A DNA stretch of 32,611 nucleotides from Phycisphaerales bacterium (GTDB taxonomy: Bacteria > Planctomycetota > Phycisphaerae > Phycisphaerales > UBA1924). Below the pieces are notes generated by a model. That model was not told the DNA's origin. It saw only the letters and a list, made by a program, of their open reading frames with translations, and did not search any database. Within the stretch, counting starts at the first letter, position 1; the number at the start of each line of letters is the position of its first letter. Location of the stretch: contig CANJRL010000016.1 of the NCBI GenBank assembly GCA_947476675.1, forward strand, positions 1 through 32,611, written 5' to 3'. Below are positions 1-32,611 of the stretch, piece after piece. The translations under genes were made by a program, and so were the position numbers.

Positions 1-63
1 CGCCACTCCGAAAGCCCCGACACCCGCGCCGAGGTCGAGGTGGCGTCGCGGGTCTGGAGGTAG
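1..63 (+). CDS. 3' end of an unidentified gene (partial)
   Basis: Reading frame 1 is open from the first base to a TAG at 61-63 and encodes 20 residues ending EVEVASRVWR. Essentially every third codon position is G or C, as in the confirmed genes of this window, which supports a true gene end rather than chance. The fragment is too short to identify a family. It is followed by about 560 bases without a convincing gene. Confidence 0.45.
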   Translation, partial: RHSESPDTRAEVEVASRVWR

Positions 64-620
64 CGCTGGGCCGGGATCATCGGGCGGTGACCCAGCCACG
101 CCGGACGCCGGTGGGGTCCCGCGGGCGTCACAACGACGACACGCTCGATGGATCTCTCGCCCGGGGCTTCTGGCGAGACGCGATGCACGGACCTGATGGA
201 TGCGATCACGAGGATCGCGTCGAGTATCTCTTGATCGAAGGGCCGCCGGCCGCCATCTCCCGTCTCCGAGGGCAGCCATGCCGAGCGCTTGGCCCATCGT
301 CGATGGCGGCCGAAATGCCGGCCGCCGAGCCTGGGCCGTGTTCAGGAGGAGCGGTCGCTGGAGGACCCAGCAAGCCGTGGCCTGCCATCCAACTTCGAGA
401 TGGGTCGATCGGGCGGCGCCACGGGCTGTGTTGTGCGCTCGGCGCGGTGCGAGCATCTCGGAGCGCAGATTCATCGATAAACACGATTCCAAAATCCATG
501 CTGTGCTGTATTGTCGCGATGCTCGCAGTGAAAACCTGCGAGCTCGCGACGCATGAGTCGTGCGTGCGTGCGGCGCTGCGATGCAACCCGGCTCGGCGGA
601 TCAAGCAGGGAGTCACTCGC
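64..620. other. intergenic region without a supported gene
   Basis: Several overlapping open frames occur on both strands, but none has a Shine-Dalgarno site, a recognisable domain or consistent codon use. Bases about 470-530 are clearly more AT-rich than the surroundings and probably hold the promoter of the DUF1800 operon, though no clean -35/-10 pair could be assigned. The open frame of the DUF1800 gene extends back to 87, but this upstream part does not resemble the family. Confidence 0.5.
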
Positions 621-2165
621 ATGGATCGCTCCGCGGCCACTGTGGTGCTCGAATCGCCCGAGAGGCGAGCCGGCCGGCGTCAGGGGATGCGCGCGATCGG
701 CGCGTTCGCGGCATCGGCGCTGGGCGCATGGGCGGGCCTCTCTTCCACGGTCGAGGCGGCGCCGGCCGACGTCGGGCTCGATGTCGATCCACGCTCCGCC
801 CTGCTCAAACTGGTGCAGCGGGTCAGTTTCGGCGTGACGGCGGAGGAACTCTCGCTCGCGCAGCAGCTGGGGTTCCAGGGCTATCTCGAGCGGCACCTCG
901 ACCCCCAGTCGATCGATGACGCGGCGACGGACGCGCTGCTGGCGCCGCTGACGACGCTGACGATGACGGCGCCGCAGTTGTACGCCGGCAACGCGGCCGA
1001 CCCGGACAACTTCGGCAACCGCGTGGTCGACGAGCAGGTGCGGTCGGTCTTCATCCGCGCGGTGTTCAGCAAGCGGCAGTTGCTGGAGCGCATGGTCGAG
1101 TTCTGGACGGACCACCTGAACGTCCCGCTCGACGACGGCGACCTGCGGCTGCTCAAGCCCGTCGACCAGCGCGACGTGATCCGCGCGAACGCGATGAGGA
1201 TGTTCCCGGCGCTGCTCCGCGCCAGCGCCTACAGCCCGGCGATGCTGAACTACCTGAACAACGACCGGAGCGTCGCGGGCGCGATCAACGAGAATTACGC
1301 ACGAGAGATCATGGAGTTGCACGCGCTGAGCCCGGCGGGCGGGTACACGCACGACGACATCGTCGCCCTGGCCAGGGCGTTGACCGGGTGGGGCTGGATC
1401 GGCTACGACCCGAGCACGCCGTCGACCTTCCCGGTGGCGGGCACGTTCTTCTTCGATGAGACGCAGCACGACACGGACCCGAAGACGTTCCTGGGCGTGA
1501 GCATGCCCGCGGGGCGCGGGATCGAGGACGGGGAGCAGGCGCTGAGCATCCTGTCATCGAGGCCGGCGTGCGCGAAGTTCATCGCGACCAAGCTGGCGCG
1601 GCGGTTTCTTTCGGACGCGCCGCCTCCCGGCGCGGTGGCCGCCGCCGCAACGGTGTTCGCGCAGACCGGCGGCGACATCAGGGCGGTGCTTCGGTCGCTG
1701 CTGACGCCGGCGAACCTGTACGACGCGCCCGCGCGGGTCAAGCGGCCGTTCCATTACATCGTGTCCGCGTTGCGGCTGCTGGCGACCCAGATCGGCGATT
1801 GGGGTGACATGCTGTCTGCCGCGGACACGATGGGCAACGAGCCGTTCGGCTGGCATCCGCCCAACGGCTACCCGGACAGTTCGACGTACTGGTCGGGGCT
1901 CGTGCTGCCGCGGTGGAACTTCGCGGCGGACCTGACCTCGGGCCTGTTCACGAACGTGCAGACCGACTTCGCGGCGTTGTTCGGCAGCGCGACCACCGCC
2001 GCGGCGCTGGCGGGCAGGATCAACACCGCGATCTTCGCGGGGGCGATGCCGCCGGCGCAGTTGGCGTTGCTCACGTCGTACTTGTCGGCGGACCCGTCCA
2101 GCCCCGACCGGCGCGCCGAAGCGATCGGTCTTGCCCTGAGTTTCCCCGTGTTCCAGACGTACTGA
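621..2165 (+). CDS. DUF1800 family exported protein
   Basis: This 514-residue protein belongs to the DUF1800 family, which is abundant in planctomycetes and usually paired with DUF1501; its biochemical role is not established. Family hallmarks are visible: the N-terminal helical segment around LLKLVQRVSFG (61-71), FWTDH (161-165), AMLNYLNN (about 207-214), NENYAREIMELH (223-234), GYTHDD (241-246) and ALTGWGW (253-259). The C-terminal part carries the RPFHYIVSALRLL and PPNGYPD segments expected of the family. The start at 621 is chosen because AGGGAG lies 8 nt upstream; the frame is open further back but without family similarity. An arginine-rich stretch followed by an Ala-rich hydrophobic segment (24-47) suggests export, possibly by Tat. 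It is first in a three-gene operon, 57 nt before the DUF1501 gene. Confidence 0.88.
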   Translation: MDRSAATVVLESPERRAGRRQGMRAIGAFAASALGAWAGLSSTVEAAPADVGLDVDPRSALLKLVQRVSFGVTAEELSLAQQLGFQGYLERHLDPQSIDDAATDALLAPLTTLTMTAPQLYAGNAADPDNFGNRVVDEQVRSVFIRAVFSKRQLLERMVEFWTDHLNVPLDDGDLRLLKPVDQRDVIRANAMRMFPALLRASAYSPAMLNYLNNDRSVAGAINENYAREIMELHALSPAGGYTHDDIVALARALTGWGWIGYDPSTPSTFPVAGTFFFDETQHDTDPKTFLGVSMPAGRGIEDGEQALSILSSRPACAKFIATKLARRFLSDAPPPGAVAAAATVFAQTGGDIRAVLRSLLTPANLYDAPARVKRPFHYIVSALRLLATQIGDWGDMLSAADTMGNEPFGWHPPNGYPDSSTYWSGLVLPRWNFAADLTSGLFTNVQTDFAALFGSATTAAALAGRINTAIFAGAMPPAQLALLTSYLSADPSSPDRRAEAIGLALSFPVFQTY

Positions 2166-2222
2166 CCCCATCGGGTCGGCGGCGGGCGCACCGCGCCGCC
2201 GCGCGACCGCGGAGCCACCCTC

Positions 2223-3551
2223 ATGCGATCGTCCATGATCAGCCCGGGCCACGCGGCGTGCTGCGGTGAGTATGCGCGGATGAGTCGGCGCGGGTTCCTG
2301 CGGACATCCGGCGCGGCCGCGGCGGCGTTGGCGTCGGCCCCCGCGTGGCTGCCTCGCGTGTCGTTCGCCCGGGCGTACGACCCGCGGGCGCGCGACGTGA
2401 TCCTGCAGATCTTTCTCCATGGCGGGGCCGACGGCCTGACGCTCGTGCCGCCCTTCGCCGATCAGACCTACCCGCTGATCCGCCCGACCATCGGCTTCGC
2501 CCATCCGGACGACACCACGCGCCCGGCGGAGGAGCGAGCGGTGAACCTCGATGGTTTCTTCGGCCTGGCCCGTGCGATGCAAGCGCTGGCGCCGGCGTAT
2601 CAGAACGGCCACCTGCTGTTCCTGCACGCCGCCGGCTCGACCGACCCATCGCGCTCGCACTTCGACGCGCAGCGGATCATGGAGGTGGGCCGGCCTGACG
2701 ACCCGCTGCTGTTCACGGGCTGGCTCGGTCGGCACCTGGCGACGGTGGACCCGCTCGATCCCGGGGCGCCGCTGCGCGCGATGGCGATCAGCGATGCGAT
2801 CCAGCTGACGCTGGCCGGCGGGCCTCGGACGCTGCCGATCAACGACGCGTCGAAGCAGACGCTGGACGGCGATCCGACGACCGAGCCGCAGCGTCGCTCG
2901 GCGTTGCAGAGCGCCTACGCGGGGCGACTCGACCCGCTGAGCGTGTCGGCGATCGCCACGCTGCAGACGCTCGACACGCTCGGGCGGATCGACTTCGCCG
3001 GCTACACGCCCGCTCCGGGAGCCGTGTACAACCCGGACAGCGGGCTTCACCAGGCGCTGCGCGTGGCGGCGGCGCTGATCAAGGCGCAGGTCGGGGTCGA
3101 GGCGGTGGCGATGGACTACGGCGGGTGGGACACGCACACGATGCAGGGCCCGTTCGCCGGAGGGGACATGTTCGGGAGCATGCAGGAACTCTCGACCGCG
3201 ATCGCCGCGTTCTACGCCGACATGGTCCTCTCCGCTCAGCCGCAGCGCATCGTGCTGGTCGTCATGTCCGAGTTCGGGCGCCGGGCGGAGGAGAACGGCG
3301 ACCGAGGGACGGATCACGGCCACGGGAACGCGATGCTGGTGCTGGGGCACCAGGTCATCGGCGGGCGCGTGCTCGCGGCCTGGCCGGGCCTGCGCGACGA
3401 GCAACTGGACGACGGCGACGTCCAGGTGACGACCGACTACCGCGATGTGCTCGCCGAGATCATCGCGCGGCGTCTGGGCAACCCGGGCGGCCTCGACGCC
3501 GTGTTCCCGGCCCACACGCCCGTGTTCCACAACATCGTCCGCACGGGCTGA
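2223..3551 (+). CDS. DUF1501 family protein with Tat signal
   Basis: A 442-residue DUF1501 protein, the usual partner of DUF1800 proteins; the family is distantly related to the alkaline phosphatase/sulfatase fold, but its substrate is unknown. The N-terminus has a textbook twin-arginine motif, SRRGFLR (21-27), followed by an Ala-rich hydrophobic stretch and a probable cleavage site near 50. Family motifs include HGGADGL (66-72), SRSHFDAQ (143-150), GGWDTH (about 300) and SEFGRRAEENG followed by GTDHGHG in the last quarter. The start at 2223 has GGAG 8 nt upstream; the residues before the Tat motif are typical of planctomycete members. It lies 57 nt behind the DUF1800 gene and 37 nt before the next gene, so co-transcription is likely. 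It probably acts in the periplasm or at the cell surface. Confidence 0.9.
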   Translation: MRSSMISPGHAACCGEYARMSRRGFLRTSGAAAAALASAPAWLPRVSFARAYDPRARDVILQIFLHGGADGLTLVPPFADQTYPLIRPTIGFAHPDDTTRPAEERAVNLDGFFGLARAMQALAPAYQNGHLLFLHAAGSTDPSRSHFDAQRIMEVGRPDDPLLFTGWLGRHLATVDPLDPGAPLRAMAISDAIQLTLAGGPRTLPINDASKQTLDGDPTTEPQRRSALQSAYAGRLDPLSVSAIATLQTLDTLGRIDFAGYTPAPGAVYNPDSGLHQALRVAAALIKAQVGVEAVAMDYGGWDTHTMQGPFAGGDMFGSMQELSTAIAAFYADMVLSAQPQRIVLVVMSEFGRRAEENGDRGTDHGHGNAMLVLGHQVIGGRVLAAWPGLRDEQLDDGDVQVTTDYRDVLAEIIARRLGNPGGLDAVFPAHTPVFHNIVRTG

Positions 3552-3588
3552 GTGTCTGCCCGCGGCAGAGTCCTTCAGGAGCATCGCA

Positions 3589-4554
3589 ATGCGGCACGCA
3601 GCACGCAGACTCCCGCTTCTTGCCGTCGCCCTCGCGGCGATCTCGGCGCCCACGCGGGCGAACGACCTGGTGAGCCAGGGGAGCGAGACGCCATCGAACC
3701 CGGGGCTGGCGACGGGCGCGACGACAGCCAGCGGCGCCGCTGCTCCGGCGGGGGCTCAATGGAGCGAGATGCCCTCCGACATCGGCGGCAACGCGGCGGC
3801 GCTGGCGGGAGTCGCGGCCCACCCTGAGGCGCCGTTCGCGTCGTTCCGCGTGGCGGACACGCTGATCGTTCCGCCGGGCAGCCGCTGGACGGTCAGCACG
3901 ATCTCGTTCTACGCGTATCAGCCGGGCGCCGGGGCGGCGCCGCCCTTCGCGTCGGGCACGATCAGCGTCTGGCGCGGGCGTCCCGGCGCGGCGAACAGCA
4001 CGGTGGTGTTCGGGGACACGACCACCAACCGCCTTGCTTCGCCGACACGGATGAACCTCTACCGCATCTTCAACACCTCGGGGCTGCCTCCCGGCGCCGG
4101 CGCCGACCTCTCACGCTCGCTCTGGCGTGTCGACTTCTCGCTCCCCAGCGTGGCGCTTGGCCCGGGCGTCTATTGGCTCGACGTGGGGCTGAGCCCGGCG
4201 CAGGCCGGCGGCCAGGCGTTCCTCGCCACCGTGAAGCCCGCGCGCGTGAAGAGCGCGAACGAGAGCGCCGTGCAACTCCGCCCCGCGCCCGGAGGCTCGG
4301 CGTGGGCGACGCTGGGCGAATCGCACATCTTTCCCTTCAGCCCGCCGAACCCGGTCGGCGTGGCGTACATCGTCCGAGGGACCGCCGCGCCGTCGTGCGT
4401 GAACTTCATCGACCTTAACGTTCTGCTCGCGGCGATTCCCTCAACGCCGAACTCCGCCAACTGGGACCCGCTGTACGACCTGAACGGCGACGGCGAGATC
4501 AACACCGAGGACCTCATCGCGCTGCTGAGCATGTACGGCAGCGGGTGCTCCTGA
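3589..4554 (+). CDS. secreted protein with C-terminal dockerin-like EF-hand module
   Basis: A 321-residue exported protein of no recognised catalytic family. The start at 3589 is fixed by AGGAG 7 nt upstream; the frame is open further back but only inside the preceding gene. The N-terminus is a Sec-type signal peptide (RR then a hydrophobic core, ending about residue 25). The middle is a beta-rich, Ala/Gly/Pro-rich region without recognisable motifs. The last 50 residues, starting at CVNFIDLN, contain a calcium-loop motif DLNGDGEINTEDL and end in GSGCS, matching the dockerin-like C-termini of the proteins at 16250-18067 and 25059-28577. It follows the DUF1501 gene by 37 nt and probably belongs to the same operon, so it may be a surface partner of that pair. 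That partnership is inference. Confidence 0.75.
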   Translation: MRHAARRLPLLAVALAAISAPTRANDLVSQGSETPSNPGLATGATTASGAAAPAGAQWSEMPSDIGGNAAALAGVAAHPEAPFASFRVADTLIVPPGSRWTVSTISFYAYQPGAGAAPPFASGTISVWRGRPGAANSTVVFGDTTTNRLASPTRMNLYRIFNTSGLPPGAGADLSRSLWRVDFSLPSVALGPGVYWLDVGLSPAQAGGQAFLATVKPARVKSANESAVQLRPAPGGSAWATLGESHIFPFSPPNPVGVAYIVRGTAAPSCVNFIDLNVLLAAIPSTPNSANWDPLYDLNGDGEINTEDLIALLSMYGSGCS

Positions 4555-4614
4555 CCGTCGATGCAGGGCTCAGCCTCCCGCGGCAACCGAACAACAGACG
4601 ATCAGAGCACCCGG

Positions 4615-4857
4615 TCAGCGCCCGAGCGCTGCTCGCCCGGCCGCCGCCCTCAGCATCGCCACGATGCCCGCTCGCCCCGCCGGGGGCAGGTCCGACCATG
4701 CCGCCACCGCGCCGAGCAGTTCGGGATCGCCATCGGCGGCCGGAGTCATCCCCCGGCCATCGCCATCGTGAGTGTTGCCGGATTTGCTGCTGCCTGAACC
4801 GGTAATCCGCGGGTTTCTCGCCGGATCCGCGAGGTGTTCGAGTCCTTCGGGGGGCAT
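4615..4857 (-). pseudogene. orphan planctomycete integrase-tail remnant
   Basis: The 80-codon minus-strand frame starts PPEGLEHL, continues with a Gly/Ser/Asn-rich linker (ITGSGSSKSGN), and ends with a conserved-looking block containing AAWSDLPPAGRAGIVAMLRA. From memory this matches the C-terminal tail ORF found beside tyrosine recombinases in planctomycete genomes (a PPRGLE-type start and a WPxLPxxxRAGIxAMVKA-type end). No recombinase catalytic domain (R-HxxR-Y) is seen upstream in any frame between 4857 and 5270, so this looks like the stranded 3' end of an integrase cassette or an integration scar. It may still be translated, but there is no Shine-Dalgarno site. Confidence 0.4.
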
Positions 4858-5231
4858 GGCCTGAAGAGGTATGCGATCAATCCTGCCGGGCGGTTGCGCG
4901 CAGCGGCCCGGCCTCTCGAGCCGCGCGGGTCCTGGTCGGATGCAGAGGGACCTGGCGCAGGATCGAGCGGGTCGACTGCAATCATCTCGGCGCGTATCGC
5001 TGAGCCGCCGTGGCAACCATCCACCGTCACGCCCGGCCCGGCACGCCCCGGTCGTCGGCTCCGGGCGAGTCCGCGCCGGCTCCGCCCGCCGCTGGCGGGG
5101 GCCTGCTCCCATCGTTGTGTGACGCGTCGGCGGCGGGTGTGCGGTCGCTGGTCATGCCCGGGCTCCATGTGCGCAGCGTCAGGACGGCGCCCGCGTAGGC
5201 TGAGCAAGAGCCCCGGGCCGGGAGGCAGACA
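4858..5231. other. non-coding stretch next to the integrase-tail remnant
   Basis: All frames here are short, overlapping and arginine/proline-rich, as expected of antisense reading of GC-rich DNA. Nothing in them resembles a recombinase, a transposase or another family I know, and no tRNA cloverleaf was found to serve as an attachment site. The stretch could be decayed sequence of the same former insertion, but this cannot be shown from the sequence alone. Confidence 0.4.
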
Positions 5232-5253
5232 AAGCGCGGCGCGGGCTGCGCTT
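5232..5253 (-). terminator. possible hairpin terminator after the sigma/membrane-protein operon
   Basis: AAGCGC (5232-5237) pairs with GCGCTT (5248-5253), extended inward by a G-T and a G-C pair. On the minus strand it lies 20 nt after the stop codon at 5273 and is followed by a short TTTGTCT run. The U-run is weak. Confidence 0.35.
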
Positions 5254-5272
5254 CATCTTGCCGCCGACCGGC

Positions 5273-5911
5273 TCAGGGCCACGCGTGGACGCGGACGTCG
5301 ACGGCCGAGGCGACGCACTCGTGCGCCGGGGATTCGAGCAGGCAGAGCGCCGCCTGCCGCGCCTGGTCGTCCGAGACAGGGAGGTCCGCCGCCGGGCCGC
5401 TGAGGCCGACAAGGACCACCTGCCCGGCCGCCCCCACGCCGGAACGCCGCACCGTCGCGAGCAGTTCGTCCCGACCGATCGTGGTCACGTCGCACCCGCG
5501 GGCCCATTGCGGCGTCCAGCGCGCCAGCCCCCAGCAATCCCGGCACGGGCGCTCCTTCCCGCCGTCGGTGCGGTAGAGCGCGATGACCATCGATTCGCGC
5601 TCGGGCGCGGCATCCGCTCGCGCCGCGGCCGACGATCTGGCAGCTTGGCGGCCTTGACGGGCGGCCTGGGGCGCCGCGTGCGCCGGCGGCCGCCGCGATG
5701 TCGCCCCGAGCGGCCAGCCGGCCAGCATGCCGACCATTGCCAGACAGGCCAGCACACCGACGACAAGGGCCGCGTTTGAAAGCAGGCGACGCCCCGGGGA
5801 CCGCCGCCCGGCGCCGCCCTCGTGCACTGCGCTGTCGACGAGCAGATCGCGCTCGAGAGCGCGGGCTTCGTGCGCGAGGCGGACCAGGGAGTTGAGCGTG
5901 CGGTCGTCCAC
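5273..5911 (-). CDS. membrane protein paired with ECF sigma factor (putative anti-sigma or effector)
   Basis: A 212-residue protein of no recognised family. I choose the GTG at 5911 because it lies 7 nt after the sigma-factor stop codon; the frame is open further upstream only inside that gene. A cytoplasmic N-terminal helix rich in charged residues (1-35) is followed by one transmembrane segment (about 43-65) and an Ala/Pro/Arg linker (70-105). The C-terminal domain contains the pair RPCRDCWG (Cys123, Cys126) and further cysteines at about 140, 180 and 189, and would lie in the periplasm. The topology (short cytoplasmic helix, one membrane segment, outer domain) is that of many membrane anti-sigma factors, and tight coupling to the sigma gene fits that role. 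No ZAS zinc motif is present in the cytoplasmic part, so the anti-sigma assignment is inference only. Confidence 0.65.
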   Translation of the reverse strand: MDDRTLNSLVRLAHEARALERDLLVDSAVHEGGAGRRSPGRRLLSNAALVVGVLACLAMVGMLAGWPLGATSRRPPAHAAPQAARQGRQAARSSAAARADAAPERESMVIALYRTDGGKERPCRDCWGLARWTPQWARGCDVTTIGRDELLATVRRSGVGAAGQVVLVGLSGPAADLPVSDDQARQAALCLLESPAHECVASAVDVRVHAWP

Positions 5912-5918
5912 TGTGTGC

Positions 5919-6590
5919 CTAGTTCTTCGCGTCCCGCGGCCCCGGCGCTCGGGGCGGATCGTCCGAGAACGGCCCGAATCCTCGTTTCTCGAGCGCCTGG
6001 GCGAGCCGCCGCAGAGCCGCCTTCTTGCGCTCGTGGGCGGTGCTGGCCGACGCACCGCTGCGCGCCGCAAGGTCCCGATCGGACTGGCTTTCCGCGATCG
6101 CCCGGAGCGCCTCGCGGTCGGTGTCCGTCAGCCCTGGCGCGCCCCCGGAAAGCAGGAGCCGCGCCGCCTCGATCAGTTCCGCCAGCCCCGCCTCATCCGA
6201 GACCCCAAGCGAAGGAAGCGCCGCCTCGTCGGCGCACTCGATCGATGCCGGCGCCCGCCTGGCCCGCTCGCGGCCGTGCCGCAGCCACACGATGTGGGCC
6301 ACGGCGTAGAGGAACGTCGACACCGCCGACCTCGCCGGGTCGTACTTTCCGGCCCGCTGGGCTTGCCAGAAGGCCACCCATGTCTTCTGCGCGAGATCGT
6401 CGGCGTCCGAGGGCGCCGCGTCGCGAGCGCCCAGCGCCGCCAACTTGCGCTCGAAGTGCCGCGCCAGCCCCCGCGAGAACCTGGCGTGCAGCGCCGCGAA
6501 GGCGGCGTCATCGCCGTCCGCGGCGGACCGGGCCAGGGCGGTCAGGCGGCGCTCCGCGTCCGATCGGCGTGGATCCAGAGGCGGGGCCAT
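5919..6590 (-). CDS. ECF-type RNA polymerase sigma factor
   Basis: A 223-residue sigma-70 family protein of the extracytoplasmic-function group. Sigma region 2 covers about residues 25-105 and includes DADDLAQKTWVAFWQAQ (62-78), the core-binding and -10 recognition part. Region 4 covers about 153-200: LTDTDREALRAIAE, then a helix-turn-helix around DRDLAARSGASASTAHERKK, which contacts the -35 element. The proline-rich tail is not conserved. It is followed after 7 nt by a single-span membrane protein, suggesting a regulatory pair. The start codon at 6590 has no usable Shine-Dalgarno (GGAGG ends one base before it), and a TAGGGT box lies 6 nt upstream, so the transcript may be leaderless. Confidence 0.87.
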   Translation of the reverse strand: MAPPLDPRRSDAERRLTALARSAADGDDAAFAALHARFSRGLARHFERKLAALGARDAAPSDADDLAQKTWVAFWQAQRAGKYDPARSAVSTFLYAVAHIVWLRHGRERARRAPASIECADEAALPSLGVSDEAGLAELIEAARLLLSGGAPGLTDTDREALRAIAESQSDRDLAARSGASASTAHERKKAALRRLAQALEKRGFGPFSDDPPRAPGPRDAKN

Positions 6591-6596
6591 GCCTCC

Positions 6597-6602
6597 ACCC
6601 TA
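6597..6602 (-). promoter_or_regulatory. TAGGGT -10-like box, leaderless start
   Basis: On the minus strand TAGGGT is followed by exactly 6 nt and then the ATG of the ECF sigma gene at 6590. Initiation 6-7 nt after a -10 box would place the first transcribed base at the start codon. No TTGACA-like -35 is visible. Confidence 0.45.
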
Positions 6603-6640
6603 TCGGCGCGCGCACGCGGCGCGCTTGGACGCCGCGGAAC

Positions 6641-8308
6641 TCAGCGTTTGTCATCCGGGAGCCTGAGGGTCGAGACGTCCACCCCGATGGCGTGCAGGTG
6701 CGTCGCGCCGCCGTCGCGGAGCACGCGGATCTTGTTGACCGCGTTGCCGAAGTCCGCCTTCATCCAGGTCTTTCCCCCGTCAACCGTCTCGAATCCGCCG
6801 GGCATGGCCCCGATCCAGCCCCGCTCCTCGTCGACGAACGCGACTCCGAACTGCCGGACCTTGGGATCGTCGATGAGCGGGACCTCCTTCCAGGTCTTCC
6901 CGCCGTCGGTGGTCTTGGCGACGAACCGCGCCGAGGCCTTCGGATCCGGGTTGTACGACTGGATCGTGACGTACCCGACGTTGCGGGTCGGGAACGCGAT
7001 CTTCCAGGTCAGTTCGAAGGGTCTCGCTCCCGTGTACGCCTCGCGCCAGGTCACGCCTCCGTCATCCGTGGTCAGGATCAGCGCCCTTGATTCCTCCACG
7101 TTCGCGCTGGTCGCCGACGCGATCACCCCGTGGCTCGCGTCGAAGAAGTGGACGTCGAACGCCATGGCGCACGACGGCGGCAGCGCCAGCCTTCGCCAGG
7201 TCCTGCCCAGATCGTCCGAGGCGATCGCCGCGGTCGGGCCCCCGACACGCCCCACGCCGAAGAGCAGCGGCTTCTCGCCAAGGTTGCCCGCGTTGACGAA
7301 CTTCGTTCGCACCACCTCCAGCGCGCACAGCCCGACGATGGGCGGGCCCTCGATCCCCGTCGCCGGCGCCCACGTCGCGCCGCCGTCGTCCGTACGGTAG
7401 AGCGGCGTCTCGTCGCTGACATTTGGGAAGTAGCCCGGCCCGATGTTGCCGGCGAAGCCGGTCTTCTCGTCGAGGAACGCGACGCACCGGAAGTAGGTTC
7501 CCGGCTTGTGAACCTGCATCGACCACGTCGCCCCGGCGTCCGTGGTCTTGAAGATCTTCCCGGCGCCGTTGACGTACCACCCCGTGGTGGGCGAGACAAA
7601 GAACACGTCGTCCTGCTTGCCCGGGTACTTCTCGGTGGTGAACTTCGTCCACGCGGCGGAGGACGAGGGGAGCGAATCGCGGCCCGCCGATGCGCCGGGT
7701 TTCTCCACCGGCTTTTCGCCCTTCGCGAGCGCTCCCGCGGCCCCCTCCTGCTTGTCCGTGCCGCCGTCGACGCGCCGCAGCGACGCTCTTTGCATTGTCT
7801 GCGTCGTCCACACCGTCACATCGGGCGCATCGCCCTGACCCCCGGTCTTGCCGCCCTTTGACTCGTCGATCGACGTGAGCTCGAACTCGATCCGATCCTC
7901 GCCGCCGGCGCGCACGAGCCGCTCCCGGGTTTCGATCCGCGCGCCCATCACGGAGAAGGTTGACAGCAGCGTGCCGCCCAGCAGCCGCGCGGGGAGCACG
8001 ATGCCGTTGTTCTCGTCGATGTCGTACAGCCCCTGTTCCGCGTCCCTGACCACCAGCGTGTAGGGCCGCTCCTGCCTGCCGCTCGCCGCCGTGTAGATGA
8101 CGGTCCATGTGAACCGGTCGGGTTTCTCCGTCGGGGCGATCAGAACCTCCATGGTGAAGGCCGGAGCGCCCGCCCTTCCACCGAGCACCTCCACATCACC
8201 CTTCCACCGCCCGATCCAATCCTTCGGAAATTCGGGCGCGGCGAACGAGGGCGACAGCGCCGCGATCGATGCGGCAAGCACGAGGGAAGAGCGAGAGTGG
8301 GCGCGCAT
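6641..8308 (-). CDS. secreted BNR/Ycf48-like repeat protein with N-terminal lipocalin-like domain
   Basis: A 555-residue exported protein. The start at 8308 has AGGA at good spacing and is followed by a classical signal peptide (cleavage about 23). Residues about 26-180 form a separate beta-rich domain beginning WIGRWKGD, which resembles lipocalin-like domains with a W-x-G-x-W strand; this is a tentative reading. After a Lys/Gly/Ala linker (180-205) comes a beta-propeller-type region with six Asp-box motifs of the form T-x-D-x-G-x-T-W (about 245, 305, 363, 414, 456 and 498), as in Ycf48/HCF136, BNR-sialidase and sortilin-type folds. No sialidase catalytic residues are apparent, so a scaffold or ligand-binding role is more likely than an enzyme. 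It lies 84 nt downstream of a tiny secreted ORF and may share its operon with the winged-helix regulator. Confidence 0.8.
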   Translation of the reverse strand: MRAHSRSSLVLAASIAALSPSFAAPEFPKDWIGRWKGDVEVLGGRAGAPAFTMEVLIAPTEKPDRFTWTVIYTAASGRQERPYTLVVRDAEQGLYDIDENNGIVLPARLLGGTLLSTFSVMGARIETRERLVRAGGEDRIEFELTSIDESKGGKTGGQGDAPDVTVWTTQTMQRASLRRVDGGTDKQEGAAGALAKGEKPVEKPGASAGRDSLPSSSAAWTKFTTEKYPGKQDDVFFVSPTTGWYVNGAGKIFKTTDAGATWSMQVHKPGTYFRCVAFLDEKTGFAGNIGPGYFPNVSDETPLYRTDDGGATWAPATGIEGPPIVGLCALEVVRTKFVNAGNLGEKPLLFGVGRVGGPTAAIASDDLGRTWRRLALPPSCAMAFDVHFFDASHGVIASATSANVEESRALILTTDDGGVTWREAYTGARPFELTWKIAFPTRNVGYVTIQSYNPDPKASARFVAKTTDGGKTWKEVPLIDDPKVRQFGVAFVDEERGWIGAMPGGFETVDGGKTWMKADFGNAVNKIRVLRDGGATHLHAIGVDVSTLRLPDDKR

Positions 8309-8392
8309 CTTGGGTTCCTGATCGGTCAGAGAGATGCTCGGGGGCAAGGTTTCAGCGTACACCGAGCGCGGCGATGGTCTTCTTCGGGTTGA

Positions 8393-8527
8393 TCACAAAC
8401 CGGCCGGCAGGTCGTCGGCGGTCCTGGCGACGATCTTGCCGGGCCGCGCAGAAGCGGCGAGCGGCGCGGGGGCCAGCAACTCGCCCTCGCAGGCGAGCAG
8501 AAGCAGGGCAAGCGGGCGGGTGTTCAT
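8393..8527 (-). CDS. tiny secreted or lipoprotein-like ORF, possibly frameshifted
   Basis: A 44-codon frame with AGGAG 7 nt before the ATG at 8527 and only 17 nt after the stop of the upstream regulator gene. The product begins MNTRPLALLLLACEGE, a signal-peptide-like start with a possible lipobox (LLAC, Cys13). Codon third positions are about 90% G/C. The frame stops at 8393, but a different frame continues immediately as RFVINPKKTIAALGVR to a stop at 8352, also with good codon bias. One extra base near 8400 would join them into a protein of about 58 residues. This is therefore either a short secreted peptide or a frameshifted small gene. No family recognised. Confidence 0.4.
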   Translation of the reverse strand: MNTRPLALLLLACEGELLAPAPLAASARPGKIVARTADDLPAGL

Positions 8528-8544
8528 CGGGCGCTCCTGGTGAG

Positions 8545-9240
8545 TTATGCCGGGTTCAGGCGGGGCAACGCGTCGGCGGCGAGCGCCGGGGATCCCGCCC
8601 TCGGGGGGTCCGCGTGACGGGCCGAAGCGGGCGACGATTGCCGCCGGGATGCGCCGCGCCGAGGCTTATTCTTCCGCGTCACCGGCGCCAAGACCGCGAC
8701 CGCGAGGTACAGCGTTCCCTGGCGCGAGCGCTTGCTCTCATCCATGATCTGCTTCAGGCGCGCCACCAGCCCGCGGGCCTCGGCGACTCGCTCCGGCGTC
8801 AGCCATCCCAGTTCGTAGCGCACCGCCAGGTTGGCCGAGGCCTCGTCCCAGTGCAGGCGGCCCGCGGCGGCGGAATCCCGCACCGCGACGAACGCCGCTC
8901 TCGTCGCCGACTCGGCCATGGTCACGATCGCGTCGTTCCTGGCCGCCCCGCCGGCGCTCGTGAACCCGGGCGCGAAGTCGTCGGCCGTCAGGTCGAGCAC
9001 GCGGTGCGCGTGCCGGCCCTGCTTGCGCGTCCCCACCGTCACCACGAAACCCGCCTGCTCCAGCAAGTCGAGGTGCCGATACAGCGTGTCGGCCGGCCGG
9101 TCGAGGCTCCGCGCGATCTCCGCGACCGTGCTCGGCCCGAGGCAGCGCATCATCTCGGCGATCTCGATCCGAACCGGCGACATCAGCACCGCCCAACGCT
9201 CGGGCTCCGCGATGTGCAAGACGGGAACTCGCTGGTGCAT
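8545..9240 (-). CDS. ArsR-like winged-helix transcriptional regulator
   Basis: About 231 residues from the ATG at 9240; an in-frame ATG at 9303 would add 21 residues with poorer codon bias. Neither has a Shine-Dalgarno site. Residues about 15-80 form a winged helix-turn-helix: SPVRIEIAEMMRCLGPSTVAEIA, a recognition segment around DRPADTLYRHLDLLEQAGFV, then the wing (VTVGTRKQGRHAHR), as in ArsR/DUF-type two-domain regulators. The remaining helical region (90-190) ends with a MarR-like long helix, and the last 40 residues are basic and Pro-rich. No metal-binding cysteines are present, so the inducer is unknown. It is divergent from rmuC and heads a run of minus-strand genes including a tiny secreted ORF and the Ycf48-like protein, which are plausible targets. 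Confidence 0.75.
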   Translation of the reverse strand: MHQRVPVLHIAEPERWAVLMSPVRIEIAEMMRCLGPSTVAEIARSLDRPADTLYRHLDLLEQAGFVVTVGTRKQGRHAHRVLDLTADDFAPGFTSAGGAARNDAIVTMAESATRAAFVAVRDSAAAGRLHWDEASANLAVRYELGWLTPERVAEARGLVARLKQIMDESKRSRQGTLYLAVAVLAPVTRKNKPRRGASRRQSSPASARHADPPRAGSPALAADALPRLNPA

Positions 9241-9379
9241 CGGGATCGTGTACCGCGCCGCGAACCGACGGTTGACAATCAAGGCAGAAAAATCACCCGT
9301 CATCAGGGGAGATGAATGGTTCTCGGACCTCGCTTGCGCGACGTTCCTTGCCTCGGCGCCGTCTTTTATCGGCCTTTGT

Positions 9380-9385
9380 TAGAAT
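9380..9385 (+). promoter_or_regulatory. TAGAAT -10 box, leaderless start of rmuC
   Basis: TAGAAT matches the TATAAT consensus at five of six positions and lies exactly 6 nt before the rmuC ATG at 9392. No Shine-Dalgarno is present. Transcription from this box would begin at or one base from the start codon. Confidence 0.5.
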
Positions 9386-9391
9386 CAGTCT

Positions 9392-10756
9392 ATGGATCCG
9401 TGGGCGATTGTTCTGGGCCTTGCCACCGCCGTCCTTGCCGCCGCCGTCGCGTTTCTCCTGGCGGATCGGCGTTCCTTGCGCACCTCGCTCGCGGAGCGCG
9501 ACGCGTCGCTCCGCGCTCTCTCCGCCCAACTCGGCGACGCGGGAGCCCGGGCGTCGTCCCTTGCCGCGGAAGCCGCCGCCGCCCGCGCCCGCGCCGATGG
9601 TCTGCAGCAGCGGCTCGACGACGAGCCGCGCCGCCTCGACGCGCAGCGCCAGGAACTCATCGCCCAGTTCGAGAACACCTTCGCCGCGCTGGCGGGCAAA
9701 GCCCTCGACGATTCCCAGCAGTCGCTCCTTCGCATGGCGTCGGAATCGCTCCAGAAGCACCACCTCAAGGCCGAGGGCGATCTCGCCGCCCGGGTGAGAG
9801 CGGTCGACGAATTGGTCAAGCCCGTGCGCGAAACGCTCGACCGCACCGGCAAGCGGCTCGAAGAGATGCAGACCTCGCACGCCGCCGCGGAAGCATCCTT
9901 CCGCGCCCAGATCGAGTCGCTCGCCGGCGAGACCCGCCGCGTGCAGACCGAGGCGGCAAAGCTGGCCCAGGCGCTCAAGGCCCCGCAGGTTCGTGGCCGC
10001 TGGGGCGAGCTCACCCTCCGCCGCGTCGTTGAGGTCGCCGGCATGAGCGACCACTGCGACTTCGCCGAGCAGGAATCCCTGGGCGAGGGCGGCGCTCATC
10101 GCCCGGACATGCTCATCCATCTGCCCGGAGGCCGCGTGGTTGTCGTCGACGCCAAGTGCCCCCTGCACGCGTACATCGAGGCGGTCGAGGCCGACACCGA
10201 CGAGCGCCGCGCCGAGCGCGAGGCCGCCCACGCCAGGCAGGTGCGCGACCGCGTCGACGAGCTGGCGGCCAAGGCGTACCAGTCGAAGATCGAAGGCGCC
10301 CCCGAGTTCACCGTCATGTTCGTGCCCGGCGATCACTTTCTCTCAGCCGCCCTGCGCCTGCAGCCCGACCTCATCGAGCACGCCGCCGCCAAGAGTGTGG
10401 TCATCACCACCCCGGCGACGCTGATCGCCCTGCTCAAGGCGGTGTCCTTCGGCTGGGCACAGGCGTCGATCGAGCAGGACGCCAAGGCCGTGCTCGACGC
10501 GGGCAAGGAACTCCACGACCGCGTCGCCACCATGCTCGAGCACCTGGGCAAGGTTGGGGCCGGGCTCAAGAAGGCCGTCGCGTCGTTCAACGATGCGGTG
10601 GGCAGCATGGAGTCGCGCGTGGCGCCAGCGGCGCGGCGCATCGGCGAGATGCAGATCGTCCGCGCCGGCAAGCAGGTGGAGCCCCTCGAGCCGGTGACGG
10701 AAGCGCCCCGCCTCGCCGCTCCCGAGAACGGCCTGCCGCTGCTCCCGGAGCGGTAA
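9392..10756 (+). CDS. rmuC: DNA recombination protein RmuC
   Basis: A 454-residue RmuC homologue. RmuC proteins limit inversions at short inverted repeats and are predicted to act as nucleases on DNA recombination structures. The N-terminus has one hydrophobic segment (about 5-24), followed by a long coiled coil (25-200) rich in Ala, Glu, Arg and Gln. The conserved RmuC core follows: APQVRGRWGELTLRRVVEVAG (about 198-218), DMLIHLPGGRVVVVDAKCPL (restriction-endonuclease-like fold with Asp and Lys), FTVMFVPGDHFLSAAL and VVITTPATLIALLKAVSFGW. Length and domain order are normal for the family. It stands alone between a divergent regulator and a convergent PEP-CTERM-like gene. The start is supported by the -10 box 6 nt upstream. 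Confidence 0.93.
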   Translation: MDPWAIVLGLATAVLAAAVAFLLADRRSLRTSLAERDASLRALSAQLGDAGARASSLAAEAAAARARADGLQQRLDDEPRRLDAQRQELIAQFENTFAALAGKALDDSQQSLLRMASESLQKHHLKAEGDLAARVRAVDELVKPVRETLDRTGKRLEEMQTSHAAAEASFRAQIESLAGETRRVQTEAAKLAQALKAPQVRGRWGELTLRRVVEVAGMSDHCDFAEQESLGEGGAHRPDMLIHLPGGRVVVVDAKCPLHAYIEAVEADTDERRAEREAAHARQVRDRVDELAAKAYQSKIEGAPEFTVMFVPGDHFLSAALRLQPDLIEHAAAKSVVITTPATLIALLKAVSFGWAQASIEQDAKAVLDAGKELHDRVATMLEHLGKVGAGLKKAVASFNDAVGSMESRVAPAARRIGEMQIVRAGKQVEPLEPVTEAPRLAAPENGLPLLPER

Positions 10757-10779
10757 GCGCTGCGGCGCCGCAAAGGAAA

Positions 10780-10806
10780 GCGGGCCCGCGCTGTGCGCGG
10801 GCCCGC
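10780..10806 (-). terminator. strong intrinsic terminator between convergent genes
   Basis: A perfect 12-bp GC stem (10780-10791 with 10795-10806) and a 3-nt loop. On the minus strand it lies 28 nt after the stop at 10835 and is followed by TTTCCTTT. It probably also slows transcription leaving rmuC on the + strand, where no U-run follows. Confidence 0.75.
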
Positions 10807-10834
10807 CGAGGTGATCACGTTTGCTTGCGACCGC

Positions 10835-11536
10835 TTAGCGGCGGCGGCGGAAGCCGGCGACCGCGAGCAGGCCGGCGCCGGCGGCGAAGGCCGGGGCGGG
10901 CATCGGAACCACGACCAGCTGATCCTGGAAAGTGCCGCTGGTGACGCCGTACACGACGCCGCCGTTCCGCAGGCCGGAGCCGACGTAGGTGGCGACGTTG
11001 TTGAAGGCGGTCAGCAGGCTGCCGGTGATGGCCGTGCCGTTGGTGTTCTTGAGGGTCAGCGCCGGGCCGTTGAGGGTCACCGACCCGTTGTAGACGATCG
11101 ACCAGATGGCCATCTGGAAGGCGGCCGCGAAGTCGTTGTTGGCGTTGTTGTTGCCGGTGGCGAACTGCAGGCCGTTGGCCGAGCCGTAGATGTCGCGGAT
11201 CATGTCGGCCTTGGCCTGGCCGATCGCGGTGCCGGGATTCGGCACGCTCTCGACGCCGACGACGTTGTACGACTGGAAGTTCGTGTTGACGAACTGGGTC
11301 AGGTCGGTGCAGAAGGTGGTCTGGACGCCGTTGAGCTGCGAGCCGACCGTGCCGGAGCCGCCGCTGAACTGGTGCAGCAGCTGGCCGGCGAACACGTCGG
11401 ATGAGTTGCCGTTGAGCGTGATCTTGACGCTGCGACCAAGGTTGGTGCCCAGGAACTTCATGTTCACGGTGTCAGCGCTGGCCATGGCGGCAAGACCGGC
11501 GACGGCAGCAACCGCAGAGATCTGACGAATCGACAT
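10835..11536 (-). CDS. secreted PEP-CTERM-like protein with thioester-type Cys/Gln motif (paralog 1)
   Basis: A 233-residue exported protein. The start at 11536 follows AGAGGAT at acceptable spacing and opens a signal peptide (cleavage about 21). The central domain carries FCTDLTQ (Cys76) and AAFQMAIW (Gln141), the arrangement seen in thioester (TED/TQXA) domains, where Cys and Gln form an internal thioester, and in many PEP-CTERM proteins. The C-terminus is a sorting-signal look-alike: VPMPAP, a hydrophobic stretch and RRRR at the very end, a variant of PEP-CTERM. It is clearly paralogous to the protein at 12092-12811. It has its own promoter (11649-11677), a leader of about 105 nt and its own terminator. 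The function is probably attachment or surface structure; this is inference. Confidence 0.8.
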   Translation of the reverse strand: MSIRQISAVAAVAGLAAMASADTVNMKFLGTNLGRSVKITLNGNSSDVFAGQLLHQFSGGSGTVGSQLNGVQTTFCTDLTQFVNTNFQSYNVVGVESVPNPGTAIGQAKADMIRDIYGSANGLQFATGNNNANNDFAAAFQMAIWSIVYNGSVTLNGPALTLKNTNGTAITGSLLTAFNNVATYVGSGLRNGGVVYGVTSGTFQDQLVVVPMPAPAFAAGAGLLAVAGFRRRR

Positions 11537-11554
11537 GTTCACACATCCTCTTCT

Positions 11555-11569
11555 AGCCGGCGACCGGCT
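11555..11569 (-). promoter_or_regulatory. leader hairpin just upstream of the Shine-Dalgarno
   Basis: AGCCGG and CCGGCT pair perfectly around a 3-nt loop, 18 nt before the start codon of the gene at 11536 and directly 5' of its ribosome-binding site. It could protect the mRNA end or affect translation. Confidence 0.4.
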
Positions 11570-11648
11570 GTTCCGTGCCTCCGCGGTCCCACGAGCGCGG
11601 GCACACGGACTCTCCTCGAAATGAATCCCCCTCAATGGGGACAACCTC

Positions 11649-11677
11649 ATTATGTCCTATCGGAGCGGGATTTCCAA
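11649..11677 (-). promoter_or_regulatory. sigma-70-type promoter of the thioester-like paralog 1
   Basis: On the minus strand TTGGAA (11677-11672) and CATAAT (11654-11649) are separated by exactly 17 nt, a near-consensus housekeeping promoter in a locally AT-rich region. The predicted start is near 11642, giving an untranslated leader of about 105 nt. This is the best -35/-10 pair in the window. Confidence 0.65.
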
Positions 11678-11970
11678 CCGTCAGATCCCAAATAACCACC
11701 GATTCGGAGGTCTCTTGAACGAAACTTCATGCTCCGAGGACGCCAGCAGGGGGGTTTTCGCTGTCAATCTGGGTAGTTTGTCTGGAAAGATCAGAAGGGG
11801 AGTGGTCGTTCTAGGGTTTTTACCTGGGTTTGAGCACGATCTCCCCCTGTCTTGGTGTCGCTAGCCCCGGAGCGTGCCGCCAGGCGATACTCCCTCGCCC
11901 GTGGCTGCATGGACATCAGCCCGCTCGGGCAGGTGCGGTCCGGTGTCCGGCGGCCGCCCTCCAAGGAAAA
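11678..11970. other. AT-richer intergenic region
   Basis: This stretch is visibly lower in GC than the genes around it. The short + strand frame across it (from 11652) has poor codon bias and no ribosome-binding site. I see no gene, tRNA or repeat; it probably contains regulatory sequence for the promoter at 11649-11677. Confidence 0.5.
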
Positions 11971-11993
11971 ACGGCGAGCGCGATGCTCGCCGT
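11971..11993 (-). terminator. intrinsic terminator of thioester-like paralog 2
   Basis: A perfect 9-bp stem (ACGGCGAGC with GCTCGCCGT) and 5-nt loop, followed on the minus strand by TTTTT. It lies about 100 nt after the stop codon at 12092. Confidence 0.75.
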
Positions 11994-12091
11994 CCGGGGT
12001 GAGTCCCGTGTGCCAGGGTGGATCCGACGTCCCGATTGCCGCGTGAGGGCGGCGGGAAGTGCGAGCCCGAGGCGGCGCCGAGTCGCTGTCC

Positions 12092-12811
12092 TCAGCGGCG
12101 GCGACGGACGCCCGCCACCACGGTCAGGCCCGCGAAGGCCATCGCGCCCGGGCCGGGCAGCGGGATGAGGAAGATCTGGTCCTGCTGGGTCTCGCTGACG
12201 CCGGCCTCGATGTTCGAGCCGAACGAGGTGGCATTGCGGAACGAGGTGTAGGCCGCGTCGAGGAAGGTGTTGGCCTGGTTGCACACCGCGGCGTTGGCAG
12301 TCGCCTTCAGGGTGCCCGTGTTCAGGTCGAGGCCCGAGAGACCCCGGTTGCCGGCGCTGAAGTCGACCGTCGACTCGTTGGCAATCTCCCAGATGGCCAG
12401 CTGGAACGCGGCGGCGTTGACCGACGAGGCCGAAGAAAGGTCGAACGCCGCGGCGTAGAGCGACCGGATCATGTTGGCGCGGTCGGCGCCCATGCCGGCG
12501 CCGGGGCGCGGGGCGTTCTCCACGCCGGTCATGGTCAGGATCCCGTTGCCGACGTACTGGGTGAGGTCGGTGCAGTAGGTGGTGACGCTGCTGTTGACGG
12601 CGAAGCGGGCGTCGGTGCCGCCGGCCAGCACCTTCCACTTGAGTTGTCCCGCCGCGACGTAGCTGTTGACGCCGCGGACGGTGTCCTGCACCTGCACCGC
12701 CTGGTTGAGTCCGGAGGACACGAACTGCAGGTTCACGGTGCCGGCGAAGGCCGAGGCGCCCGACGCGAGCGCGGCAACGGCGACAGCCACAGAATTGGTC
12801 ATGCTCTTCAT
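12092..12811 (-). CDS. secreted PEP-CTERM-like protein with thioester-type Cys/Gln motif (paralog 2)
   Basis: A 239-residue exported protein, paralogous along its whole length to the protein at 10835-11536. The start at 12811 follows a purine-rich GGGAGAGAG; the signal peptide ends near residue 23. The conserved motifs are YCTDLTQ (Cys80) and AAFQLAIWEIA (Gln137), again the spacing expected for a thioester-type domain. The C-terminus reads IPLPGPG, a hydrophobic stretch and RRRR. The two paralogs share TVN near the mature N-terminus, CTDLTQ, a central block (DMIR/NMIR-SLY-type helix) and the anchor, but differ in loop lengths, indicating an old duplication. Each is terminated separately, so they are probably not one operon. 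Confidence 0.8.
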   Translation of the reverse strand: MKSMTNSVAVAVAALASGASAFAGTVNLQFVSSGLNQAVQVQDTVRGVNSYVAAGQLKWKVLAGGTDARFAVNSSVTTYCTDLTQYVGNGILTMTGVENAPRPGAGMGADRANMIRSLYAAAFDLSSASSVNAAAFQLAIWEIANESTVDFSAGNRGLSGLDLNTGTLKATANAAVCNQANTFLDAAYTSFRNATSFGSNIEAGVSETQQDQIFLIPLPGPGAMAFAGLTVVAGVRRRR

Positions 12812-12834
12812 GTTCTCTCTCCCGGCCCCGAATC

Positions 12835-12854
12835 CGCCGCAGATCCTTGCGGCG
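12835..12854 (-). promoter_or_regulatory. leader hairpin upstream of thioester-like paralog 2
   Basis: CGCCGCA and TGCGGCG pair perfectly around a 6-nt loop, 23 nt before the start codon at 12811. The position matches that of the hairpin in the leader of the paralog, although the sequences differ. Confidence 0.4.
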
Positions 12855-12951
12855 TGAGGCGCTGCTCCTTGCGTGCGGGGCGTGCACGTTCGCCGCCTCG
12901 CACATGCAACATGCCCCACGGCGGCGGCGAGTCAACGTCGCGCAAGAAAAA

Positions 12952-12973
12952 GGCCGCGGGCCGGGCCGCGGCT
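12952..12973 (-). terminator. intrinsic terminator of the NTF2-like gene
   Basis: GCCGCGG (12953-12959) pairs with CCGCGGC (12966-12972), extended by one G-T pair, with a 6-nt loop. On the minus strand a TTTTTCTT run follows. It lies about 120 nt after the stop codon at 13094. Confidence 0.6.
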
Positions 12974-13093
12974 CTTCACCATGTTCACCGCGAGCGTCCG
13001 AGAGCCGCCGTTCCGCCGGGATTTCCGGCCGTTCTCGGCCGTCACCGGGCGGAGACCCGCGGAGAGAGCGGCGGAACAATCACCGACGTCCGA

Positions 13094-13552
13094 TCACGCG
13101 CTGTACATGAACTCTTCGCGGATGATCTTGCCGTTCTTCACGGTGTAGACGCCGACCTCCTCCATGGTTTCGCGCTTGCCCGTGGCCAGCGTCTCGACGT
13201 CCATGCGGAACCGCACCGCGAACCCGGTCGCGCCGACATACAGACCCTCGGCGCTCGCCGCGTGCACCTTGTGCCGAGCGGCCCACTCCTCGCTCTTCAG
13301 CGCGCACGCCGCCTTCCCCTTCCACATCAGCCCGACCCCCGCCCCCTCGATGCTCTCGATCGAGGGCGACCAGAGACGCTTCATGACCCCGGCGTCGTCG
13401 CGGGCGCTGAACAGCGCCACCAGTTCGCGGCCCACCTCCGCCGGCGCTGCGCCGGAGCCGGTCTTCACCGGCTTGGGCTTGCTTGCCGCGGGGCCGGGCC
13501 TGCGGCCGGAGGCCTTCTTCGCGGTCTGCTTCTTCGAGGTCTTCTTGGCCAT
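13094..13552 (-). CDS. NTF2/SnoaL-like protein with lysine-rich N-terminal tail
   Basis: A 152-residue protein starting at 13552 with GGAG 8 nt upstream; the longer open frame has poor codon use. Residues 1-37 are a basic, disordered tail of Lys, Ala and Pro (MAKKTSKKQTAKKASG and on), like histone-H1-type tails of bacterial DNA-binding proteins. Residues about 45-152 form a single SnoaL-like/NTF2 domain: a first helix ELVALFSARDDAGVMKRLW, a middle strand region with MWKGKAA, and a final strand pair ending in VKNGKIIREEFMY, typical of steroid-isomerase-like folds. Such domains bind or convert small hydrophobic ligands; the substrate here is unknown. The basic tail suggests nucleic-acid contact, which is unusual for the fold. 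It follows the Mrp gene on the same strand after 155 nt. Confidence 0.72.
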   Translation of the reverse strand: MAKKTSKKQTAKKASGRRPGPAASKPKPVKTGSGAAPAEVGRELVALFSARDDAGVMKRLWSPSIESIEGAGVGLMWKGKAACALKSEEWAARHKVHAASAEGLYVGATGFAVRFRMDVETLATGKRETMEEVGVYTVKNGKIIREEFMYSA

Positions 13553-13707
13553 CGCATTGCTCCCGAGCGGAAACCAGTCGGCGCGCGGCACGCGGCGCGC
13601 ATCGCGCCCGCGACGCTCCTCCGCGTCGCGGTGTGAGGCCAGCGTACCGCCGGGCATTCCGCCGCTCCCGCCCTCCGGGCGCTCGCCGGAATGCAAGCCG
13701 CGTTCGG

Positions 13708-14853
13708 TCAGGAAATGGTGAGTTCGGGCCGCGCGCCGCCCGCGGGAATGCCCGCCCGCGTCGACGCCAGCGCCGCCTGCGCCCCCACCTGCCGGGCAAC
13801 CTCTTCGAGCGCAGCCTTCAGCCGGGCGTTGCCAGCCTCCGCGGAAAAGTTCGCGCTCGGGTCGCCCTCGTCGGAGTTCCGCCGCAGCGCCATCGAGATC
13901 GGCACGCCCCCCAGGTACGGCACGCCGAGCCTCTGCGCCATCTGCTCCGCCCCGCCCCTCCCGAACAGGTCGTACTCCTTCCCGTCATCCCCCACAAAGT
14001 AGGACATGTTCTCGACCACCCCCAGAACCGCTATCCCCAGCTGCTGGAACATCTTCGCCGCACGCACCGCGTCGTCCTGCGCAACCTTCTGCGGCGTGCA
14101 CACGATCACCGCGCCCGTCAGGCTCAGCAGCTGCGCCATGGTCAGCGGCACGTCCCCCGTCCCCGGAGGCAGGTCGATGATCAGGTAGTCCAGTTCGCCC
14201 CACTGCGTCTGGTTCACCAGTTGGCTGAACGCGCCGTGCGCCATCGGCCCGCGCCAGATCAGCGGCTTGTCCGGGTCGATGAGTTTCCCGATCGTCACCG
14301 CCTTCACGCCGTGCACGTAGAACGGCTGGAGCATGTTCCCGACCACCTGCTGCTCGAACTGGTCGAGCCCCAGCAGCGTCGGGACCGAGGGGCCGTAGAT
14401 ATCCCCGTCGAGCAGGCCCACGGCATGTCCGGCGCGGGACAGCGCCACCGCCAGGTTCAGGGCGATCGTCGACTTGCCTACGCCCCCCTTGCCCGCGCCC
14501 ACAGCGATGATGTGCCGCACCCCGGGCAGCGCTCCGCCCGGTTGTCGAGGCTTGGCGGGCGCCCCGCCGTCCGGCGCCGGCGGACGACCTGCGGCCGCAT
14601 CCGCGAAATCGATGTCCACCTGCTTGAGCCTCTCGCCGGCGGCGATCGCCGCCGCCCGGATCGCCGTCTCGGCGTCTCGCTTCATCCGCTCCCGAGCCGC
14701 CGGGTCGCGCGTTGACACGCTCAGCCTGACCATCGCGTGCCCGTCGCAGATCGAGGCCTGCCGCACCGCCCCGAGGCTCACGATGTCGCGGTGCAACTCC
14801 GGGTCGTTCACGCGGCGAAGGGCGTCCACTATGCCGTCCTTGGTCAGTGCCAT
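13708..14853 (-). CDS. mrp: Mrp/ApbC-family P-loop ATPase (iron-sulfur carrier type)
   Basis: A 381-residue Mrp/NBP35 family protein; members carry and transfer Fe-S clusters in the cytoplasm. The start at 14853 has GGAG 8 nt upstream. Residues about 5-80 are a DUF59/MIP18 domain containing NDPELHRDIVSLG. The ATPase follows: deviant Walker A GKGGVGKST (121-129), LLDGDIYGPSVP (147-158), and Walker B with LIIDLPPGTGD (224-234), then the family signature ENMSYF (291-296). In canonical members this is followed by a C-x-x-C pair that bridges the cluster in the dimer; here the segment reads VGDDGKEYDLFGRGG with no cysteine. The fold and nucleotide site are intact, so ATPase activity is likely, but cluster binding by the usual ligands is not. 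Confidence 0.92.
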   Translation of the reverse strand: MALTKDGIVDALRRVNDPELHRDIVSLGAVRQASICDGHAMVRLSVSTRDPAARERMKRDAETAIRAAAIAAGERLKQVDIDFADAAAGRPPAPDGGAPAKPRQPGGALPGVRHIIAVGAGKGGVGKSTIALNLAVALSRAGHAVGLLDGDIYGPSVPTLLGLDQFEQQVVGNMLQPFYVHGVKAVTIGKLIDPDKPLIWRGPMAHGAFSQLVNQTQWGELDYLIIDLPPGTGDVPLTMAQLLSLTGAVIVCTPQKVAQDDAVRAAKMFQQLGIAVLGVVENMSYFVGDDGKEYDLFGRGGAEQMAQRLGVPYLGGVPISMALRRNSDEGDPSANFSAEAGNARLKAALEEVARQVGAQAALASTRAGIPAGGARPELTIS

Positions 14854-14999
14854 GGGGTCTCCGGGAGTCGGTCGGTCGGAAAGCCGAGGATAGGATTCGA
14901 CAGCCCCCTTCGGGGCCCGAGAAACGGGCTTTGCAATCCGCCTCGGAGCATCGTCGTTGTTCGTCGCCGGGCGCCAGCGCCCCGCCGGAGGTCACCCGC

Positions 15000-15977
15000 G
15001 TGCGCCGATCGCCGCTTCCCGTCATCGTGCTCGCGGCCAGCCTTGCCTCCTCTGCCGCGGCGCAGACCTCCAAGGATCAGTCCCCCTCCGACGCGCTCAA
15101 GGGGCCGAGCGTCAGCGACCGCGACATCCCGGGGGGCGGCGGCTCGTTCGGCGCGGATCAGCGCGGCGGGGGCCCCGAGCGCGCCCGCGCCCGGTACGAC
15201 ACACTGCTCAAGTTGGTCAACGGAATGAGCGCGGCGGAGACCCCTCCCGTCCTGAGGCTCAGCGACGAGCAGCGCCAGAGAGTCGACGCGATCGCCCGCG
15301 AACTCCAGGCCAAGGTCGAGGAGTTCCGCCGTGACAACGCCGACGACCTCAAGCGAGTTCGCGACCTGCGCGACCGGCAGAACGCGTCGCCCAAGAAGGG
15401 CGCCGCCCCGGTGTCCCCGGTCTCCCCGGCCGCCACGTCTCCCGACGATCCGGTGGCCCAGGCGGAGCGTGACGAGATGATGCAGCGGCTGCAGCGCCTC
15501 GATCAGGCGAGGCCCGACCCCGCGACCTACGAGGCGAGAATCTGGGATGTGCTGACCGAGCCGCAACGCGGGCACATTCGCGCGCAGGTGAAGAAGGCCG
15601 AGGATGAGATGGCGCAGCAGCGCGCCGAGAAGCGCCTCGACGAACTGCGCAAGAAGAAGCAGGGCGCCTCCCCGGGCGCGCCCGCCGTCGGGGCCCCGCC
15701 CGCCGTCGCCGAGAAGCCCCTTCCAGCCTCCGACACGGCCGACCGCCGCGCGCGGCTCAAGGCGAAGATCGCGGAGGCGCTGTCCGTCCCGCCCGACAGG
15801 GCCGACATGATCGCCGGCCTGCTGTTCGGCCCGCCCCGCGAGAGCGAGCGCAACCTGTCCTATGCGGACCGGTTGGACGCCCGGATCTCGGGCCTCCCCG
15901 CGCAACTGGTCACCGAGGAGCAGCGGCAGAGGCTGCGCTCGCTCACCAAGGATCTCCCGGGCGTCGGCCGCGAGTAG
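15000..15977 (+). CDS. secreted helical protein with LTxxQ-type repeats
   Basis: A 325-residue exported protein. I choose the GTG at 15000 because GGAGG lies 8 nt upstream and a signal peptide (RRSPLPVIVLAASLASSAAA, then Q) follows directly; the longer frame back to 14847 has no such signal. The mature protein is highly charged and helical. Three segments resemble the LTxxQ motif of CpxP/Spy-type periplasmic proteins: LRLSDEQRQRV (85-95), LTEPQRGHI (185-193) and LVTEEQRQRL (283-292). The segments are separated by Lys/Glu-rich coiled coils and Ala/Pro linkers. A chaperone or stress-sensing role as in Spy/CpxP is possible but unproven. It is divergent from mrp, with 146 nt between them. Confidence 0.7.
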   Translation: MRRSPLPVIVLAASLASSAAAQTSKDQSPSDALKGPSVSDRDIPGGGGSFGADQRGGGPERARARYDTLLKLVNGMSAAETPPVLRLSDEQRQRVDAIARELQAKVEEFRRDNADDLKRVRDLRDRQNASPKKGAAPVSPVSPAATSPDDPVAQAERDEMMQRLQRLDQARPDPATYEARIWDVLTEPQRGHIRAQVKKAEDEMAQQRAEKRLDELRKKKQGASPGAPAVGAPPAVAEKPLPASDTADRRARLKAKIAEALSVPPDRADMIAGLLFGPPRESERNLSYADRLDARISGLPAQLVTEEQRQRLRSLTKDLPGVGRE

Positions 15978-16249
15978 TCCCGCAGACGCCTTCTCCGCAG
16001 CGGCGATCCGGCGCTGGGCCTTGGGGGGAGTCCGCACGCCGGATGAGTTGGCGTGCTCTTAGCGCAAGGGATCTACCTTCGCGAGAGGGCCGTGGCTATA
16101 AGGCTGTACCCTCGGGAGGTTCCTCTCGGGGAAAGAGCACGGCCCATGCAGATCCCGAACGCGTGGCGAGTCGCGGCCGCTGTGGTGCGCGCGTACGCGG
16201 TCGATGTCGCGTGGGCTGATCGTCGTCACTTCAGAAGGAGACCCCACGC

Positions 16250-18067
16250 ATGCGTACGACCTCTCTCCTGGCGATCGCCGGTCTTGCCATCGGAGCCGCG
16301 GCCACCGCGCAAATCAAGGGCCCCAGCACCGCCCAGACCCCCTACATGGTCCCCTCCGACCCGACCTCCGGCGTCGTCATCTACTCCGTCATCAGCAACG
16401 GCAACGGCTCGTCCACGCCCGACGAGACCTACACCAACCTCGGCACCGGCGTCGCCAACTCCTATCGCCTCGTCGGCATCCCCGACGGCCTGGGCGCCCT
16501 CGGCATCCCCGGCGAGGACAGCGCCAGCACCTTCACCGTTCTCTCCAACCACGAACTCGGCAACACCAGCGGCGTCGCCCGCCGCCACGGCAGCCGCGGC
16601 GCCCTGGTCTCCAAGTGGCGCATCAACCGCGAGGTCGGCACCCCGACCTTCCTCTCCGTCTCCGGCGGCGAGGACCTCATGAGGAGCGTCGCCCTCTGGA
16701 ACACCGGCTTCGGCTCCAACCCCACCGGCTACTCCGTCTTCAACTCCTCCGCGCAGATGCCCATCTACAGCAGCACCACCGGCGCGTACACCGCCGCGGC
16801 CTCGCCCTTCAACGGCTTCGGCCGCTTCTGCTCCTCCGACCTCGCCCGTCCGTCCGCCTACCGCTTCGGCGCGTTCGGCACGGATGAGCGCATCCTCCTG
16901 AACGGCGAGGAGATCGGCTCCTTCGGCCGCCCCTTCGCGCACGTCGTCACCGGCCCGGATGCCGGCAACTCCTTCGAGCTCCCCGAGCACGGCGACTACT
17001 CCTGGGAGAACAACCTCGCCTCGCCGTTCCCCCAGCTCAAGACCGTCTGCATCGGCACCGACGACAGCAGCCCCGGCTTCATCTCCGTCTACGTCGGCGA
17101 GAAGAAGGCCGCCGGCAACGACGTCGAGCGCGCCGGCCTCACCGGCGGCAATTTCTACATCTTCAAGCTGGTCAACGGCCAGACCTCCGAGACGCTCACC
17201 AACATCCTCGGCAACGGCGCCGTCAGCACCTCCGAGCGGTTCACGCTCCAGAACTTCGGCGATGTCCGCGCCATCCCGGGCAACACCCTCCGCGCCAACG
17301 GCAACGCCGCCGGGCAGATGAAGTGGGCCCGCCCTGAAGACGGCGCCTGGGATCCCAGCATCCCCGGCCGCTTCTATTTCGTCACCACCGGCAACGCCTC
17401 TGTCGGCGTCGACAACTCCCGCCTCTGGCAGATCCAGTTCGACGACATCACGAACCCCGCCGCCGGGGGCGTCGTCTCCATGCTCTTCGACGGCTCCAAC
17501 CTCGCCGGCACCCTCGCCGGCGGCTTTGTCTCCGCCACCGGCCTGACCAACGTCGTCCGCATGGACAACATCTGCGTCACCCGCTTCGGCGACATCGTCA
17601 TCGAGGAGGACGTCGGCAACGACCCCCGCCTCGGCCGCAAGTGGTTCTACCGCGTCGGCAACGACAGCCTGCTCGAGATCGGCATCCCCGACGCCGCCCG
17701 CTTCGCGACCGGCGGCGCCAGCTTCCTCACCATCGACGAGGAGACCTCCGGCGTCGTCGACGCCTGGGACGAGATCGGCCCGGGCTGGTTCCTCTTCGAC
17801 ATGCAGGCCCACTACACCATCGCCGGCGAGCTCGCCGAGGGCGGCCAGATCATGGCCATGTACCTCCCCCAGTCCCTGCCCTCGCCCGCCGCGTGCCCCG
17901 GCGACGCCAACTTCGACAGGCGCGTCGACTTCAGCGATCTCAACACCATTCTCAACACCTTCGGCCGCAATGGCGTCGGCATCCCCGGCGACCTGAACCG
18001 CAACGGCCTGGTCAACCTCGAGGACCTGAACACCGCCCTCACCAACTTCGGCGTGACCTGCCGGTAA
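16250..18067 (+). CDS. PhoX-like (DUF839) secreted protein with C-terminal dockerin-like module
   Basis: A 605-residue exported protein. The ATG at 16250 has AAGGAG 9 nt upstream and opens a short signal peptide (cleavage about 20). The body has features of the DUF839/PhoX beta-propeller family: SNHELG (99-104), a segment with FCSSDLARPSAYRF, PEHGDYSWENN, GTDDSSPG followed by a conserved strand, and WDPSIPGRFYF. PhoX enzymes are Ca/Fe-dependent alkaline phosphatases; whether this divergent member has that activity cannot be told, and some relatives are annotated esterase-like. The C-terminal 57 residues, beginning CPGDANFD, contain two EF-hand-like loops (DANFDRRVDFSDL and DLNRNGLVNLEDL) and end VTCR, matching the C-termini of the proteins at 3589-4554 and 25059-28577. 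Third codon positions are almost all C, suggesting high expression. Confidence 0.7.
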   Translation: MRTTSLLAIAGLAIGAAATAQIKGPSTAQTPYMVPSDPTSGVVIYSVISNGNGSSTPDETYTNLGTGVANSYRLVGIPDGLGALGIPGEDSASTFTVLSNHELGNTSGVARRHGSRGALVSKWRINREVGTPTFLSVSGGEDLMRSVALWNTGFGSNPTGYSVFNSSAQMPIYSSTTGAYTAAASPFNGFGRFCSSDLARPSAYRFGAFGTDERILLNGEEIGSFGRPFAHVVTGPDAGNSFELPEHGDYSWENNLASPFPQLKTVCIGTDDSSPGFISVYVGEKKAAGNDVERAGLTGGNFYIFKLVNGQTSETLTNILGNGAVSTSERFTLQNFGDVRAIPGNTLRANGNAAGQMKWARPEDGAWDPSIPGRFYFVTTGNASVGVDNSRLWQIQFDDITNPAAGGVVSMLFDGSNLAGTLAGGFVSATGLTNVVRMDNICVTRFGDIVIEEDVGNDPRLGRKWFYRVGNDSLLEIGIPDAARFATGGASFLTIDEETSGVVDAWDEIGPGWFLFDMQAHYTIAGELAEGGQIMAMYLPQSLPSPAACPGDANFDRRVDFSDLNTILNTFGRNGVGIPGDLNRNGLVNLEDLNTALTNFGVTCR

Positions 18068-18101
18068 GCCGCTGACCTCCGGCTATCTCCGTCCGCGCGC
18101 G

Positions 18102-18126
18102 AGCCCAGGGGCCCGATCCCTGGGCT
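18102..18126 (+). terminator. hairpin terminator after the PhoX-like gene
   Basis: A perfect 9-bp stem (AGCCCAGGG with CCCTGGGCT) and a 7-nt loop lie 35 nt after the stop codon at 18067, followed by ATTCTCT. The gene on the other strand ends 22 nt away, so it may act for both. Confidence 0.55.
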
Positions 18127-18148
18127 ATTCTCTGCGCGCCCGGGCGCC

Positions 18149-20950
<2,802 letters not shown>

Positions 20951-20956
20951 CGCGGC

Positions 20957-20962
20957 ACTCTA
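20957..20962 (-). promoter_or_regulatory. TAGAGT -10-like box of the glucosidase gene
   Basis: TAGAGT on the minus strand is followed by 6 nt and the ATG at 20950, with no Shine-Dalgarno. It faces a similar box 25 nt away on the other strand. Confidence 0.45.
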
Positions 20963-20987
20963 CCCCGCGCACGCCCGAGCGCACCGA

Positions 20988-20993
20988 TAGACT
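20988..20993 (+). promoter_or_regulatory. TAGACT -10-like box of the ECF sigma gene
   Basis: TAGACT is followed by 6 nt and the GTG start at 21000, with no Shine-Dalgarno, suggesting a leaderless transcript. Its -35 region would overlap the promoter of the divergent glucosidase gene. Confidence 0.45.
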
Positions 20994-20999
20994 TTCGCC

Positions 21000-21698
21000 G
21001 TGTCCGACACAACGACGACGCCCGCCATCGCTCCCGGCCCCGTCCCGGATCCCGCGCCGGATGACGGCGTGATCGTCGCCATGCTCCGCGATCCGGACGC
21101 CGTCGTCCGCTCGGTGGGCGGCGAGCGCCTCGTCAAGCAGTTCGGCCCGCGCATGTTCGCCGTCGCGCGGCGCTACTTCGACCAGGACGAGGACGCCTGG
21201 GACGCGGTCCAGGACGCCCTGCTGTCCGCGGTCAAATCGATCGACCGGTTCGACGCCCGGTCGCGGCTCAACACCTGGCTCCACCGCATCGTGGTCAACG
21301 CCTGCCTGATGCGCCTCCGGACCAAGCGCCGCCGACCGGAAACCTCGATCGAGGAACTGCTCCCGACCTTCATCGCCGACGGCCACGCCGCAAAACCCGC
21401 GGAGCCCTGGCGCCGCGCGGGGGAGAGCGGCATCGAAGCCAGCGAGGCCGCGGCGGTCGTGCGCCGCGCGCTCGAGCAACTGCCCGACGGTTACCGCGAA
21501 GTGCTCCTGCTCCGCGACGTCGAGGGGCTCGACACCGCGGAGGCCGCTGCCGCGCTCGACATCACGGAGAACGCCGTCAAGACCCGGCTCCACCGCGCCC
21601 GCCTCGCGCTCCGAGGCCTTCTGGATCCCCATTTCCGAGAGCCGTCGCACGCTCCTTCGCTCAAGATCGATCGCACCACCCAGAGCCTGCGCCCATGA
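21000..21698 (+). CDS. ECF-type RNA polymerase sigma factor
   Basis: A 232-residue sigma-70 family protein starting with GTG at 21000. Region 2 lies at about 41-110: LVKQFGPRMFAVARRYF, DAWDAVQDALLSAVKSIDRFD, then SRLNTWLHRIVVNACLMRLR. Region 4 lies at about 152-206: VRRALEQLPDGYREVLLLRDVEG, then the helix-turn-helix TAEAAAALDITENAVKTRLHRAR. The sequence is of the classic ECF type and quite different from the sigma factor at 5919-6590. It overlaps the next gene, a zinc-finger anti-sigma candidate, by ATGA, so the two are translationally coupled. The N-terminal 22 residues are Pro/Thr-rich and probably disordered. Confidence 0.92.
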   Translation: MSDTTTTPAIAPGPVPDPAPDDGVIVAMLRDPDAVVRSVGGERLVKQFGPRMFAVARRYFDQDEDAWDAVQDALLSAVKSIDRFDARSRLNTWLHRIVVNACLMRLRTKRRRPETSIEELLPTFIADGHAAKPAEPWRRAGESGIEASEAAAVVRRALEQLPDGYREVLLLRDVEGLDTAEAAAALDITENAVKTRLHRARLALRGLLDPHFREPSHAPSLKIDRTTQSLRP

Positions 21699-21937
21699 CC
21701 TGCCGCGAAGTGATCGACTTTCTGATGCGCTACATCGACGGGGACCTGCCCGAGGAGCAGCGGGCGCAGTTCGAGAAGCACCTCGGCCTCTGCCCGTGCT
21801 GCGTCAACTTCCTCGATTCCTACAAGGCGACCGTCCGCCTGGGCCGCGAGTGCTTCCATCAGGATGCGCCGCCCCCGACCGGCAAGGTCCCCGAATCCAT
21901 GATCGCCGCCATCGTCGAGGCCCTCAAGCACTCCTGA
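21695..21937 (+). CDS. soluble zinc-finger (ZAS-type) anti-sigma factor
   Basis: An 80-residue protein coupled to the upstream sigma gene by a 4-nt ATGA overlap. It carries the anti-sigma zinc motif: Cys3, then His29-x3-Cys33-x2-Cys36 within FEKHLGLCPCC, and the typical helix DFLMRYIDGDLPEEQRAQFE before it. There is no transmembrane segment, so it is a cytoplasmic anti-sigma factor; such soluble ZAS proteins often sense redox state or metals by losing zinc. Its length is normal for stand-alone ZAS domains. The target is almost certainly the sigma factor encoded just upstream. Confidence 0.88.
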   Translation: MTCREVIDFLMRYIDGDLPEEQRAQFEKHLGLCPCCVNFLDSYKATVRLGRECFHQDAPPPTGKVPESMIAAIVEALKHS

Positions 21938-21960
21938 GGCCCCCAGCCCGGGCACGCTGC

Positions 21961-21966
21961 TACATT
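21961..21966 (+). promoter_or_regulatory. TACATT -10-like box of the glycosyltransferase gene
   Basis: TACATT ends 8 nt before the ATG at 21975 and 24 nt after the anti-sigma stop codon. No Shine-Dalgarno precedes the ATG, so a leaderless transcript separate from the sigma operon is possible. Confidence 0.4.
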
Positions 21967-21974
21967 TGCGCTCG

Positions 21975-23240
21975 ATGCGCACCGTGCTGCTGATGCTCAG
22001 CCAGTGCCCGCACGATCCCGCCAGCGGCGCCGCCCGCGTCATGCGGACGGTGTGCGAACTGCTCGCCTCCCCCCCGTCCAACCGCTCCGGCAAGCCCCTC
22101 TACGAGCCCTCCCGGGTCGTCGCCGTCGCCACCACCGCCACCGAGGCCCGCGAGCCCCTCGACGCGCCCGAGTTCCTCCGCGAGGCCGGCCTCTCAATCC
22201 ATATTCAAGATCAGCCGGGGGCCCGCGTGATCACCGCCCTGTCTCCCGGCGGCGCCGAGTACCGCCTCCTCGACACCGGCCCCCACAACGCCTGGTCGTG
22301 GGAGCCGACCCACGAGGAAGCCTTCGAGCGCCTCTTCGCCCGAACCCTCGACCAGCACCGCCCGGACGCGCTCTTCTTCTTCGGCGAGCGCCAGGGCGAG
22401 GTGCGCCGCGCTCTCGCCGCTCGCGCCGCCGGCGCCGCCGTCGTCTTCGCGCTCCAGAACCTCGCCTACCACAACCCGCGCTCCTTCGACCACGTCGACG
22501 CGGTCATCACCCCCTCGAGGTTCGCCGCCGACGTCTACCGCCGGCGCCTCGGCATCGCGTGCACGCCGATCCTCCCGCCCATGGTCCTCGGCGACGTGCT
22601 CGTGCCCCCGGCCGACCGCGCCCCCGACCGCCTCGTCTTCGTCAACCCCGTCCCCGAGAAGGGCCTGATGCTCTTCATCGCCCTCGCCGACCTGCTCGGC
22701 GAGCGGAGGCCCGACATCCGCATCCTCCTCATCGAGTCGCGCGGCGGGGCCGACGACGTGCTCCGCGCAGCCGCCTCCGCCGGCGTTGACCTCGCCCGCC
22801 ACCCCTCCATCGAGTTCGCCCGCCGCGTCCCGCGACCGCGCGACTTTCTCGCCGTCGCCCGCGCCCTCATCGCCCCCTCGATCGTCGAGGAAACCGCCGG
22901 TCTCGTCGTCGGCGAATCGCTGGTGAACGGGATCCCGCCCATCGTCTCGCCCCGCGGCGCTCTTCCCGAAACCGCCGGCGCCGGAGGCTTCGTCCTCCCT
23001 CTGCCCCCCGCGCTCCTCCGCGACCCCCACGCCGCCCTTGCCGCCGCCGATGTCGCCCCCTGGGCGGCGCTCGTCGAGCGCCTGTGGGACAGCCGCTCCT
23101 TCTATGACCAGTGCGCTGCCCGCGCCAAGACCGCCGGGAAGCCCTGGCTCCCCGCCGCCGTCGCGCCGCGCTACGCCGAGGTCTTCGCCTCCGCGCGCCG
23201 CGGCGCCGGGGTCTTTGCTGGCCCTCCCGCCAACCCCTAG
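21975..23240 (+). CDS. GT4-type glycosyltransferase
   Basis: A 421-residue glycosyltransferase of the GT-B fold, resembling family 4. I choose the ATG at 21975 over an in-frame TTG nine bases upstream. The N-terminal Rossmann half opens VLLMLSQCPHDPASGAARVM, the usual acceptor-side loop, and includes VDAVITPSRFAADVYRRR, typical of the hinge region. The C-terminal half contains VFVNPVPEKGLMLFIALADLL (donor-side start), and IVEETAGLVVGESLVNGIPPIVS with a Glu-x7-Glu-like arrangement characteristic of GT4. No membrane segment is present. The sulfotransferase gene follows after 54 nt, so the pair may build and sulfate a glycan or cell-surface polymer. The sugar and acceptor are unknown. Confidence 0.8.
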   Translation: MRTVLLMLSQCPHDPASGAARVMRTVCELLASPPSNRSGKPLYEPSRVVAVATTATEAREPLDAPEFLREAGLSIHIQDQPGARVITALSPGGAEYRLLDTGPHNAWSWEPTHEEAFERLFARTLDQHRPDALFFFGERQGEVRRALAARAAGAAVVFALQNLAYHNPRSFDHVDAVITPSRFAADVYRRRLGIACTPILPPMVLGDVLVPPADRAPDRLVFVNPVPEKGLMLFIALADLLGERRPDIRILLIESRGGADDVLRAAASAGVDLARHPSIEFARRVPRPRDFLAVARALIAPSIVEETAGLVVGESLVNGIPPIVSPRGALPETAGAGGFVLPLPPALLRDPHAALAAADVAPWAALVERLWDSRSFYDQCAARAKTAGKPWLPAAVAPRYAEVFASARRGAGVFAGPPANP

Positions 23241-23294
23241 CATCGGCCCCGCGCTCCGCGATACGCCGCCGCGGCCCCACGTCGAAAGGCCCCC

Positions 23295-24917
23295 ATGTCC
23301 GTCCTTGCACGCTCGCTCGAAAACGCCGTCGGCCTGCACAAGAGCGGCAAACTCGCCGAGGCGGAAACCATCTATTCCTGGGTCGCCTCGCAGACGCGCA
23401 CGCCCCAGGACCGGGCCATGGCCCTTCACCTCCTGGCCCTCTGCAGGGCCGGCCAGGGCCGCGCCGACGACGCCGTCGCCACCTTCCGCGAGTGCATCGC
23501 CTCCGACCCCGCGAACCCCCAGTTCCCCGACGCGTTCGGCGGCATGCTCATGAACCTCAAGCGCTACGACGAGGCCGCCGAGGCGTACGCCGCCGTCGTC
23601 CGCCTCGCGCCCCACGCCCTCCCGGCCTACATCAACCTCGGCAACGCCCTCATCAACGCCCGCGACTACCCCGGGGCGGTCAAGGCCTTCGAGGCCATCC
23701 TGCGCACCGACCCCAACCACGTCGCCGCGCTCTCGTCCCTGGCCTTCCTCGCCGAGCGCATGAGCGACCGCGCCAAGGCCCGCGCCTATTGCGAGCAGGC
23801 CCTCACGCTCGCGCCCGGGAGCGCCGAGGCCAACATCCTCATGGCCCGCCTCGACCGCCGCGACAACCGCAACGAAGTCGCCAAGGAACGCCTCGAGCGC
23901 ACCATCCCCACCTGCCAGAACGCCCGCGACTTCGGCCGCGCCGCGGTCGAACTCGGCTTCGCGCTCGATGCCCTCGGCGATCACCGCCGCGCCTTCGAGG
24001 CCTTCGCCCAGGGACAGAAGGCCCTCTACTCCATCATGGACCCGCGCCAGCGCGACAAGGCCGCCGCAACCATCGTCATCGAGCGGTGCCGCGAGGTCAT
24101 CACCCCCCAGCGCGTCGCGGCCTGGCCCGCCCCCCGGCCCGACGGGCTCCCGTCCCCGGCCTTCCTCGTCGGCTTCCCGCGCTCCGGCACCACGCTCATG
24201 GAGCAGATGCTCGCCTCCCACCCCCGCATCCTCACCACCGAAGAGGTCTCCGTCCTCTACCGCGTCAAGGCCGACATCCCCTCCATGGTCGCCCTCAGGA
24301 ACCCCTACCCCGAGGCCCTCGACGACTTCACCCCCGACGAGGTCGCCCGCATGCGCGCCCGCTACTGGGACGACGCCAGGAAGATCTTCGGCGACCGCCT
24401 CGCCGGCAAACGCCTCGTCGAGAAGCACCCCCTCACCCTCGTCGACCTGCCCCTCGTCAGGCGCCTCTTCCCCGACGCCCCCGTCATCGTCGCCCTCCGC
24501 GACCCCCGCGACGCGTGCCTCTCCGCCTTCATGCAGGACTTCGACCGCGGCACGCCGCACTTCTACGACCTCGGCTGGACCGCCGAGTACTACGACGCCG
24601 TCATGGGGCTCTGGCTCCTCTACAAGTGCGCCCTGGGCATGAACGCCCTGGAACTGAAGTACGAGGACCTCGTCGCCGAGCCGGAGAAGCACGCCCGCGC
24701 CATGGTCGCCATCCTCGGCGAGGCCTGGGACGACAGCGTCCTCCGCTTCTTCGCCCCCGAGCACCGCCGCTACGTCACCACCCCCTCCTACGCCGACGTC
24801 GCCCGTCCCGTGTACGCCTCCTCGGTCGGGCGATGGAAGAACTACGAGCCCGAGGTCGAGGGCCTGGCGCCGCTGCTCAGCCCCTACGCCGAAGCCTTCG
24901 GCTACGAGCGCGGCTGA
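23295..24917 (+). CDS. TPR-repeat sulfotransferase
   Basis: A 540-residue two-domain protein. Residues about 1-270 are tetratricopeptide repeats (for example AMALHLLALCRAGQGRADDA, a repeat around 90-120, and AYINLGNALINARDYPGAVK). Residues 285-540 form a PAPS-dependent sulfotransferase domain: the 5'-phosphosulfate loop GFPRSGTT (293-300), LVEKHPLTL (374-382), and the 3'-phosphate motif RDPRDACLS (402-410). The domain transfers sulfate from PAPS to a hydroxyl or amine. This TPR-sulfotransferase architecture is common in planctomycetes and proteobacteria. AAAGG lies 5-6 nt before the ATG at 23295, and a TAGCAT hexamer overlaps the stop codon of the glycosyltransferase, so it may have its own promoter. 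A tyrosylprotein- or glycan-sulfating role is possible; the acceptor is not known. Confidence 0.88.
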   Translation: MSVLARSLENAVGLHKSGKLAEAETIYSWVASQTRTPQDRAMALHLLALCRAGQGRADDAVATFRECIASDPANPQFPDAFGGMLMNLKRYDEAAEAYAAVVRLAPHALPAYINLGNALINARDYPGAVKAFEAILRTDPNHVAALSSLAFLAERMSDRAKARAYCEQALTLAPGSAEANILMARLDRRDNRNEVAKERLERTIPTCQNARDFGRAAVELGFALDALGDHRRAFEAFAQGQKALYSIMDPRQRDKAAATIVIERCREVITPQRVAAWPAPRPDGLPSPAFLVGFPRSGTTLMEQMLASHPRILTTEEVSVLYRVKADIPSMVALRNPYPEALDDFTPDEVARMRARYWDDARKIFGDRLAGKRLVEKHPLTLVDLPLVRRLFPDAPVIVALRDPRDACLSAFMQDFDRGTPHFYDLGWTAEYYDAVMGLWLLYKCALGMNALELKYEDLVAEPEKHARAMVAILGEAWDDSVLRFFAPEHRRYVTTPSYADVARPVYASSVGRWKNYEPEVEGLAPLLSPYAEAFGYERG

Positions 24918-24958
24918 GCCGGCCCGCCGCGCGTTCCCCATCGATCCTCGCAAAAAGA

Positions 24959-24988
24959 CGGCCCGCCCGGGTTTCCCCAGGCGGGCCG
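24959..24988 (-). terminator. intrinsic terminator of the subtilase gene
   Basis: A perfect 9-bp stem (CGGCCCGCC with GGCGGGCCG), which can extend inside with GGG/CCC after one mismatch. On the minus strand it is followed by TCTTTTTGC. It lies about 70 nt after the stop at 25059, and about 40 nt after the convergent sulfotransferase gene. Confidence 0.75.
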
Positions 24989-25058
24989 CTGCTTCCCTCA
25001 CTCGTGAGGACCGTGGTGGGCGCCGGCGCTGTGAGGCGCGCCGGCGCTTCCGATGGCG

Positions 25059-28000
25059 TTACGGGCAGGTCGTCCCGAAGACGCCCAGGACGATGTTGAG
25101 GTCGGCGAAGGTCACCGCGCCGTCATGGTCGACGTCGCCGGGCAGGCCGACGCCGGTCTGGCCGAAGGAGCCCAGAATGATGTTGAGGTCGTTGAAGGTG
25201 ACCATGCCGTCGCCGTCGATGTCGGCCGGGCACGGCGCGCGGCAGGCGGAAAGCCCGATGAAGTTGGACTGGAAGAAGGGGTTGGGGACGTTCGTCCGGT
25301 TGGAGAGCCCGACGATGCCGTCCGTCGCCGTGAGGCCGCGGTAGGAGATCATGATCCGCCCGTCGAAGAACATCTGGATCTGGAAGGTGTTGCTCGAGCC
25401 ACTCGCGCTGAACTGCGGCACGTTGAGCCACGTCACCACCACGCTGTCGGCCAGTTGCGCGTAACGCACCGACGACGGCGACAGGACGTTCAGGTCGCGG
25501 AACAGGCCCGAGACGCGCGGCTGCGTGAAGTGAGCCGCGAGCGAGGGCGTGTAGGTGACATCGCTCGCCGTGAAGGTGATGTAGCCGTTCGTGCCGACCC
25601 AGAAGTTGGTGCGGGGGGTCCCGTAGAGGCGGACGGCCGCGCCCCCGCTCAGGGTCACCGCGCTCGATCCGTCGTCATTGTTCGGCGTGAACGCCAGCGA
25701 GGCGTGATTGGTCGGCTCGACCGGCAGCGCCGAGTTGTCGGTGATGCAGGCGGCGTAGTAGTCGTTCGATCCGTTCGGCCGGAACGTGATCGTCTTGTTC
25801 GACAGGTTCAGGTTGTTCGTGCCGCTGACGAACTGCTGCGTGAAATAGTTCGGCACCGCGGTCGTGCTGAAGGTGAAGCACGAGCCGCCGTTGTTGGCGA
25901 TCGCCGTGTTGCCCGCGGCGTCGGTCGCCGTCAGGTTGAAGTAATACGCGGTGTTCGGGTTGAGCCCCGAGATCACGTACGAGTGCGAGGTCGAGGGAGC
26001 GGCGCCGTTCAGCGTCGTGCCCAGCGAGCCGCACGCCGCGCCGTAGGAGAGCGTGTCCGTCGCGTTCTCGTTGGTCGTGAAGGCCACGGTCGCGGTGTCC
26101 GGCCCGATGGCCGACACCTGCACGTTGCTGATCACCGGCGCCGCGCAGTCCACGGTCGCCGTCGCGATCCGCGGCAGGTTGCTCCCGCCCGGGCTGCTCG
26201 CGTCGATGTAGGTGAGGGTGATGGTGTCGCCGTTGTTGGCGATCAGCGCCGCGCCCGAGCCGGAAGGCCCGGTCGCGACCGTCGCCTGGAACAGCGAGGT
26301 GTTCGCGCCGGTCTCGGTCAGCACCACGGGAATCCCCGCCGGGTTGCTCGTGCTCGCGAGGTTCACCGTCACCGTCTCGGGGACGTTGGGATTGGTGTTC
26401 AGGTCGCAGTCGGTCACGCGGCAGATGACCGCCGCCCCGCACGGGTACACCTGCTTGTCCAGACTCGCGACGCCCGTGCTCGTGCAGTTCACCAGCGTGC
26501 CCGAGGCCGCCAGGGAGAACGACTGCGGGCCCTGCGGCACCGCGGTCCCGGCGATCTCCACGCGCCACGTCCCGGGAACCGGGTTCGCGACGAACACCTG
26601 CTCCATGTTGTTCCTGTGGTCTTCCTGGGTCTGCACCGCGTTGGCGTTCGGGCTCGCGGGGTTCAGCGTCCAGGGGAACCGGCGCACGCCGTTCGGATCG
26701 AAGACCCTGAGGTCGAGGTCGTTGACCAGGGCGACGCTCACCAGCGACGCGGCGGGATAGTCGTCCCACGCCAGCGTCGCCTTGAACGCCGGGTCGCCCG
26801 GATTGACGATCACGAAGACCGATGTGGTCGAGCCCTGCGTCGCGGAGCCCTCGATGAAGTTGCGGGTGCCGGGGCTCCCGCCGCGCATGAAATCGATCGC
26901 CGGCTGGATGCGCACCGAGCCGTACCCCGTCTTGTAGTCCGGGCCGGGGTTGCCGACGTCCGCCGCGGTGTGGGCCAGCACGGCCTTGATCGTCGAGTTC
27001 AGCGGGTCCGGGCGGCTCGGGTTCTGGGCCCGGAAGTCCTCGAGCATCAGCGCCACCAGGCCGGTCACCGTCGGCGTCGCCATGGATGTGCCGCAGAGCA
27101 CCGCGTACGCGGTGTCGCTCGTGTTCGTCGTCGAGGTGACGCCCGAGTCGTTGGTGCCGATACCGTCGACGCCGTTCTGGCACCCCGTCGACGAGACGTC
27201 GGGCTTGAGCCGCCCGTCGTCCGAGGGGCCCCACGAGGTGAACGAGGTGATCGAGTCGTCGTTGGAGTTCAGCGCCCCGACGACGATCGCGTTCTTGTTG
27301 TTCGACGGGGGCGCGGTGGTGTAGAACCCGCCGTTGCTCCCCTGGCAGGCCGTGCTCTGCCGCTCGTTGCCCGCGGCCCAGCAGATCCGCATCGGCCCGC
27401 CGGCCTGGCCCCTCACGATGCCGTCGATCAGCGCATCGGTCGTCGCGTAATCGCCCAGCCACGAGCACGGGTTGCCGTTGGTCGAGGTGTTGTTGCCGAT
27501 CGAATTGTTGGCGACCACGCAGCCCAGGCCCACCGCCGTGGTGTAGTCCTGCAGCATGTCGCCGGGGTTGGTGTACAGGAAGTCGTTCCCGCCGCTCCAC
27601 TGGAACCCGAACACGTTCAGCGTGACGCCCGGCGCCATGCCCCGGTTGGTCCCGCCACTGGCCGCGCCCGAGCCGCCGACCGTGCCCGAGACGTGCGTCG
27701 TGTGGCCCGACACCGCGGTGCTGTCTCTGTTGGTCAGGCGCCCGCCGAAATCCTGGTGCGTCGCCCGCGCCGTCCCGCCGTCGTAGATCATCACCTTCAC
27801 GCCGGCGCCCGACAGGTTGTAGGGCGCGGCCTGCACGATGTTCGCCCCCGTCCGCCAGCGGTTCGAGGGGTTGCGCGTCTCGTCGAACTGGGGCTTGGCC
27901 GCTTCCAGCCACAGCACCGAATCATCCGCCGCGAATGCCTTGGCCCGCGACAGCGGGATCTCCACCACGTACGCGTTCAGCGGCGCGATCGGCGACACCA

Positions 28001-28577
28001 CCCGCCCGCCGTAGCGCAGCACCGTGTTCACCGCCTCGGTCTTGAAATCCACGTCCGGGTGGAAGTGCACGTACGCCCCGAACACCGGGTCCGACGCCAT
28101 GCCCTCCTTCTTGTTCACCGACACCACCGCCCACGACGGCATCACGTCGTTCTCAAGCAAGGGGTCCAGTTTCCACGCTCGGCGCGACTCCTGCACGCTC
28201 ACCAGCAGGGGCTCGGCCAGCAGCGACGCCGCGTTCACCCGCTCCCCGGCCACCGCGAAGAACGCGTTGTCGCCAAGGAAGGTCTGGAGCGTCAGCCCCG
28301 CCGCCCGGAAGTTCGCCCGCGCCGCGTCCGTCACCGGCCCGGACAGCTGCACCACCACGTGCCGCCCCGCGCCGCGCAGCGCCAGCCCCTCCAGCGATTC
28401 CTGCAACGCCGCGCGGCTCTGCACCACCGTCGGCTCCGCGCCGCTCTTCCACGAGATCCGAGCCTCGGCGCCGCCGCCGGCCAGCGCCAGCAACAGCCCC
28501 GCCGCCGCGGCCTTCCCGCACGCGGCCCTCAGCACTCCAGTCAAACGCACGACGTCCCGCACGGGGTTCACCGGCAT
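25059..28577 (-). CDS. large secreted S8 subtilase with Fn3 and dockerin-like modules
   Basis: A 1172-residue secreted serine protease. The start at 28577 has AGAGGAG 7 nt upstream; the longer frame lacks a signal peptide. Residues 1-39 are the signal, about 40-235 a propeptide-like region, and about 240-515 the S8 domain. The catalytic residues are readable: Asp266 in MIYDGG, His292 in GHTTHVSG, the oxyanion Asn404 in AAGNE and Ser498 in GTSMATP. His292 is in HTTH instead of the usual HGTH, and Asp266 in DGG instead of DTG or DSG, so the sites are variant but complete. Downstream comes a jelly-roll-like segment around NDLDLRVFDPNG, a fibronectin-III-like domain (around ISNVQVSAIGPDTATVAF to NTAYYFNLTATD), a beta-rich region, and a C-terminal dockerin-like pair (DIDGDGMVTFNDL, DVDHDGAVTFADL) ending FGTTCP. 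Confidence 0.92.
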   Translation of the reverse strand: MPVNPVRDVVRLTGVLRAACGKAAAAGLLLALAGGGAEARISWKSGAEPTVVQSRAALQESLEGLALRGAGRHVVVQLSGPVTDAARANFRAAGLTLQTFLGDNAFFAVAGERVNAASLLAEPLLVSVQESRRAWKLDPLLENDVMPSWAVVSVNKKEGMASDPVFGAYVHFHPDVDFKTEAVNTVLRYGGRVVSPIAPLNAYVVEIPLSRAKAFAADDSVLWLEAAKPQFDETRNPSNRWRTGANIVQAAPYNLSGAGVKVMIYDGGTARATHQDFGGRLTNRDSTAVSGHTTHVSGTVGGSGAASGGTNRGMAPGVTLNVFGFQWSGGNDFLYTNPGDMLQDYTTAVGLGCVVANNSIGNNTSTNGNPCSWLGDYATTDALIDGIVRGQAGGPMRICWAAGNERQSTACQGSNGGFYTTAPPSNNKNAIVVGALNSNDDSITSFTSWGPSDDGRLKPDVSSTGCQNGVDGIGTNDSGVTSTTNTSDTAYAVLCGTSMATPTVTGLVALMLEDFRAQNPSRPDPLNSTIKAVLAHTAADVGNPGPDYKTGYGSVRIQPAIDFMRGGSPGTRNFIEGSATQGSTTSVFVIVNPGDPAFKATLAWDDYPAASLVSVALVNDLDLRVFDPNGVRRFPWTLNPASPNANAVQTQEDHRNNMEQVFVANPVPGTWRVEIAGTAVPQGPQSFSLAASGTLVNCTSTGVASLDKQVYPCGAAVICRVTDCDLNTNPNVPETVTVNLASTSNPAGIPVVLTETGANTSLFQATVATGPSGSGAALIANNGDTITLTYIDASSPGGSNLPRIATATVDCAAPVISNVQVSAIGPDTATVAFTTNENATDTLSYGAACGSLGTTLNGAAPSTSHSYVISGLNPNTAYYFNLTATDAAGNTAIANNGGSCFTFSTTAVPNYFTQQFVSGTNNLNLSNKTITFRPNGSNDYYAACITDNSALPVEPTNHASLAFTPNNDDGSSAVTLSGGAAVRLYGTPRTNFWVGTNGYITFTASDVTYTPSLAAHFTQPRVSGLFRDLNVLSPSSVRYAQLADSVVVTWLNVPQFSASGSSNTFQIQMFFDGRIMISYRGLTATDGIVGLSNRTNVPNPFFQSNFIGLSACRAPCPADIDGDGMVTFNDLNIILGSFGQTGVGLPGDVDHDGAVTFADLNIVLGVFGTTCP

Positions 28578-28850
28578 GGGGAAACTCCTCTTGGTTCGAG
28601 TCAACAGGCGACTATCCCCTCGCTTCGATCTTGCTCCGGCGCGCGACACACTCGCGCCCCTAGGAGCCGACAACCACCGCCAGCCTGTGAGCGCAGGCCC
28701 GCGCGGGGGGACCTTGACGCTCTCCAAGATCATGCCCGCCGCCGCCCGTGTCAAGACATCGCGATCGAGTTATCTTGATTTTTCCCGATAACCATCGGGC
28801 GCACAGGCGACTCCCTCGCCCAGCCCCTCGGCCTCCCAGAGCCCGACGCC

Positions 28851-30074
28851 ATGACCGTGAGCCACTGGCGCAGAAGCACCAACCCCGGAGCAACGATCGG
28901 GTGCGACGTCTGCGTCGTCGGCGCCGGGATCGCCGGCGTCTCCGCCGCCCTCCACCTCGAACGGCTCGGCATCTCCGTCATCGTTCTCGAGCGCGACCGC
29001 CCCGCCTCGGGCGCGTCCGGGAAAAACGCCGGCTTCCTGATGCGAGGCGCCGCCGACAACTACGCCGTCGCCTGCCGCGACTGGGGCCGCGACACTGCCC
29101 GCCTCGTCTGGCACTGGACCGAAGAGAACCTCGCCGCCCTCCGCGCCCTCGGCATCGACTCGATCCCCACCGTCCAGCGCATCCCCTCCTGCCTGCTCGG
29201 CCTCGAAGCCGAGGAAGCGGCCGAACTCGCCGACGCCGCCCGCCTCCTCGCCGAGGACGGCTTCGCCGTCGGTCTCATCGACCGGGGCGACGACCTCGCC
29301 TGGCGCCCGCGCTCCCCCCGCGCCTGCGGCCCGCTCATCGGCCTCGTCAATCCCGACGACGCCGCCTGCAACCCCGTTCACCTCCTCGAATTCCTCTCCC
29401 TCCAACTCGCCCGCCCCATCCTCGAGCGCCAGGAGGTCGTCGATATCTCCGTCGGCCCCGGCGAGCGCGTGGCGGTGCGCACAGCCGAGCACACCGTCGA
29501 ATGCCGCCGCGCCCTCGTCTGCACCAACGCGTACGCCCCGCTGCTCATGCCCGAGTTGGCCCTGTTCGTGCGCCCCACCCGGGGCCAGATGCTCGCCCTC
29601 CGCCTCCCGGGCCACCCCCGCCTCGACATGTCCTACTACGCCAACCGCGGGTACGAGTACTTCCGCCAGACCACCGAGGGCACGATCGTCCTCGGCGGCT
29701 GCCGGCGACGCCACGCCCACGCCGAAGTCGGCTTCGAAGACCGCACCACGCCCGAGGTGCAGCGCGACCTCGAGGCTTTCGCCCGCGACCACCTCGGCGA
29801 TGACTTCACCATCACGGCGCGGTGGGCGGGCATCATGGGATTCAGCGGCGACGCGCTCCCCCTCATCGGCCCGGTCCCCGCGCCGTGGAACGCGTCGGCG
29901 CTCGTCTGGTTCGCCGGGGGGTGCACGGGCCACGGCATGTCCCTGTTCCATCGCGTCGCCCAGGCCGCCGTCGACGCCATGATCCGCGGCGTGCCCAACC
30001 CCTTCCCCCTGGAGCGGGCCCTGCGCTCCGCGCGCGAGGCCGCCGCGGGCCCGACGCCTCCCCTCCACGCATGA
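28851..30074 (+). CDS. FAD-dependent oxidoreductase (DAO family)
   Basis: A 407-residue flavoprotein of the D-amino-acid-oxidase/glycine-oxidase superfamily. The FAD-binding Rossmann motif CVVGAGIAGVSAALHLERLG is at about 21-40, followed by an acidic residue ending the second strand (VLERD) and PASGASGKNAGFL, typical of the family. The C-terminal part has GIMGFSGDALPLIGPVP and a terminal FAD-contact segment FAGGCTGHGMSLFH. It oxidises a C-N bond of an amine or amino acid, probably producing H2O2; substrate not predictable. The best relatives by memory are PuuB/DadA-type enzymes. The gene's stop overlaps the next start by 4 nt (ATGA), so it is coupled to the phosphoesterase. No clear Shine-Dalgarno precedes 28851. 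Confidence 0.82.
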   Translation: MTVSHWRRSTNPGATIGCDVCVVGAGIAGVSAALHLERLGISVIVLERDRPASGASGKNAGFLMRGAADNYAVACRDWGRDTARLVWHWTEENLAALRALGIDSIPTVQRIPSCLLGLEAEEAAELADAARLLAEDGFAVGLIDRGDDLAWRPRSPRACGPLIGLVNPDDAACNPVHLLEFLSLQLARPILERQEVVDISVGPGERVAVRTAEHTVECRRALVCTNAYAPLLMPELALFVRPTRGQMLALRLPGHPRLDMSYYANRGYEYFRQTTEGTIVLGGCRRRHAHAEVGFEDRTTPEVQRDLEAFARDHLGDDFTITARWAGIMGFSGDALPLIGPVPAPWNASALVWFAGGCTGHGMSLFHRVAQAAVDAMIRGVPNPFPLERALRSAREAAAGPTPPLHA

Positions 30075-30904
30075 GCACGCTGACCATTGCTTTCTTCGGC
30101 GACGTCGTGGGCGATCCCGGCCGGCGCGCCTTCACGCACGCCGCCCGCGCCCTCCGCGCCGAACGCCGCGCCGACCTCATCGTCGTCAACGGCGAGAACG
30201 CCAAGCACGGCTCCGGCCTCAGCGCCGACAACTTCCGCGCCCTCCGCGATGCCGGCGCCGACGCCGTCACCCTCGGCGACCACTGCTTCCGCGAGAAGCA
30301 GGCCATCCCTCTCCTCGACGACCCGCGCGAGCCGGTCTCGCGCCCGGCCAACCTCGCCGCGAGCGCCCCGGGCAAGCGCACCGCCAGGGTCCCCCCCGCA
30401 ACCCCCGGCGCGCCGGCCCTGCACATCGTCACCGTCCTCGGCCGCCTGCAGATGCCCATGCCCGCCGACGACCCCTTCGCCGCCATCGACCGCGAGATCG
30501 CCGCCATCGCCGACCCCCACGCCGTCGCGCTCGTCGAGATCCACGCCGAACTCACCAGCGAGAAGCAGGCCGTCGCCTGGCACTGCGCGCGAAAGTGGGG
30601 GGGCGTCGTCGTCGGCGTCGTCGGCACCCACACCCACGTGCAGACCGCCGACCCCCGCATCCTCGAGGGCCGCGTCGCCGCCATCACCGACGCCGGCATG
30701 TGCGGCCCGCACCGCTCCATCCTCGGCCGCCGCGTCGACGACGTCCTCAGATGGATGACCACCCAGGCCCCGACCGTGCTCGACATCGCCGACGGCGACG
30801 AGCGGGCCAGCGGCGTCATCATCCGCGTCGACCCCGGTCAGCCCGGCGCGCGCAGCGCCCGCGCCATCGGCATCGAACCGTTCAGCATCGCGTCGGCGAC
30901 CTGA
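30071..30904 (+). CDS. ymdB: YmdB-type (TIGR00282) metallophosphoesterase
   Basis: A 277-residue protein of the YmdB/TIGR00282 family, cAMP/cGMP phosphodiesterases involved in biofilm and sporulation decisions in Bacillus. The metal-site motifs are readable in order: IAFFGDVVGDPG (Asp11), VVNGENAKHG (Asn40, Glu42), LGDHCF (Asp70, His71), EIHAE (His148) and GTHTHVQTAD (His177, His179). Length matches the family. The third motif normally reads G-N-H; the Asn is replaced by Asp70 here, which may still bind metal but could alter activity. Translation is coupled to the flavoprotein by a 4-nt overlap. A cyclic-nucleotide link to the neighbouring oxidoreductase is speculative. Confidence 0.87.
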   Translation: MSTLTIAFFGDVVGDPGRRAFTHAARALRAERRADLIVVNGENAKHGSGLSADNFRALRDAGADAVTLGDHCFREKQAIPLLDDPREPVSRPANLAASAPGKRTARVPPATPGAPALHIVTVLGRLQMPMPADDPFAAIDREIAAIADPHAVALVEIHAELTSEKQAVAWHCARKWGGVVVGVVGTHTHVQTADPRILEGRVAAITDAGMCGPHRSILGRRVDDVLRWMTTQAPTVLDIADGDERASGVIIRVDPGQPGARSARAIGIEPFSIASAT

Positions 30905-30922
30905 GTCCCCACGATTCTCGGA

Positions 30923-30937
30923 CCGGATTTTTTCCGG
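30923..30937 (+). terminator. weak hairpin terminator after the ymdB gene
   Basis: CCGGA and TCCGG form a 5-bp stem around five T, followed by ATTTTCC, 18 nt after the stop codon. The same bases also form two direct copies of CCGGATTTT spaced 11 bp apart, upstream of the C14 promoter, so a regulatory role is an alternative. Confidence 0.4.
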
Positions 30938-30944
30938 ATTTTCC

Positions 30945-30975
30945 TTGCAGACCCCCCCCCCCCCCGTGGCATACT
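30945..30975 (+). promoter_or_regulatory. putative promoter with a C14 spacer
   Basis: TTGCAG (30945-30950) and CATACT (30970-30975) resemble -35 and -10 boxes 19 nt apart, and 14 consecutive C (30952-30965) fill most of the spacer. The next gene starts at 31050, giving a leader of about 70 nt. Slippage of the homopolymer would change the spacing and hence promoter strength. The match to consensus is only moderate. Confidence 0.4.
30952..30965 (+). repeat. C14 homopolymer tract
   Basis: Fourteen C residues in a row, directly 5' of GTGGCATACT. Long homopolymers are hypermutable by slippage; the length could also be a sequencing or assembly artefact. Confidence 0.85.
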
Positions 30976-31049
30976 GCATGGGCGTAGGAAGGGTGAACAA
31001 CGGTTTCGGGCGACTGTTCAGCCGCGAGTTCTTCTGGGAGACAACAGCA

Positions 31050-32348
31050 ATGCGAGCAGCAACACGGGGCGTCAAGGCGAGCGCGATCGATGCCTTTGCC
31101 TTCAACTCCTCTCCCTCCGGGAGAGGGCAGGGTGAGGGGCTCCCGCGTTTCCTCCCCTCTTCTGACTTCTCCTCGCACAACCAAGAACCCCTCATCCGTC
31201 AGCCTGCGGCTGCCACCTTCTCCCGTTGGGAGAAGGGTTCTTCCAACCCCTCTCCCTCCGGGAGAGGATGTCATCGCGGAGCGATGACAGGTGAGGGGCT
31301 CTTGGCCTCCTTCGCCGGCCTGCTCATCGCTTCATCATCCACCCTCGCGCAATCCAATGTGCCGCCGTCGTACGGACATGACTTTGTGACTGTCGGTGCG
31401 CCGGGCAATCGCCCCGCCCTGCCAAGCGAGCGCGTCATCAACTTCAATCTGACTCCTGTCACCGAACAGATCGGCGCGGTGAACTACACCTATCGGATCT
31501 CCAGAACCGAGACTACGATCGGCCAATGGCTCGACTTCGTGCGCGTCGCCTGGCCGGTGTACCAGAACGAGGTGAGAGGCAACATCCTGAGCGGCGCTTT
31601 CACCGGCAGCGGCATCGGCGTCCTCAACTGGACAACCAATCCCACGTTCTTCCTCGTTCGCGAGGCGAGCGTGACCCAGCCGACGAATATGGAGTGGCGA
31701 GCCGCCGCCATGTATTGCAACTGGCTGCACAACGGCCGGCCGACCGGCCCTGGCGCCGAGTGGTCGGTGCGGAGCGGCGCCTACGACATCCGCACCTTCA
31801 CCCGCAACCCCGACCTCTCGTTCAATGATCAACTCCGCCGCTCCGAGGGGGCGCGATACTGGATCCCCGACCTGAACGAGTGGACCAAGGCGGCCCACTA
31901 CGACCCCAACAGATACGGACCCGGGCAGGAGGGCTACTGGAAGTACCCCGTCACGAGCGACACGGCGCCCCTGACCGGCCCCCCCGGGCAGGGAACCACC
32001 GGCGGAACCGCTGCAAACGGCCTGCCCCTGCCCGTCGGCTCGTACCCCGACGTGCAAAGCCCCTGGGGCCTGCTCGACGCCTCTGGCGGCTACTCGGAGT
32101 GGACCGAGACGGTCATGTTTTCGTGGCAGAATCAGTACGGACTGGTGTCCGACAACTCCCGCATCATCCGCGGGAGCAACGCGGGCGCCGGTTCATTCAG
32201 AGACGAGATCGATGCTTTCCCCGCCAGCGCTGGAGCCACAGGCGGCCTGACCGGATTGCGCATCGCGTCGTTGGTCTCTTCTCCCGCCGCAGCGCCGCTG
32301 TTGTTCTTTGCACTTTGCGTTTGTGAGAGGAGGGTTCGCTCGCGCTGA
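31050..32348 (+). CDS. SUMF1/formylglycine-generating-enzyme-like secreted protein with repeat-derived N-terminus
   Basis: A 432-residue protein from the ATG at 31050 (GGGAG 9 nt upstream). Residues about 125-405 form a SUMF1/FGE-like (C-type-lectin-related) domain: ISRTETTIGQWLDFV, AAAMYCNWLHNG, YWIPDLNEWTKAAHYD, PWGLLDASGGYSEWTE and RIIRGSN. The two active-site cysteines of true formylglycine-generating enzymes are not apparent, so a binding role is more likely. The first 82 residues are partly translated palindromic repeats: SSPSGRGQGEG (20-30) and NPSPSGRG (66-73). A second ATG at 31284, supplied by the repeat, would give MTGEGLLASFAGLLIASSSTLAQ, a near-normal signal peptide, but with a Shine-Dalgarno only 2 nt away. 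The C-terminus has a hydrophobic segment followed by ERRVRSR, a possible degenerate anchor signal. Start choice uncertain. Confidence 0.7.
   Translation: MRAATRGVKASAIDAFAFNSSPSGRGQGEGLPRFLPSSDFSSHNQEPLIRQPAAATFSRWEKGSSNPSPSGRGCHRGAMTGEGLLASFAGLLIASSSTLAQSNVPPSYGHDFVTVGAPGNRPALPSERVINFNLTPVTEQIGAVNYTYRISRTETTIGQWLDFVRVAWPVYQNEVRGNILSGAFTGSGIGVLNWTTNPTFFLVREASVTQPTNMEWRAAAMYCNWLHNGRPTGPGAEWSVRSGAYDIRTFTRNPDLSFNDQLRRSEGARYWIPDLNEWTKAAHYDPNRYGPGQEGYWKYPVTSDTAPLTGPPGQGTTGGTAANGLPLPVGSYPDVQSPWGLLDASGGYSEWTETVMFSWQNQYGLVSDNSRIIRGSNAGAGSFRDEIDAFPASAGATGGLTGLRIASLVSSPAAAPLLFFALCVCERRVRSR
31107..31142 (+). repeat. palindromic intergenic-type repeat, copy A
   Basis: Contains CCTCTCCC-TCC-GGGAGAGG (perfect 8-bp stem, 31108-31126), then GCA and GGTGAGGGGCTC. 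This is the widespread family with CCCTCTCCC…GGGAGAGGG…GGTGAGGG. It lies inside the open frame of the SUMF1-like gene. Confidence 0.8.
31188..31236 (-). repeat. palindromic intergenic-type repeat, copy B (inverted)
   Basis: On the minus strand it reads CCTTCTCCC-AAC-GGGAGAAGG, a second small hairpin (GGCAGCCGCAGGCTG), then GGATGAGGGG. The layout equals that of copies A and C in reverse orientation; the 9-bp stem spans 31216-31236. Confidence 0.75.
31247..31301 (+). repeat. palindromic intergenic-type repeat, copy C
   Basis: Same outer hairpin as copy A (31249-31267) and the same end GGTGAGGGGCTC, but between them a second perfect 9-bp hairpin, TGTCATCGC-GGA-GCGATGACA (31269-31289). The second arm supplies the in-frame ATG at 31284. 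Confidence 0.8.
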
Positions 32349-32441
32349 GCATACGAGCGATTGACATCGCGAACTTCCGGGCCCATCTGTTCCGGTGAAT
32401 CACTGGCCATTCTTGTCCTCTCACCCAAGTGAGGAGTATCC

Positions 32442-32611
32442 ATGAGTCGCATCGCGACGTTCGTGAGCGCTGTTGCTGCGCTCGCCCTGACCTCGGGCGC
32501 GCTCGCCCGCATCATCCAGGTCTCGCCCTCCGGCTACGAGACCATCACCAACGGCGACGTGTTCATCAACGCGGCGTCGGCGCCGAACGGGACCCTCTTC
32601 ACGGTCTCGAC
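32442..32611 (+). CDS. secreted protein, 5' part only (runs off the window)
   Basis: The first 56 codons of a gene starting at 32442, with GAGGAG 5 nt upstream. It opens MSRIATFVSAVAALALTSGA with Leu-Ala-Arg next, a clear Sec signal peptide with cleavage near residue 22. The visible mature part (QVSPSGYETITNGDVFINAAS) is beta-like, without a recognised motif. It lies 93 nt after the SUMF1-like gene on the same strand, so a shared surface function is possible. Confidence 0.7.
   Translation, partial: MSRIATFVSAVAALALTSGALARIIQVSPSGYETITNGDVFINAASAPNGTLFTVS

Follow-up and report, generated by a model that had tools for sequence, protein, structure and literature searches.

Two paralogous genes and their surroundings

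The window, that is the whole stretch of 32,611 nucleotides that was analysed, carries on its minus strand two genes encoding the proteins here called P0001 and P0002. The genes, and the signals predicted close to P0001, are the following.

10835..11536, minus strand: P0001, 233 aa, ATG at 11536; proposed exported protein with a single thioester domain (TED); AlphaFold pLDDT 89.9
12092..12811, minus strand: P0002, 239 aa, paralogue of P0001; AlphaFold pLDDT 86.9
11649..11677, minus strand: promoter-like site upstream of P0001, a consensus match only (2 overlapping matches against 0.1 expected in shuffled sequence)
10779..10807, minus strand: terminator-like hairpin of 13 pairs directly 3' of the P0001 stop, one of 5 matches against 1.5 expected in shuffled sequence

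The genes are separated by a gap of 555 bases, and their products are 37% identical (86 of 230 alignment columns). A AGAAGAGG-like stretch upstream of P0001 was taken as its ribosome site, and both N-termini were judged signal-like by eye, without a program. P0001 contains FCTDLTQ and AAFQMAIW and ends in the tail PMPAP...RRRR; the corresponding elements of P0002 are YCTDLTQ, AAFQLAIW and PLPGP...RRRR. A preliminary description of this DNA had presented the pair as paralogous proteins of exported type, sharing [FY]CTDLTQ, AAFQ[ML]AIW and a P-x-P/hydrophobic/RRRR tail, and had numbered the residues of interest as Cys76 and Gln141 in P0001 and Cys80 and Gln137 in P0002. Both translations bear this out, including the numbering.

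The genes near P0001 and P0002 encode RmuC, a SnoaL-like protein and an Mrp/NUBPL-type ATPase, none of which suggests a function for the pair. Comparison of the neighbours of family genes at 80 loci gave no functional lead either. The two largest neighbour clusters (80 and 62 loci) contain the family gene itself or face it on the opposite strand, the other clusters are open frames that did not resolve into genes, and the sole neighbour that recurs and was recognised by eye resembles an aminotransferase (13 of the 80 loci). At a distance of a few kb (18149-20950, minus strand) lies the gene of a protein of 933 aa that matches glycoside hydrolases of the MGH1-like/GH63 type.

Predicted fold and distribution of the family

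The AlphaFold models (pTM 0.83 for P0001 and 0.82 for P0002) were compared with known structures using VIA-align. The first 12 rows for P0001 are all TED structures, with Z-scores of 8.3-11.7 followed by 2.9 for the next row; the first 10 rows for P0002 are likewise all TEDs, with Z 8.3-12.0 and then 3.4. The TED rows for the two models have an rmsd of 3.0-4.5 over 144-169 aligned residues. TED structures that appear for P0001 and not among the P0002 rows, e.g. 5a0n and 5dcq, are not thereby excluded as matches. Foldseek alone, run with the P0001 model, returned nothing at E<=1e-3, the best match being Cpa (E 0.049).

Both models have the same order of elements: a strand ending in the Cys, the second long helix with QxxxW, a third helix and two strands. 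This is the published TED order and was counted in favour of a TED. The link from the third helix to the next strand is short (11 residues in P0001, 7 in P0002), so the beta-sandwich insert of class II TEDs is absent, and neither model has the clear alpha0 helix of class I. As modelled, the domain thus looks like a minimal TED.

Similarity at the sequence level is weak. P0001 scores 18.5 bits (20.4 in the genome scan) against the TED model PF08341, below the cut-off of 22, and P0002 has no match. Within the class, 5 of 150 genomes do encode homologues above this cut-off, with up to 27.6 bits, and matches were obtained at E<=1 for 29 of the 31 members of alignment A1 (best 5e-6) and at E<=0.01 for 35 of the 72 members of alignment A2. 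TIE_pLS20, a class II TED conjugation adhesin encoded on a Bacillus subtilis natto plasmid, is itself barely above the cut-off with 23.6 bits, so that a low Pfam score need not contradict a TED. In a profile comparison of the family with the pLS20 TED, 22 residues around the Cys were aligned, which was not significant. Searches of the PDB gave no match with a single sequence and two chance matches only with a profile. The predicted fold, as given by the top VIA-align rows, together with the motifs and the weak Pfam similarity, indicates that P0001 and P0002 are divergent thioester domains, and the TED identity proposed for them at the outset is upheld.

Relatives of P0001 were found at E<=1e-3 in 54 of 101 genomes (its own and 100 relatives), the best non-self match having an E-value of 2e-50; the motifs noticed in the two genes are therefore not a chance observation. 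Tandem copies are frequent among these 101 genomes. A phylum-wide sample, with few candidates scored per genome, contained the family in 14 of 294 genomes at E<=1e-5. Furthermore, 14 of 200 genomes from the order of a Burkholderiales-titled genome (G504) encode members (L134 and L262-L276; genomes G504-G668). All 15 distinct proteins from this order keep the Cys, the QxxxW and a Q[DN] before the tail, and 11 of the 15 tails read P-E-P; they were found with the A2 profile, which favours carriers of the A2 motifs. No relative of the family was found in viral contigs, nor in plasmids searched by tblastn. A typical Phycisphaerales-like member occurs in a record titled Leptolyngbya sp. PLA1 (QWIH01000059.1, L085), probably a mislabelled planctomycete MAG.

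Candidate TEDs were restricted to Gram-positive bacteria in Walden 2015, and a survey of fibrillar adhesins ties the domain to Firmicutes and Actinobacteria (PMC8286594). Searches of the open literature yielded no paper on a thioester domain in combination with Planctomycetes, PEP-CTERM or exosortase. The expectation that such proteins would be unusual in planctomycetes agrees with the literature examined, but not with their abundance in this lineage, where more than half of the 101 genomes carry them.

The counts given below refer to 167 members, P0001 included, defined as hits at E<=1e-20; 39 of 206 distinct hits lay above 1e-20 and were dropped, some of them matching solely via the tail. 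Alignment A1 consists of 29 loci from the 101-genome search and the two window proteins, and A2 and A3 of 70 of 104 profile hits and the same two proteins. A motif scan found 184 relatives, of which the best 80 were taken; their loci are also part of the 167-member counts. The invariance of A139, F140, Q141 and W145 in A2 is partly by construction, as the scan pattern contained them. Cys76 and Gln204 are also invariant in A2 (72 rows), although both are absent from the pattern.

Conserved residues and the proposed thioester glutamine

The codons of the residues discussed here are the following.

11309..11311, minus strand: Cys76, proposed thioester Cys of P0001, at the end of strand 70-76; kept in 162 of 167 family members
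11114..11116, minus strand: Gln141 of P0001, read here as the Gln of a TQxxPhiW-type motif on helix 131-150 and not as the bond Gln
10925..10927, minus strand: Gln204, proposed thioester Gln of P0001 (QDQL), from conservation and range arithmetic on structure alignments
12572..12574, minus strand: Cys80, proposed thioester Cys of P0002, at the end of strand 75-80
12401..12403, minus strand: Gln137, helix Gln of P0002 (helix 130-145)
12182..12184, minus strand: Gln210, proposed thioester Gln of P0002 (QDQI), from range arithmetic on the 5a0g_A alignment; 5a0l and Cpa are off by one

According to Walden 2015 and Miller 2018, only two residues are universal in TEDs, the Cys and a Gln of the last strand, which stands in a weak PhiQ-zeta-PhiPhi motif. 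The same papers place the Gln of the TQxxPhiW motif on helix alpha2, where it hydrogen-bonds the backbone of the Cys; the thioester does not depend on it. The context of the Cys in the window proteins, FCTD or YCTD, agrees with the TED motif [YFL]C-Phi-zeta on a strand. Both have Thr at Phi, where most family members carry T, I, V, S or A. The counterparts of TQxxPhiW are FQMAIW (helix 131-150) and FQLAIW (helix 130-145), with Phe in place of Thr.

A third conserved element had been overlooked. Just before the tail lies Gln204-Asp205, with the Gln kept in 162 and the Asp in 155 of 167 members, and by DSSP of the models the corresponding FQDQL of P0001 and QQDQI of P0002 are placed two residues before the last strand and not inside it. 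All 15 proteins from the order of G504 have Q[DN] at this place, followed mostly by a hydrophobic residue as in PhiQ-zeta-PhiPhi. The fourth position of FQDQL/QQDQI is a Gln, and L, V, F, M or others in 14 of these 15. That Gln, Gln206, was considered as the partner and rejected; it is kept in 129 of 167 members and replaced in the same 14 of 15.

The position of Gln204 and Gln210 relative to known TEDs was estimated by arithmetic on the aligned ranges, assuming that the last residues are free of gaps, which is usable for the 5a0g, 5a0n, 5a0l and Cpa rows only and not for the other TED rows. Both residues fall exactly on Gln267 of CpTIE (5a0g), and in the P0001 model Gln204 falls exactly on Gln247 of PnTIE (5a0n). 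In both models, Gln261 of SfbI (5a0l) comes one residue before Gln204/Gln210, and so does the thioester Gln of Cpa if this is residue 575. This offset of one, and the DSSP position ahead of the last strand, speak against Gln204/Gln210 as the bond Gln.

The thioester had been placed by the preliminary description between Cys76 and Gln141 (Cys80 and Gln137). Both residues of this pair are highly conserved (162 and 164 of 167 members, P0001 included), and [FY]CTDLTQ and AAFQ[ML]AIW do resemble TED motifs. Gln141, however, sits in the middle of a helix in the AlphaFold model and is the counterpart of the dispensable alpha2 Gln, the published bond Gln being on the last strand (Walden 2015, Miller 2018) and its probable counterpart here being Gln204/Gln210. 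The exceptions within the family point the same way. Cys, Gln141 and Gln204 are all present in 158 of 167 members. Two members without Gln141 (L052 and L186) retain both Cys and Gln204, and Gln141 is kept in four of the five members lacking the Cys, the fifth (L054) having none of the three residues. We regard a Cys76-Gln141 bond as highly improbable, and its assignment as very probably wrong.

A different objection is that the domain has the TED fold and no reactive thioester, the protein serving as structural matrix or coat material and Cys and Gln204 being kept for packing. The fold is apparently viable without the Cys, which is lost in 5 of 167 members (L041, L118, L146, L159 and L054). 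Against this, the thioester positions are occupied by a near-invariant lone Cys and a near-invariant Gln, in the G504 order as well, and Cys and Gln204 are lost together in L041 and L118, which keep Gln141, and in L054, which has lost Gln141 too. L041 and L118 come from two related genomes, where they occupy equivalent places in the array, and their losses are perhaps one event. L146 and L159 lack the Cys and keep both Gln, which argues against strict co-loss. In two further members (L172 and L174), Cys and Gln141 are present and Gln204 was counted as missing; a Gln lies two residues nearer the tail there. We consider a fold without the bond unlikely. The direction of the losses, as read from the aligned sequences, favours Cys76-Gln204, the numbers being small and not independent. 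This correction matters, since mutants and mass tests would otherwise be aimed at the wrong Gln.

Two tandem-array copies without Cys76 and Gln204 in which QxxxW is kept (L112:1568-2224 and L118:1695-2342) appear to be natural thioester-dead paralogues. L172 and L174 are class-level relatives with the end RSQHLIVPEP. The mature part contains exactly one Cys in 99 of 123 clusters and two in 16 of 123; P0002 has a second one, in AAVCNQ. Lys makes up 1.8% of mature residues across the family, an apparent scarcity that might limit self-reaction.

Sorting-type tail, exosortases and possible role

Both proteins end in a tail of sorting type.

10838..10906, minus strand: C-terminal tail of P0001, P211 to RRRR, from the sequence and the tail profile
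12095..12163, minus strand: C-terminal tail of P0002, P217 to RRRR, from the sequence and the tail profile

Each tail starts with P-x-P, continues with about 16 residues that are hydrophobic or small, and closes with RRRR, which is the layout of exosortase substrates. The distance from the candidate reactive Gln to the first Pro of the tail is seven residues in 65 of 119 clusters measured, and 5 to 17 in the rest; a residue of the Gln204 type so close to the tail leaves no stalk. Two exosortases encoded in the same genome score above the cut-offs of PF09721 and TIGR02602. The best or most specific subtype score of both is XrtD, far under the XrtD cut-off, and one of them (L136) is preceded by a gene whose product resembles, by eye, polysaccharide export proteins. 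Exosortases are present in all 101 genomes searched (own and 100 relatives), and their presence can therefore not be correlated with that of the family.

Curated PEP-CTERM models (Pfam PF07589 and NCBIfam) place P0001 and P0002 under their cut-offs, with no match to PF07589. In their genome PF07589 gives 20 matches, the best with 19.3 bits against a cut-off of 20.7. These counts were rejected as evidence on the tails; 13 of 14 control genomes match too, and a profile of the family's own tails was used for this reason. In the genome of P0001 and P0002 (2.7 Mb, the only one searched), it gave 42 matches at E<=0.01, the window pair included, and 29 of 30 inspected loci have an open reading frame with such a tail end. 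Four matches are clustered on one contig, C38, which carries the tail loci L234, L245 and L252.

Handling of the tail by another system, such as a myxosortase-like or rhombosortase-like enzyme, or simple membrane anchoring, would leave the thioester part of the reading intact. The only NCBIfam tail match of P0002 is MYXO-CTERM TIGR03382, with 14.2 bits against a cut-off of 15.85, and TIGR03901, also MYXO-CTERM, is matched at E<=1 by 9 of the 31 A1 members. The genome, however, encodes its two exosortases above cut-off, 11 of the 15 relatives from the order of G504 have P-E-P tails, and the relative L134 exceeds the PF07589 cut-off with 27.9 bits. From the exosortases and the tails, we judge a non-exosortase route to be rather improbable. 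The PEP-CTERM-like character ascribed to the tails early on is sustained, as their layout and the two genomic exosortases fit sorting of the PEP-CTERM type.

The domain resembles class I/II TEDs (SfbI, Cpa, CpTIE, BaTIE; PF08341) in its predicted fold (Z 8.3-12.0), the Cys motif on a strand, the QxxxW motif on a helix and a Gln adjoining the last strand. Unlike the Gram-positive proteins, P0001 and P0002 are single-domain proteins of diderm hosts, with no match to a Pfam isopeptide or ester stalk domain and no LPXTG, and their candidate reactive Gln lies seven residues ahead of the sorting-type tail. TIE_pLS20 shares the Cys motif, as YCID, and its Cys mutant is inactive according to the pLS20 paper, but it differs in having 767 aa and a predicted CnaB-type stalk. 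An internal Cys-Gln thioester is the chemistry shared with complement/alpha2-macroglobulin proteins, which are described as carrying a contiguous CxEQ motif; the fold of Cpa-type TEDs is unrelated to complement (Walden 2015). A thioester of the complement type was rejected for the window proteins, where CxEQ is absent and the Cys of both lies in CTDL.

Taken together, it is likely that P0001 and P0002 are stalkless thioester proteins of diderm bacteria, sorted by an exosortase, with the thioester between Cys76 and Gln204 (Cys80 and Gln210). Very probably they carry the same self-formed reactive bond as the covalent adhesins of some Gram-positive bacteria, combined with a different anchoring tail. 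Thioester residues beside an exosortase-type tail, in 167 members from planctomycete-titled records and from the order of G504, would bring TED chemistry into diderms. Haft 2006 describes exosortase substrates as a very diverse group that shows little homology to proteins already known, and the family would give them a concrete activity that can be tested by mass. The same paper proposed that exosortases cleave at the P-motif and transfer the protein to an unknown nucleophile, in association with exopolysaccharide.

The analysis itself establishes the homology, the predicted fold, the conservation, the tail and the presence of exosortases; bond formation, tail cleavage and covalent attachment are extrapolated from known TEDs and the exosortase proposal. 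Each protein would be exported with one TED and an exosortase-type signal at its C-terminal end. After export and folding, Cys76 (Cys80) and Gln204 (Gln210) would form the internal thioester spontaneously, releasing ammonia, and Gln141 (Gln137) of the helix would support the backbone of the Cys together with Trp145 (Trp141). One of the two exosortases would cut off the hydrophobic RRRR tail a few residues past the reactive Gln and deliver the protein to the surface of the cell or into the polysaccharide matrix. There, the thioester could acylate the amine of a Lys or a hydroxyl of a sugar, which would tie the protein covalently to a polymer of the matrix, to an adjacent cell or to a substrate; this choice of targets is a guess. 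An adhesin role would follow by analogy with the Gram-positive proteins.

More tentatively, the proteins may be two-ended cross-linkers, with an exosortase joining the newly made C-terminus to a carrier, either polysaccharide or lipid, and the thioester, built on a Gln that lies only seven residues upstream, acylating a second polymer. This is possible, if doubtful. Were it true, each molecule would act as a covalent staple within the extracellular matrix of diderms, and a defined chemistry could be assigned to exosortase substrates.

A role of the family in the matrix is plausible, since a PEP-CTERM protein of Aquincola, PepA, promotes flocculation and bound exopolysaccharide (PMC9850573). 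PepA is likewise exported with an exosortase-type tail, and its overexpression raised bound over soluble exopolysaccharide; it differs in that the abstract of that paper mentions no thioester. In one family member, L006, the match to the PepA model is limited to residues 175-232, which comprise the last strands and the tail.

Follow-up and report, generated by a model that had tools for sequence, protein, structure and literature searches.

A C14 homopolymer in the spacer of a predicted promoter as a candidate phase-variable switch within a lineage-wide set in Phycisphaerales

Introduction

In a 32,611-nucleotide stretch of a Phycisphaerales genome (hereafter, the window), 14 consecutive C residues lie between the two hexamers of a promoter that precedes a gene for a predicted exported protein. 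Comparison with other copies of this module gives good support to reading the tract as spacer DNA in a sigma-70-type promoter, TTGCAG - C14 - TGG - CATACT, which we predict to be active. Our favored view, held with a little more confidence than doubt, is that this promoter may be a phase-variable or rheostat switch that works by slippage and belongs to a lineage-wide set. Phase variation through promoter spacers has been described chiefly in host-adapted pathogens such as Neisseria.

Anatomy of the promoter and its gene

All features of the window described here are on the forward strand. Read directly, positions 30945–30975 consist of TTGCAG (30945–30950), a single A (30951), the C14 homopolymer that fills the promoter spacer (30952–30965), GTGG (30966–30969) and CATACT (30970–30975), so the tract and the 19-nt distance between the hexamers are as the preliminary description gave them. 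TTGCAG is assigned as the −35 element from the sequence and from the alignment of copies, in which the other copies have TTGCAT. The same description had called CATACT only a moderate match to a −10 element; it read the hexamer correctly but overlooked the abutting TGG, which makes this an extended −10 (TGG-CATACT, 30967–30975) that is invariant in all five copies reaching that far. A scan of the whole window finds no other run of at least eight of any base, and 0.003 C runs of such length are expected per window under a first-order Markov model.

The hexamers and the extended −10 fit the sigma-70 type of the lineage. The 19-nt spacing exceeds the usual 16–17 nt and is the mode of the tract promoters described below. 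A strict sigma-70 scan of the window did not report this promoter because it permits spacers of 16–18 nt only. We rejected a sigma-54 reading of TGGCATACTGCA, in which, judged by eye, the −12 element lacks its GC.

The predicted 5′ leader extends from a putative start site at 30982 to 31049 and includes a probable ribosome-binding site, GGGAG, at 31036–31040. The gene that follows (31050–32348) encodes an FGE-sulfatase (SUMF1-like) domain protein (Pfam PF03781, E = 2.3e-10; 41 bits against a curated threshold of 23.3), whose translation contains a signal-like segment, a C-terminal hydrophobic segment and an Arg-rich tail. The domain and the two segments agree with the exported SUMF1-like protein proposed earlier, export being a prediction. 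On the 5′ side of the promoter, a gene for a YmdB-family phosphoesterase ends at 30904. REP-like palindromic repeats (CTCTCCCTCCGGGAGAGG...GGTGAGGGG, 31103–31301) lie in the 5′ end of the FGE-sulfatase gene, after the start codon and before the hydrophobic signal segment, and pieces of them recur at over 15 other genomic sites.

The promoter is part of a dispersed gene cassette

The window is contig C16 of an assembly of 174 contigs and 2.72 Mb. A gapped search of this genome for TTGCA...TGGCAKANT returned five sites, and a sixth copy is cut by a contig end inside the tract. All six, the window and five more, head copies or fragments of one gene cassette. When the six copies are aligned, their likeness begins at GATTCTCGG, 32 nt 5′ of the −35 element, with a conserved edge (GATTCTCGG...TTTTCC, 30913–30944) that ends just before it; further 5′ the sequences are unrelated. 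The gene has therefore spread carrying its own promoter.

Both ends of the promoter are conserved, with TTGCA of the −35 identical in six of six copies and GTGGCATACTGCA identical in the five that extend there. The spacer reads C14 in the window, C13T in contig C174, CCCCCCTTCTCCC plus T or C in C15 and C63, and TCCCCCTCCCCCCCC in C138; matching C13 and C12 tracts occur in two other copies. A T interrupts the run in C15, C63 and C138 with the length nearly unchanged (19, 19, 19, 19 and 20 nt in five copies), which means that the promoter does not need an unbroken homopolymer. The distance from TTG to ATG in five copies is 105, 105, 105, 106 and 103 nt, which indicates that the region is a leader and not coding. 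A coding reading, in which an N-terminal extension would hold the C tract, was discarded because the frame from 30945 is not kept between copies. The strict module TTGC-C8+-TGNCANANT matched in this genome only; the TTGCA/CATACT form is therefore local, and it is the general layout that is family-wide.

Roughly 16 runs of at least 10 nt are present in this genome, five of them in promoter spacers. Besides the cassette copies it has two independent tract promoters: a MauE gene is preceded by TTG-C12-TTGTGG-CAGAAT, and TTGACGGGC-G12-TACGCT, together with AAAGGAG, lies before the gene of a 90-residue secreted Cys-rich protein. An FGE-sulfatase paralogue on contig C11 (L083) has a G13 run in its coding sequence, about 809 nt into the gene, which leaves it one base out of the frame that stays open in its relative on C97. 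Three contigs of this genome (C2, C58 and C150) break off precisely where a run of C begins or ends (runs of C12, C19 and C11), as do contigs of its relatives; these breaks fit mixtures of tract lengths and equally fit sequencing trouble.

Homopolymer-spacer promoters recur across the Phycisphaerales

We searched 163 family genomes (order Phycisphaerales) for a G-type pattern, TTGAC-N(0-8)-G10-N(0-5)-TANNNT, and for its C version, each with the reversed pattern as control. There were 67 distinct G-type sites, which fall in 38 of the 163 genomes (29 of the 74 genera) and number up to nine per genome, and 28 C-type sites in 19 of the 163 genomes; the reversed controls gave zero in both cases. 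Three tracts were counted in both the G and C versions, one per strand, leaving about 92 distinct tracts. As in the window, TG stands just 5′ of the −10 in 12 of 27 distinct C-type sequences. In a phylum-wide sample the G version was present in 14 of 294 genomes, again with a control of zero. The promoter assignment, which the preliminary description had proposed from the two hexamers, is thus strongly supported: it is kept in dispersed gene copies, its layout is found family-wide and the reversed controls are empty.

Some sites have further features. TGTCAA lies 3′ of the −10 at L270:1496–1531 (genome G029) and at L245:308–342 and L245:2831–2865 (genome G036), so that inverted-repeat sequences, TTGACAGAATA...TATTCTGTCAA, bracket the tract; no divergent gene was found at these sites. 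The idea that one tract feeds two divergent promoters is not supported for either candidate (G036 at 1638707; G029 C13), as a gene with a ribosome-binding site is missing on the reverse side. Near 1854896–1854958 of G036 contig C1, TTGACA and TATGTT are split by a G/C block of about 70 nt (C24, G11, G26), which is either a spacer that has expanded greatly or an error in the assembly.

Tract promoters mostly precede genes for predicted exported proteins

The downstream open reading frame looks exported at 56 of 66 tract promoters (about 85%, one gene being counted twice) compared to 8 of 22 non-tract promoters (36%) drawn from two genomes only (Fisher P = 3e-5). For these counts, reading frames were chosen by a simple picker and export was judged by a signal-peptide score of our own making. 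Products that recur behind tract promoters are prepilin-like (N_methyl), MauE, FGE-sulfatase and small Cys-rich secreted proteins, along with a secreted family that has no Pfam match. G-tract promoters are also found at FGE-sulfatase genes in two other genomes (L224 and L260) and at MauE genes in two (L231 and L252). Many of the Cys-rich secreted proteins are very small (80–165 aa; L207, L217–L219, L229, L251 and others), and those scanned had no Pfam match. Because the set sits mainly before exported-protein genes, it probably consists of contingency loci, whether phase-variable or rheostat.

Runs also occur inside genes. In three other species, a G10 run lies in the signal-peptide region of an exported-protein gene that adjoins an FGE gene (L121:5043, L128:5010 and L131:4362), and all three genes are frame-shifted as assembled. 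These runs and the coding G13 of L083 would fit the same theme as the promoter tracts.

Spacer length is shifted and apparently held

Non-tract promoters of the lineage peak at a spacing of 16–17 nt. Spacers of 18–20 nt outnumber those of 16–17 nt by 51 to 18 among tract promoters, compared to 5 against 16 among ordinary ones (Fisher P = 6e-5). Tract promoters have a smaller second peak at 16 nt, and just 2 of 93 have 17 nt; in some of the 16-nt cases the true −10 may lie three bases further downstream. Two explanations could account for the overall shift: a longer optimum for homopolymer spacers, or assemblies that captured a low-expression state. In G036 both the run and its flank vary, yet the total spacer stays at 18–20 nt. 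We rely on this observation and have set aside a permutation test for compensation between run and flank (P = 0.03), which is biased by the length limits of the search pattern. Together with the 19–20 nt of the window copies, it suggests that spacer length is held and not free.

A held length invites a different reading, in which the stiff, A-like G/C homopolymer is a structural spacer of a constitutive promoter, with an optimum near 19 nt, purifying selection on its length and no switching. The clustering at 18–20 nt, the mutual offset of run and flank in G036 and the constancy of the window copies all speak for it, and because those copies keep 19–20 nt despite an interrupted run there is room for a constitutive promoter here. 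On the other hand, the T-interrupted runs in C15, C63 and C138 have near-equal length with no need for a pure homopolymer, long G/C runs are intrinsically prone to slippage, and nothing in a structural role would lead one to expect the excess of exported genes. We regard this reading as unlikely, though it is the strongest competitor to slippage-driven switching.

Tracts are concentrated in promoter spacers

Among 61 related genomes, 52 have runs of C12 or longer. The length of a run is therefore unremarkable by itself, and its position in a promoter spacer is the unusual part. In a 70% GC genome, one might expect unconstrained spacers to drift to G/C homopolymers, which exported genes merely tolerate. 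The abundance of long C tracts, the occurrence of some in coding sequence and the interrupted versions among near copies are all in keeping with such a neutral by-product. However, G036 is assembled as a single contig, and of the 23 tracts of at least 10 nt in 800 kb of it, 8 lie in promoter spacers, compared to 0.7% of random positions; few of its other noncoding tracts lie outside spacers. This concentration and the zero count of the reversed-pattern control make drift an improbable account, slightly more so than a structural spacer. That the length or presence of C14 is an error of a short-read metagenome-assembled genome (MAG) is very improbable: assemblers do fail at such tracts, as the ends of C2, C58 and C150 indicate, but the corresponding position carries C13 and C12 in independent copies and G036 has the same architecture in a single contig, although the exact length may still err.

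Discussion

The reading that we prefer to these alternatives is switching by slippage. When the C run is replicated, slipped-strand mispairing would alter the distance between the −35 and −10 elements in single-base steps, and this in turn would raise or lower transcription of the exported FGE-sulfatase-domain protein in a heritable and reversible manner. The window promoter would then be one member of a lineage-wide set with G/C homopolymer spacers, chiefly before exported-protein genes. Near copies within genomes have tract lengths that differ by one to two G (a pair in G017, a set in G326 and a pair in G036), as read from MAG consensus sequences in which exact lengths are uncertain. That tract length changes in living populations, and that it sets expression, are both inferred.

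Two features make slippage the natural interpretation: the layout matches that of porA, opc and fetA, and the downstream genes are biased to exported products; the window too has a homopolymer between −35 and −10 and a predicted exported product. In Neisseria meningitidis, transcription of porA, fetA and opc changes through unstable homopolymers located between −10 and −35, and those of porA and fetA are cited as changing sigma-factor binding (PMC2791445). For opc, C11 gives low and C12 high expression (PMC3447861). A caution comes from nspA, which illustrates that a homopolymer near the −10 can determine expression while switching is not measurable (PMC6389960).

The window resembles opc (opcA) in having poly-C between −35 and −10 and a gene downstream whose product is exported, a surface protein for opc and a predicted exported protein here, but the phylum and the protein are unrelated, and the window has a 19-nt spacer, an extended −10 and a layout that recurs at about 90 family sites. 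Similarly, the G-type sites of Phycisphaerales resemble porA and fetA in the place of the homopolymer, whereas porA and fetA are single loci in a pathogen and the environmental planctomycetes have up to nine G-type sites per genome. Phase variation by coding homopolymers, such as the poly-G of lgtA, has a parallel in the G13 inside the FGE-domain paralogue of this genome; that type of control is translational, does not act at a promoter and does not concern the window site. The literature we searched, with incomplete coverage, contained no description of phase variation in planctomycetes or of homopolymer promoters in Phycisphaerae, in line with the earlier remark that no planctomycete case was known.

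A broader version of the switching proposal is a family-wide, genome-scale bet-hedging network in which G/C spacers stand before genes for exported products (prepilin-like, small Cys-rich secreted, MauE and FGE-like proteins). Expression would be low or off at the usual assembled spacer length of about 19 nt, with 17 nt avoided, and a slip of one to three bases would turn it on. We offer this version tentatively, with rather less confidence than the switch itself. The wider lineage pattern is more interesting than a single switch. If it is what we propose, a lineage-wide set in environmental planctomycetes would mean that contingency loci serve free-living bacteria too, and the set would flag uncharacterised exported proteins that are worth study.
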